A stretch of DNA of 64,000 nt. Source: Chrysoporthe austroafricana (Eukaryota > Ascomycota > Sordariomycetes > Diaporthales > Cryphonectriaceae). The notes beneath the pieces are model-generated. The model saw only the letters and a list, made by a program, of their open reading frames with translations. It did no database searches and was not told the DNA's origin. Position numbers and translations under genes: made by a program. Positions 1-64,000 of the stretch are shown here, piece by piece. Location of the stretch: positions 4,340,001 to 4,404,000 of the forward strand of contig JYIP02000001.1 in the NCBI GenBank assembly GCA_001051155.2, given 5' to 3'. The first letter of the stretch is position 1. Each line of letters begins with the position of its first letter.

Positions 1-1015
1 GGCGCCGGATTGAGGTTGGAGACTACCAGGATGACAAAGATGGACGGGATCCGGCTGCTTGATGTTGTCATAAGCCGAACGATTACTCTGATGAACGACC
101 TTTCGATTTAAGATACCCCATAGCGTATGAAAGGCTTTTTTTTGTCCACGGTGCGCAGCATAACAAAGCATGGCTTATGACGAAAACCCCCCTTCTTCAC
201 GATTCACGATGGGCAAAGCCGTCTGTGGCGTAAGGCGGTATTTATTCTGGCTTCCCTTACATATTCAATCCAGCGCCAGGCTTGGAAGTTCCAAGCCTAC
301 CCGTCAACCTCATGAACTCAGTATCCCTGGAGATTCGGACTACCTACCATTCATGTTTGCCATGTCGATCCCCGCTCCCCTTCTACGCCTTAACAGACTA
401 CTGTACGGCATTCAGCTGAGTCATTGGCGGGTCATCCATCGAAGAAACTCAAAGGACACCGCATGCTTGCATCAATCAGGCTTTCAGCCGGACAAGAAAC
501 ATGAGGGAGATAAAGTCGATAAAGGCAGCCCTGCCGCTCTTGCTTTTTATGTTACTGCGCCTCTCAGTACTGGTACAATACCATTCTGTTTGAGATACTT
601 GAGCATGAGATCATCATCACCACGGGGTGTTCCATGAAGATCAGGGCGTAAGCCCCATTGTTGCCGAACATAGCTATTGATGCTAATCTAGAGCTATTCT
701 GTCGATGCTGAAAGGTCGTGGGCATCCCGCACGGCACCAATCGTTTAAAAAGCCCGAGTTCACATTCTGGACCCCATCGTTCGATCATCATACTGTGTCC
801 ACCTCGTTCCTTCATAACTATATAGGACTTCAAACCTTCTACTAACTTTTGCAGGTGAGGCTGGGATTGCTCACTCACCCTCATCAGTTGGTTTCGATAT
901 CTTATTGTGGAAAATGCGCGTCTGAGAACCTAAATTTGAAACTCAAGTGAGCTCTCCTACCTATCACGTCGGACGGCCTCTTTTTTTGGCTTTTTCTCAG
1001 GAGAACGCCCGCAAA
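1..1015. other. Left-edge non-coding stretch
   Basis: Several short open frames occur on both strands but none has a convincing start context, domain or splice pattern. A poly-T tract lies near 137-144. I see no supported gene here. Confidence 0.5.
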
Positions 1016-1369
1016 ATGAGTTTTGAGACGGAACGCAGCCGTTCAATCGAGTCTACTACCACCTCTCTGAGTGGAGACTGTTACGATCCGCGGGACAGCA
1101 TACCTAAAAACAGCCCGCCCTCCGGGAAAGACAAAATCCCCTCCGTCCAGCCAACAAGCATGTTCATCCCGATGTCCCTCGGGACAGAGGAGGCCCACCT
1201 CTTCATTGTAGGCTACCCCAGCGCCGAGAACAAGGTGCGCCAGGCGCGTGATCAGGCCGCGAAGCAGCACGCGCACATGCAACGTCTCGTCCGCCACCGC
1301 GCGCCGCGCGCCAACCTCCCGCTGCGCCACGCAATCGAGGCAGCTCGGGGACGAGATCGCGCGGGCTGA
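1016..1369 (+). CDS. Small hypothetical protein, possibly frameshifted at its 3' end
   Basis: An open frame of 117 codons begins at an ATG with a good fungal context (GCAAAATGAG). The product starts with a Ser/Thr-rich stretch (MSFETERSRSIES) and moves into a basic, helix-prone segment (ENKVRQARDQAAKQHAHMQR) followed by HRAPRANLPLRHAIEA. I recognise no domain. Near 1339 the frame one base over continues with equally protein-like sequence (QLGDEIARAERLRKAG) to a stop at about 1420. This suggests a small indel or an overlooked splice has shifted the end of the gene. It could also be a chance open frame; no neighbour informs its function. Confidence 0.35.
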   Translation: MSFETERSRSIESTTTSLSGDCYDPRDSIPKNSPPSGKDKIPSVQPTSMFIPMSLGTEEAHLFIVGYPSAENKVRQARDQAAKQHAHMQRLVRHRAPRANLPLRHAIEAARGRDRAG

Positions 1370-1731
1370 GAGGCTGCGCAAGGCAGGGACCCTGAGTAGT
1401 TTCCGATGTAGGTTTGCATAGTCGCCTGCTACAGACACGCTGACTACTGCATCTTTTTTTTTTTTCTCCTTACTTTTCCATCACAACTGGCTTGAGCAGA
1501 TCTGTGCAAGTTTGCAGCCCATCCATCTATTATGAAATCTATAAATTTGCAATTTAAATCTACAATCGTCTTTATGAGCATCAATCACGACACGTATTGT
1601 CTTAATTAGAAGTTGTGATTGTTGCTTTTTGTATTGTAGCTAACCGTTCAAATTTGTCTTGTGCACGTGCGATCTTCGCTCGGGCTGGCTTCCTTCACTA
1701 CATAACAGTCATAAGATCAACTGGTTTTGTT
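1370..1731. other. Intergenic, no gene seen
   Basis: AT-rich spacer with a poly-T run near 1454-1465. It lies 3' of the UstYa-family gene. Nothing recognisable otherwise. Confidence 0.5.
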
Positions 1732-3100
1732 TCAAAGTTTGGTATGATGGTGTCTTTGATCTTGCGGCTGGACTAAGTCCGTAAAAGTTTGTATGACTTT
1801 GACTACTTGACTAATACATATTCCCCCCCCCCCCCTTTTTCGTTTTGAAAAAAGTGACAGTAGAGTGACCTGAGTCCCAATATCACACTTAATGAGCAGA
1901 TTCAATGCCTGGACTTGAGGTCTGCACCTATCTGAACCCCGACGCGGGAGCCGTTTGACGTTCCGCCCATGAAAACCTGCCCTGTTGATGACGAGTTTTA
2001 GTAAGCGGCAAAGCTCAGCGAGCATAACTGCATAAGTCTGCAAATCTGTCACTATGAAAGAATGATTTGCTGCCGTACCAAACTTTGGATGCACCATCTC
2101 GCCATCGACCCTGACATCAACCCAATGCTCACGAGACCAGCCCTCTATAAGAGACCAGTCAACGCAGGTATGCGGCGTCGACCAATTCGTCGTCGGCAAT
2201 GGTGACAAGTCCGTCCACCGCATGGTCAAGAGTGTGGTGTCTCCTTGACACATTATTGCTTGTTTCAGACGATCTAGACAGTGCGCCTTTTTTTTTTTCG
2301 CTGAGACTTAGATATATAGCCTTATCGGAGTTTGAAGTATGCTTGAGGGCGCAGGTGGAATTTCGGGCTCACTTACTGGTATGATACCGCTCTGCTTTGT
2401 GTTCGCTTTCCGTCATGCCTGGAAAGTAGTAGTCGAGGTATGAGTGGTGGTGAAGACGCATCTATAGTAAGCTCCAGCCGTCAGATATCTTTTACTAACT
2501 TTTCTTTCGGATCCCCAACGTAGCAAGCTTAAATGGTAAGAGGTCGAAGTACCTACCAGACAATGTAGATGGTGGTACACCGTGAACATTCCAAAATAAC
2601 CTCCACTGGTCAAGTGGACTGCTTCTGCCTCCCGACCTAGGCGAAATATCTCGTCCTCAGGAATCCTCACCTCAGCCCCTAGAGTGATTAGGTCAGTCCC
2701 CAAGTCATAGGGAGATGAAGTAGCCCAACAGACATTGGAGCAGCTCTTGCCAGTTTTTGTCAATCTCTTCGCCAGGTTCGCCGAAGAGCGGGTGTTTCGC
2801 CTCACCATGATCTCGGTAGTAGTATGGTTGATATCTGACAGCATTTTGTGCGATGTTCGGAATCAGTTGAGGGCCAGATGCACAATGAGGATCCGACAGC
2901 TTCTGCATGATGTTCCAGACGAGCAAAGTGTACGAAGCAAGACCACCCGCTAAAAACACTAGAGTCAGCGCACACTTGGTTAATGTGGGCGGCTTCCTCG
3001 GAATATTGATATCGACCTCATCTTCGCAAAGACTGCCGGAATCGAGGTCGTCCGTTGATGTGTGAGGAGACCATAACTTGGAATACTGTGTTTGATTCAT
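1732..3100 (-). CDS. UstYa-family (DUF3328) oxidase-like membrane protein
   Basis: Members of this family catalyse oxidative cyclisation of ribosomal peptides in the ustiloxin, phomopsin and asperipin pathways. My model has four exons: 3100-2734, 2678-2557, 2461-2377 and 2300-1732, all in phase. The earlier GTG at 3127 is not needed because an ATG lies at 3100. The protein shows a charged N-tail, one membrane segment at residues ~43-65 (CALTLVFLAGGLASYTLLVW), WQELLQWAEVRIPEDEIFRLG, then the first hallmark motif YHHLHCL at ~157-163, SYLDYYF, and the second hallmark region AHCLDRLKQAIMCQGD followed by HTCVDW. The second HxxHC motif lies beside an A-rich splice junction, so its first His is uncertain. 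The 3' 350 nt, with a 13-C run, extends the protein beyond the usual ~250 residues, so the true C-terminus may be earlier. It is divergent from the repeat-peptide gene at 4144. Confidence 0.85.
1823..1835. repeat. C13 homopolymer
   Basis: A run of 13 C lies inside the last open stretch of the UstYa-family gene, where it reads as glycines on the minus strand. It is a likely length-variable or error-prone site and one reason to doubt the extreme C-terminus of that model. Confidence 0.8.
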
Positions 3101-4143
3101 CGCGTCTTGCGTGCAAGTCGATGTCACGAAGTCGAGAGTGGTGAGTGGTATGAGACTAGGGTAAGAACGAGGTTTAATTTGCAGTCATTAGATGGATACA
3201 AGACCGAAAATTTCAAAAGTTGGGTCATCACCGGCTCACTCCAAGTTTCAAGGAGATGAAGGATTCCGATTGCCAGACCATCGTGAGTCATGGGATCCGA
3301 AAGACAGCATTTCAGCTTGACTCTGACGACTAAGTATATGTGTAGACATAATTCTTCATCGCCGACGGCTTGCAGGTTATCTTGGCCTTCCACACCGCCG
3401 AGGTCTGAGTGTCGGCAACTCGCAGCAAGCCAAACCCTTTTTCTTTGCTTCTAAAACATCGCACCCTATCAAATGAGGGGCCTTGATTGTTCGCGTGACT
3501 TTGATCACAATCGGCCCTTCTAGCCTCTTTGTTCTGCCGAATGAGAAGAGCACGAAGTTGCTACGAGGCTGTAGCCGGGCTTGGCAAATGTCAAACCGCA
3601 TACGAGACATGCGCGCGGTAAGAGCCTCATACGTGAGATCTGTTAGGTAAAATTTACATTGTGTATGTCTAGATGTTGGGAGCGAAGAGTTCACAACGCT
3701 CGAAGCTCGAAATGTTGGGCCTTGGCATGCATAAATACTTGCATTTCGGTCCTCGACTCAGCGTCAAGAAGAAGAGGCAACGTTTGACTCAGATGACAAT
3801 CCAATAGCACCAGGAGTGGCTGGAGTCTTTGATGAGCTCGTGATCTGAATGCATGATCATGCCACAGTCAGACATGTATGAATGAGCAGAAGCCAAGAAC
3901 ATTGGTACGAGGAAATTGTCTGTCCAAGTACTACCGAAGAAAATCCAGCCGACGACTTGCATAGCAAACTACCGGAATCTTTGGGCCTTCAGTATTATAA
4001 GTAGCTCTTCATCATTACCAAAGAAAAAATACCATAGATTCTCGTGGTGTCAATTATCAACGGTTTTGGTCACAAGTATCACGCCAATAGTCAAATCAAA
4101 TCCCACCCATCACAGTCAGATTTGTATTCTACCTATCGTCAAA
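3101..4143. promoter_or_regulatory. Shared divergent promoter of UstYa-family and repeat-peptide genes
   Basis: The 1.04-kb region lies between two outward-facing starts. A TATA-like TTATAAG lies at 3995-4001, about 145 bp before the peptide-gene ATG, and a CT/CAA-rich leader follows. Short frames on the minus strand (3124-3694) have no recognisable content. Co-regulation of the two genes is an inference from the head-to-head arrangement. Confidence 0.45.
3995..4001 (+). promoter_or_regulatory. TATA-like element of the repeat-peptide gene
   Basis: TTATAAG lies about 145 bp before the ATG at 4144, with no competing start in between that has a better context. Recognition is by pattern only. 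Confidence 0.35.
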
Positions 4144-4462
4144 ATGCAGCTGCGTCTCATCCTGCTTGCGTCACTCCCCTTTCTCGGAACCTTGATGGCA
4201 GCGCCCACCAGTATGTATATTCTGGCATAGCGCGAGTATTCTTATCCGTGTGATGTCACTAACTTTGTAATCCCAAGATGCTGCTTTGGTCTCCCGGGGG
4301 TATTCCGCTACTTACAGGACTCCGGTGGGCCGTGCTGAGGTCCTGAAGAAGCGCGGTCCCAATGTGGCCTCCTATGAGACCGGTCTGCCTCTTGAGAGCA
4401 GTGAGAAGCGTGAAACTGCTTCTTACGAGACGCCTGTTGGGCCGCCAGATCGTTCGTTGTAG
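4144..4462 (+). CDS. Secreted kexin-processed repeat peptide, candidate RiPP precursor
   Basis: Two exons, 4144-4210 and 4278-4462, are separated by a 67-nt intron with GTATGT donor, CTAAC branch point (4259-4263) and AAG acceptor. They give 83 residues. Residues 1-20 form a clear signal peptide (MQLRLILLASLPFLGTLMAA). Three related segments follow: ATYRTPVG (33-40), ASYETGLP (53-60) and ASYETPVG (70-77). They are separated by KKR at 46-48 and EKR at 65-67, the Lys-Arg sites cut by Golgi kexin. Repeats are diverged at synonymous sites, as expected for an old coding duplication. Established fungal dikaritin precursors have this same plan: signal peptide, repeated Tyr-containing cores, Lys-Arg spacers, and a neighbouring UstYa gene. 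The family is inferred from architecture; I recognise no exact known core. An alternative is a non-cyclised kexin-processed repeat protein, for instance a signalling peptide. Confidence 0.8.
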
Positions 4463-5024
4463 AGGAGAACTACGACTGTGCATACGGTCATTGTTAATAG
4501 CTTACTCGTCGACGGGCGTCGTGTTGTCACGCGAGTGAGCTTATGCGCACATCAGCTAGCCAGAAGAGCTGGAGATTATGGGGTCCATGTCTATCCTTCA
4601 TCGTATAACCTATAACCACATTCATTTACTGTCGCTCCTTATGCTATACACCTGCGAGCGTGCCTTTCCGATTTGGTGTCTATGTCCCGGAACATTTACT
4701 CGCAAGGGTCATGTTAGAGCCGCCGCATTTGACAAGGCTTTGATGAGAATGATCATGGTCTCTTCCCATACATCCCACATCGCAGATTGTGTTTACTACT
4801 GCGACCCTATCGTGGGCGAGTGCTGTAATGTCATGTGGATGCTAGATTCGGGATATCGTAGTCGGAGCATAATATAAGAGGAATTTCAGGCCAATCCTGG
4901 CGTCAGGTATCACTTACTGAGAACATAATCCGAGATTCACTCTTGAGAAGTACCCTGGAGGTATGTTGAAAAATTCCAATCGTCTTCATTATACTGGGCT
5001 AGGAGAAATTGAGCTCTTAAGACC
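4463..5024. other. Convergent intergenic region
   Basis: This lies between the 3' end of the repeat-peptide gene and the 3' end of the MFS gene. No supported gene; it presumably holds both terminators. Confidence 0.5.
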
Positions 5025-6570
5025 TCAATATATGTACTTGAAGCCCTTAACACCCTCAATTACTCCCTTCTCATCCCTTGCACGTCTGTTTGCCTTCCAG
5101 AATACCCATCCGCACACCACCACCACAGCGATGATCAAGATGTGGCTTCCAATGCTGATCCATATCGCCGTGGGGTACCAGGGTGCCTCAGACGGCTTGA
5201 AAATGTAGGACCCTGCGATCCCTCCAAGCGCATTGCACCCACTCACAGCGGCAGCAACAGTGGCACGCTTCCATTGTCCTGTGACGTTATTCATCTGCCA
5301 AGCGTTCATCGCGGCCCAGTTTGAGACGTAGGCTCCGGTCGCAAGCATGACGCCAACGTAACGCACGGCTACATTGCTTGGGAAACCAAGCATACACATG
5401 CCTACAATTAAACACACGGCGTTGAAAACAATCATTGGTCCACGTATTGCGAGTCGGTCTGCGATAAAGGAGGTGATGATGACAGGAATGACAGAATAGT
5501 AGTACGGCGGGGCGTAGAGCAGGATCGAGTCGGCCGAGGTGAAACCCATGCCCTCCAAGATGGTAGGAATAAAATATGAAAGGGCGGTGGAGACGATATT
5601 CTGCAGGAAGAAAAGCAGGCTGAAAGCATAGAGCTTGACGTCCAGGAAGGGTCTCAATATAGCTGTCCAGTTGAAAGGCTCAGGAGATCCGGCATCTTTA
5701 CGGTCTTCGTCGATGGTAGCGAGAACCTGGTCTGTCTCGTCTTTCGTCAGGAACCAGAGCGTCTTGGTGGCATTCTCGGGAAAGTCGGGTATCCAGAGGA
5801 AGGTCAGCAACCCCAAAAACATGGTGATGGCGCCTTGGACTATGAACATCCATTGCCATCCGCGTAGACCGTGGGATTGGTCTAGCATGTCCAGGCCATA
5901 GTTCACAATACTGCCGGTTGCAACCACTATAACCTGTCCGGACTGCAGATAGGCGAACCGTAGCTGTTGTTCTTTGCGAGTGTACCTAGAGTCTGTCAGC
6001 AAGTCGTTTCTGTTAGTGGCGGAGGACAACTTACCACGCCGATATGAGGTATGCCAGGCCAGGGTATATACCAGACATAGCCAAGCCCATGAGAAATCTC
6101 AGGGCGATCATCTGTCTCCAATCCGCGACATATCCCATACACAATGTTATAAGCCCGAATAAAATCGTGGTGACTGTGAAGAAAATAGGAGGGCCGACAA
6201 GGCGCATGATGATGGTAGCTGGTAATTTGAATACCACCTGTGCCAGAACCACGATCCAAATAGCTGTCGAGTACCGATTTCCGGTCAGACCAAGCTCCGT
6301 TGGCATGGACGTCGCAGATGCTGAAGACATGATACCGGAGTCGATCAGATCCAGCGCGCATAGTAGACCTGCGATAGTACAAAGGCGCAGATCGATTTTG
6401 CGTATGATGCGCCTATCCAGCGCTGTAATTGACCTGCCAACGAGCTCATTTTCTCCTATGCCGGCGTTGTCCCCAGAATAGGTTGATGCTGAGGAGTCTG
6501 GATCGTAGCCTTCGCCAATCTCCCTCGCAGCTGCTACTGCGAGGGCTTCATTGTCTATCTTCACATCCAT
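5025..6570 (-). CDS. MFS transporter, Dal5-like anion:cation symporter family
   Basis: Two exons, 6570-6035 and 5985-5025, with a 49-nt intron (GTAAGT, CTAAC, TAG), give 498 residues, the usual length for this family. After a hydrophilic N-tail the first helix starts with LDRRIIRKIDLRLCTIAGLLCALDLID, a typical Dal5/vitamin-carboxylate permease opening. The 12-helix pattern follows, with the conserved RFLMGLAMSGIYPGLAYLISAWYTRKEQ signature and GWQWMFIVQGAITMFLGLLTFLWIPDFPE. Members move small organic anions (allantoate, nicotinate, pantothenate and similar) across the plasma membrane. It sits tail-to-tail with the repeat-peptide gene and may belong to that locus, but substrate and link are inference. 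Confidence 0.88.
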
Positions 6571-9500
6571 GGTGGAATGTTGCGGGTCTGGGCTCGAATC
6601 AAGAGTGCATCCAGTAAAGTCGATTGGTTTGAAAATGAAGACAAAGATGTATAGAGTTCGATACTTAAACCATCTATCCTTGTTGTCTTGAGGATTCAGC
6701 GTGATTCAGCGGGAAGTAAACTTTTGTAAGCACAGCGTGAATGGGGTCAGGTTAATAATGAATGCTTGGTCAGAACGAAAATTTAGGCGATTTCGCCATT
6801 CTGCGACTAGGTCGTATTCCATATGGGGCACAAGTGTCGGCGTTATTGCCGGCATGTTGTGACCTCCGAGACACTTCGACCGCCTTCCACCGGCGACGTC
6901 GTTTGTGTAGAATGACCAGCGCACGCGTCCCGAAGATAGCCATGCTGCTAGACACGATCATATAAGAGCGGAATATCGCCAAGAGGATTTTGAGTAAGGT
7001 CAACAAAGTCTCGGCAGATTTCGGTTCTCGCCTTTCATTTTTTTTTTGCTACTTAGGCGGAGGAGACAAAAAAGGCCTTATCTTGTCTCCGCCTGCCAAC
7101 GATCGTATCTAATCACGGTTCCGCTCCTATTCTTGCATCAGTTGCAACCGCCCATGCATTTGTTTACCCCCAATTAGACACCCCGCCATATTAGCTCCTC
7201 CTCCTCTTCATCAGCTGCTCAATTTGTTTTCTAGCACCCAGCGCTCACCAAGTGTGAATAGACTGCATAACACGGGCTAGATGCTTCCTCTCAAACTATC
7301 ACTAAGAAGATGCTCCGGCAAAGATCATGTTGGGCTGTGATATGTATCAAAACACGGCTGCACAGGAGCATCTGCATTAGGCAGTGCTGGTGACAGACCT
7401 CGCCTACTGGCCCGTCTGCCCAATCAGGAGCTCAACTAGTCTATACTCCCGGACACGCAGACTTCTTGTAATATGATGGTCAAAGATCAAGTCTTGGTGC
7501 AATGCTGCCAGGACACGCTATTAACGTAGCACTTCCATCATCCTCGAGCACATGTCACGAATATGTCATTAAGGTTTGAGACCGCTTCCTGATCACGCTC
7601 AGCAGCCGCTTATACCTCGTTGGCTTAGGACATGGATTGGAATTTGGGTATTTCTCATGTTTCACAATGTGCTTAGCTACAGCCGCCTCCTAGCTCGACT
7701 TGTTCATAAGGTCTTCATTCCAACTCGTGTAACCTGAAGGAGGCATGAAGAGGGATAATTGTTTTTCAGGTCGGGTTGAGGAAGAAAACGTCGTAGAAAT
7801 GTCCGAGAGTAGCCTGTCGAGATACTGGTGCTGTATAAGGCTTTTGAGCAGATGGCTTAAAGAAACAGATTTACTTGTGACTTATGAGTATGAGGTCTGT
7901 ATAGTCGAGACCGCTCATTCTGAGACTCAACGAGGCGGTAAAAACAGTGCAACGCACTGCCCGCGGCAAACTTCTTTCTCGGTGGCTGTCAACTTATCAT
8001 CTACACAGCCACACTGGCCAAGAACAATAAAGCTGCCAAGGCCGAAGACCAAGAGTCCGCGAGTGCGTCCAGCTGTAGAGAGGTGGACCCGTCATTCTTC
8101 TGGCCGATCCTGATTTAGCTGCTAGCCCCTACAACCGAAGGCCAGGGCGGCTTTAAGGATCATGATCACGGCATGCTCTCCATTCGTGAGACTTAACACA
8201 GCTACTCCAAGTCCAGAGAAGACAGAACAAACTTAAAAACAGGCTGGAGAGGCCCGAGGCGCGAGCATGTCGCAACATGGGAGGAGCGAATCAACGACTT
8301 CATCACGCGCGACAGCCTTCTAATCAAGCAGTGACCGATCGTCCGTTCTCACTGCTGTGGTTATAGTGCATCATTACAGGGCGTTTGAAGAACCTTGAAT
8401 CTATGTTGCGCTAACTATTTAGAGACTCTAGGCGCCCGGATCTGAAGATAGAGGACGGTGGGTTTTCTTAAAGCATTATTAGTTTATGACGAAGTTGGGG
8501 GTCGCAACGTTTAGAGGAGGAATATGTCTAAAAATATTCGTGGCACATTGAATTTCAGGCGCCTGGCCCGGCTCAAGCACCTTAAAAACGTCTGCACCGG
8601 TGCCTGTATATTGATCCAAAGTCTAAACTACGTGTCCTGTGCGAAACGGTGCGTGGATCCTGCCAATGCAGCACCTTGAGATGTGGATAAGTGTTTCTCC
8701 AGCGCGGGTATGATGACCACAGAGCCCCCTTCTAGGTGCTAAAGCAATACTCCACTGCCACGTCGTTAGAACCACCCGTCACAGCAGCCATTCTTACACA
8801 TCTCCGAGATGAAGGCCTTCTCCGCGCTCCTAGCAGCTCCCGCATAGATTCTGCTCGAGTTTCGGGCTCCGAGCTAGGAACACTGGCGAGGCATTGGGGG
8901 GAGCAAATGTCTCCTCAACATATGACGTAGAGAGCTTGACGAAGATTACCTTCTCAAAAATGACGGGCTGGCTCAGCTTTGCAGACTCTCTTAGGGTTTT
9001 CGCCACTCTATTTTAGCAAGCTTCGACTGCTGGATGGCGCGAAGCCCATCTTAGTTACCTTCAACCTACATCAAGTAATCGTTCTACAAGGTCTAAAAGT
9101 CTTTCACCAGCAGCCCTGACTGCGATCGTCCGGCTGATCGATTCTGTCTTAAAACGCTTGTGCTAGACTCACACGTCGTATTGTATGCGTTTGCCCTCGC
9201 TACGACCAACTTCCCCCTCTGTAAGTGTTGTATTGTATTGTGTTTGATTATCTACTGACCACCAGGTATCCGATTTTGTACAAGGGCCAGCGCGTCGCAT
9301 CTAGTCTACTGTTTGCTCCTTATGATTATGTGCGGCGATACACAAGTAGCATTATATGCTACGTTGTACAGGGTGGTGTAATTACAAGTATGCATTCTGC
9401 TGACTCTAAACATGCTGAGGACGCGCCATAAAAGGAACAGTTTCATGGACTGGGATTCTGACGAGTGGAGAGGTGACAAGGTGCAAAGAACCGGAACTCT

Positions 9501-9705
9501 GAAATTGGGAGAAGCCAGGCTAGTATTTTCTAATCAAGTGCAAGGTAATGCAATTACTGTTCCTTTAAACTGGCTTTGCCCCTCATCCTCAGATTTTGTG
9601 CAATATATGATCCAAATTGCGCCGGTAACCAGAGGAGAGAGATTTACTCCACGTATGCATCAATAATTCTATGTCTATGCCCTATCTCTATGAACATGGT
9701 ATCTC
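6571..9705. other. Gene-poor region with decayed coding traces
   Basis: The 3.1-kb gap holds no intact gene that I can support. Protein-like but interrupted sequence is visible around 7951-8335 (listed separately). A short possible signal-peptide remnant (MKAFSALLAAPA followed by a stop) lies at 8809-8847. Confidence 0.5.
7951..8335 (+). pseudogene. Decayed coding sequence, one frame with two internal stops
   Basis: A single frame reads protein-like sequence for about 128 codons but is broken by TAG at 8116 and TAA near 8194. It starts NALPAANFFLGG followed by a hydrophobic segment and a charged tail (AKNNKAAKAEDQE), and later contains EHVATWEERINDFITRD before a TGA. Both internal stops could come from CAG or CAA by C-to-T change, as in repeat-induced point mutation or simple decay. 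The ANFFLG stretch faintly recalls mitochondrial pyruvate carrier proteins, but the resemblance is too short to name it. It may also be chance open sequence. Confidence 0.25.
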
Positions 9706-11579
9706 TCAAGAAATCGCACCCTCCGACTCTCCACCTGAATCTCCTTCATTTTCCTTGTGGTAGGCTCTGCCCTTGATGTCTGTTCGGAATTGCACTTCTT
9801 CATCCTGCAGCTCCGCCTTCAACGTTTCATTCGCCCTCCAGATTGGCTTAATACTGAATAAGCGATCCATCTTCTCCAGCGGAATACCACTGGTCTCGGG
9901 AATGAGGAAAAACGCGTAGAAGAAGGCGAAGAAGGACAGCGCCGCGAAGAACATATACACGCCATAGCCCATTGCAGCAAACATCTGCTCAGTGAATCGA
10001 GAGACGAGGAAGTTGAAGAGCCAGTTACTAGCTGTGGTGGCCGCCTGGGCTACGGAGCGGAAGTTAGGGTCAAAGAATTCCTGGTCGCGGTATAATTAGC
10101 ACAAGTATGACTGAGCACTGGAGCAACGTGGACTTACGGAGTTGAGAACCCAAGGAGTGCCGTTCCATGTAGGTGTGTAAATGGCCGTCCAGAGATAGAA
10201 GAAGAAGATTGCAGCAATGCCGCCTCCATTCAGGTGGCCACTTGGGTGTTCTGCTGGCTCGACTACGCAAATGTATGCGCCAATGACCCACATGCAGAGG
10301 GATCCTGTGATGGCTCCGATGAGCAACAGCTTCCGTCTCCCAAGCTGGTCGACAAGAAACAGCAGCCACAAGATGGTCATGACGGCTTTGACCACACCGA
10401 AAATACCAGTCATCAAGCTGACAGTGTTGTCTTGGACGCCAAGACTCTGCACTTTTGGTTAGGACACTGCTGACTCCAACTCTCGCCCAGATCTCGAAGC
10501 TTTGTAATTGAAAATAACCGAAGATAGGGACTCACGGAAAAGATGGTAGGCGAATAATAGTTAATCGCATTGATTCCTGAGCCGTTTTGCCAGAAAAACA
10601 GCATACAACCCAGGAACAAGCGCCACTGCATGTTCGGTCGCCCGGCTAGCGCCTTGAATGGCTGCCAGAAACCGATACCGACATCTGCCTTTTGAGACTC
10701 GCGCGCACTGTCAATGGCTGCTACCTCTTCCGTGATGTATATGTCTGATGCATCAAGTTGGCGGATCCAGCAAAGACTTTCCATGGCTTGCCTGCGGCGG
10801 TCCTTGAAAAACAGCCAGCGTGGTGACTCCCGAATCCATAGCGAGCCGATGAACAGCAACCCCGAGGGAATCAGCTGGATGGCAAATGGAATGATCCATT
10901 GTTCATGGCTCGGCTGCATGTGTGCTTCGACTCCATACTAGACGAGTTTGTCAGCAACGCAAGCCCTCTGGAGGTCCCACAGAATCCCGCACACAGGGCA
11001 CGGGCTAGAATGAAAAATCAAAATCCACCTGTCATGACTCACATTGATCCAGAAGCCCAGCACACCACCAATCTGCCAGCCCAACTCGTACAGGCCTACG
11101 AGACGGCCTCGAATCGCTGGCGGCGACAACTCGGAAAGATAGATCGGAATGATGTTCGAGGCGACTCCGGTGCCAAGCCCGGACAACACACGGCCCGCGT
11201 ATAGGATCCCGAGCCCGCGGTTGTGGTTGGCGCCGCATTGTAGTCCAGCTCCCAATGCAAATGTCGCCGATGCGATTGAAAGACACACCTTCCGTCCGAA
11301 CCAATGACTGAGGCCGTACGTGAAAATGGCACCAAAAAAGGCCCCCGCGATGAAGAGGGAGACGATGTTCTCGGCGATCAAGTTCCTGTCCGACTTGGTC
11401 ATGTTATTGAGGCCGAACTCGTCCTCAAACGACGTAAGCGTAACGGTTGTACCAATGAAGGCACTCGTGTAACCTATCATGTTAGAACCACATGATGCAA
11501 TGATGGCGAGCACGTAGACCCGCCAGTTGTAGACCGAAGGGGGGGTTGGCCGATCCTCGACGAGTGTTAGGAGACCCAT
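9706..11579 (-). CDS. MFS sugar/quinate permease
   Basis: Four in-phase exons (11579-11043, 10937-10536, 10446-10138, 10080-9706) give 540 residues, matching fungal quinate permeases (~530). The N-terminus (VEDRPTPPSVYNWRVYVLA) and GYTSAFIGTTVTLTSF are characteristic of the QutD/Qa-y branch. Sugar-porter signatures follow: GRVLSGLGTGVASNIIPIYLSELSPPAIRGRLVG, RESPRWL, NGSGINAINYYSPTIF, DQLGRRKLLLIG and the C-terminal PETSGIPLEKMDRLF. It is a plasma-membrane proton symporter for quinate or a related polyol or sugar acid. No other quinate-cluster gene is adjacent, so the substrate is inferred from sequence alone. Confidence 0.88.
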
Positions 11580-14500
11580 GGCTGTTGCATAGGACAGCTA
11601 GAGGGGGTTTCGATGTGTGTAAGGTTCAGAGACGAGTCTGTCGAGGATGACAGGTAGAGGTAGAAGTAACTGAGCAAGGGCGGATTCTCGGAGTGATATC
11701 TTGCTCCTTGGTGGGTCTTCAAATGCGTCAATTCCTGCTCGTTGGATCCTCCCCACGATCTACGTTGCCCTCGCCGCACAACCCCGTATTCTGGGTCCGG
11801 GGCCAATCCGGGGTTTGCAAATGAGGCTGCGAGACTGGTGAAGAAGTCGCGGTGACAATCTCATGGGGCGGCAACTCTGTCCGGGGTAGCGTTTTCCCCG
11901 GAGAAGCATTCAACCGGAACCAGCAAATGGTCGGCGGTATATTTGTAACGCGTATTCCCGCCTCCTCCATGCTCAGTCACGAATAGGACGCTCCGTTCTC
12001 GGTTCTTTCCTCGGAATGATGCAGCAATCGCCAACAACTCTGCTGCAACACTGCAGGCTGATCGGCATGCGGCACAGAATCATGTGGCAGGTGATTGAGG
12101 GTCCAGAGCGACGTGTCTTGTGTGTTTATCCGTTGTGCCTTGGTAGGCAACTAGCCGATGCCCACGTGAGTGCCCATCCTCTACCGCCGGCTGCACAATG
12201 GTGCATTCGGGGGCACGTGTTGTCCGCGGATGCAACGAAGACCAGGAGGGGTCTAAGAGGGCGAGGGAAGAGAGTGCCCCGTCTTCGCTTACTGATCCGA
12301 GATTCGTTCATCGGCTAGTGAGCCTGCGTCCCAGTTCGTCTGGAGCAGCGCTAGTCTGGGGTGCAGGAGCATTCGTCATGCCTCCCTTGGGTGAATCATT
12401 AGCCAGACTCCAGAGTGGAGACTACAAGATGACCGGACATGTACCGCAAGTTGATAGCGGCTTCCCAATCAGCGTATGCGCCATTGTACAGCGTCATGCC
12501 CAAGGGCAGGTAGGCCTCAGGGGAAGATGCCGAGGTAGGAATGGTAGCAGACCCGCCGACGAGACATCAACGCTCAGCCGCATCCACTTAGACAGGGCTA
12601 TGCGTGAGGCTGACGGACAGTGTACGTGTTCCACCTAACAAGACCACTCTTTGGTCTGTGTAGACGGTCTGTCTAACAAACTGAATACCATTATAAGAGG
12701 ATTGCTCAATCCGTTGTGGCAATGCTGCATGCGAGCGAGACTTGATTTGACGTTCTGATATTATGCAAATAACGCGCAAAAGTGTTAAAGGCCGGAAGGC
12801 CTGTCGAGGTGACTGAATCATTCAGCCTACAGGGTTTAAGCACCGTAGAGTGCTCAACACTTTCTGAGGTTGTTAAAGGGGCTGTGACGACTTGCATTGC
12901 AGCGCTGTCGACAGCTTGGATGACACTCAAGCTTGACTGCAGGAGAGGCAGCCCCAACGATACCCTTCACCGTTACATTGTCCAGACTTACTCATGCTGT
13001 GTCGATGTCTTAAACACCATTTGGATCGAGCCTTCTAGTCTTGTCATACCTTTCCATACTTTGATGCTGGAGCAATCGCAGCCAGGTCCAACGTGGCCCG
13101 CAACAAAAGTCCGATAGAATCGCATGCAGATTTCTAATATTCAGTCTAGCATAGGCGTGACTTCTAAACAGAGAGTGGGCGCCCCTGACAGATCGAGTCA
13201 GAATGTTAAAGTCAATAGACTCCAGGACTCGCCTTCAATGGCGCTTTGAACTGCGAGACTAGATTGTTCTATCCATAATTAAGCATCATTGTGAAAAACT
13301 CCTAGGAAGGACGCCTTTCAGAACTACCTATTGCCTCACATAAGTACGATGGGTCTAATCTGGAAATTCTATTGTAGGTGATCGTCGGTTTCGATTCACC
13401 ATCGCGTAGTACGAGCCGCACAACGCTAGCGTGAAGCAACATCGAATAGTGTAAGTGTTATATGCTTCCCGCATAGCCCAAGCTAACATGGAATTTGATA
13501 CACAGATTACCGAATTCCTTCACTATTCTGGAGATTTGCTGTAGTGGTTGGTGGAGGCTTTTGACTCATATTGTATTTTGCCCTTGTCTACACGCCTTCG
13601 CCGAAAGTAGTTGATCTCAAGACGCATTATGCAACCAATTGCCTCGCTTTGTTTTCTCACCTCATGATCCATTTATATAGTGTAGTATTCCCTAGATATG
13701 GAAACATGCATGGTTCCCACACCCCACGCGGCTGGAGGCTGGGGAAGAATGCCAACGGATGTTCACCTCTTGACTTCGGTGTTGGGACTGGACGCGAGGA
13801 CTATATTGAGAGCTTCCACTCCCCTTTACTAATTAAAGCCTCACTATCTAAGATAACCATGAGACTAGGCAGCAGAATACGGCATGCAGCACACATATCA
13901 TAGAGGAGAATCAGCCGGTGGCGAGACCTCAGCGAAGCGCGCGTTGTCTTCGTCAGCCTGCAAAGTCGACGCTGTTCAGATGTCCCGCCACTAATTAATT
14001 AGCTCCTAACGCACTTGCTCAATTTTTAGCCATGTTACCTTAGAGACTCGCGTCAGCAAATTTCAGACCATGAGGACGAAATATCGGACTTTTATCTTGA
14101 TGTGCACGACGCCGCGTCTGATTTTGTAGTAATACAGGTCATTATATCAAATCCTGTACTCTAACATCTTTTTTCTTCTTTCTCCTTTCTCTCTTGCCTT
14201 CGTGCGTGTTGGCAAGCTGCATCTCTACCCTGTTTCTTATTACGGTGCTGCAAGACGTGTTCTATGATCACCACATGGATAATGCGACAGAGCTCTTTCA
14301 CCGTCTATCATCCACCTCAGACTTTGAGAGCCTCACACACAAGTGCCTCTGCAATAGCCGGACCATCCTCCGTCTCTAGATAAAGTAAAACTATAAGGTC
14401 TCAGCCCCGCCTAGCCTCGGATACAGGGCTGCCGAGATTCAAAAATGCGAATCGATTAGATAGATCGTTCAGGGCCAGGGCCCGTCTAGTGCAACATTAG

Positions 14501-15568
14501 TATGGTAGTAACACGTTCCATCAACCCTGTGTTAATTGTGGTATCAGAATCTGCAAGGTAATTATGCCGAAAATGCCTCGGACCGCCGAAATATGCATGC
14601 AAGATATCGCGCTAGGGAGCGAATACGATGCAGCTTTAAGCTTAGTGAGATACTATGCTTGAAGTTTGAGTGGGAATTTTGGAAGTTCTGCGGTAAGCTC
14701 TGCGACCATCACAAGCACAAGCGGTGGATCTGTGAGAGTTACGGGACGGAGAAGCGGTGCACTAGGCTCACACTTTGTGAGCTAGGGTCTCTGAGTGGCC
14801 TTTTTTAGTAATCGTCATTCATAGTCCCACGTACAGGCCACCTTTAGAACCCATACCATAGGCCATAACGAGGGCGCATGGTGCGCAGTATAGGAGGGCA
14901 CCGTTCCAGAAGCGGACAACTACGATCATCACGGACCACGAAGACTCTGGTGATACAACCAAAAGTTCAGCGGAGCACTAATTTGGGATCCGATTCTACT
15001 GCGTTTCATAGGAGGCGAAAATGAGATGCGCGCAATAAGCGCACGAGACCGCGCCGGCCTGTGAAGGATGAAATGCAGGAGCTGAGTAAGGCAAACATGA
15101 CTAGGGCAGTGAGAGTTTGAGGCACTTCACTACATAGTCAGGCTGAGTATGTGATGTGAATGCCGCGAGGGATCGGAGGACGGACGAGAAGCCCTTAAGA
15201 GGTATTCGGTCTTGAAGTTTACCAGAGCTGGATTCACCAAGGAGGCATGTTGTAGCACCATACACATCTAGATGACAACCGCATCGCACTGTACCTCTGT
15301 ATAGCGCTTTTCATGTTTATTATAAGGAATGGGACGAAATGAACAACTTTTCTCGCTCTCGCTTTTTTTTTCTTTTTCTCTGTGTGTAGGGATGGCGCAT
15401 CTTGTTATTTTCAATTTTCGTTTGACAAGAATATTGTACGAGTCAAAAACACAGCCGGAAATATCACATTCCAACTCTATAAACTGACGACAGGTAGTAG
15501 CAACACCTCCATACCAACAACTCTTCCAGCCTGAAGGTATCAAATACCGGCGGTCTTCTCTAAGAAAC
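11580..15568. other. 4-kb gene desert
   Basis: I see only scattered short frames without start context, domains or splice continuity. The first ~400 bp must hold the permease promoter. No tRNA, repeat array or transposon terminus was recognised by eye. Confidence 0.5.
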
Positions 15569-16188
15569 CTATGGAGCCAAATTCTTCAGAACGACTGCAA
15601 CAGCAGTATCAGAGCTGACAAGGTCGGTGTTCCACAGGAGCTTGAAGACCGTCTCTTCGTCATCCACGGGCTCGGCAAACCAACTGGATTTCAAGTCGCC
15701 CTCGGAGTCTTCCCAGATGAGCATGGTGCCGAGAAGGCCAAAACCAGTCGTGGTGCGCTCAGCGCTAGTGTCGTTAGTGAAGCCCACTTCGGAGAAGGCG
15801 CCGCTGACGGTATTGATGTAGAGCTTCGACGAGCCAACATTTGGGTCGGCACTGGTGGTCTTGTTGACCACTGTCGTGGCGCTACTGTCCGATAGGGAGA
15901 CTTGGGAGGGTCGGAATGTTAGTGAATACCTTTCACCGCAACTGGTAGACGGAAAGCAAGGGTAAACTCACGGCTGACATTGGCAGAGTTGGAGATACTG
16001 GACGGATGGGTGTTGCCAACGTACGCCACACCATTACCGTACCACAAGGGCAGGCCGTTGATACCGGTGCCGTACGCGTAGAAGTTGGTGGCCGACTCGG
16101 ACGAGGCACGAGGGGCCTTGACGGCGGGGCTCGCAGTGACGAGGGCCGCGCTGAGCGCCAGTGTTGTCAAGGATTTGAGAGAGAACAT
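15569..16188 (-). CDS. Small secreted protein of unknown function
   Basis: Two exons (16188-15972 and 15900-15569) with a 71-nt intron give 182 residues in phase. Residues 1-19 are a signal peptide (MFSLKSLTTLALSAALVTA) followed by a possible dibasic-like propeptide region (SPAVKAPR). The mature part is Ser/Thr-rich, poor in cysteine, and contains NFYAYGTGINGLPLWYGNGVAYVGN. Its C-terminal half looks like a beta-rich domain (LLGTMLIWEDSEGDLKSSWFAEP). The NGLPLWYGNGVAYVG segment suggests a cell-surface or cell-wall protein, but I recognise no named family. It lies near a laccase and other secreted enzymes, with no obvious functional link. Confidence 0.7.
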
Positions 16189-18356
16189 GATTGAGAGTTT
16201 TCAAGAAAGAGCGGAATGTAAGTAAATGAAAGATAGAAGAGCGAGCGGAACTCTTTGGCTAGGTAGGTCTGGTGAAGTAAGTCGAAATTCGGCGGTGGAG
16301 GATGCGGGCGGGACCTTCATCATATGTGCAATTATTCTTCAAGATCAAGGCTATCTTCTGCTCCAACACAACGTATCGGATGCGTAAGACGGCGACACCA
16401 TTCTTTGAGACCTTGTCCATGAAGATGCTTGCGTACTGCTCGGAGGAGTTATCCAACATCTCGGGCTTCGGATCTAGACACGAATATTCGAGGAGGTTGA
16501 GCTATGGCCCCCACCGCAAGGGGAACACCACGCGAAGAAACTATCAATAGATGCGTCCGTGCTCTCATGGATCGAGACTATCGTCCGCTCAGCCTCATGT
16601 CCCGATCCACCCCATTATGCTGCGCACGGGTAGCCTTGGTATGGGGACGGCACAATCGGCAACTTGGCTCAGCAAGTCAGGGTGACATCCACCTTGGATA
16701 GACTCGTGACTAGCTCCGCTTACCCGAGCGGCTCGACGCGTAAGTTGATGGAACAGAACACGAAACATTGAAATTGCGATGCCCGGAGCAGTACGTGTCT
16801 TAAGCCGACATCCGACTCGTGTCACGGCCCCACAGCTGACAGCTCCGGGCCGTTCATGCCAAGTTCTTAATACTCCGAGCCAGTATTGACAGTATTGTAG
16901 ACGCCAACTATCGGTCAAGTTCCTTACCCCCCCTCCTCTCCCGTTTCATAGCAAAGTGCTTTTTTAAGATGGGATGAATAATGCCCTATATGGATACTGG
17001 GCAGTCTCAGTTCTCGTGTATTAGGCACCATCACTCATTCAGTGTATACATGTTCAAAGGACGTATAATGTCTGTTCTAGGACCCAGTAGCAACCTAATG
17101 CAAAGGATTCGGCTCGAAGAAAGTTAACGCCTAAGCAGGTCATGACTTACACAAACAAATAATCAAGTATCAAATATCAAATCGTGATCGATCTATTGCA
17201 AACGCTGCAAACGAATCCTGTGGATCTGGCTCTAGGGAGATTTGAGGGGTCAGCGCGCTGGGTTATCAGCCGGTTGGTCAACTCATCAAAAGATCGACAA
17301 GTAAAATCGGGGCGCTCCACTTTTAGTGGTTCTTTTTTTCTGCAATCCCTGGGAAGATTACAGGCTTCTTGATAAGTCAAAAGTACATAGTACAAGAACA
17401 GACATATAGTGGTGGAGAGATACTACCACTCTTTAGATATACACTGTGGGACAGCTATACAAAGGGTGAGTATAGTTTGTCAAGGCTGTCAGTACGTGCT
17501 TTAGGTCCCAAAGTAACCAAACGAAGTCGTAAGCTTACGCTTTTGCTTCTCTCGAGCTGTGCAATGTGAAATTAGGTTCGAGGTCACTTTGCGGTAGCAC
17601 AGAGACGTTGAATACGACTAAATCATACGAGGCCTTCTTGGTTCGAGACGACTTTGGACACCATTCTCTCTCTGTTAGCCTACTACTTGGGCAGTCTTAC
17701 AGTTTAGACCTCCACCCAATAACAAAGGTCCTAAGTATTCCTGATTTAGCCGCTTGTTGCATAGACTTCGTTCTACCCCACGAATCCTTTTGTTGATCGA
17801 GTTTTGACACTATTGGATCTCCTGGGACCCTCTTTCGGACGCTTCGCCCCCATGGGGTCCTCTTTTCGTCAGTGCATTCCCCCGATCTGTTTATTGACTC
17901 CGCCGATGCATCTGGAAATAGAACGCACGGTCAACTATTCTCGTCGTTACGTCAGCTCGCAAGTAGTCTTCAATCCGAGACGTCATGGTCACCAAATCTT
18001 TGGTGCAAGTGACCGTGTGTTTCTACCAAATGGATCCATAGGGTTAACGCAGTGTTGACGACGATGTTGACGACGACACAGATCGATACGAGCCGGTCAC
18101 GGCCGAGTGTGTCAAGTAAGGCACGGCACGGCGAGCCGTTTGCCTCACATCCTCGATCTCGTGAACATTCTCCTATTCTCCTGATGAGCATTTGTTGTTT
18201 ATAAAGCAGAGGACTGTTCAGCACAATGCCTCCATTCAGCACCACCATCGCAGCACTCCACCCCACTTTGAGTCTTCTACAGTCATTCTTTGGCCTTCAC
18301 TCATTACTCATTTCTTTCCCCACTCATTTTTGTCCTTCCTTGCCTTTGGCAGAAAA
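16189..18356. other. Intergenic region, no gene seen
   Basis: The 2.2-kb spacer lies between two divergently transcribed secreted-protein genes. Apart from promoter elements near the laccase gene, I see no coding sequence worth annotating. Confidence 0.5.
18200..18206 (+). promoter_or_regulatory. TATA box of the laccase gene
   Basis: TATAAAG lies 157 bp before the ATG at 18357. A CT-rich stretch (18285-18345) typical of highly expressed fungal leaders lies between them. Confidence 0.5.
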
Positions 18357-20292
18357 ATGGAGAAGATGGTGAGATTCTTGACGGCCGTGGCATTATGCGC
18401 TCCCTTAGCCACTGCGAGCCCACGAGTCATTCCCTTCGCTCCTCAGGACCCAGGTCTCTCACCAAGGTCTACTACCTCATCCAGCGGGTCTCCTTGCGCG
18501 GGAAATACCGCAGATGACCGCTCTGTATGGTGTGACTACAGTCTCGACACGAACGTAAGAATATGACAAAAACTCCTAGTTGTCAATCGTTTTTTGTTGA
18601 CATAGAATGCTTCTAGTACTACGATGTCGTCCCAGACACTGGTGTGACGCGTGAATACTGGTTCGAGTTGCAAAATATCACTGCGTCTCCAGACGGCATT
18701 GCTCGCGATGTTTTGACCGTTAATGGTTCGATCCCCGGCCCAACCATCGAAGCTGACTGGGGCGATGAGGTTATCGTTCACGTCACCAACAGCCTTACTG
18801 CAAACGGGACATCGATTCACTTCCATGGTATTCGACAGAATTACACCAACCCTTCTGATGGTGTTACTTCTATCACCCAATGCCCGACTGCTCCGGGTGA
18901 CACTATCACTTACAAGTGGCGGGCGACGCAGTACGGAAGCACTTGGTATCACTCTCACTTTGCCTATCAAGCCTACGAAGGTGTGTTCGGCGGTATCGTC
19001 ATCCACGGCCCTGCCACCGCCAACTACGACTATGATCTTGGCAGTCTCTTCCTGCTTGATTGGTCACACCAGACCATTGACCAACTGGCAAACTACGGCG
19101 ATTCTGTAGGTCCGCCCACCATGGACAACGGTCTCATCAACGGCACAAACAGCTATACCGATGGCAACACTACGGTCGGCTCTCGCTGGGAAACGACTTT
19201 CGAAGCAGGTTCCTCGTACCTTCTTCGCCTTGTCAACTCCGCCGTAGACACCATGTTCGACTTTTCTATCGACAACCACACGCTCGAGGTTATCGCTATG
19301 GACCTTGTCCCGATCGTCCCTTATACGACTACACACATAGCCATCGGCATGGGTCAACGCTATGATGTTGTCGTTAAGGCCGACCAGGAAGACGTTGCAA
19401 GTGACTTTTGGCTGCGAGCATACCCAGATGCTTTCTGCAGTGACAATGCCAACCCTGACAACATCAAGGGTATCATTCATTACGGCAGTATGTCCCGATA
19501 AATATACTCACGTTCACATTGTAGTGGAATTATCGTTAACAACTAGCCAGGCAGCACTAGCACGCCCACGACGACGGGCTACACCATCGACTCCAATGAC
19601 TGCGAGGACGAGCCAGCGGCAAGCCTCGTGCCCTATCTCTCTCTCGACGCTGCGAGAAACTATGGAGTTTCCAACGACCTCGACGTGACGATCGCGACGG
19701 TTGACGGTTGGATCAGGTGGGCGCTCGGGGCTACTTCGTTCCAGGTCTATTGGGATGATCCTACGATCCTCCAGATCTTCGACAACGTGACTTCGTTCTC
19801 CAACAGCTCAGTCGTGATTGATCTTCCAACAGCGGATGAGTGGAATTACCTTCTGATCGAGAACGGCAACGCCGTCACCCACCCTATTCACCTTCACGGC
19901 CACGACTTCTATGTGCTTGGTGCGGGTGACAGTGCTTACACCAGCAACACCACCTTGAACTACACGAACCCGCCTCGCCGTGATGTCGCTATGCTGCCTG
20001 CTGACGGCTGGCTCGCCCTCGCCTTCCCGGCTGACAACCCGGGTATTTGGATCATGCACTGTAAGACATCCCTTTAGGACTCCCCAGGGGGTTAAAAATG
20101 AGTTTGAACTGACAGTCTCTAGGCCACATTGCATGGCATACAGATCAAGGTTTCGCCCTGCAGTTCATTGAGCGAAGGGACGAGATCGAAGCCTTGTACA
20201 ATGAGACCGAGATCCGTGATTCCTGCGCCAGCTGGGATGCATGGGATCAGCTGTCGGGCGTGTTGGAGGACGATGACGACGACGGTATCTGA
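18357..20292 (+). CDS. Laccase (multicopper oxidase), secreted
   Basis: Four exons (18357-18554, 18617-19487, 19551-20060, 20123-20292) give 582 residues, normal for ascomycete laccases. A signal peptide (MVRFLTAVALCAPLATA) starts the chain; I chose the ATG at 18357 because upstream codons are leader-like. All four copper motifs are present: IHFHGIRQ (~133), TWYHSHFAYQAYEG (~175), HPIHLHGHDF (~467) and MHCHIAWHTDQGF (~526-537). VTREYW and GSIPGPTI are laccase hallmarks. The position ten residues after the T1-copper Cys is Phe (537), whereas most ascomycete laccases have Leu there. The C-terminus ends DDDDDGI, a variant of the usual ascomycete DSG(L/I/V) plug. It oxidises phenols outside the cell (lignin, melanin or detoxification); the exact role cannot be told. 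Confidence 0.95.
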
Positions 20293-21436
20293 AGTACCAG
20301 TGGTGCAGATTGCCGGGAAAGGGCATCCAGATTGTTGATAGGGGTATTATCACCGGAACAGCCTTTGCTTTGTACTGGGCTGTTATGATTTCACTGTAAA
20401 GTGCTTCAAGGATTATGTACAAAGTAGAACCGCAATGGAAGACATGTTAAGTTTGACATTGTTCTAGAAGACCTTGGGCCACATTGCATTAAGCTTAGCC
20501 ACGCTTACCGAAGTACGTCTGTACTTGCACACCTACTTAGGCAAGTCGATAAGTATGACCTACCGGGGTATCAGGCCGAACTAAAACATTCCCGACGTGG
20601 TACCTGTGGGCAACCCTTGTCGTGGTTGACACTTGGCTAGGAGGTAATAAAAGCCCATAATACCATAGTAGATGCTTGTACATTAACGCCTACAACCCTG
20701 CTTTAGTGTAGCGACCTGAGTATACCCCCAGTCCCACAAGGTGTCAATGTCTGAGCAAGCAAACGGCCTTGGGAACATTGCTCATGAAACGGAAAAAGCT
20801 TGATACAGTCAGATTCTGGCTAGTCGCCCGAGGTAGAAACTCGCAAGGAGTAATAAGGCGGAGCCAGTCCATGGTAGACATATGCATACAATTTACTAGC
20901 CAATCATTTCTGCCTCTCTGGTGTCGCCCTGATCCAAATAGAGCAAGATTGCCTCCCTTGCCACGATCCTCATTGAGATCACAACTTCTCATGTTTATTG
21001 TCGCTACTGAGGCAGACTTCAACGCATTATGCACTGGCCTGCCTTTCTCTTCTCAATTTCGTTTGTATAGCTAGCTGAATCTATAAGATGTTTCTTCTTT
21101 GAGAGCACGGCCTTTGCGAAACTAGGTAGGGAGGAACGAGCTCTCTAATATGAATTTCTGGGCAATCCATTAAAGTACGGGTACACTTATTGTTGAGATG
21201 GACAATAATTAAGTAAAAAGACAGGTATTGACGTTCAGCGACAAGCCTCGGTCTTCAAAACTCTTTGCCCCGGATCTGCACCAAACCCCGCATACACAGC
21301 ATATACTTTCCCCTCCGGGAATTTGTCCAAGGAGCGAATACAACGTACCACGATTACTGTAGCTGTTGATTCCGCAGACCAAGTCTCGACTTACATTATA
21401 CTACAGATCAATCGTCCCTAGGAACAACCCTCTACT
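20293..21436. other. Intergenic region, no gene seen
   Basis: This 1.1-kb spacer lies between the laccase terminator and the SDR gene promoter. Short frames only. Confidence 0.5.
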
Positions 21437-22417
21437 ATGGCTTCTCAAAAGCAGACAATCATCATCACCGGCGCTGCCGGATTCATCGGCCAACGGCTGA
21501 CGGCCGCGCTCCTGCAAAAGCATTCGGAGTACCGTCTCGTCATCACCGATATCGTTACCCCCTCAGTTCCCACGGACGTGCAGAACGCAGGCAACGTCAC
21601 TGCCGTCCAGGCCGACCTCAGCGATCCAGCCTCCCTAGCGGGCCTCATCGTACAGTCCCAGCCACTAGCGGCGGTCTTCGTCCTCCATGGCATCATGTCG
21701 TCCGGCTCGGAGGCCGATCCCGAACTGAGCCTCAAGGTAAACCTGGACGCGACGCGCGCGCTGCTTCTCGAGCTGGCCGGGACTAATAGAGGCGTTCGCG
21801 TGATCTACGCCTCCAGCCAGGCCGTATACGGCGCCCCGTTCCCGGACGTCATCACGGACGCGGTGACGCCCACGCCGGCCGGGGTGTACGGGAGCCACAA
21901 GCTGATGAGCGAGATTTTCATCAACGACCTGCACCGCCGCGGGCAGATCGACGCGTTCTCGCTGCGCTTCCCCACGGTGTCCGTGAGGACCGGAAAGCCG
22001 ACGCAGGCGGCCAGCTCGTTCCTGTCGGGCATCATCCGTGAGCCGATGAACAACCAGGAATGCATCGTGCCCATCCGGGACAGGGGCTATCGCGCGGTGT
22101 TGTCCGGGCCGGGGACTCTGGTCGAGAACCTGCTGCGGGTGCTGAAGCTGCCGAGTGACGTGCTGCCGCAGCACGTCCGGTGGATGAACTTTCCAGGGAT
22201 CTCGGTCACGGTGCAGGAGCTGCTGGATGCGCTAGTCAAAGTGGGAGGACAGGAAAAGCTGAAATATGTCAAAGAGGAGACGGACCCAGCCGTGGAGAGG
22301 ATACTTAGGACGTGGCCGCTGAGGGTCGATGACACGACCGCTACGAACTTGGGCCTCCTTCGTGATGAAAGCGCGGAAAGCCTCGTGAGAGAGTATGCAG
22401 CCTCTATGGACAAGTGA
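21437..22417 (+). CDS. NAD-dependent epimerase/dehydratase family SDR (DenD/uronate dehydrogenase-like)
   Basis: An uninterrupted frame of 326 codons. The N-terminus has a Rossmann motif (TIIITGAAGFIGQRL) and the catalytic tetrad appears as YASSQAVYG with YGSHK (the YxxxK pair). It also has LHGIMSSGSEADPELSLKVNLD and SLRFPTVSVRTGKP, both typical of the D-erythronate dehydrogenase (DenD) branch of extended SDRs. That branch oxidises the C2 hydroxyl of four-carbon sugar acids. The start has a good context (ACTATGGC) after a pyrimidine-rich leader. Branch assignment is from sequence memory; the general class is certain. It could feed sugar-acid catabolism, compatible with the quinate-type and acid permeases nearby, but they are not adjacent. 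Confidence 0.88.
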   Translation: MASQKQTIIITGAAGFIGQRLTAALLQKHSEYRLVITDIVTPSVPTDVQNAGNVTAVQADLSDPASLAGLIVQSQPLAAVFVLHGIMSSGSEADPELSLKVNLDATRALLLELAGTNRGVRVIYASSQAVYGAPFPDVITDAVTPTPAGVYGSHKLMSEIFINDLHRRGQIDAFSLRFPTVSVRTGKPTQAASSFLSGIIREPMNNQECIVPIRDRGYRAVLSGPGTLVENLLRVLKLPSDVLPQHVRWMNFPGISVTVQELLDALVKVGGQEKLKYVKEETDPAVERILRTWPLRVDDTTATNLGLLRDESAESLVREYAASMDK

Positions 22418-22557
22418 TAGCAACACACAATGTGAGGCTCATTCACGACTATCCCGAGCTAATTAGGATGGGAATGGCTCTGAAGTTTGTGCAGTTTGCC
22501 TAAGTATGTACAAAGTACAGTCCGCTATTCGCAACCAACGACAGATCTCGGCCATGC

Positions 22558-23563
22558 TCACAGGCATTGAGAATAATACGAGTTCGAGACTTCGCAAGTT
22601 CCGGAAGAACAGCAAGTCGGGCCTGTGTAGCCTATACCACCGCACTGACCGTATAGCGCAGAACAGGATCCGCCGGAGGCCGGTGTCGTCGATGTGGAAG
22701 CAGGAGCAGTAGTCGTCGCGGTAGCGGTGCTAGTGGCGCCGAGCTTGCTTTCCACGAAGGCCAGCGCCGCCGCGCCATACTCACTACCATAACCTTCGTG
22801 GGTGGCAAGGTCGTCACCATTGCAGCAGTACGGATCAGAAGCATCGCAGTAGCTTTGAATCTTGGAAGCCCCCGCGCACACGAAGTTTGACGAGCGAGCA
22901 TCGAACTAGCGACAAAATTAGCGCAGCCCCAAAGTGTCGGAGAGGGCAGAACTCACGCCTCCAGCTGTACACGTTCCCACATCGTAAGAGAGCCCGTAAA
23001 CATATTCAGGATCACCCTGGAGGATGACAGCCTTGATCTGGGCGAGCGCAGCAGTAGAGATAGGGACAGCAGTAGACGTCAACCCTTGGTTCGGATCGCC
23101 ACCACCACAGAATGCATTGTCAAAAATCTCGGCACCCTATGCCAATGGATTGTCAAAGACTACTTAAGATACAGCACAGCGACGTCACTTTCGAACTACG
23201 CACCTGCGAATATCCAACGAGGACGAGTTCTGCACTAGAGCATGCCTCGTTATAAGCGTTGACAGCAGCCGCGGCTGCGGCGGTGCCTTCAATCAGCGAC
23301 TCAGAATAGCTGACGTCGCCGCAAGACGCCTGTCCACCGCATGCCGGATAGTCGATAGCTTCAGCTGTGGACCCGGGATAGGCGTTGAGGATCTCGTCCA
23401 CAACAGTGATTGCGGAGCCATAGCCGGGACTGGCCGTCGTCTCACGAGCGCCAAAAATGTGGATGCTCGAACAGGTCACACGCTTCTCGTGGCTGACCGG
23501 AGAGGCGATGCTTTCCAGGCCGTAGACAGAGAGAAACAGGAGAGCTGTCTGTTGTGGCCTCAT
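22558..23563 (-). CDS. CE5 acetylxylan esterase/cutinase with C-terminal CBM1
   Basis: Three phase-0 exons (23563-23204, 23136-22957, 22905-22558) give 295 residues. A signal peptide opens the protein and is followed by a probable KR propeptide site (HEKR). The CE5 catalytic domain shows [14 protein letters not shown], the nucleophile elbow LVGYSQG split by intron 1 (Ser119), and the [17 protein letters not shown] block carrying the catalytic Asp and His. A Ser/Thr/Pro linker leads to a complete cellulose-binding module ([20 protein letters not shown], ending YYSQCL). It is secreted and removes acetyl groups from xylan while tethered to cellulose. The ASPGYGSA region favours acetylxylan esterase over cutinase. 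Confidence 0.93.
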
Positions 23564-23670
23564 GCTGTATAATAGATGTTCAGGTGCTTCTTGAATCTGG
23601 AGACTTAGATCGATGGGTACCGAAATAAAGAGAGGACATGATCGACAAGAAACTTGGCGATGAGGCGTTC

Positions 23671-23676
23671 TATATA
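23671..23676 (-). promoter_or_regulatory. TATA box of the CE5 esterase gene
   Basis: TATATA on the minus strand lies 108 bp before the ATG at 23563. Confidence 0.45.
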
Positions 23677-26161
23677 GTCAAGAGATATCTCAACAAGATC
23701 AATTGTTGCAGACTAGACCCTGTTCACATCGCCATTTCTCCGGACTCCTCGCCTGAGCCTGGGCTGTTATTACTTCGAACACCACTCGGTCGGGAGTAGC
23801 CTTCCGCTACTGGAAGTCGTTGCTGAAGAAATGAGGGAGCCTGATGTAGCCTTACGACAGCTTTTGTTCTTGAGTTGTTGGGTGTTTGATCCCTTGGGCC
23901 GAGACGTGTAACTCCCTAGAAGCATAACGCCGCGGACAGTCGCATCGCGGTAGTCGAGTTGACGCAAGACCGGCAAGCCAAGGCTGTCGACTCTTTGGGC
24001 GATCCAGGTCTGGGCCCAATGGTACTCAGTCGTCACAGCTACTCGCGCCGCAAAGTGTCACATGCTCCTAAGTCATCCCCGCTGAGGCCATTGCACTTCT
24101 GAGAGGGAATCTCCAGCCAGAGTCGTTGAACCCCTGCAGGCATGCCACACATTCAGCCGTGACGCAACGTGGAATTTAGCCGCGAGGCCGTCTGCTCGCA
24201 GACAATATTCCGAACTGCCCAAAACCAGGTTGCACGACCCTGCGACTTTACCTCCGTACCAAACTTTCGAAGACGTTTAACTTCTTCTACCGATCAGCTG
24301 CAAGCCATCTCCCGGTCAGGCGATCACCAGGTTGACGACAAGTGCCGTAGGGCTAAAATTTGAGCCAACTGATAATGTGGGATCCCATGTGGGATCCGGA
24401 AAAATTGAGGGCGTGAGACATGGTTGAATATAATAAACCCAGGATTGTATTTATCAGCCATCGAACAGGAACGCTGGACTGCAGATGTCGAAGGCCCCAC
24501 GTGAAAGGCTCCACTACATAATAGCGCGCAAAAATCATGATGAGACGAGTTTTTGGGTCTTCTTGAGGGCTCAGTAGCCTCTGCAATGCTTATCATGATA
24601 TATATATATATATATATATATATACCTATATATAGAAGAATAAGGGATAAAAGAGAAACAACGGGGAAGTTGGTGGATGAGATTGCCTGTTGCATCCCTA
24701 AACCTGAGGTGCAGGCGTCATTTCCAAACAAAAAAAAAAGGCATGGGAATTCACAAGATGGTTCACACCTTGCCTACAACCACCAAAAAGACCATGGTGT
24801 CACACTATGTCTGCCCCATAAATCGAACATGGGTCTCTTCGGCTCTGCTCAGAGGGAATCCATCGAAACCATCGAAACGACCACAACGAAGTGTACTGAC
24901 CACTATACTAGGCAGACGAGAGAATGTAACTTGGGGTGGATATTTCCTGGCACTCGTACCCATTATGACCAGGATCAACTACTGCAGAGAAAACCTTGGT
25001 TGCAGTTGTGCAAATTTGCAAAGTTTGCCGTCTAGGACAATTACAAGCACTACTTAGTCACCGAATCCATGTAGTGATCTAGTGAGTGGCCAACAGGTCC
25101 CATGCACCTGCTCACTGTGTCCACACCGGCCCGCCCTTAACAGGACCGCACCGCCAGTCTCGGCGGCATGGGCACGTGGTGAGCGACTTCGTTTTCGTTC
25201 TATGCTTAAACAAGGTCATGTATTTTACTGGAGCCGCATGTTCTGCGAGCCTCCCAGACTCCGGATGGAAGGGATCAAGTACGACTACAGTGAAAATTAC
25301 ACTCGCCTTTGCCTTGAGTCTGCGACCAAATCCTACATCTTAACATAGCTGCAGTTCTCGGATAAATTCGTCCAGAGCCGCAGTCGACTCGTCGCTCGCG
25401 GCTGGTCCCTGTATAGGATTGATCTCCCAGAGTCCATTAGTCAATCAGACTCGGATCGTCTCAAATTGTAGATACCTAGGTATGTTTGTCGCATCACGAT
25501 TATCGTAATGTGCGTATAAGTACGCGAGGAGGTTGATACTAATATAAGAGGATATAGTTGCAGATGACAAAGAAGTGAATTATATATGCATTATGCTAGG
25601 CGATATTAGTACTTCATGGTATTTCGTAGAAGCAGCAATGCTATAACGCGTCTTCTCCCATAATTATGGCGAGCCCAGATATACTAGGATATGATGTGGG
25701 AGGAGTTGCCAACGTATTCGCACTAGAGGGCGCCGTGCCATTGAATCCCCCCTGGATCATCAGTGGCACCCTACTGGATAGTGCGAGCGACTAAGGACAT
25801 TGTACATACATTACAGCACTTCTCACAGAAGATCTCACCTCGAACGGGTGACATGCCACGCATGAAGATGACCGAGCGCCTCAGGGCGGTGGCAAACGAT
25901 TCTTCGAGATCATGTTGTGCAATAGCGGCCACTCAAGCAGGATACAGACACGCCGATATGGGCCGTGCCAGAAGGCTGTGCTCGAAAGAACATTGTATGG
26001 TTGATAAAGCAAAGAAATTTGTATTTCGCATATTTTGCAAGCATGCCCTGCCCGTACCTGTACTATGCAAATGCAAATCAAGCAAGTAACCATTATAACC
26101 CTCCCCCCCTTTTTTTTTCACATTATCCATTTCCGCAGTGGCCATTGTCACGGTAAGAAGC
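23677..26161. other. Gene-poor region with microsatellite
   Basis: The 2.5-kb stretch lies between the esterase promoter and the 3' end of the nucleoporin gene. No supported gene. A TA microsatellite lies at 24598-24624. The minus-strand frame at 23770-24036 reads somewhat protein-like but has no start or partner exon. Confidence 0.45.
24598..24624. repeat. (TA)n microsatellite
   Basis: About 13 TA units followed by a short imperfect second block (TATATATA) a few bases later. Confidence 0.9.
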
Positions 26162-29100
26162 CTAGCCTCCGCGATTATTGAGACCAGAGCCGCCCCGCGC
26201 GCGCTTGGCTTTCTGAGTACCCGCATCCGACTCGCTGGGTCGCTTGTTACCCGGCTGGAAGTTGTCGGCGTTTGGATTGAGACCTCCTCCACCACCGCTC
26301 TCTTTCCGGTTTTGCCCTTGGAAGCCGCCCCTTCCCCGCTGATAGACGCCACCGCGACCACGCCCGGGAGCGCCGCCTCTGGACGGGACTGGAATCCCTG
26401 TTCGCTGTGGCAGGTTCGCTTGTTGGCCCTGTGTAGCGGGGGGTTGTGTCGGCTGGGTAGCCTGCTGGCCTTGGGTGAAGGGGTTGCTAGCCGCTGCAGG
26501 CACGCTGACCAGTGAAGCTGTTGCGAAAGGATTTGCTGGTTGTGTGTCGGAAGAAGTGGCTGCTGCTGCAGGTTGTGGGGGCTGCGCAGCAGCGCCATTC
26601 GCGAACGGAGCAGTCGTACCTTAGAAGAAATAGTGTCAGCCTATCTTTTATAACAACCTTATAAAAATTTCGCAACTTACCAGTCGTTGCAGCGGGCGCT
26701 GCTGTCTCTTGCCCGGCCGAGGGGCCACCTGAAGGAGCGGCTGTAGCTGGTGGTGCAGGCTTCGCGGTTTTGGCCTCCTCCCACACTTCGCCAACTGGGC
26801 GCTCTGGCGTCGCCTTGGCAGCCGTCTCGACAACAAATAGCTTTGCGGTGGCCAGCCTGTGCTTGTTCTCGGTCATGTTGATGCGTAGAGCAGACTTCTT
26901 CGATTCCATCAATGTGGCTTGCTCCTTGGCACTCGTGATCTTGCCCTCATACTCAATCTTCAAGGCTTGCTCCGTCTCATCCTTTATCTTCTTCGTCTCC
27001 ACGAGCAACTTGTTCTTAATGTTGTTGCTGACTACCGCTTTCAATGTGGTGTTTTGACTCAAGAGCTGACGGGTGTCAGCGTCATTGAGCTGTGCGAAAT
27101 CAGCAACAAGCATCGAAGACAGACCGCCTGTGGGTGTCTGGGCAGGCTGTTGTTGCTCTTGCTTGGCCGGTGTGGCCGGTGTGGCGTTGGGAGCTGCCGT
27201 TCCTTTGCTCTCGGCTTCCCAGATGGCGCGCTCTTGCTGCAATCTCAAATCGTATTCGCTTTGCAGCTTCTCTTTCTCTCGCGCGAGCTCAGCTTGGTTC
27301 TTGGCTTTGTCGTCAACCAATCTCTTGTTGAGCGCCTCCTTCATCTTTTGGGATCGCTTGTCCACGATGTCCTTCATGTTAGCCTCCGTCTCAGTAATCT
27401 TAGACTTCAGCTCGGTAACCTCGGCTTCCAATTCGGTGACTCTAGCCTCAGCCTGAGCCAACTTCTGTTGAAGTTCGGCGCGCTCGGTATCAGACAGAGC
27501 GGCCGCAGGCGGTTGAGCTCCTGCATCGACACCGTCCTGAGCAGCTTGAGGCTCGACTTGTGGAGCTATGTCGGTGGTGGCCTGGGACTGAAACTGGGCT
27601 TGAGCACGAGCCGCATCGCGTTCTTGTATGGCCTCGACAAGCTGCGAGCGAACGTTGGCAACCTCCTGGTCGGCCAATGCCTTGGCTTCGTTGGTCGCTG
27701 TTAATTCCTGAAGGGTGCTCTCTAGCTGCTGCTGCAACTGGGATAGCTGGTCAGCCGGCACAGCGGATGCATCTGCGGCAGAAGTTTCTTCTGCGATATT
27801 GGTAGTCGACTCAATTTGTTGTTGCATTTCGTTGACCCGGTTTTCCAAAGCGGATTTTTCTTGGACAGCCCGGTCAAGCTCGGCTTGGAGCGAGGTCAAT
27901 CGTTCCTTGAACTCATTGAGCTGGACTTGCACACTATCCCGCTCGTTCGTCAGTTCGGTTATCCTTTGCGCCTTGTCCCTATCCCTATTCTTGGCTTGTT
28001 CGATGATTTTAGCACGAGCTGTTGCCCAGGTGACCTTGTCATTCTCCATAGTCGTTTCGAGTTCCACGATCTTGGCATTCAGTGACGCTTCAGATTGCTT
28101 TAGCGTGTCGCGTTGCATTTCGACTTCAGACAGTTTCGTCTTCATTGACTCCAGCTCAGCTGGATCGACCCGGCCCTGTTGGTTCACGATGCTCTCCACC
28201 CGCTTTGACCAGCGGTTGCGGTCCTCGGTCATCTGCGCTAGTTCTTGCTCCAGGTATGCCTTCCGATCCTCAAGCTGATTCCGAACGTTTCTCATGGGCT
28301 CCATCTCGGCGTTCAGCTTGTTGATTTCAGCATTCTTCTCCGCAAGCTGACGCTCTAGCCGCTTGTTCTCGCTCCGAAGGGTAGTATTGCTCTCCCTGAT
28401 CAAATTGAGCTCGTTCAACTTGGCCATCAACTCCTCGTGACTCTTCGCCAAGCTGTTATCGGTCCTCGCTACGCGTTCCTGCTCAAGACGCAGCTGGCTC
28501 TCTTCCAGCTGCGACTGCTTTGACTCAAGCTGCTGTTGTAAGCGCTCGGCCTCGCGGACTTTGATGTTGTATTGCACCTCCAAAATTTCCTTCTCCCGGT
28601 GCAAGTACTTGTTGAGCTCGCTGAGTCGCTCAATGTCAGAGCCCGGAACAGCCGTGGTAGAGTCGCCCTCAGCATCCATAAAGGCAGTGCGGTTCTCCTT
28701 AATGGACGCAAGCTGAGACGTGAAACTATTGAGTTGCTCCTGCAGCAACTTGTTCTGTTGATCGACATCACGGCGCCTCTCCTTCAGTTCCAAAATTTCT
28801 TGCCGTAGCTGTTGCTCTCGTTCAGAGAACGACCTCTTGTTGTCCTCGAGCGTGTGCTTCGCAGACTCAGCCTCGGCCCTCCACGAAGCTGATTGGGTCT
28901 TCAGCTGATTGTGTTGAGCACGGAGACCCTGCAGAGCCTTTGCAGCGTCCGCGTGCTTGACCAACTCGGTCTCATAATCCTGCTGTGCCTTCTTGGCAAT
29001 GTCTGCCTGGGCACGGAGATCCTGCTGGTGGTACTTCGCCCGCTCCTTAAGTCGCTCCGCATCGTCCTTCATGCTGGATATCTCATCCCCGAGAATGCGC

Positions 29101-32100
29101 TTCTCCTCTTCAAATTTACGTGTAACTTCCGCCTGGGAGTCTCGCAGGGATGTGAGCTCGTTGTTAGAGTTGCTCAATTCTGTAGAGATATCGTCGATAC
29201 GTTGCTGAAGTTCCTTGATTTGGGCATCCTTCGCAGCAAGCTCAGCTTCTATCTGCTCGCGGTACTGTTCTTGTGTCGCGTTGATTTCATTCAGCGATTC
29301 CTCGGCACCGTTCGCAATTTCCTTGTACGACTCGACCTGCGACTGAGCAGACGCCAAGTGTGTGTTGGCTAGTTCCAAATCCCGCTTAAGGTCCGAGATC
29401 TCATTGACGAGTTCTTCGATTTGAGCCTCGGTTTCCGCATCAGTGCTCCTAGGTTCGATGGCAGTCCCAGATCTAGGTGTCGGTCGCGGCTGCAAGCGCT
29501 CGGCCTTCTCATGAGCGTTGCGAAGCTCGATCGTGAGCTCATCAACACGAGCCTGCAGGTGATCTTTGCTGGTCTTAGCAGCGACCAAGTCCTCCTTGAC
29601 GGAGTTGATAGTGGCCATGAGCTCGTCGACGCGCTGCTGGTGCTGTTGGGTTTCATATTCCTTCCGTTGTTGGAGCTTCCTACTCTCATCAATTTCTTCC
29701 GAGAATTTCCGCTTGGTCGTGTTCAGCTCTGTCTTCAGCGACTCAATCTGCTCGTTTAGTCTCCGTCGATTCTCCGATTCCGAAATTTCTCGCTCATTCA
29801 TCAGACTTTGTTGTTGACCAAGCGCAGCACTCAGACGAGCCTTCTCTTGCGTAAGGCTCTCGTTGTCTTGAGTAAGTCGGTCTCTGATGCTGGTGCTAAG
29901 TTCCTTCTCTGCCATCAGATTTGCGTTCTTGCTCTGAATGCTGTCCAGGAGAGCCTTCGTTTCGACGAGATCGGCCGCCAATTGCTGGCTCCGCAAGTCC
30001 TGCTTAGCCGCAGATTCCGAGAGACCCTGATTCCTCCTCTGAAGCTCTGACTTCTCGTTTTGTAGTGCCTCGTAGTTGGACTGCAGCATTGTCAAGCGTT
30101 CCTGTGCCAGTTCGTACTGACTACGCAGCCTAGAAACCTCTGCCGACAGTGCGTTCTTCTCCGAGGATATCTTGTCAACCTGCTCGCGCATAGCCTTACG
30201 GTCGGTGCTAGCCTCCTGTCGGTACGAGTCGAAGTTGCTTTGCAGCTCGCGAAGCATCGTTGTAACCTCAGGCTCCTCCATAGCGTTGTGCTCTATGCTT
30301 GCGAGAACTTCCCGTTGGCTTCCGCTTGGAGACTCAACCTCGCCAGGACCCGATCTGTGAGCCTCTGCCATGCGCCGGAACATATCCCGCTCCTTGATAT
30401 GAGACTGCATGCGCACCGTAATGGACTTGATCTCGTCCTGCAGTCGGACGCACATCTCACGAAGAGACACGAGCTCCCGCTCATTGTCAACTGCTTGTTG
30501 CTTAGCTGCAAGTGCCTCCTCACTTTCCATCTTGTCGGCGAGCTCCCGGGTGATCCTGAGCAGCTCTTGATTCTTGGACTGAAGCTCATGGATGTCCTTG
30601 AACGCAACGAATTTCTCTGTAATGAACCGGTGGGTATCCGACATGTCGTCAAGGGAGCCCTCGGCAATCTCGCCCCTCTGAAGTTGTTCGAACCGTACTG
30701 CTTCCTCTTGGGAGAGCTGGTCCCAGCCCTTCTCCTGAGCCTGGAGGTTGAAGACGAGGAACTGAATCTGTATACCCAGATCACGGAGCTGGGCACGCAA
30801 GATGTTGACTTCTGACTGAGCTGTGCTCAACGCAGACTCTGCCTTGCGGGCGGCCTTCTTCGCGATGTCACGCTCCTGGTAGCTCTCGTCGGCCAGCTGA
30901 GTCATCTGGGTATTTTCGGATCGGAGGCGTTCGATCTCCGCCTCCAGTCCGTTGAACTCAGGCGCCTTCGCCTCGAGGATGGTCATGGTCTCATCTAACT
31001 CCTGGACCAACTGCTGGTTTCGTCTCTTTACAGTGATCAATTCGGTCTTGACCTTCCATAGCTCATCAAGAGCCTGAGTCGCGGTCATACCCTTGCCTCT
31101 GAGCGAGCCAGGTGTTGTAAAAGGCGAGCCGGCTCTCAAGTGGGATCCATTGGCGACAGGAGTTTGCGGCCTGGAGCCGAATCCTGCCTGGGTAGGACCA
31201 GCTGCCTGGAACTGGCTGATCTCTTGCTCGAGCTGTTGTACCCGCTCGAAGGTCTTCTGGTGCTGCGCCTTCTCATCTTCCAGCTTCTTCTCGACCTGCG
31301 TTTTCTGTTCCGCAAAGTCGTCCTGCACTGTCTCGAGCCGGTTCTCCACATCCCGAAGTCTCTGCTTGCTGGTCTCGGCCTGTTGATGCTGTAGCTCGGC
31401 CAAGCGCTTGGACGCCTCGATTTCCTGGCGGAAGTTGTTCTCTGCACGAGCCGCTTGCTCCTGGAGCTGTTGGATCTTCTTGAGGCTTGCCTCCACTTTG
31501 TCCTGTGCTTCCTGCAGGCGGGATCGTAGCTGCTGTTCGCCTCGGGTCAGAGAATCGATTGTTGAGCGCTGTTCGTCACTGATCCGCTCGAGCTCGGAGA
31601 TACGGGCGCCCTTTTCCTTGCGGTATTTGAGTGCTTCCTCTCGCTTCGTCTGGAGCTCCTTTTCGAACCACTCGTTGTTCTGCCGCGTCAGGTGAAGCTC
31701 CTGCTGTAGGTTCTGCTCGCGCCACTTCGCACTGGTAGCAGCCGCCCTCTCGGCTTGCACAGACTGTTCAAGCTCCGAGATCTTCTTGTTGAGGTCAGTG
31801 TTCTTCATCTGTATCTTTTGCAGCTCCTCCAGCAGTTCCGTGTTTGTCTTGTTCTTTGTCTCGATGATGGCGAGCGTGTCGCGGTTCGACGTCTCGAGAG
31901 ACGTGATGCGCGCGCGCAGGGACTCGATCTCGGACAGACTGTTGCCACTCGAGGACTTGACCTGCTGGAGCTCGGACCCGATGGCTTGCCGTGCGGATTC
32001 TAGGCGGGGCAGGCGCGCGTCAGTCTGAACCCAAAGCATGATCGCAAACGCGTCATGCAGCCGCTGCGGTAGGACTGTGGTGACTTACCTTCAGTCTGAA

Positions 32101-32386
32101 GCCTCTTGCGTACTTCCTCCACGTCCTTCAGGGCCTTGTCGGCCGTGGCCTTGAATGTCTGGCATCGCGCCTCGGAGCTGCGGACGGCATTTTCGAGCTC
32201 GATGTCGACCTGGAGCTTCTCGGCATAGAGAGCATCGAACTCGTGAGCCTTCGCGATAACGGCTTGTAGAACGGCAGTGACGAGATCGGGGGTGGGCTGG
32301 CTTGTGACCGTCGAGAGAGTCGTGTCTGGCACGCCGAGGTGCGTGGACAGGTAGGCAAAGTCCACAGCCACTTCGGCAGCTGCCAT
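26162..32386 (-). CDS. Nuclear pore basket protein, Mlp1/Tpr ortholog
   Basis: Three exons (32386-32089, 31999-26681, 26619-26162) give 2024 residues; the two introns are 89 and 61 nt. Almost the whole chain from residue ~50 to ~1650 is heptad-patterned coiled coil rich in Glu, Gln, Leu, Lys and Arg, the defining feature of Tpr/Mlp proteins. The central part around WRAEAESAKHTLEDNKRSF belongs to the conserved Mlp1/2-like region. The C-terminal ~350 residues are unstructured, Ala/Pro/Gln-rich, with NPF motifs and an RGG-like tail (GRGRGGVYQRGRGGF) followed by a basic KR-rich nuclear signal (NKRPSE...QKAKRARGG). It anchors mRNA export, quality control and spindle-checkpoint factors at the nuclear basket. 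Exon 1 ends in phase 1 and joins at GAATCCGCACGG, giving RLQTEESARQAIG. Confidence 0.93.
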
Positions 32387-33232
32387 CTTTGCAGTGATAT
32401 TAATTGTGTTTGCAGACCATTGGGCAGTGCTGCTAACAAGGAAAGAGAAAATAGTCGCGGATCAGAATGGGAATAGGAGTGGGTTGCCTTTCAAGGGCCT
32501 ACTCAAAGTAAAGATCGTGGTGTATTTCCTTTGATGTTTGGATCCGTCGAACGACTGCACCTCGAAGGACAAACCACAAACGAACCTTGAAAGAACCATG
32601 CTATGTAGAAGTGCTGGCGCCGCTAAGCTAGTGGCAGCAGTGGCAGCACAACCCTGCAGCCTGCAGCTCAGACTGGGGCTGGTTTGCTTCACTGGCGGCA
32701 GGCTAAGGTTGGGTGGCACGGTGGGTCCTTGTTTATCTCACTGCAGAGCCGTTGCTCTGGCAGTTCAGCAGTACCCCAGCTTTTCTTGAGCAGTATTTCA
32801 CGGTCTAACCTAAGGTAATGTCACATCGTTGTTGACCAGCCTCCCTTTCACGCTACAGACAGCGACATTGCCATAGAGCTGTGCACCTATGTCTTCACTA
32901 CAGCAAAGACTCTGAATCTCTGTGCATGCATACATGCATATGGAAACTCGTGAGACAAAGTACAAGTTTTCATCATGAGTCACACGGTAAACATCAAATC
33001 CAGTGTGCAAGCTTCTACTAGGAATGATACATCTTCTCCTTAGTTTTAGTCGAGGGATGGAATAGCCTACAACTTCGGCCATTATTACAAAGTCTACACG
33101 ATTGTGTGGTGCCCAGATCAGGCACTGGGGCTTGGAAAACACTCGTTAGCATTGCAGGAGCAAGTACCGAGGTGAACGCCTTCTATTTTCGTAGAAAACG
33201 GTCTTTTCTATCATCCATGTTTATGAAGATAT
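32387..33232. other. Intergenic region, no gene seen
   Basis: The 0.85 kb holds the nucleoporin promoter and the 3' region of the peroxin gene. Tandem CAG/GCAG-like motifs at 32635-32665 are short and unremarkable. Confidence 0.5.
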
Positions 33233-34479
33233 CTATGCACTGCCCTTTTCCCTTCCACATCTTTCCCAAACCTCCAGCCCGGTAAGCCACGTGGAAACGA
33301 CCATCACCAACCCCACCGTCCCCGGCTGCACCCTCACCCAGCCGACCACACTCCCCGGCACCACCAGGTCAAGTAGATCCGCCACACACCTCCTGGCCGT
33401 CCTGTACCCCCTCGTCCTGATCTCCTTCTTCCATGCCTTCTTGCCCTCCCTCCTCCGGTGCACAAACCGCCGCATCTTCTCGCGCATCTTCTCCCACTCC
33501 TCCATCTCGCTCTCCGGCTTCCTCTCCCACGTCCCGTAGCCCTCGCCCGTCTGCGGCACCGACCCGTACGCTATGAGCTTCACAACCTTTAACAGCCCGG
33601 CGGCCACCCCGCACAGCAGCGAGAAGAACCAGAAGCGCTGTCCCTCGACGTGCAAGATGGGTGACCAGCGCGCGCCCCAGAGCGGGAGGCCGGGGAGCTG
33701 GAGCGCGTCCGCGAGCGTGATAGTCTCCAGGAGCAGGTACATCCCATTGAACGTGCGCGAAAATATGTCCAGCCAGGCTTCTGCGGGGATCTCGTTGGGG
33801 TCTTTGTGTTTGCCGTACTGGTGATGATGATGTTTACAGTTGCATGTCCGCTTAAGTTGGACTGACGGGGCTTCTGTTCTTGCCGGTGCTGCGCCTTTGT
33901 CTCCATCGGCAGTGCCGGGACTCGTGCTTGGACTCTCAGGGTCATTCACATCTCCTTGGTCAGCATCAGTGCCAGTGCTCTTCTCCCCATTGGTAACCTC
34001 GGGACTGGTAGCCGGGCCCGCCGGCGCAGCTGGAGTTGGCATCAGCGCCGGCTCCAAGGCGTAGAACGAAGCGTATATCACATGAGCCGCATGAAACGCT
34101 TCCAAGAACCGGAACATCCGGAAGAACCGCCTCGCAAGGGCCACCTTGCCCCGTAGCTCACCGAGGGCAACGAGGTCTGCACTCCGAGGCTCGACCCAGA
34201 TATGTCGGTTGCCTAGGGCGACGAGCTTAGCAAAGCAGCTTATCAGGAGAGGCTGTGACAGAGTAACCATCAGGATAGCCTGGACCATCCGCAGTATTCG
34301 CTCGATACCGGCTGCGATGAGACGAGCATGTTAGCGTCGTGCCAAACTACGAGGACTACTGACGAGGGTGGGTACATTGCGGTTCGTGTTTCACGTGTGA
34401 GAGACTCACCAGCGTCAGTGCCGAAGCGGATGAACTGCTCAAGCGTCGATGGAGCCACTGTGACTGTCTGCTCCGCCAT
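33233..34479 (-). CDS. PEX11-family peroxisome proliferation protein with low-complexity insert
   Basis: Two exons (34479-34410 and 34311-33233) with a 98-nt intron give 382 residues. The N-terminal half has STLEQFIRFGTDAAGIERILRMVQAIL, the amphipathic helix region of PEX11 proteins, and ALARRFFRMFRFLEAFHAA. The C-terminal half carries two hydrophobic segments (FWFFSLLCGVAAGLLKVVKLIAYG, and VQPGTVGLVMVVSTWLTGLEVWERCG at the end), as in the PEX11C branch. A ~90-residue Ala/Pro/Ser/acidic insert separates the halves and ends in an unusual Cys/His cluster (CNCKHHHHQYGKH). It would act in the peroxisomal membrane during elongation and division. The family is clear; subtype is inference. Confidence 0.85.
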
Positions 34480-35047
34480 ATCGCCGTCCCAAAACCGCGA
34501 TTGCTCACTTGACCATATAGATTAAGTTCGTGTATGTCAAATTCCGAACGGGGTGTATGAAAATCAAAATCTTGGTTGGGACTCTAAGCCTGCACTTGGA
34601 TCAGTCAGTGGTGAGATTGAAGGTACGGTCAGGATTCTGCCCTTGATTGGCACAGCGCCGGGATGCGGCTTGGTCCACATTTAAATATGCCGTTTACTAG
34701 TCAGCATGAGACCTGATTTACAGAGGGCCGAAGGATCAAGGGCGACCAAAAATAAGTCCATGGTACGAACTTGTAGTGGGGTTAATTCTTCGTTCTTTGC
34801 AGTCTTGAGACTCTACTAACCGGTTTTTGGAAACTTCTGTGGTATTATTTGATCTGCTATCGTGTCGAGCGGATATCAAGGGGCCGGAGAACCAGAACTG
34901 CATAGCATATTGACAAGACAAGTACAATACATTCCCAATGGAGGGCCGGCGTAGAACCAATGTACAGCTTGATCATTTATTCTTTTTCGAAACCACGCAC
35001 GCAACGCCGATGCCTGCGAGAATAATCTATCTAACTCCTCGCGGCCC
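34480..35047. other. Intergenic region, no gene seen
   Basis: Peroxin promoter plus the 3' region of the complex I subunit gene; no coding signal. Confidence 0.5.
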
Positions 35048-36682
35048 TTACTGGCCCGGAGCGACCAAGTGTCCCTGCGCCCTCGTATCGTGTGTCCATC
35101 CACCAGCCAAAGCCGAGCCGCCGGTCTTCTGCGCGTATTCCTGCATGCGCTTCTCGAGCTCTGGCCGGAAGTGTCGGATAAGACCCTGGATGGGCCACGC
35201 GAAAGCCTCACCGAGAGCTGCACAACAATGTCAGCATCGTGGCTTAAAGAAATGCATTTGAGTACTGGACAACTTACCGCAAATAGTGTGACCCTCAACC
35301 TGCTTCGTCAACTCCTGCAGCATATCAATCTCCCTCTCACGACCCATACCGTGCTGGAAGCGGCTCATGATCTGTTCCGTCCACTTGCTGCCCTCGCGGC
35401 AAGGCGTACACTGGCCGCAGGACTCGTGGCGGTAGAAGTGCGATAACCGAGCAATGGCGCGAACAACGTCGGTGCTCTTGTCCATGACGATGACAGCAGC
35501 GGTACCAAGACCAGACTGGCTGTCCTTCAGGCCATCAAAGTCCATAATCTGGTCGTCGCAGATGTGCTTGGGCAGAATAGGTGTAGACGACCCACCAGGG
35601 ATGACGGCGAGTAGGTTGTCCCAGCCACCACGGACACCACCGCAGTGCTTGTCGATCAGCTCCCGCATAGAGATACTCATCTCCTCCTCAACAGTGCAGG
35701 GGTTGTTGACATGGCCACTGATGCAAAACAGCTTGGTGCCCTGATTCCGCTCCCGACCGAAACTAGCAAACCAGCTACCGCCCCTTCGGCAGATGGTGGG
35801 TGCCACCGCAACAGTCTCAACATTGGCCACAGTCGACGCACACCCGAAAAGACCAATAGCCGCAGGGAACGGCGGCTTGAGTCTGGGCTTTCCAGGCTTG
35901 CCCTCGAGCGACTCGATCAAGCTTGTCTCCTCACCACAGACGTAGGCGCCAGCACCGCGGTGCAGGTACACATCGAAGTCGTAACCGGACCCGCACGCGT
36001 TCTTGCCGATCAGGCCGTCCGCGTATGCCTCGTTGATGGCTTCCTGCAGGATGGCGGCCTCGTGGTAGAACTCACCACGGATGTAGATGTAGGCCGCGGT
36101 GGCGTTCATGGCGCGGCCAGCGACAAGACAGCCTTCGACGAGCTTGTGCGGGTCCTTTCGCATGATCTCACGGTCCTTGCAAGTGCCGGGCTCACCCTCG
36201 TCGGCGTTGACGACCAAGTAGCGGGGCTTCTTGTCGTTCTCCCAGCCCTTAGGGTTCATGAAGGACTGTATCGGACACGACTGTCAGCACTAGTACTTCC
36301 AGGTTATGCGTAGTCTTCCGATATGCAGATGTCTTCGACATACCCATTTCAACCCCGAAGGGAAGCCAGCACCTCCTCTCCCCCGCAGACCCGACGCCTT
36401 GATCTCGCCGATGATCCAGTCGTGGCCCTTGAGTATGATCTCCTTCGTCTTGTGCCAGTCTCCCATCTTCTTCGCGTGTTTGAGATCGGGCGGGTATCTG
36501 CCGTACAGGTTCTGGAAGATGCGGTCCTGGTCCTTGAGCCCGCCATACTGCCTCTTGGGCGTGCCATCTTGGACGGTCGCGAAGCCTCGGGCTTGTTGCT
36601 GCGTGCCGGTCGCTGCGGGCGCCACAACCCTCGCAAGGGTCTGGGCGGAGACCTTGGTCGGTGCTGCTGTCCTTGATAGCAT
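35048..36682 (-). CDS. nuo51: NADH:ubiquinone oxidoreductase 51-kDa subunit (complex I, NDUFV1/NuoF)
   Basis: Three exons (36682-36344, 36265-35278, 35217-35048) give 498 residues, close to known fungal NUO51. I start at the ATG at 36682 because it opens a mitochondrial presequence ([20 protein letters not shown]); an in-frame ATG at 36769 would add 29 poorly fitting residues. Landmarks are [17 protein letters not shown] (NADH site), [21 protein letters not shown] (FMN site), [19 protein letters not shown], and the N3 cluster ligands [12 protein letters not shown] plus the Cys of [14 protein letters not shown]. It accepts electrons from NADH through FMN in the matrix arm of complex I. Confidence 0.97.
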
Positions 36683-37312
36683 CGTGAAAGGTCGTGCTTG
36701 CTCGGGCGAGCGATATCGGTGTGCCAATTGGCAGCAGCTTGTGTCGTCGTGGAAGGCAATGAGAGGCAATTGGAAAGTCGACGCCCTCTCGAGGGACAGT
36801 AGCGGGTCTCTTTTGGTAACTGCTCAGGTGTGATTGGCTGCCACAGCTTGTTGCATCAATCAGAAGTATCGACTTAGCAGATTTCAATAGCTCTGCAGTG
36901 GGCATATGCTAGTGCAGCAATGACAAGGGTGGCAAGCTCCCTTCCAAGTTGCTATGTCATAGATTTTCACTACGTATCAGACCCCCGGACCGCCCAACCG
37001 CGTCGTTCAACGATACGTCGAGACTGCGATGCGGCGCAGCCTCCAGGGCTTCTTTGATTTTTGCGAGGTTTTGCCCTAGTCATCCTATTCTCAAGGAATG
37101 TTGGTGCGCCCGGCTATAGCTGCCCCGCGAGCTCTGCTACCCAGGTAGTTTCAGCCGGAGCCTCCATGCGCCAGCCAACCAAAGCTGGCTACGCGATAAT
37201 GATCCTATCGTGAACAGCCCGATAGACCAACGACACGCGAAGCTTCGAGGCTTCACTATAAAAGCGTTCCACCCCCCCCCCCCAAAATCTCAAGCTTGCA
37301 GCACTCCCCAAG
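36683..37312. promoter_or_regulatory. Divergent promoter region of nuo51 and the dynactin p27 gene
   Basis: The 630-bp spacer lies between head-to-head genes. A GACTATAAAAG-like site near 37256-37262 and a C-run (37272-37283) precede the dynactin ATG at 37313. Other regulatory sites are not recognisable. Confidence 0.4.
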
Positions 37313-37992
37313 ATGTCCTCCTCCTCCAGCAAGCGCCACTCCATCCTTCCGCCACTCAAAGACTCGGGCCCCAAGGCCCCCGTACGCTTCTCCTCTTCCC
37401 TCATCATCGCCGACTCCGCCATTCTGACGGGCATCCATACCATCACCCTGCGTACCGAGAGTCTCGTGCACCCGCGGGCAAAAATAGAGTCTCAAGTCGG
37501 GCCCGTTGACGTTGGGAAGCGGTGTATCGTGCAGGAGCGGACACATGTCGGTGCGGTCTCCGAAAGTGGAAGCACCACAAGCGAGGGACAGGGCGTAACG
37601 ATCGGTGATTATTGTACCGTACAGGCCGGCGCAGTGGTTGAGGCAGGCGGCACGGTGGTCGGTGAGGGGAGTGTGGTGGGTGTCGGCGCGAGGGTTGGGA
37701 GGGGCGCGAGGATTGGGGATGTGAGTTTCCACATATCCATCCTCGCATACAGCAATATGTGTTGGCCTTTGATAACTATTCGCTAACTAAATGCATTGCA
37801 CAGTGGTGCACCATCTCCCCGCGAACTATCATCCCTCCCGGCACAAATATTGACGACTTCACCGTTGTGTTCGGCAACGGCCAACAGCGGCGCGACAAGC
37901 GGGATGTGAAAGACATCAGGAAGAGGCAGCAGATAAGGCAGCTCGAGGTGCTACAGAAGTTGATACCCAGCAATCCGGCGAAATTCGGATGA
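37313..37992 (+). CDS. Dynactin subunit p27 (DCTN6-like)
   Basis: Two exons (37313-37720 and 37804-37992) with an 83-nt intron (GTGAGT, CTAAC, CAG) give 198 residues, the family's size. The sequence is a left-handed beta-helix of hexapeptide turns: SSLIIADSAILTGIHTITLRTESLVHPRAKIES, then VTIGDYCTVQAGAVVEAGGTVVGEGSVVGVGARVGRGARIGDWCTISPRTIIPPGT. The C-terminal RKRQQIRQLEVLQKLIPSNPAKF matches fungal p27 (Ropy-12-like) tails. It sits at the pointed end of the dynactin shoulder and supports dynein cargo transport and nuclear migration in hyphae. Confidence 0.88.
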
Positions 37993-38567
37993 GCTTCTGA
38001 GCATCAATACCAGTAAAATGAGCATCATGCGCGACATTTCACTATCGGAGTCGTGGTAGGCTCGAGGATCTCTTGAGATGATGAGGCTCATGGTAGACCG
38101 TACCGCGTGAGGCTGGCGGCTCTACTACAAATCTACTCTCCACAGGGCTAGATCAGAGGACACGGTTCGTAATGGTAGTAATTAGCATAGAAAGCTATCA
38201 AAAGTGCGTGGTGACACCTACGCTATCCTCGCGGGGAGGTCAAAACAGTGAGCAGGTCCCAACAGACTTTTGCATTGAAGCCCAGCCCGGTAGGGTTCTA
38301 TCGTGGACAGGATCTAAGAGTAGTCAATGCCGTCTGGCGAAGAGTGAATGACTAGACACGCCATTGCTGAAAAATCGATTTGACCCAATTTTGGAGTCTA
38401 CCTGACGCCTTGCTGTAAGAAGCAATCTTTTCCCTGTCGATGCCAGTGACCGACCCTTATATGAGCACCACGTATATACTCCAGACCAGTCGTCAATCTA
38501 TAATGGCCGTACCCCTCCCAATGCAAATCAAGTCATGCAATGCGCGAAGCGAATCCATCTCGGTCCT
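37993..38567. other. Convergent intergenic region
   Basis: This lies between the 3' ends of the dynactin gene and the flavoprotein-repeat gene. No gene seen. Confidence 0.5.
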
Positions 38568-40436
38568 TCATAGCTCCCTCGGGCTCATCCAAGCCGTGGT
38601 GCCAATCCCCAGATTCAAGCCATGCTCGGCCCACCACCTCCTGATATTCGTCTGATCCCCAGGGGCATCCTCCAGCGCCTCCTCTATATCCATCATGCGG
38701 TACTCAACTTTCTTCGCCCGCCGGCCATCCATCCCCGGCAATTCGCCATGGGAGTACCGAACCCACCAATCCAATACCCCAATATGCGAGTACAACGTCG
38801 GCTCCGTCAGGATCTGCACATCGAACGTGATCTTGTCGTCACCCTTCAGCTCGCGCCACAGCTCCAGCACGCCGACCTGCCCGTACCGGCTCGCCTGCTT
38901 GCACACCTGCTCCTCGTGAGCGAATCGCAGGCCGCTGCCGACCCACCAGCGGATGACGTCCAAGCGGCCGTACTGCGCAGCGGCGAGGATCGACTTGCCC
39001 GGCTTGAGCTCCGTCTCGTCCTTGCTCTCGCGATACGTATTACGCCACCATTCCAACACGTCGATATGGCCACGGGCGGAGGCCTGCTCAAGAGAGGCGT
39101 GCGTGTACTTGAGCGGCAGGCCGGACTGGGCCCACCACCGCAGGATATGAGCATACCCGTGCTTCGAGGCGACATCGACGGCTTCGGCGTCATACTGCTT
39201 CTCGAGGAAGGAGGGCGAGGTGAGCCACCAGTCGAGGATATCAGTGCGGGGGTAGTACGCCGAGGCTTTTGTGGGGATCGTTTTGCCGTTGAAGCACTTG
39301 AACATGTGTGGGCAGTTCTTCTCAATGTAACGCAGGACGTCCATCAGGGTGAACTTGAAGATGAGCTTAGTAGCAAGAGCGGACAGCTCACGGAAGCACT
39401 CGGGAGCCTCAGAGAGTTTCTTGCAAATGGCTTGAGTATCTGCCGAGAGCAGCGTCCACTCGAGCTCGTGCTGAAAGACGGAGACAGGGTCATTCGGATT
39501 GCGCGGCTCAAGACGCCAGCCTTGTTGCGCCGGCATAGGGAGTTTGGTGTAGACGCCACATGCCTGGGCGAGCTCCCAGTCCCCAGCTTGCTCAAAGATG
39601 ATGCTCCACAACTCCACGGGCAGCTTCACCGTCCTGTTCGACCCGCTGCTCGCGACCTGGTTCTGCATTGTAGTGTCGACTTGATTCTGTGTCGTGGTAT
39701 CGACATCATGACCAAGTGATAGAAGGTCGGACTGGTTCTTGATGACAGAAAGCACTTCGTTCAAGCCTTCCCATTCAACAATCTTCTTCGGTTGTACCTT
39801 GCACGATAAATCCGTTGTGTCGTAGTGCCAGTGTATCGCTGGTAGGACCCTGACCCATGTATATTTCCTGTGAAGCTTGCTCATCTGTTTCTTGGTGACG
39901 GGATTCTCCCATTCGTGCAATGACATGCCCGGGACCAGTAGAATCCTCTTCGACGTGTCCCAACTCCTCAAGACCTCTAGCAAGAACGTATCCGCGATGC
40001 CATGGATCATCTTGGCGAGGGTATCAGCAGTAATGGGTGCCAGCACCAATAGATCCGCCCATTCCACCAGCTCGTATGCTTTGAGGTGTAGAGCCTCGAT
40101 CTCCTTAGAGCATGTAGACCCATCTCCCCCGCTGAGGTTCCTGTTCTGGTAGCAAACGATCTCTTGAGCTAACCGATGGGTCATGTCGTCGACGATGGCT
40201 TGGACGGTAATCTGGGAGTCTTTGGAAAGGCGGACCGCTATGGTCTGGGCCCAGGCAATATCTCTGGACCCATTGGCGGCCACAAGCAGTCTCAGCTTCC
40301 GAGGTCGTTGCATCTCGTTAATGGACACGCCGGAACAAAGTCTGCTAAAGTTGGGCGGCTGATATTTCTTCACGGCAGAGAGGGGTGGTGGCTCGTCCGC
40401 CGAGGCAGAGCCTTCTGCCACTGATGTGGAAGCCAT
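38568..40436 (-). CDS. Hal3/PPCDC-like flavoprotein fused to F-box-like and ankyrin-like WW repeats
   Basis: From the first in-frame ATG (40436) the protein has 622 residues with no intron. Residues ~44-245 form an HFCD flavoprotein domain: LRLLVAANGSRDIAWAQTIAVRLS, then WADLLVLAPITADTLAKMIHGIADTFLLEVLR and KRILLVPGMSLHEWENPVTKKQM, the flavin-binding block of PPCDC and Hal3 proteins. A short F-box-like segment (KLPVELWSIIFEQAG) follows near 275. Residues ~395-560 hold at least six repeats built around [DH]-[IV]-L-x-W-W (TDILDWWL, AHILRWWA, IDVLEWWR, LDVIRWWV, IGVLDWWV), an ankyrin-like solenoid. The open frame continues upstream to a GTG at 40697, but a strong acceptor (T-rich, TGCAG) at about 40480 suggests an upstream intron. 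Function is unknown; a flavin-linked regulator joined to a protein-binding solenoid is my inference. Confidence 0.75.
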   Translation of the reverse strand: MASTSVAEGSASADEPPPLSAVKKYQPPNFSRLCSGVSINEMQRPRKLRLLVAANGSRDIAWAQTIAVRLSKDSQITVQAIVDDMTHRLAQEIVCYQNRNLSGGDGSTCSKEIEALHLKAYELVEWADLLVLAPITADTLAKMIHGIADTFLLEVLRSWDTSKRILLVPGMSLHEWENPVTKKQMSKLHRKYTWVRVLPAIHWHYDTTDLSCKVQPKKIVEWEGLNEVLSVIKNQSDLLSLGHDVDTTTQNQVDTTMQNQVASSGSNRTVKLPVELWSIIFEQAGDWELAQACGVYTKLPMPAQQGWRLEPRNPNDPVSVFQHELEWTLLSADTQAICKKLSEAPECFRELSALATKLIFKFTLMDVLRYIEKNCPHMFKCFNGKTIPTKASAYYPRTDILDWWLTSPSFLEKQYDAEAVDVASKHGYAHILRWWAQSGLPLKYTHASLEQASARGHIDVLEWWRNTYRESKDETELKPGKSILAAAQYGRLDVIRWWVGSGLRFAHEEQVCKQASRYGQVGVLELWRELKGDDKITFDVQILTEPTLYSHIGVLDWWVRYSHGELPGMDGRRAKKVEYRMMDIEEALEDAPGDQTNIRRWWAEHGLNLGIGTTAWMSPREL

Positions 40437-41542
40437 TTGTGATAATTCAGTCGGGTCCGGGAAAACAGGTGCGGATCCTGCAGAAAAAGAGAAACGCTGT
40501 CTCCTTCTCAATTCCGTGAATTCCCTGAAGTAATAACTGACATCAGACGTGGAGGCGTCCAACAGGAGTTGAGTGGGGAGCTTGGCAGGGTCGAGGCAAC
40601 TTTGCGAGGATGATATTGGAAGGCCGTCCAGTGCGTCGGCCGCTTCGGGGGTTCGAGGGGCAACAGAAGCCGAAGAATCGTGTGATGATTGACTCACGAG
40701 TCGAGACTGTCAATGTTTTGTGTAGTGTGTAGGATTCAAGGTCGGTATCGTTCGTGGTGGAGTGATTCGCGATGACGTTCGAAGATCTAACAGAGGCAGG
40801 GTGGGCTCCAATGTTCCGCCTCAACAAAGCAACCTTTTTTTGCCCCGGTGCGTTCGTATTCGGTGTCTGTAATGGGTGGAATGTTTCGCCTGATGATCTT
40901 TCCGGGTCAGATCTCAAAAAATCTACAAGAGCCGGACGGGTCGGTGAGGGATAGGAGAGAGCGGACGCCAGATATCTCTGGGAGAATAATGGCACGATGT
41001 TGAAACCCGACTTTTTCCTTTGACAAGTTGGGCCGTGACAGGGGCCTTTAAAGGGTGGCACTGGGGACTCGCATGCACGTTGACGTTTCCTCAACCCCCC
41101 TGCCCAATCGCTTTGGGGTTATTTGACCGCTTCCAGGGGACCACATTACAAGGAGGTCCCCATCTGCCACCCCTTTAGCGCCATCAGTCCCCCAGATCTA
41201 GCGACAGCTCCACGCCCGCCACAGCTAAACGCGCTGAGACTTCTATCTGTCTGCTCATCATCGAATGAAGACTAGTTGTACCCTTTTCTCTTTGTGCATA
41301 GATCTTCAACACGGATCCAATGAGAATGGACCGAAGGAACAGAATCTGTGCTACTTTATCTCGTGTTTTCCATTAGCTTTCTTCTCGCCCTTGCAAGGGC
41401 CCCTCTAACGAGAACCCGGCATGTCATCCGAGCTGCTACAGATTAGAGCAGAGCAGGAAGCAGCCATCGGTAACGGCGTCTTCGGCAACACCAGATCCTG
41501 TAGTTCAGGATTCGAGAGCTCGCATGTTCAAGCCCTTTGCTG
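40437..41542. other. Upstream region of the flavoprotein-repeat gene
   Basis: It contains a probable 5' intron (donor GTGAGT near 40697-40692, acceptor CTGCAG near 40482-40477 on the minus strand) and presumably the transcription start. Beyond that, no gene is supported. Confidence 0.4.
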
Positions 41543-42476
41543 CTAGCCCTTTCTCGCCCTCTCCACCATCTCCTTCTCCCTCAGCTCATACATCATGCTT
41601 AAGTCCAACGGCACCTTCTCGCCCATCCATATCGCCCTCTGCGTATGGTCTCGGATCGCGCTGTCCCACTCCAGCCCGTCCTCGTCCGCTACCAACATTC
41701 AGGGTCAGTATTCTCTTCCCATGCGTCCATGATGCGCTGGTGTCTGTGCTAGGAGCAGAAGGCACACAAGAGGAAAGTCGACACCCTCGCGATGGCTCCG
41801 GGCCGATCGACATAACACAGAGCCGGCCAGGAGAAGAAAACAAGGTTGATACATACTATTCGGGTGGACGAGCACCGATAACGGCCCGCGCCAGACACTC
41901 AGCCATGGGACGAAGGCACCGAACTGGGCGGGCGTGAACAGGTTCACCTCGAACATCGCATATGGATGTGGGCCAACAGGCTGCTACCTGTAAGCATCTC
42001 GCCAGGAGGAACCCGACGAGTGTCAATGCCAGAGACGTACCTTTTCCCAGAATTTGTAAATGCGCAACTCGGGAACTGCGTGGGGCGTCAGTACAACCGG
42101 GTCCAGACAGTTGATGATACCATCCAAAGGCTCAAGGCTTACATTCCCTCCGGATCCTATCATACAACTGTCGGGCATAGTCCATCTGTGATGTCATGTA
42201 GTAGATATGGATGTCACTGAGCGGTTCTCCTCAGTCAGTATCTCGGTATATATATATATATATATATCAGCCACCAGTCCAAGTAGAGACTCACAAGCCG
42301 CCTCTCCGGCCTTTGCTCAGGGGATCGATGAAGGTCTCGTAAGCCGTGCTTAACACCCCCGTCTGTGGGTTCTTCAGGCTCTTGCCATCCTCGGCCCTCT
42401 CCTCGAGGAGCGGAGGCGCCTCTTCGTATCCGGCAGCCGGCGAGGGAAATGTATATGTGGCGAAGTGTGTCGTCAT
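41543..42476 (-). CDS. DOPA 4,5-dioxygenase-like protein
   Basis: Five small exons (42476-42295, 42216-42143, 42075-42041, 41980-41857, 41688-41543) join in phase to 186 residues. The product shows the family's landmarks in order: FDIHIYYMTSQMDYARQLYDRIRREFPELRIYKFWEK, PVGPHPYAMFEVNLFTPAQFGAFVPWL, RGPLSVLVHPNT, and DHTQRAIWMGEKVPLDLSMM. The three conserved His (DIHIYY, GPHP, LVHPN) are the expected metal-binding positions. The family cleaves the catechol ring of L-DOPA extradiol-fashion, as in betalain or muscaflavin formation, although most fungal members are uncharacterised. Intron 1 contains a TA microsatellite. A methyltransferase gene lies directly upstream on the same strand. Confidence 0.85.
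42246..42267. repeat. (TA)n microsatellite in an intron
   Basis: Eleven TA units inside intron 1 of the DOPA dioxygenase-like gene. Confidence 0.9.
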
Positions 42477-43299
42477 CTTGACCTTAGATCGATTGCATCG
42501 ACTCGATTGCTTCACTGCGGACGCCGGCGTAGCTTGTCTCGTCAAGCTCGGGCTGCAGACAGATATGCGTAGAATATATGTATTGCCGTCAAGCCTTGGG
42601 CGGCGGGATGCAGCTGAGGGCTGCCCGAGTCGTGAAATGTCGTCCCGGTTCCCCACAGCGGCACTTTCGCGCTTCGAGTTTGTCAGCCGTCCAATAGGCA
42701 GCCTCGCTGTTTCAAATGCTTGGAAATGTATCAGGAGTCACGGTGACGACACTGGATCCAACCTCCAGAGCCTCGATACGGCATACAGGCCTACTAGCAC
42801 CCCTGTCACAGGCGACAGCTCCAGTAAAATCAACCTCACCTTATCCAAAATCCTCACATACCTAGCCTACCCTCGCCCCCCCACCCCGCGGGAAAACCTA
42901 CATTCAACTCGAGTCTAACTTTATTGCAGCGGTAATTCTTAAGCTCTATGTCCCCATCTGTGGACCGTTATGGACCTAGACACACCAGTACTTATTGCAG
43001 CGATGCTGGCGAAGAGTGACAAGCTCGCGATTAAAGCGCGGGCCAGCGAGATCTGACAGGGGGTCTCGGCCTGTTTTGGCGGTAGCGCCTTGTACAGAAT
43101 GCTCACTCGTACCTTACGCTCAGTGCTCACTGACCCAACACCACAGGCTCTGAAAGCAGCATGGAGGGACCATTTGTTGATAACAAGCAGGGAATTCATT
43201 TGTGATCTCTTGACTCCTAAGCAGCATCGACCAAGACTAATAGATAATTATGAGCGTCATCCGACGCTCCCACGGGAAGAAGACCCGCGCCCAATCAAT
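42477..43299. other. Intergenic region, no gene seen
   Basis: It contains the dioxygenase promoter and the 3' region of the methyltransferase gene. A plus-strand frame at 43090-43365 has no recognisable features. Confidence 0.5.
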
Positions 43300-44176
43300 C
43301 TAGATTTTCCATACGACGAATCTACTATACCTAATAATTTCGTGCGGCAGATACACATAACCTAGCGGCGTCTTTCCCAGCATCTCAACCTCGACCCGCC
43401 ATCCAGTCCCCGTCTTCCCCCCGACCTCATCCCACAGCATCTGGAAACTCTTCTGGTCGTGCAAATACTTTTTCTCGGACGCAGACTCCGATGTTTCTCT
43501 CGCGCCGGGCTCCAGCGACCCAATTTGTCCTCCGAAGATGAATGCCTCCTCCCTGTCGTGCAGGAGCCTCGCCATCCGGGTACCGACCTTGACCTGCGCG
43601 TCCCAGCTGAAGAGATGGAAGATATTCGCTGCATGGATTATCGATATCTTGCCATCTATCTTCGACAATTCCGGGTCGTCTGGGTTCAGGGCATCCCCCA
43701 CCAGGAAGGTGGCCTCCTTCAGCCTGTCACGGTCTTGGAACAGCTCAAAACCCAGGGCGATCAGGTCCCACCGCAGGTCCGCCGCGAAGAGCTTTGCTGG
43801 GGGAACGCCTGCGTGCACGAGCTGCCTGATGTTTTGGCCCAGGCCGCAGCCCAGGTCAAGAAGAGCGTCATGCGAGCCTGGTGCCGTGAGCCGTGAGATG
43901 ACGAGCTGGTAATTGGGGTCCGCCTCGAGCACTCGAATACGTGTGAATCCCCGGAGGCCAAAGCTCGGATAGGGCGCGATCGTGTAAGCTTGGTCCCTCT
44001 GCGCGCATGTCAATTTACTTTCTAGGGGGGATGCCGGGCTTCGTGTGACTCACGATCTTGTGAATGTGGGAGTCAACTACCTCCGGAGATATGTAGCTAT
44101 ATTCTTGCAGTAGTCGCTTGAAGGGGCCGGTGTCTTCTGGGAGCTCGGCCCTGTATCTCTCGCTGCTGGAGGCCAT
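43300..44176 (-). CDS. Class I SAM-dependent methyltransferase (secondary-metabolism type)
   Basis: Two phase-0 exons (44176-44054 and 43998-43300) with a 55-nt intron give 273 residues. The N-terminus (LPEDTGPFKRLLQEYSYISPEVVDSHIHKIRDQAYTIAPYPSFGLRGFTRIRVL) is typical of small fungal methyltransferases from meroterpenoid and polyketide clusters. The SAM-binding motif I is LLDLGCGLGQNIRQLV, followed by LFAADLRWDLIALGFELF and ISIIHAANIFHLFSWD. The C-terminal HDQKSFQMLWDEVGGKTGTGWRVEVEM also fits. Acceptor substrate is unknown. No core synthase gene is nearby, so it may be an orphan or act with the adjacent dioxygenase-like gene. Confidence 0.88.
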
Positions 44177-44760
44177 GTTCAATCTAGGTGGTTTTCAAAA
44201 CATGAAAAGTGCTGCAAATCTCCCCAGAAATGCCTGCGTAACTCAGCTGTCAGTCTGAAGGCTCGCAACGGACGGCTACGATATCATTGCAAGAAAAAGA
44301 AGCCACTTCGGTGCTGTGCGACCTGAGCACATGTTGTCCAGGTGGCTAGCGCTGACGGGGCAGGTCGACCCCAACCACAACGTACACACCTCGGTAGGTT
44401 TGATTACCTGTCGGAGGTGCATGTGAGACGATATTTTGAAAAGGGAAGACCAGGTGGATGAGAGATTCGCTAGGCATCGACTTCAACGGATACACATTTT
44501 TGGGACCTAGGAAGGATTGGGCTTCAGGGAGGAAAGTTCTTACTTGCGGGCCGAATGCATTCGTTCTTTTCTCAATAAATCAACCAATTATCTGGTGACA
44601 GTATTCACGACGGACGTAAGTCTCAGCTCATTGAAGGGGCCTCGGAACTCCCGAATTGCTCCGAAGCCCCACTCGAGCCCAGGGATATCCATAGAGTGGT
44701 TCATTCAACGAGACGGAATCAAGGATTGCATTTACTTGGTTCTATGTACGTGGGATTCGT
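44177..44760. other. Intergenic region, no gene seen
   Basis: Methyltransferase promoter and the 3' region of the GH43 gene. Confidence 0.5.
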
Positions 44761-46762
44761 TCAGTTGATGTACTGGCCCTGGGGTATGTACTTCCACTCT
44801 GAGAAATAAGCCGGCGTCGTTCCACTGCCCCCATTGCTCGTGGCATACACGCCTACGAATGTGCCTAAATCTTGTCAGCCTCGCATCGCGGACCGTCGAG
44901 GAGTTCAAAGTCACCCACCCGTGAAGCCATAGCTTAATGCACTGTCCGCAACGTACAAGATCGTCTGCATCTCCGACTCCGCGTCCGCCGGCCCAACGGA
45001 GAACGAAAAATGCGTCATGTTCGCCGACCTAATCTCGAGTATCAGCGGGCTCTCCACCCAGCCGCTCGGCAGAGGCGCGACGATCGGGTCAGGAATTGAG
45101 ACGGATGAGATCCCTCGGTAGCGAATCTGAGGTATCAATTCCGTCGGATCAGATGGCTCCGTCAGGGTCGTGCCGGGGAACGCCTGCGTGCTCTCGTTCG
45201 CGCGCAGCATTACGAGGCCGAGGTCGAGGTGGTGGTTCTGCGTCAGGAACGTGGTGACGCCTGCCTCCTCGTACAGAGCGGATGGAGAATAATCTAGTGT
45301 GATGCGGTAGGTGAACAGTGTGTCTTGTTGTCTGCGGCCCACGAATGTTTGACCTCCAGTGGCAGAGTTCCCATCCAGGGCGGTGAGGTTAAGGGTCGAT
45401 GGGAGGAGTCGTAGCGTGTTTGGGTGGCCTTCCGGCGATATCATAAACGAGGATGTGTTGGGATACCTCCAGTAGGTCAAGTGAGCCGGAATAGTCGAGC
45501 CAGGAGCGAAATTAAAGTCATCGCCCTCGTTGATAAACGGTCCGGGGCCTGGAATGTCCTTGTCGATAGGAGAAAACTCCCACCCGCTCATCTTCCCGCT
45601 GACATTCGTCCAGACAGGAAATCCGCCCTCATTCCACGTTACAGCTGTCATTACCGTCTCTCGTCCCATAGGATAGTAGACAAATGCAGGTCCAGATCTT
45701 GTCGACAACGCGACGCCCCACCAGTTCCCAGTTGGGTCCTGGAACAGATCTGCATGCCCTACCGTTTGAAAGTAACCCGTAGTATTGACAGCCGTTAATA
45801 CTGGATTCGCCGGATTCGCCTCATACGGCCCAGTCAGGCCCCTGGAACGGGCCATATTCACCATGTGACCTAATCCAGTACCTCCTTCGGCGTCCAAAAG
45901 GTAGTACCACCCGTCTTTAGAGTACAAGTGTGGACCCTCAGGGGCCTCGCCTCCCGTCCCGTTCCACAGAATCTGCCAGTCACCCACCTCGCCCGTGTTC
46001 AGGTCCGCAGAGGCAAGCTCGAGGGCCGGGTAGATGTTCCAGTAGTGCGAGCCTACGATATAAGCAAGTCCATCGGCGTCCCAGAAGGGCGATGTATCGT
46101 AGCCGAAAAATGGAAAGTGGACTGCATTGCTCCAGGTTGATTGATCGTAGGGATTCTTGGAATTGAATATTATCTGAAAAAATGTTCACCTTCCAGACTG
46201 ATCACGCGTACTAGAGCGGTCATAAGCTTACGTTGTCCCATCTTGAAGAGTCATTAGCTGGCCGCGTGTCATCGAAGACAAGAGTTGTCACGACCCAGAA
46301 TATGCCATCGTTGTACCTGATCGATGGGGCCCAGATACCACTAGGACTCAAATCAGTCACCTCGGATCACTCTCCTAGGTCGAACTAGTGATCTACCTGG
46401 TTGAGCTGTTTGTGTACGCGAGCGTCGGCAGCTGTTCTTCTCTGTTGAGGACATTCCCTGGAAAACTAATCAGGGAAGTTGTACCTTGCTGTATATTGAG
46501 TGTGAAATACTAAGAAATCCCAATTACCTATCAACTTCCAATTTTGTAGATCTTTGCTTGCGTGGATCGGAATACCTGGAAAGGCGTTGAAGCTTGAGGA
46601 GGCACAGAAGAACGTCTCTTTCCATTCGGGGACGTAGACACAGCTAGGATCTGGGTGAAAGCCTGGTAGAATGGGGTTATAAAAGGTCGAGTTCGTCCCA
46701 TATGCTATGTGTGGCAGAGATGCGATGAGCAGACACCACAACACCGTCGTTAGCGGAGCCAT
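44761..46762 (-). CDS. GH43 beta-xylosidase/alpha-arabinofuranosidase, secreted
   Basis: Five exons (46762-46528, 46457-46397, 46340-46232, 46173-44919, 44864-44761) give 587 residues in phase. A signal peptide (MAPLTTVLWCLLIASLPHIAYG) is followed by the five-bladed propeller: NPILPGFHPDPSC with the catalytic-base Asp, GIWAPSIRYNDGIFWVVTT, SPFWDADGLAYIVG with the pKa-modulating Asp, and APEGPHLY with the catalytic-acid Glu. A C-terminal beta-sandwich (from ~DDFNFAPGSTIPAHLTYWRYPN) is the xylosidase C-terminal domain. It acts outside the cell on xylo- or arabino-oligosaccharides. Several Asn-X-Ser/Thr sites suit a secreted glycoprotein. Confidence 0.93.
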
Positions 46763-47586
46763 AGGTTTATTACCTCCTTTCTTACCTCACGTTTGACGCA
46801 AAGCTTACGGGATCGTCATTGACAATGTTATGGCAATATTTCAACTTTGTTGAGTGGCAGTAGCCATCTTTTGTTTATCTGCTGCTGCTCGAGAATCTAG
46901 TTGAGAATCTGTTGATCTAATTCCCCCGCATTACTGCAAGGTCTTGGTGCCAGCCGGATAAATTGACAACGGGCACTTTGCATCGCCGGAATATTGTGTC
47001 GGCGTAAGACCTGCCGAAAACAGGACGTGCCCTTGGATACAACCCTGGAGAAATATGATCACGACGATGAATAGAAGTGCAGCATGGTCATCAACAGGGC
47101 GTTCGAAAACGATATCTCGACTATTTGGACAACCAAAGCGGCGAACTAGACACGGAGTTCTATATGAGCCCAGATCCGTCGTGCGGGCTCTTCGACAGGA
47201 TGCAGGCGAGCTGGTCGCAGCCCAAGCAATCTCAAAGTCCATAGTCAATTCGCCTTCCGATTTTAAATTCTCAATCCATCGATGTCCAGATTCATTGGTA
47301 TGTGGCGGTGGCAGTCGTTGCCATATCTTTCGAGATGTCAAATACATCAAAATCATGTGGGAAATTCCGCAATGGCGGGAGCTTACGCCCCGTAGTGTAC
47401 ATGTCGATCCGGATGTCGGCATGGTATGATAACCTAGGCGGGCTGAAAGGGTAGATAGAATTGCGGTCGATGTAATTCAAAGCTGCTATCGTCAAGGAAC
47501 GAGGGAACGTGCGCAAAGTTGTAATGCAATATATAAAAACTGGCAGCTGTTGAGGTTGTGACGAAAAGAACTGCGTACTCCATTTA
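46763..47586. other. Intergenic region, no gene seen
   Basis: GH43 promoter and the 3' region of the transcription-factor gene. Short frames on both strands lack support. Confidence 0.5.
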
Positions 47587-50500
47587 CTAGAACCCTTCCT
47601 GATTACCAGTGCTTTCCATGTTCCGGGCCCAATTAAACCAATAGCTCTCACCCAGGCTGTCAATGTCCATCGGGACATCCACATCACCAAAAACGTCGGC
47701 TCCTGGGTCTGTGTCAGCCCATAGGAAGGGTGAACCCAGCCAATTGGCCGAAACCTCAAGATTTGACGGATGCCCTGCCTCGCTGGATGTTGGGCCGCTC
47801 TCGGAATTCATGTCCGCCGCAGTATCTTGGTTGATGGCAGCGGTCACCGATCTCTCTTGATCCATCCCAGGAGAGGCGTCAGAATGCTGATAGACTGGCT
47901 CGACATTGAATTGGGGGAGCGGCTGATGCTGCCCATAGACCGGGGCGGAGGCGAAATATTGTTGCTGAGATGTCTCGACTCCCTGATCGAGAGCCGTCGG
48001 ATAATCAACACCTCCCATCTCAAGATTTCTCGAAGGCTGAATTTGGGCCTTCACATTCCCGGCCTCGCTTAGAAGACCACGCCAGTGTTCGCGAATCCCC
48101 TCCTCGGAGTAAAATGGACAAGGGCTTGCTGGAGAGCGAAGGTTGCGGTCACCCAGCTCTAGCTGTTCGATCCGTCGCGGTTCGCCCCGCAGCCGCTCAA
48201 TCTCTTCCGCCCGATGCGTCCGGGCCTTAGCCATCAGCTTCCGCAGCGGAACCCACATCTGCAGCTTCTTGTCCATGTTGGGCTGTGCCGGGATCAACCA
48301 GCTGCTGTGAAGCGCAAGCCAGGCCCGCTCGACGATTGGCGACAGCGGCCGACGACCGACCTCGAGCAGGAGGAGCACGATGGCGTACCAGTGTGTGTAC
48401 GTCTGGTACATCCAGCGCCATTGGCGACAGTTCTGCTCGGCGTTCAGGGCATGGTTCCACTCAGCAATCTGAATCGCGTCTACCAGCAGCTTGTTGCGTA
48501 TCTCATCCGAATCTTGCTCGCTGGTAGCGGAGAAGAGTGTCGGAAAGTAGACCATGAGCGTCAACTTGGAAACAACTAGGCGGACGCAGGTAGTCCCAAC
48601 CCACCAGGCAATCTTCGCATCCGCTGCCGCGTACTCGAAATAGGCCGAGTTGATTTTACCGGCAAGCTCGTCTAACAGACGACATTGGTCGTCGAGGCTT
48701 GGGGAGCCCTGTTTACCCCCAAGAGACATCATCCGCCTGGAGATGTCGCAGATTTTGAAGACGTCAATCGGAAATGTCATATCGGTCATACCCTCACGTG
48801 CTGAAGGCATTTCTCTCGTCTCGGGACCGATGTCGCCGTCGTTGATATTGAGGGGAAATTTTGTATCGAAACTGTCTGCTGCAATCGTGTAGTCAGTACC
48901 TTGATCTTCGGACGCTCGTACATCTTAATCAACCTGTTAGTGAGACACGTATCTTCTTCAGCAAGAGGAGGGGGGGTTGCAAGGGGATCGCCTGAAGCTG
49001 TATCGAAACGTCTCGATAGACCTCCAGAAGGCAGGATCGATTCGTGCCAGGTTGTTGGCCTGGAAAATCTAAAACGAAAATGGGCATTCAGAGAACATAC
49101 CAAGCTGTTCAATGTTAGACACAAGCATCATTTCAAGACAGAAAGAAAAAAAAGAGGGGGGGGGGTCGGGACTTCGTGGCCTCAGTAAGGCGTAGAGCTC
49201 TGTAGTATCTTCGCAAAAAAGATATCTCGCCTCCGAGACAAGCAAACATTTTTGTCAAAACTTACCATACAAAGCGTCCACCAGATTCTTCTTCTCATTT
49301 CGACCTCGTACGGCGTCAGATGCTGGAAGTGGGAGCCGTCTCGTTGCAGTCCGAGGGCCTGTGCTATTCGGATAGCGAGTCCAACCATCATCCACACAAA
49401 ACGGGGGCTATCATGACGGCGAGCGAGAGCTAGAAAGATAGTAAGGGCTTGAAGTAGTACCAAATCGGGGACATTGAGGAAATCAGCTCGGGCGAGGGCA
49501 TGCTCAAGGCCAAGCCGAAACTTGAGGTTGAGTTCCCCCTTTGTCGTGCCGAAATTGTTTATTACCTGGAGATGAGATCACATTGATAAGCTTGTGTACA
49601 TATGTCCACGCAGAGTCTAGACAGTGACATTTGAACGGCACTCACGTCGTCGTCCTCCATCGAGGTCACAGCTGCGTAGTACACTGCAAAAAGCAGAGAC
49701 TCATTGGCGGGCGCGAGGCTCGACACATCGGTCCCACGCAACTCACGAACCATCTTCGTAAGGGTGGGCATGTGGACACACTGTGTGAAAATATTCACAT
49801 TCTCCGAGTATGTGTCCAGGAGGAACGGGATTTGAGACGGCAGCGGATGGAATTCGCGCGAGTCAACCCTATATGGTCCTAGGTTGTGCCCGAAGAGGAA
49901 TGCATGTCGCTCTGAGGGGGTCCGGTCAAGTTCCTGAGTGGACGTTGTCTGCTCTGGAGCTTGGTCTTCATCCGAAGAACCGGAGTCATCTCCTGCCAAG
50001 TCCATCTTGAGCCCATGAAGCTGGAGAGCGGTCAACGACGTGCTTCGGCTCGAGCACAGCCTATCCAGGGACGTGCACATACCTCATCCTGTGCGCAGAG
50101 AGTCAGCAATTGCTCGCAATGGGAGTTGAAATGAGCACGAGAGCATATTCAGGACCTCAATTTCGATGTGAAACGGCGTAAACATGTTCAGAGATGATAA
50201 CTTACGTCCACGCGGGACCAAAATCCGGAACTGATGTACCGGCTCCTGTTTGCGTCCTTGAGGACCATTCTCCCGAACTGTTTCTGGATACTAGACGTGC
50301 TCGCGATGGAAGACATGGCCGCGTCCCGGTCTGCATCTTGGCCATGGCTGTCAGCAGCATTGCTCGGTGAGGTGCCCGAGGACGGGGGTGCCGAGCCATC
50401 GCTCGCAGCACTAGCGGCAGCATTTGCGTGCTCTAGCTGGCTGCTCAGCTCCTTCACGAGGCTTTCGAGGTTACGCAGTCGTTCCATGACATGGGGCGCC

Positions 50501-50829
50501 TGCAAGCTAGCACCCTGCGGTGGTTTGAGGGTGACCGAGGCGGCGGCATCGTCGGTGATGCGCTCGAGCCGTCGGGCCCACCTCGGCGGGCGGTCGTTAG
50601 ATGGGAAGACACAGGCTATATTGCCCCGGCGACAGTTTGAGCACGGGTTGGCCTTGTCACAGCGTACCTTGCGGCGGCGGCAGACCACGCAGCTCCGCAG
50701 CTTCGGCGTGGACCCGGAAGCAGGCGCGGGTGCTGATGCAACGGTGGGCGCTGCAGTGTCCAGCGTCGCGGTTTTCTCGGAGGCGGAGGCCGAAGCCGAG
50801 CCGCACGCGCCCCCATCCGGACTGAGCAT
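47587..50829 (-). CDS. Zn2Cys6 transcription factor with fungal_trans domain and two microexons
   Basis: My model has six exons: 50829-50206, 50088-50083 (6 nt), 50020-49646, 49565-49266, 49104-49101 (4 nt) and 48923-47587. They give 881 residues. The binuclear zinc cluster at residues 47-73 (CVVCRRRKVRCDKANPC...C...C) has canonical CX2CX6CX5CX2CX6C spacing and is followed by a leucine-patterned linker. The middle region is the fungal_trans domain: LLDTYSENVNIFTQCVHMPTL, IAQALGLQRDG, EMRRRIWWTLCM, RASEDQGTDYTI, FPLNINDGDI. The first microexon supplies Asp-Glu in SRVD-DE-LHGLKMDL. The second supplies CTTG, restoring CM-LDV-RASEDQG, the conserved WWxLCxLD wording. Without them the frame breaks. 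It is a nuclear activator of unknown target, divergent from the SDR gene at 51488. Confidence 0.88.
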
Positions 50830-51487
50830 CGCGGAAACTTGGGACTCGCTGCGGACGCTGCGTGCGACGGTGCCTGCTGGGGCTCGAATATAGATTTGTA
50901 AGGTAGACAGCCGCCAAGACTGGCTGCTGTAGATATTGTTGTGTGCATCGCTGGATCTGGCGTCCTCGCACCCGCACCCGCGTATCTCATGGACCTAAGC
51001 AGGCTCCCAGGCTAGACTCCATCCTTCGCTGACGGACGTGTCCAGCTGTGGGCGAACGGCCACAGCGAGCGACCCAGCGTGCCAGGGCCCGGGCTTGCCG
51101 GGGCGATTCCGGTCCGAGCTGGAAACCGAGGCCTTGTGGGCTATGCCAGATGCCGTCTAGCGCCGGCTCGCGCTTGCTGCTGGCTCGCACTTCTCTCGGC
51201 ACATCACCAAGCTCGTCGCCTTCGGCTGCAGGCAGCTATTTGAGACGCAAACGTATAAAGTAGATCGATGTATGACTGCAGGAACACGGCATGAGATAGA
51301 CCCAAACATCGCAGAGATCTAAAGAGCCCAAGTGACCAATAATCTTGACCCTTTCTACAATAATCTTGACCCTTTCTACAGAATCGAAAGGCATCCTTCG
51401 CTCAGAAGACCTGCTCGGTTCACTCCTCGCCCAGTACGGACGTACTCCATATTGCTTCTGAACAACCTTGTTGCATCAGACAGACAC
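50830..51487. promoter_or_regulatory. Divergent promoter of the Zn2Cys6 factor and SDR genes
   Basis: This 658-bp region lies between head-to-head starts. A TATAAAG lies at 51252-51258 on the plus strand, 230 bp before the SDR ATG. A perfect 21-bp tandem duplication lies at 51338-51379 in the SDR leader. Confidence 0.4.
51338..51379. repeat. Perfect 21-bp tandem duplication
   Basis: Two identical 21-bp copies (51338-51358 and 51359-51379, each beginning AATAATCTTGACC) lie 109 bp before the likely SDR start. Because the unit is a multiple of three and stop-free, it keeps an upstream frame open and can mislead start choice. Confidence 0.9.
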
Positions 51488-52219
51488 ATGATGACTTCAC
51501 CAATGACCATCGCCTTCCTGGGAGCCAGCACCGGCGTTGGCCTCTCCGCGCTCAAGCATACCCTCGCTGGCGGCCACCAGTGTGTCGCCCTCTGCCGGAC
51601 GCCCTCGAAGCTCACTGCCATCCTCCCTCCGGAATCAAACCCCAACCTCAAGGTGATCCAAGGGAACGCGCACGACGTCAGCTCCGTGGTCCAGCTGATC
51701 CGGAAGGAAGACGGGCACCTTGTCGACAAGATCGTGTCGACCATCGGCGGCAAGCCTACCATGTCAACAAAATTCCTCGACGACCCTGAAGTCTGCCAGA
51801 AGGGCATGGCTGCTCTACTCGAGGCGATCGATCAGCTTCGCAGGGGCGGAGCGGCGGGCAGGCCCTACATCGTCGTCTGTGGCACGACAGGCATGTCGAA
51901 GTTCGGTCGCGACATCCCCTTGCCCATGGTCCCGCTCTATCACTACATGCTCAAGGTCCCTCACGCCGACAAGAAGGTCATGGAGGATAGGCTGCTCAAG
52001 AGCGGGGAGGAGTACACCATCGTCCACTGCAGCTTCCTTACCAACGGCGAATCGAACAAGGTGATCCGGGTGGGAATTGAGGATCCGGTATTAGGGCGAG
52101 AGTCCACGGCCATAGGCTATACGATCTCACGTGAGGATGCTGGAAAGTGGTTTGCAGACAACCTTCTGAACAGGAAGGACCCGAAGTATGTCAACAAGAT
52201 TGCAAAAATCACATACTAG
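51488..52219 (+). CDS. NAD(P)-binding Rossmann protein, atypical SDR (NmrA/NAD(P)H-binding type)
   Basis: An intronless frame of 243 codons from the ATG at 51488; the open frame extends upstream to 51332 through a tandem repeat, which is less likely to be translated. The N-terminus (TIAFLGASTGVGLSALKHTLAGGHQCVALCR) has the GxxxGxG dinucleotide motif with an Arg that favours NADPH. It then shows VIQGNAHD, IVSTIGGKPT and YTIVHCSFLTNG. No classical YxxxK active site is evident, as expected for atypical SDRs acting as NAD(P)H sensors or reductases. It is divergently paired with the Zn2Cys6 regulator, which may control it; that is inference. Confidence 0.82.
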   Translation: MMTSPMTIAFLGASTGVGLSALKHTLAGGHQCVALCRTPSKLTAILPPESNPNLKVIQGNAHDVSSVVQLIRKEDGHLVDKIVSTIGGKPTMSTKFLDDPEVCQKGMAALLEAIDQLRRGGAAGRPYIVVCGTTGMSKFGRDIPLPMVPLYHYMLKVPHADKKVMEDRLLKSGEEYTIVHCSFLTNGESNKVIRVGIEDPVLGRESTAIGYTISREDAGKWFADNLLNRKDPKYVNKIAKITY

Positions 52220-55200
52220 GTTGTGGGAAAGGGGGGGGGGTGTTGGTTAGATGGTCAGTTGGTCTGGTCGACTGTTGGTGCCTGGCGCATGGTAGACGGA
52301 ATGTGCTGGCCTCGAGATCTGTTTGCACTCACCCAGTCACCCAGTGCACATTATCAGACCTCTTGACGAACTGGGCCACACCCACAGTGGAGACATTTGC
52401 AAGCTATTCTGGTCTACGTGCCGTGTGCGAGTCAGACAAGTGGCACCATTGATCTCGCTACCTGAGTCCTCTTAGCGAGCCTCGGAGGAGGGGCACACAG
52501 TATTGCGCAACTGTGGCCTCGCTCAGGGGCCACGTCGACATCTAGAAATTCACCTGCATATACTCCGTATGCAATCTACATACGGCAGGACCCATCATCG
52601 AGCATGCATCCCGTTCCAGTAGATGCCCAAGGGTTCAGTCCCCCGTGGGCCCGCTCGGACCCCCTCTCCGAATCTCCAGAGAAGGAAACATCACGCTCTC
52701 AGCGATACTTGGCCAGCACTCCATGAATTGACGTCTATTTTATTGGCCAAAGTGGGCCGAAGCTTCATCGAAGCAGGAGCGGAATCGATCGCGGGCCTGG
52801 ACCTTCGCAGCAAGCCGCGTCTTGAGGACTCTTGCCCGGATGGAGTTGGGGCCCCGTCTGATGCCCACAGCCTAGTTGAGCCCGGAGCTACCAATGCAGG
52901 CACTGACGACATCACGGCCCGTCTGTGTGGTATGGACACGCCTCATTGGCGGCCCCAGACTCCGACCACGTGGTTCTATCGGCGGTGCCTTTTTTTTTTC
53001 TTTTTGCTTTTGCTTGCTTTTCTTTTCCCACGCCACGATGCTTGGCGAGTCAGAAAGTGCTGGCGCTGATTCTGGAGCAGAACGGACAGAACACATCTGC
53101 ACTACTTAAAAGACTGTTCTTATATGTCTCACCCGCGCGTTGTCCACCTGGCCCGGATAAGGCGAGGCCAACGCCACAGGAGGATTCAGAAGACGCGCGG
53201 CGATACGTCGAACCCGCCGCCAACAGAGCGGTGCTCTTGGTAGTCTCCGGGTGAGACTACGATCGGTCTTCGCAAGATCCAGATCTCGATGCTAGGAATA
53301 TCATCGCAAAATCATGGAATCTCTCAGCCTCCTCGTCACAGGCGTCGCCCAGACGTGTAAAGTCGTAAGATAATCACCAGATTGTGCTGGGTAGCGCAAA
53401 GTTTATCCAGCATGTCTCCTGAACGGCCGCCAGGCGCTGGTAGCGCTAGCGAGCTCTGGAACCAACAGCAGGCAGGACTCGAGGAAATAAACAGCCGGGT
53501 GGGATATCAAGCCCATTGCCAGACTTGAGACTGCGGCGGCGTGTGGAGCTCACCCAAACCAAGGGTCTGCATCCAATAAAAGTGATATGTTCCACGTGGC
53601 GAGCACTGTCTGCATCCACCCGCCATGCAGGCTGCTAGCCTCACGGTGCTATGACGGGTGACAGCGTTCTCCTTGTCACGCCTTGTGCGTTGGAGCTACT
53701 GTACAGCTTACTGTGCCCAGAGGTCGATCGGAAGCAGGTTCTGCGGCTCAGGGATGCTGGTGCCGTGGTCGCACAGGACCTTAAGTGCCGGGGGTTGGGA
53801 ATGTTCGATGATGTGATGAAGACTGGGAGCCCACCATCATGCGGCGCTCGGACGCATTCTGGAGGGTTGCATCGCCCGCGGCGGAAATCTGTCGCCGGGC
53901 GAAGGGGACGTTCCCCGGCGGCGGATCAATAAAAGTTGGATGGTTTTGTCCCAGTCCGTTGCAAAGCCAGTTTCACCACAGAGGTCATTTCCGGCGGCGG
54001 CGTCGTCCCTCATATGCTGTCGGCCCGGAGTGGAGGGTGGCTGACGGGGCTTATACCGTTCGCACCGAGACTAGGACTAGGTTATAAAAGGGCACCTCGA
54101 CAGCACTCGGGCCCGTTTCATCCGCCCGGCAAGCGAAGCACAGCGCTGCTCCTGGTGCCAGAGACCGTGTGATGCTGCCCGGTGCTCCTGTGCAGAATTC
54201 GCGCCACCTACCGACGCATCCCGTTGTCATGTCCTGCATAACGACTCACGGTAGAGTCGCACCGCTGCGTAGCAATACATGCACCCGAGTCCCGGGGCGC
54301 AGCCAGCCCGTGAGGACGGACCGCCGACTCCCGGGTTAGCTGCTTGAGGAGGGCGCTCCCTCTTGTCGCGTACCTCCGCGCTGCTGTACGGCGCCGATCC
54401 CTGCGCCCAGAGACGTCCTCGCCCCCTGGGTCAAGATCCGATTCGATAGCTCACATTACATAGTAGTTTCAGAGACTTGGGACCACGGCTGGCCCCTGCA
54501 GGACCCACCGGTTCAGGGACGGCTCCCCGGCCTTGGCTGGCCCGTTCTGCCTGCACGGCCACCAGACAGGAACTGGGAAAGCCCTCTTTGCTAAAGAAAA
54601 CGCTCCCCGGACTTCGACACTTCGGGACTGGTATCAGGGACGCCACGGGCAAAACTAGCACCCAGTACGAGGCCACGCTGGGAACCGGGAGGCTCGACGC
54701 GGGCCATTCGGCCTTTGCGCGCTCGAGGGAGGCAGAAGCTGTCAGGCGCCTGATCGGGTGGGCTCATGCTGATGATAGCCCGTGCGCGCCGCTATCACTG
54801 CTTTCGGCTCGACTTCATCTGCGTCTGCAGGGTCTCGAGCCTTGCTGTCAGGCTGTCCAGCTGAGCGGACGAATGGGGCCGGACATACGATGTAACCACA
54901 CGGGCACCGGCTCCACTTGGGAGAGATGCCAAAACCGCCGATATGCAACGGGATTTGCTGGCACTGCACTGGCACTGCACTGGCAGAGACCGGTGCCCTA
55001 ACTCCCCGTTGGTAAAAGTGTAATGCGACCACGATCTTCGACCAGCCAGGGGCCTGTTTGACTGATTGCACAGGCAGGCAGCCAACTGGCAGCATGCTGG
55101 CAGAGAAAGCACCCGTCGAGATTTAGTTTCGATTAACTAAATCGCTCTGATATATCTCCGGGTTCAGATTGCATATCCTCTGGCTCCCTTCCCATGATAG

Positions 55201-56771
55201 GCGGCCTTGCGAAACCTTATCTCTTGCGGAGAGGGTCTCACATTAGAACATGAAGATCATATTGCCAGAGAAATCACTGTGGTTACCCAATTCGCCCTCA
55301 GTCCCAGGGAGGGGCCACACGTGATCAACCCGCCATCGATGACTTGACCAGGCAGCCACTGTTTTCCCTTGTCAACCTCTCTGGATCTTGGGGATGTTAT
55401 TCGAGTAAGCACTTACAGCAAACCCTGGGCACCGTAGCCCCGCCCTGATGGCTCGCTTGGGCCAGCCCAAGGATTCCGCCCCAGACTACGCCAGCGTCCG
55501 CTACGTGCCGTGGCTGCCCTGGAACTCGCAAGACTAAGTAGGTATCTGCCATAGTAAGGCCGATCTCCAGGAACAAGCTGAAAGCAGGCATGCCCGCCTA
55601 TTGTTCGCTGCTAATCGACATCTGACCGCGGCGATTCTTTGTCAAGGCATCGTAGCAACCCTCGAGACTAGACCAGGAAAGGCCTCAAGCTACGCAGTGC
55701 CTGGACGCGAGTTTCCACCCATCCATCTTTTTCTGGCGTCCGTGTTTCCGCACAGACGCCATTCTGCTACTGTTACTCTATCCTAATCAAAGCCCTACGG
55801 CGAGCTCCATTGTGGTGCGCGTGTACTGACAATTACTATGGTATAACCGCAAATTACCCAAATCTCAAATAGTGTGAGCTCGAGGCAAATGAGGACACTC
55901 CTCTCGAATATGCACGCTCCGTTAGGCCGTGAACGGGAGACAACAAGCGAGGAAAGCCTAGGCTCTGGCCCACACTGGGTTGGACGGACCCCGTGTCCAA
56001 GTGGGACATCCCGCCTCAATCCTCGAGGACTCCAGAGTATCCACAGTATCCATGGGGCCAAGGAGCAAGCCATTTCACTGTTATCAGCACCTGCACGTCA
56101 GGGGCCATCCTGTTCAAATCCCAGTTTTGCCGCTCTTAAGAATGACTAGGGGGGACACTGTACTGGGCCAATGTCAGATGCCATCCGATGTTAGCAGCAC
56201 ACTTCGTAAACACCGAATGGGTCCTCTCGACTTGCGCACAGAGCTAGCACCTCAATGTATATAGTGATGCGCCGGTCCCAGGGCCACCCTCCTTCTCTGG
56301 GTCGCGGTCTGTTTCCGTGCTTCATTCTTCGTCCTCTGGACTGGATATAATTACCTAACCCTCTCTCCGTCCTCGGCTGTTCAGTGCCACCCCCTTTGCC
56401 CGTGGCTCTGCTCCTCATCGCCTGCCGAGGCCTCGCCCTGATCATACCACTGAATCCGCCCGGGGTGGCGCGTGTAAGGTTGCCGCTGTGAACGAGGCAA
56501 CCGTCGCTGATTCGAGACGCACGGCGCCGTTCTTACGCCAAAAAAACTAGCTATTTCGTCAACCGGGGTTTCCGTACCTGGCCCAGGAAAAAGGTGCAGC
56601 CCGCCTCTCCCGCGATCCTCGGTCTAGACCCGTTGGACGACCACCCAGGGTGGTTGCAGAAATACCACGCCCGTTCCCGAGGCTGACTGCTGAGCAGCAA
56701 ACTACGGCTCGTTTCCAGAAGACTCTCGTTCATCTCCCACGCGCCAATCGGTATCAGTCCCAGCCTCCATC
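52220..56771. other. 4.5-kb GC-rich intergenic region without a supported gene
   Basis: Numerous overlapping frames on both strands are low-complexity and lack domains, signal peptides or consistent splice sites. A T-rich tract lies at 52989-53028. The last ~400 bp carries TATAATTA-like sequence (56346-56353) and a CT-rich leader for the ankyrin gene. A long 5' UTR, non-coding RNA or regulatory region could be here, but nothing in the sequence proves it. Confidence 0.45.
54958..54985. repeat. Short tandem repeat, 11-bp unit
   Basis: CTGGCACTGCA is repeated twice and then partly a third time. Context is non-coding. Confidence 0.85.
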
Positions 56772-59576
56772 ATGCCGCGAAAGAAGGAATCGGCCGTCGA
56801 CTTGTGCGACAAGGCCGTGGTGCTGGGCAACAGCATCGCCATCCGCATGCTTGAATATCTGAGCACCGTGAAGCATCAGGTCCAGGGGATTCGGGAGCTG
56901 GCCGCCGTGTTTTTGGACGTGGGCCGTATCCTCTGGGTCATCGAGTCCGGGCTCAAGGCTTCCAAGGCCGATGCCAAGCACATCCTGCCCGGGGACCTGA
57001 TGATAGAACTCGAGAAGCGCTTCCGACAGACCCATGACGAGTTTATCGTGCTGAACCAGCTGGTGACGCGCTTCCTCGAGAACGACAAGAAGTCCGGCTT
57101 CGCGCGGTTTTCCAAGGGGTTCAAGATGATGTTCGCAGACTCGGATGTGAACAAGGTACGCGCCACCCTGGAGAAGACCCGCGAGAACCTGCGCATGAGC
57201 TCGCTCGTGTTCAAGTGGTCCATCGGCGACGAGGACGTCGACTCGACTATTGGGATCGGCTACACGGGGCTCGCGGCCGCGCTGGACCGGATGAACGGTG
57301 CTATCAAGCCGAAGAGCAGAGATGCGCCGGCGTACTCGCACCCCTCCGAGGAGCCACGACAGACGACACCCCAGGCACCGCTTCCTGAGGTCCCGCGCCC
57401 ATCCGCGGTCATGGACCAGGGCGACTTCCCACTCCCGCCGTCGTTGCCGCCATTGTCGCATCTCGAGCGCTCCCCTGTGCAGAGCATGGACTTCCTGGGA
57501 TCCACCCGCTTCACCGGCACGAGCGGGGCCCTGGATGACTTCAACCCCATGCAGCAAGGCCCAGGCCGTGCGGCCTCCACCATCAGGAGCGCGCGGTCCT
57601 CTAAGGGACCCAGCCAGTCTATGGGCATGGAGGTCACAGCTTCTGAGATGTCGAGCCCCCTCAGTGGCAGCCACAGCACCGTGCAGCGGGATAGTGCTTC
57701 CACACATACGACTGCGACCGACACACTGCTCGAGGATCTGCTCAGCGAGACGGACATCACCGAGCATCATGACGACCTAGTTGAAGGGCCGGTCACGCGG
57801 CTCAAGGCCGACCCTAGCACCGCCCCGAGGTGGACCCCGCGGTTCAACACCGGCAATGGTAACCCACAGTACAAGGCCGCGCTCGTCCAGGCCGTGCAGA
57901 AGAAGGGCCACGGCGCGATCGAACAGCTGCTGGACCGCGGCGTGCAGCCGGACTCTGTGAGCGAGATGAACCTGCTCCGGGAGGCTGTCCTGCTCCGCGA
58001 CCTGGAGACGGTGCGGCTGCTCCTCCTCTTCGGCGCGGATCCCAACGCCATCGACAAGGTTGGCTGCTCGCCTCTGTTCTCTGCCACCGAGCTTGGCTTC
58101 CTCGACGCGGCGAAGCTGCTGATCAAGTACGGCGCCGACCCGAACCTGTCTGCCGGCCCCAACGCCGACACGCCGCTCGCGCTGGCCGTGCTCGAGAACA
58201 AGTTCGACCTGGTGCAGCTGTTCCTGATGTATGGCGGCAACACGAATCAGATCATGGCTAACGGGAACACAACGCTCATCCGATCCATCGACCGGAACAC
58301 GCCGAAGCGGGTCATCGAGCTCATCCTGAACTACGGCGGGGACCCCAACATCAAGAACGGAGAGGGCACGTCGCCCATGTTCCAGTGCATCAGCGTCCAG
58401 CGGCTCGACATCGCGCACCTTCTCCTCGACCGGGGAGCGGACCCCAACCTCCCCGGGCCGAAGCACCTGCTGTGGCCCAGCGCCTACCACCCGCCGTTCC
58501 TCAGGCTGCTCCTGTCGCGGGGCGCAGACCACAAGATGGCCCCCGGCATCATGGAGCTCGCGACGTCGGTCAACAACATCGAGTCGGTGCGCATCCTCCT
58601 GAACGCGGGTGTGGACCCCAACGCGAAGAAGGACGGCGTCTACACGCCCCTGTGCTCCGCGATCCGCGACAACCGCGGCGATATCGTCACGCTCCTCCTC
58701 GCCAACGGCGCGGACCCGAACGTGCCCGCGTCCGAGTACCCCTGCTTCAAGTGCGTGACGCACCACCGCTCGCACTTCCTGCCGCAGCTGATCGAAGCGG
58801 GCGGCGACCCGACCGAGCCCAAGGGCATCGTCGAGAAGGCCGTCCAGCACAACAACCAGGACGCCCTGATCTTCCTGCTCGACCACGGCGTCGGCGTCAA
58901 CGTCAAGTCGAAGGAGGGGTGGACGCCACTGACGACGGCGATCCGGGACAACCGCGCCGAGATGGTCGACCTGCTCCTCGCGCGGGGCGCGGACCCAGCC
59001 ATCCGTGGCCAGGACTGGCCCATCAACCTGGCCGTCAAGCGGCCGAACATCCTGAAGAAGCTGCTGCCGTCCATCTCCAACCCCAAGAACTTCAAGGGCG
59101 TGGTGGAGATGGCGGTGTGCGCGAACCAGCTCGAGAGCATTCGGCTGCTGCTCTCGGCGGGCTTCAACGTGGAGGACAAGAACGGCGGCGTGTTCTCGCC
59201 GCTGACGAGCGCCATCCGCGAGGGCAACAAGGAGATCACGCGCTACCTCATCGACGAGGCCGGTGCCGACGTCAACGCGCCCGGCGAGCATCTGCCCATC
59301 ATCAAGGCGATCCGCCGGATGCGGGGCAACGACACCGAGATCCTCGAGCTGCTGCTCGAGCGCGGCGCGGACATCAACCTGATGTACAGGGGCTGGAACG
59401 CGGTGCTACAGGCGGTCGAGAACGGCGACGCGAACGTGCTCAGGCTCCTCGTTGAGAAGGGCAACGGCGTCGACCTGGAGAAGACGGACGAGAACGGGCG
59501 GACGGTGCTAGATGTTGTGAACGGGCACGGATGGGACGAGGCGGTACAGATCATCAACAAGAGCAACCGGCGGTAA
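56772..59576 (+). CDS. Ankyrin-repeat protein with fungal N-terminal helical domain
   Basis: An intronless frame of 934 codons starts at an ATG in good context (CCATCATGCC). Residues 1-165 form an alpha-helical domain (DKAVVLGNSIAIRMLEYLSTVKHQVQGIRELAAVFLDVGRILWVIESGL) resembling N-terminal domains of fungal STAND/NLR-like and ankyrin proteins. Residues ~170-345 are Pro/Ser-rich and disordered. Residues ~365-930 contain about 15 ankyrin repeats with typical wording (LLLFGADPNAIDKVGCSPLFSATELG; LLIKYGADPNL; LLLANGADPNV; LLLERGADINL). The solenoid suggests a scaffold; the N-terminal domain suggests a signalling or heterokaryon/immunity-like role, which is inference. GC-rich third positions create long antisense open frames that are not genes. 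Confidence 0.88.
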   Translation: MPRKKESAVDLCDKAVVLGNSIAIRMLEYLSTVKHQVQGIRELAAVFLDVGRILWVIESGLKASKADAKHILPGDLMIELEKRFRQTHDEFIVLNQLVTRFLENDKKSGFARFSKGFKMMFADSDVNKVRATLEKTRENLRMSSLVFKWSIGDEDVDSTIGIGYTGLAAALDRMNGAIKPKSRDAPAYSHPSEEPRQTTPQAPLPEVPRPSAVMDQGDFPLPPSLPPLSHLERSPVQSMDFLGSTRFTGTSGALDDFNPMQQGPGRAASTIRSARSSKGPSQSMGMEVTASEMSSPLSGSHSTVQRDSASTHTTATDTLLEDLLSETDITEHHDDLVEGPVTRLKADPSTAPRWTPRFNTGNGNPQYKAALVQAVQKKGHGAIEQLLDRGVQPDSVSEMNLLREAVLLRDLETVRLLLLFGADPNAIDKVGCSPLFSATELGFLDAAKLLIKYGADPNLSAGPNADTPLALAVLENKFDLVQLFLMYGGNTNQIMANGNTTLIRSIDRNTPKRVIELILNYGGDPNIKNGEGTSPMFQCISVQRLDIAHLLLDRGADPNLPGPKHLLWPSAYHPPFLRLLLSRGADHKMAPGIMELATSVNNIESVRILLNAGVDPNAKKDGVYTPLCSAIRDNRGDIVTLLLANGADPNVPASEYPCFKCVTHHRSHFLPQLIEAGGDPTEPKGIVEKAVQHNNQDALIFLLDHGVGVNVKSKEGWTPLTTAIRDNRAEMVDLLLARGADPAIRGQDWPINLAVKRPNILKKLLPSISNPKNFKGVVEMAVCANQLESIRLLLSAGFNVEDKNGGVFSPLTSAIREGNKEITRYLIDEAGADVNAPGEHLPIIKAIRRMRGNDTEILELLLERGADINLMYRGWNAVLQAVENGDANVLRLLVEKGNGVDLEKTDENGRTVLDVVNGHGWDEAVQIINKSNRR

Positions 59577-60862
59577 GGTGTTCCCGTCTGTATGCCTAGG
59601 TGTATCTCGGACCATTCACTCGACCCCAGAATAATTCCCTTCTTTCCGGTGTGCATCTGTGAGTGTTCGCTGGTTCCATTACCTTGCGCGTGACCTCAGA
59701 ACTCATCCACTCCACCCGGCCCCCCGCCGCCTCCAAACCAAACCTCCAGTGTGCTGACTTTGCCCGCCTTGCAGAATGAGTGTAATTTCTTCTTTGTCCT
59801 GGGGGGTAATACTCGGGGAAAACGGCGGAGCGGATCCATCGACGGGGAGGTCTTCGATGGAGACGATTGGGGAGTGACCTGACGAGTTTTGATGAAGCTG
59901 CGACACCATATCCAACGCCTGGAACCTTTTTTTTTCTCCTTTGTCGTCATGTCAGGAGGCACTCTGTGGCGCATTCTGTGATTCAATACCTTCACACATT
60001 TTTCTTGCTATTGCCGTACGGGTTACGTCGTGTCAAGGAATCGAAAATTGAGCCTCTATTTTGTCATTGCGACCCGCCCGTTCAGGCTGTAGGCTGTAGT
60101 TGTGGTGGTGTCTCTACCGCAAACCGTAGTAAGATGAGCCTCGTCCGATGTGCCATAGGGTGGTTCTCTGCCCCGGTCACTCTCATCTTCCCTCCCACCC
60201 GGCCTCTCATCCTGTCTCTCGCTCCAGAGATGCTACCCCCCCTCCCCCTTTTTAGGGCTGTATCACGATCGAGCCTAAATCCGGCTCTCGAGATGACAAG
60301 TCCGCTTAGGGGCCAAAAGGCAGACACGCTACGACGAATCGGGGAACCAGCCAGCTCGATGCATCAGCCATTCACGCCATTGTACATCGGTGAGCCGGGG
60401 GCAGAATCCTACGCTGATCCCCCTCCAATCACCTCGTCGTACCCTGCCTGCTCGCATGCTGCGCCCCTGCTCGCAGCACAGAGCCCTGGGAGCCCTGGGG
60501 CCCAGGCACGCCAGGGCCACGGGCATGCATCAGCCTCCCCCTGCCTGGGGCGGAGGGCGACAGATCTAATCATCATCATCACCACCACCACCACCACCAC
60601 CAAGACCTCGCCTCTCAGGTCTCCCAACAGCCCCTCGACCGTACAGGAGGGCTCGCCAGCCAGGAGGACTACCGAGAAGAGACGAGCACCCCCATCTCGT
60701 CGTGTGAGAGCTATCTTCTGTCCCAGCCGGCGCCTCGACCAGCCGGGCTGCGCCCTCGTTCCTTTCCGGCTCGTGCGGGCGGCTCATTCGTCAGCCCCAC
60801 TTTTGACACTCACACGCAGCCTCCGCCCTTCCCGGTCGACCAGCTTCTCCGAGGCGTCTTCT
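59577..60862. other. Intergenic/leader region of the Clr5 gene
   Basis: The plus-strand frame of the Clr5 gene is open here from 59867, but begins with TTG and reads as low complexity (poly-Thr from CACCACC repeats at 60580-60601). I treat it as leader. It may contain true upstream codons or a 5' intron. Confidence 0.4.
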
Positions 60863-62635
60863 ATGGGGAGGGCAGAGACAGCCATAACCAGCACGGCTCA
60901 GACCATGCCATCACTACCCGAGGGGGCCGTAGGCAGGAGGGGCGGTGCGGGAGCGCAGGGGCCGGCAGGAGAGGCCCCCGGGAGCGACGACACCACCAGG
61001 CCCGCGGCGGCGCTCGTCCTGCGCGGCAGACCCGCCAAGGCCCGCCCCAGCCGGACCAGGTGGGCCGAGTACAAGCCGATGATGCAGCGGCTGTACATGG
61101 CCGAGGACAGGACGCTCAAGGAGGTCATGGAGATCATGCGGGCCGACTTCGGATTCGTCGCCACGGAGCGCTCCTTCAAGCGGCGCATCGCCGGTTGGGG
61201 ATGGCGCAAGAACATCCAGATCAAGCCCGGTGCCGACGACCGCGCCGTCCACGAGGCCTTCAAGAGCCGCTACGTCGACGCCGTCGACACCTCGGGCCAG
61301 ACCCAGGTGCGCCTCGCCAATGGCCAGCTCGTCGACGTCGACCGGCTCGCCGAGCACGTCAGGAGGAAACGCGCGCGGGTCTTGCATGATAAAAACAACA
61401 ATACCAGCACCAGCAGTACCAGCTGTATCGGCAGCAGCGGCAGCAGCAGCGGCAGCAGCACTAGTGACTCCCCCTCCCCCTCGTCCTCCATCATCCTCAC
61501 CACCACTGCCCCGCCGCCGCCGTCGCAGCAGCAGCAGCTGGTAGTGGTGCCAAACATCCAGCAAGCCTTATTACGACAGCAGCAGCAGCAAAAGCACGAC
61601 TATGTATTCTGGGGCATCAAGGCCCCCGCGGCGCTGCGTGTTTACGAGGTCGTCTTCGTGCACAGCCGCACGTATACGTTTGGGCGGCACGAAGACGAGC
61701 TGACCAGCGTGCCCGTGGCGGCACGTGTGCTAGCGCGCGACAAGCGCCACGCGGTGCGCTGGGGCCGCTTCACGGCCGGGGTCAAGGAGAGCCTAGAGCG
61801 CGGCGACATGGACGCGGCGCTGACGCACATGCGGTGGGCGCCGCGGGAGCTCGAGGCCATGATCCGGCACCAACCCTCGACGATACTGTGCTCCCTGTAC
61901 ATGTTCATCCTACAGGCGGGCTGCCACATACCGGAGGATGAGACCGAGCGGCGACAGTTCTGGGCCGTCATGAAGGCCCTGCTCAGGTACGGGGAGTGTG
62001 TCACGCAGAACCTGGGGATGACTGCCGAGCACCCGCTGCAGCAGGTCCTGCGGAGCCTCACGACCGTGCCGGATAACGAGCTGGGCGAGGTGGCGTTCCG
62101 CGCGTGGGCGGTGACGACCCAGGCTTGGGGGTCGCTGATCTCGCTGGACGGCGTCTCGGAGCCCGCGCTCCCTCCCGACAGCGTCCGCCACTGGCTGGAT
62201 CACGGCGACAAGGGCAACATGCTGGATCTCATGCGCGAGGTTGTTAATGAGAGCGTGAGAAGGTGTGACGCTCAGTACGGCCAGGGTGACGAGAGGAGCC
62301 TTCGGACCCTGCAGTCAAAGGCTGAGATGCTGATTGTTATGGTGACTGACGAGGGGCAAGATTGTTACCAGAACCCGGCGATTGCGAGTATCTATCAGGA
62401 AATTTTGGATCGAGGAGCCCAGGGCGCCGAGAGAAATGAGGCTCTAAGTTTTCTCGAGAAGGCGCGTGAGGTGAATAAAAGGGCGTTGGTGTCTTGGGCA
62501 GAGCAACCGCCTTTCCAACTGCCACATTTCGTCAGTGGGTTGAGCCCACCAGGTAATCTTTCTAATTGCTCTGAATTTTCTTCCGCCTCCAGCCCCTACG
62601 ACAGTCCAACGCCGGACGCACCCCAGTTTGTATAA
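60863..62635 (+). CDS. Clr5-domain protein
   Basis: From the ATG at 60863 the frame gives 590 residues without introns. A complete Clr5 domain lies at residues ~66-118: RWAEYKPMMQRLYMAEDRTLKEVMEIMRADFGFVATERSFKRRIAGWGWRKN. This is a short helical domain found at the start of many fungal proteins, first named from a cellulase-regulation locus. A basic segment (RRKRARVL), a Ser/Gly- and Gln-rich spacer with CAG/CAA tracts, and a helical C-terminal half (tetratricopeptide-like in feel: MKALLRYGECV, TLQSKAEMLIVMV) follow. The true start may lie further upstream (in-frame ATGs near 60135, 60231 and 60291). Function is unknown; a nuclear or DNA-associated role is inferred from the domain. Confidence 0.82.
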   Translation: MGRAETAITSTAQTMPSLPEGAVGRRGGAGAQGPAGEAPGSDDTTRPAAALVLRGRPAKARPSRTRWAEYKPMMQRLYMAEDRTLKEVMEIMRADFGFVATERSFKRRIAGWGWRKNIQIKPGADDRAVHEAFKSRYVDAVDTSGQTQVRLANGQLVDVDRLAEHVRRKRARVLHDKNNNTSTSSTSCIGSSGSSSGSSTSDSPSPSSSIILTTTAPPPPSQQQQLVVVPNIQQALLRQQQQQKHDYVFWGIKAPAALRVYEVVFVHSRTYTFGRHEDELTSVPVAARVLARDKRHAVRWGRFTAGVKESLERGDMDAALTHMRWAPRELEAMIRHQPSTILCSLYMFILQAGCHIPEDETERRQFWAVMKALLRYGECVTQNLGMTAEHPLQQVLRSLTTVPDNELGEVAFRAWAVTTQAWGSLISLDGVSEPALPPDSVRHWLDHGDKGNMLDLMREVVNESVRRCDAQYGQGDERSLRTLQSKAEMLIVMVTDEGQDCYQNPAIASIYQEILDRGAQGAERNEALSFLEKAREVNKRALVSWAEQPPFQLPHFVSGLSPPGNLSNCSEFSSASSPYDSPTPDAPQFV

Positions 62636-63212
62636 TAGTATGAATCAAAAAGTATCCTAGCCAAAGTTAGTTTCTTAATACACATGTCAAGCACTTCGCC
62701 AAACCGAACGTGGTTACCAAGAAATCCTCATGAGCAGGTTGCGCAGATGGTATGATTGACACGCAGATGTAATCTGCGAAGTATTATTAAAAGTATTGTA
62801 GTGGTATCATTGCTGTCCCGGGAAAGTCTGCCATGCCATGCATGCATGCACCCAGGCTGGGCGTCTTGTTTCCTTTCCTCCAGCTTCTTCTCCCAGACAT
62901 TTTGCCAGCCTAGTATATGTGTGCTGTGTTGATGCGAGATGAGAGAGGTACCAAGTGATATAATAAGCCAAACCACACACCACTCCAGACATGCATTTGA
63001 TCTGTGAATCCTATCCGCCCACCGAAAAAGGAGAAGGAAAACATGATCTCGAGACAATTATCATATGCCTCCGTAACAATAGACCTCAGAACCCGCGTAA
63101 CAATGACCGACATCGTTGCAATTGACATGGTCCACCATGAACTCCTCCTGGTCTCCGATGGCTATGCGTGAATTTGGTGGAAAAGTCGATGACAGATGGA
63201 AGTTGAAGAGGT

Positions 63213-63256
<44 letters not shown>

Positions 63257-63275
63257 AACAAACGAGCCCACCAAN

Positions 63276-63308
<33 letters not shown>

Positions 63309-63372
63309 CGTCGAGATTGGGTGGCTCCTCGAAGTCGCGTAACAGATTAAGTCGCTTCTTTTGGCAATATGC
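62636..63372. other. Convergent intergenic region with poly-A block
   Basis: This is the 3' region of two facing genes. A repeated CATG/CATGCATGCA motif (62830-62850) and two long A runs around an N (listed separately) are present. No gene seen. Confidence 0.5.
63220..63307. repeat. Two long poly-A runs flanking an undetermined base
   Basis: A36 (63220-63255), a 22-base spacer containing N at 63275, then A30 (63278-63307). This looks like an assembly or sequencing artefact, a collapsed homopolymer, or a low-quality join rather than biology. Confidence 0.85.
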
Positions 63373-63981
63373 TCAACCATCGTCGCCCCACTGTCCAATC
63401 TCGGGCAGCTGTAGACCGACAGCACTAATCCGCACCGCCTTCTTTCTCGATGGAGGCGCCGGCGGCTCCACGGTTGTCTCCTCTTCTTCGCGAATGGTGC
63501 TTTGGGACACTGGCCTGAATACATCCGCAATGGTATCCCGCATCTTTGGACCTTTTGGAGCACCAAGCCCCACTGCATCATGTTGAGACACCGTGTCCAG
63601 ATCCTTGGCTGAACAGGGCGGGAGAGGCGGCGTGGGCTCTAGCGACGACGGTTTGTAATCGGGCATGAACTCAGAGTCCGGACGTGGACGACCGAAACTA
63701 GACTGTCGACGATGTTGCTTAGATTTCGGGTGAGTGAGGCGTCCAGCGGCTGAGGCTGTAGACGAATTCCGGCTATGGGATATTTTGTCTACCGGGGCCG
63801 GAGGTACTGGCACATGCTCCGCGTCGAATTCGATAACAAAGTCGCTGAGATCAGGGCTTGGCTCGGCCATATCGTAGGGGCTCATCGTGCTGATGGTGCG
63901 GTCGAGGTACATCAAGACTTGCTCCTGCCCCTCAGCGCTCTTGTCCGACGTGTTGGCAGACACGACGGCCGCTGGCCTCAT
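63373..63981 (-). CDS. 3' part of a Ser/Pro-rich hypothetical protein, runs off the window
   Basis: The frame reads 202 codons to a TGA at 63373. The upstream sequence (minus strand, CTTTCCGCAG just before 63990) resembles a splice acceptor, so the ATG at 63981 is probably internal and the gene continues beyond the window. The visible part is disordered: Pro/Ser-rich, with SHSRNSSTASAAGR, KSKQHRRQSSFGRPRPDSEF (possible basophilic phosphorylation sites), acidic EEEETTVEPPAPPSRKK, and a short ordered-looking AVRISAVGLQLPEIGQW tail. I recognise no family. Confidence 0.6.
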   Translation of the reverse strand: MRPAAVVSANTSDKSAEGQEQVLMYLDRTISTMSPYDMAEPSPDLSDFVIEFDAEHVPVPPAPVDKISHSRNSSTASAAGRLTHPKSKQHRRQSSFGRPRPDSEFMPDYKPSSLEPTPPLPPCSAKDLDTVSQHDAVGLGAPKGPKMRDTIADVFRPVSQSTIREEEETTVEPPAPPSRKKAVRISAVGLQLPEIGQWGDDG

Positions 63982-64000
63982 GGAGGGCGGCTGCGGAAAG

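What the first reader, a model, noticed from the sequence alone, without database searches (positions are those of the whole stretch)
4144..4462. Candidate new RiPP precursor: secreted peptide with three Tyr-containing repeats and kexin sites
After splicing a textbook 67-nt intron, the gene encodes 83 residues: a signal peptide, then A-T-Y-R-T-P-V-G, A-S-Y-E-T-G-L-P and A-S-Y-E-T-P-V-G separated by KKR and EKR. Seen directly: the repeats, the dibasic sites and the signal peptide. Known: dikaritin precursors (UstA, PhomA, AprA, GigA-type) have repeated Tyr-bearing cores between kexin sites. Inferred: this is such a precursor with an unreported core. Few repeats and imperfect copies would make automated callers miss it.
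Basis: partly seen in the sequence, partly recalled or inferred. Interest (0 to 1): 0.92.

Follow-up and report, generated by a model that had tools for sequence, protein, structure and literature searches.

The report
Fungal peptide precursor beside cyclase gene
A small fungal gene encodes a secreted protein that is probably cut into three similar tyrosine-containing peptides and ring-closed by an enzyme encoded next door; it is a new, unusually short member of a known kind of fungal peptide pathway.

Summary
At 4144-4462 (+), removal of a 67-nt intron (4211-4277) gives 83 residues: a signal-peptide-like start and three imperfect repeats (ATYRTPVG, ASYETGLP, ASYETPVG) separated by KKR and EKR. 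Shuffles of the 61-residue mature part reached the repeat score in 0 of 20,000 trials. The same strict scan found kexin-repeat precursors at 4 of 19 other UstYa loci read and none in 74 kb of control DNA. A dikaritin-like, Kex2-processed precursor modified by UstYa is likeliest (0.75). Limits: no precursor homologue found; no tyrosinase match in the window; the second HxxHC motif of UstYa is interrupted by lysines in each of 4 in-frame splices, so decay is possible; no RNA or mass data. The core was not found in the held papers. New member of a known kind.

The parts
4144..4210 (+). precursor exon 1: signal-peptide-like start MQLRLILLASLPFLGTLMAAPT
   Evidence: 12-residue mean hydropathy up to 2.08; SignalP not available
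4211..4277 (+). intron, 67 nt, GTATGT...CTAAC...AAG
   Evidence: not confirmed by RNA
4278..4462 (+). precursor exon 2 with the three repeats and stop codon
4307..4330 (+). repeat 1, ATYRTPVG
4346..4354 (+). KKR, predicted Kex2 site
   Evidence: cleavage inferred
4367..4390 (+). repeat 2, ASYETGLP
4403..4411 (+). EKR, predicted Kex2 site
   Evidence: cleavage inferred
4418..4441 (+). repeat 3, ASYETPVG
1902..3100 (-). UstYa (PF11807) gene, 291 aa, modelled exons 3100-2734, 2678-2557, 2461-2377, 2300-2079, 1981-1902
   Evidence: (149.7 bits for residues 1-265)
5025..6570 (-). MFS transporter (MFS_1), tail to tail with the precursor; membership in the cluster unproven

Best explanation
This is a small dikaritin-like (UstYa-linked, Kex2-processed repeat) RiPP locus. 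The precursor enters the secretory pathway, Kex2 cuts after KKR and EKR, and trimming gives about GPNVASYETGLPLESSE and ETASYETPVGPPDRSL plus an N-terminal piece that holds the first repeat. The UstYa oxidase encoded next door cross-links the tyrosine of each A-[ST]-Y-[ER]-T core to a nearby side chain, giving a Tyr-linked ring with loss of 2 H, and the product is secreted. Shown here: open frames with splice signals, repeats, dibasic sites, adjacent UstYa. Inferred: splicing in vivo, Kex2 cutting, ring closure, its position (Tyr and the residue two on, by analogy with YxI cores), and secretion.
For: Repeat structure beyond residue shuffles, 0 of 20,000. UstYa gene divergent, 1.04 kb between start codons; about 0.2% of the genome lies within 1.05 kb of one of 40 UstYa gene-like clusters (matches at E up to 0.01). 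The spliced UstYa model matches profile positions 10-220 of 220 and runs parallel to the Akanthomyces protein into its C-terminal tail once intron 4 is removed. The same strict scan found precursors at 4 of 19 other UstYa loci read; one (L032) also shows a signal-peptide-like exon with a donor site upstream of its repeat frame. Each of the three units keeps Y and, two residues on, T. Published pattern: DUF3328 counts are highest at the gene next to KEP genes, and 65.6% of repeated sequences in DUF3328-linked KEPs contain Y against 38.2% in the others (PMC7329392, passages). Asperipin-2a needs only a precursor, one UstY homologue, a transporter and a reductase (PMC6514808, passages).
Against: No relative of the precursor at E up to 1 (6 candidates) or, with a doubled query, at E up to 10 (1566 candidates), so conservation could not be tested. 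Only three imperfect, unevenly spaced copies. The second HxxHC of UstYa is interrupted by KKKK in each of the 4 in-frame splices among 36 GT-AG combinations tried. No tyrosinase match in the window; the nearest on the contig is about 0.88 Mb away. In ustiloxins and phomopsins the residue two after Y is Ile; here it is Thr, whose beta-carbon already bears an oxygen. 15 of the 19 other UstYa loci read gave no hit in the strict scan. No transcript or product data.
Confidence: 0.75

Rival explanations
1. A decaying or relic RiPP locus: once a repeat-rich precursor with a working UstYa, now reduced to three diverged copies beside an enzyme whose second HxxHC motif is interrupted.
For: Only three imperfect copies, against 14 and 8 at two other loci of this genome. 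An 11-A run puts lysines between H and HC of the second motif (HTTKKKKAHC or HTISAKKKKAHC, where the Akanthomyces relative has HTIHC).
Against: Both genes keep open frames with usable splice sites; UstYa keeps its first HHLHC motif and its C-terminal half. Repeat units differ largely by synonymous codons at kept positions. Another precursor in this genome has only three units (L026).
Confidence: 0.12
2. A linear, unmodified Kex2-processed secreted peptide (pheromone, hormone or effector-like) that lies beside UstYa by coincidence.
For: 78% of published KEPs have no DUF3328 gene within 15 genes (from the 22% of PMC7329392, abstract and passages). No tyrosinase or methyltransferase domain was seen in window 1-10,000 or L018.
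Against: Lying this close to a UstYa match is about a 0.2% coincidence. Of 216 putative fungal pheromones all but three lack a DUF3328 neighbour (PMC7329392, passages). The protein has no Cys and no Trp, unlike the alpha-pheromone pattern (recalled).
Confidence: 0.08
3. Chance open frame: no gene, repeats accidental.
For: Raw-frame scans give equal or higher repeat scores in unrelated frames; no homologue.
Against: 0 of 20,000 shuffles; 0 strict hits in 630 kb of Markov sequence and 74 kb of control DNA; signal-peptide-like exon plus splice signals in register; adjacent UstYa.
Confidence: 0.05

Closest known systems
Asperipin-2a cluster (aprA, aprY, aprT, aprR; Aspergillus flavus)
   Same: Repeat precursor with a Tyr core and a single UstY homologue, a transporter gene close by, and no tyrosinase among its four genes (PMC6514808 passages).
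   Different: Core FYYTGY against A[ST]Y[ER]T..; no reductase domain seen in window 1-10,000 or L018 (an epimerase-family gene lies 17 kb away); the transporter here is not shown to be related to AprT.
Ustiloxin and phomopsin (UstA, PhomA) dikaritins
   Same: Signal-peptide-like leader, KR-separated Tyr cores, UstYa-type protein.
   Different: 16 and 8 units with YxI cores, two and five UstY genes, and a tyrosinase (PMC7329392 and PMC6514808 passages); here three uneven units, YxT, one UstYa, no tyrosinase match in the window.
Epichloecyclin precursor GigA
   Same: Few repeats (four) with KR sites and oxidative cyclisation on Tyr (PMC6514808 passages).
   Different: No sequence comparison was made here.
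Other UstYa-linked precursors in the same genome (L031, L036, L026, L032)
   Same: Repeats between KR sites, 0.4 to 2.1 kb from a UstYa match; L032 also has a signal-peptide-like exon upstream.
   Different: Unrelated units (HTYGVDED, Y-rich, CSYNWI, DIDIADGF); L032 units lack a conserved Tyr.
UstYa-domain protein of Akanthomyces lecanii (LLEC1_01330)
   Same: Closest relative found of the adjacent enzyme, 53% identity over 80%, parallel into the C-terminal tail.
   Different: Second motif HTIHC against an interrupted one here; its neighbourhood could not be read.

Membership tests
Kex2-processed repeat protein (KEP; criteria of PMC7329392 section 13) | signal peptide | tested here: inconclusive
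   N-terminal hydrophobic run after MQLR; SignalP not available
Kex2-processed repeat protein (KEP; criteria of PMC7329392 section 13) | at least 3 tandem repeats of 8 or more residues between dibasic sites | tested here: inconclusive
   three 8-residue units separated by KKR and EKR, but the first is not preceded by a dibasic site and units are imperfect; the published 40-residue-seed algorithm was not run
Dikaritin (UstYa-linked RiPP) | UstY/DUF3328 gene in the cluster | tested here: met
   PF11807, 149.7 bits against a cut-off of 25, divergent neighbour
Dikaritin (UstYa-linked RiPP) | two HxxHC motifs in UstY | tested here: inconclusive
   first HHLHC present; second interrupted by lysines in each of 4 in-frame splices among 36 combinations
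Dikaritin (UstYa-linked RiPP) | Tyr in every core | tested here: met
   A[ST]Y in 3 of 3 repeats
Dikaritin (UstYa-linked RiPP) | tyrosinase in the cluster (ustiloxin and phomopsin, not among the asperipin genes) | tested here: not met
   no PF00264 match in the window; none in domain scans of 20 kb; not a general requirement
Dikaritin (UstYa-linked RiPP) | YxI core, as in ustiloxin and phomopsin | tested here: not met
   YxT in 3 of 3; asperipin-2a (FYYTGY) also departs from YxI
Dikaritin (UstYa-linked RiPP) | cross-linked cyclic product | not testable with these tools
   needs LC-MS/MS
Fungal alpha-pheromone precursor | Cys/Trp-containing repeat (recalled) | tested here: not met
   no Cys or Trp in the 83 residues; no Pfam match at E up to 1

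The most novel reading that the evidence does not exclude
A minimal RiPP locus of one precursor and one UstYa in which three non-identical A-[ST]-Y-[ER]-T cores, ending PVG, GLP and PVG, give two or three different Tyr-linked rings, with the cross-link partner at or near Thr instead of Ile, made by an enzyme with an expanded second motif.
Probability: 0.3. Interest if true: 0.55.

Novelty: new member of a known kind. Interest (0 to 1): 0.4.

Why it matters
It shows that a short, three-copy, imperfect precursor beside a lone UstYa gene can be recognised by combining three weak signals: a signal-peptide-like exon, KR-separated Tyr units, and an adjacent UstYa gene. At 15 of the 19 other UstYa loci read here no precursor was found by the strict scan, so substrates are open for many of these enzymes; this pair is small enough to test directly, and its Y-x-T cores would extend the known range of UstYa chemistry if a ring is found.

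Tried and rejected
Precursor relatives: none at E up to 1, none at E up to 10 with a doubled query, no second copy in the own genome at E up to 10, no Pfam match at E up to 1 and no NCBIfam match at E up to 0.01. Loose repeat scan (output partly cut): too noisy to be evidence; replaced by the stricter scan, whose rules were set. RNA folding of the unspliced gene: nothing unusual (z -1.19). Solved structures for the UstYa profile: one match at E 0.27, chance level. Literature: strings from the three units (4 strings) and from the other precursors' units (5 strings): no paper. A larger cluster was considered and rejected: Pfam scans found no domain in window 1-1900, only UFD1-like, actin-family, ABC-transporter and related domains in the 10 kb before the window (L018), and between 6.6 and 10 kb only the end of a sugar-transporter gene that continues to 11.58 kb. 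Whether published automated callers would miss this gene was not tested. The organism was not identified.

Full report
The window is G000:C1:4340001-4404000 of an unnamed fungal genome of 48.15 Mb in 22 contigs (fungal by its introns and by the relatives of its proteins). The finding at 4144-4462 was re-derived from the sequence: exon 1 4144-4210, intron 4211-4277 (GTATGT, CTAAC, AAG), exon 2 4278-4462, giving 83 residues and a stop. The product starts MQLRLILLASLPFLGTLMAAPT, a signal-peptide-like stretch, and carries ATYRTPVG (residues 33-40), ASYETGLP (53-60) and ASYETPVG (70-77), separated by KKR and EKR. The first unit has no dibasic site before it.

Is it more than chance? Shuffling the 61-residue mature part gave 0 of 20,000 shuffles with three units scoring 19 of 24 identities or more (best 18; that test did not require a dibasic site between units). 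Codon differences between units are synonymous in 3, 4 and 4 codons and replacing in 5, 2 and 3 for pairs 1-2, 1-3 and 2-3. Against this, a loose scan of raw frames of 40 or more residues showed 8 frames of the window with three or more similar 8-mers separated by KR or RR (identity 5 of 8 or more), of which the candidate is one and not the best. A stricter rule, set after that scan (KR between copies, gaps of at most 40 residues, a Y, F, W or H in the unit), left the candidate alone in window 1-10,000, nothing in 74 kb of control DNA (window 10,001-64,000, L017, L018), and nothing in 630 kb of first-order Markov sequence.

The surroundings carry the strongest evidence, and the finding did not mention it. 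A genome-wide search with PF11807 (UstYa) gave 54 matches at E up to 0.01, which merge into 40 gene-like clusters at 30 loci (a few matches are below the family's cut-off). One is the immediate divergent neighbour of the precursor. Its model has five exons (3100-2734, 2678-2557, 2461-2377, 2300-2079, 1981-1902) and 291 residues; residues 1-265 score 149.7 bits against PF11807 (cut-off 25; profile positions 10-220 of 220). The start codons have 1043 bases between them. About 0.2% of the genome lies within 1.05 kb of a UstYa cluster and 0.4% within 2 kb, so the neighbourhood is unlikely to be accidental.

The UstYa protein has two relatives at E up to 0.001 among 411 candidates: an Akanthomyces lecanii protein of 284 residues (53% identity over 80%) and a Boeremia exigua fragment of 159 residues (41% over 62%). 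The alignment shows a kept first motif (HHLHC against HNLHC) and a kept C-terminal half; once the fourth intron (2078-1982) is removed, our protein continues FGQVFMGGTSNGSRVGVQ where the relative has FGQVFVNGKHNGSRIGVS. One feature counts against a working enzyme. Of 36 GT-AG combinations tried for the third intron, 4 read on in frame, and each of them puts KKKK, from an 11-A run, between the H and the HC of the second motif (HTTKKKKAHC or HTISAKKKKAHC with the GTAAGT donor; two more with a distant donor that lose the exon before it), where the relative has HTIHC. It may be tolerated, or the locus may be decaying; cDNA would tell. Two HxxHC motifs are described as the suspected UstY active site in PMC12048977 (passages).

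Other neighbours: an MFS transporter (5025-6570, minus; MFS_1; matches to NCBIfam transporter models far below their cut-offs), then the end of a sugar-transporter gene at about 9.86 kb that continues to 11.58 kb. On the far side of UstYa no Pfam domain was seen in window 1-1900, and L018 holds UFD1-like, actin-family, ABC-transporter and related domains. No tyrosinase match lies in the window; the nearest on this contig is about 0.88 Mb away. The set resembles asperipin-2a (precursor, one UstY homologue, transporter, reductase; PMC6514808, passages) more than ustiloxin, but no reductase was seen in the 20 kb scanned in all frames and the transporter's role is unproven. From 10 to 64 kb of the window only ten long frames were scanned.

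A comparison inside the genome supports the reading. The strict scan found precursors at 4 of these 19 loci and none at 15: L031 (14 HTYGVDED-type units), L036 (8 Y-rich units), L026 (3 CSYNWI-type units) and L032 (4 DIDIADGF-type units). They lie 0.4 to 2.1 kb from the nearest UstYa match, against 1.2 kb in the window. The scan reads unspliced frames with three or more copies, so it can miss others. L032 shows upstream, in another frame, a start MRFSILSAFLSLSTLAVTNPIHPG followed by GTAAGT, that is, a signal-peptide-like exon and donor before the repeat frame, as in the window (the acceptor was not modelled). In the units of the window, L026 and L031 that were counted the residue before Tyr is Ser or Thr; in L036 this holds for 24 of 60 Tyr, and L032 has no conserved Tyr, so this is only a hint.

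Mechanism. Inferred from named precedents: Kex2 cutting in the Golgi, then UstYa-type oxidative closure on Tyr. In ustiloxins and phomopsins the ring joins Tyr to the Ile two residues on (PMC7329392, passages). In all three units here the pair at those places is Tyr and Thr, so the partner or chemistry may differ.

Rivals are given in their field: relic locus (0.12), linear peptide beside UstYa by coincidence (0.08), chance frame (0.05).

Novelty. Searches for the units in held papers found nothing (4 strings, 0 papers); only papers under open licences are held, and supplements were not searched. Precursor relatives were not found in 5.8 billion proteins at the sensitivity available, which fits the field: 2560 of 7878 published KEPs had no homologue (PMC7329392, abstract). 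So the core looks unreported, while the kind is well known. I saw of PMC7329392 the abstract, passages and sections 9 and 13; of PMC12048977 the abstract, section 22 and passages; of PMC6514808 passages; other papers only as search listings.

Noticed in passing
L031 (G000:C16:38000-47999), 3138 down to about 2221, minus strand: A classical kexin-repeat precursor with 14 HTYGVDEDEIAKR-type units, signal-peptide-like start in the same frame, about 2 kb from a UstYa match; a tyrosinase match (C16:43776-44324) lies at the same locus.
   Followed up: partly
L036 (G000:C16:770500-780499), about 7460-8488, plus strand: A very Tyr-rich kexin-repeat precursor (YASYGTYP, YATYDKYP and similar, 8 units in the strict scan) about 2 kb from a UstYa match.
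   Followed up: partly
L026 (G000:C16:255000-264999), about 7830-8210, plus strand: Precursor with three KRCSYNWIKR-type units alternating with GIEAC segments, at a locus with three UstYa matches.
   Followed up: partly
L032 (G000:C18:170000-179999), 4559 down to about 4338, minus strand: Precursor with four DIDIADGF-KR-type units, no conserved Tyr, between two UstYa matches, with a signal-peptide-like exon upstream; a Tyr-free core beside UstYa may mean another chemistry.
   Followed up: partly
window 2288-2298: An 11-A run (minus strand) at an intron-exon border of UstYa, giving lysines inside the second HxxHC motif in each in-frame splice found.
   Followed up: partly
window 56772-59576 (+) and 59867-62635 (+): Large ankyrin-repeat frame (934 aa) next to a frame with a Clr5 domain.
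   Followed up: no
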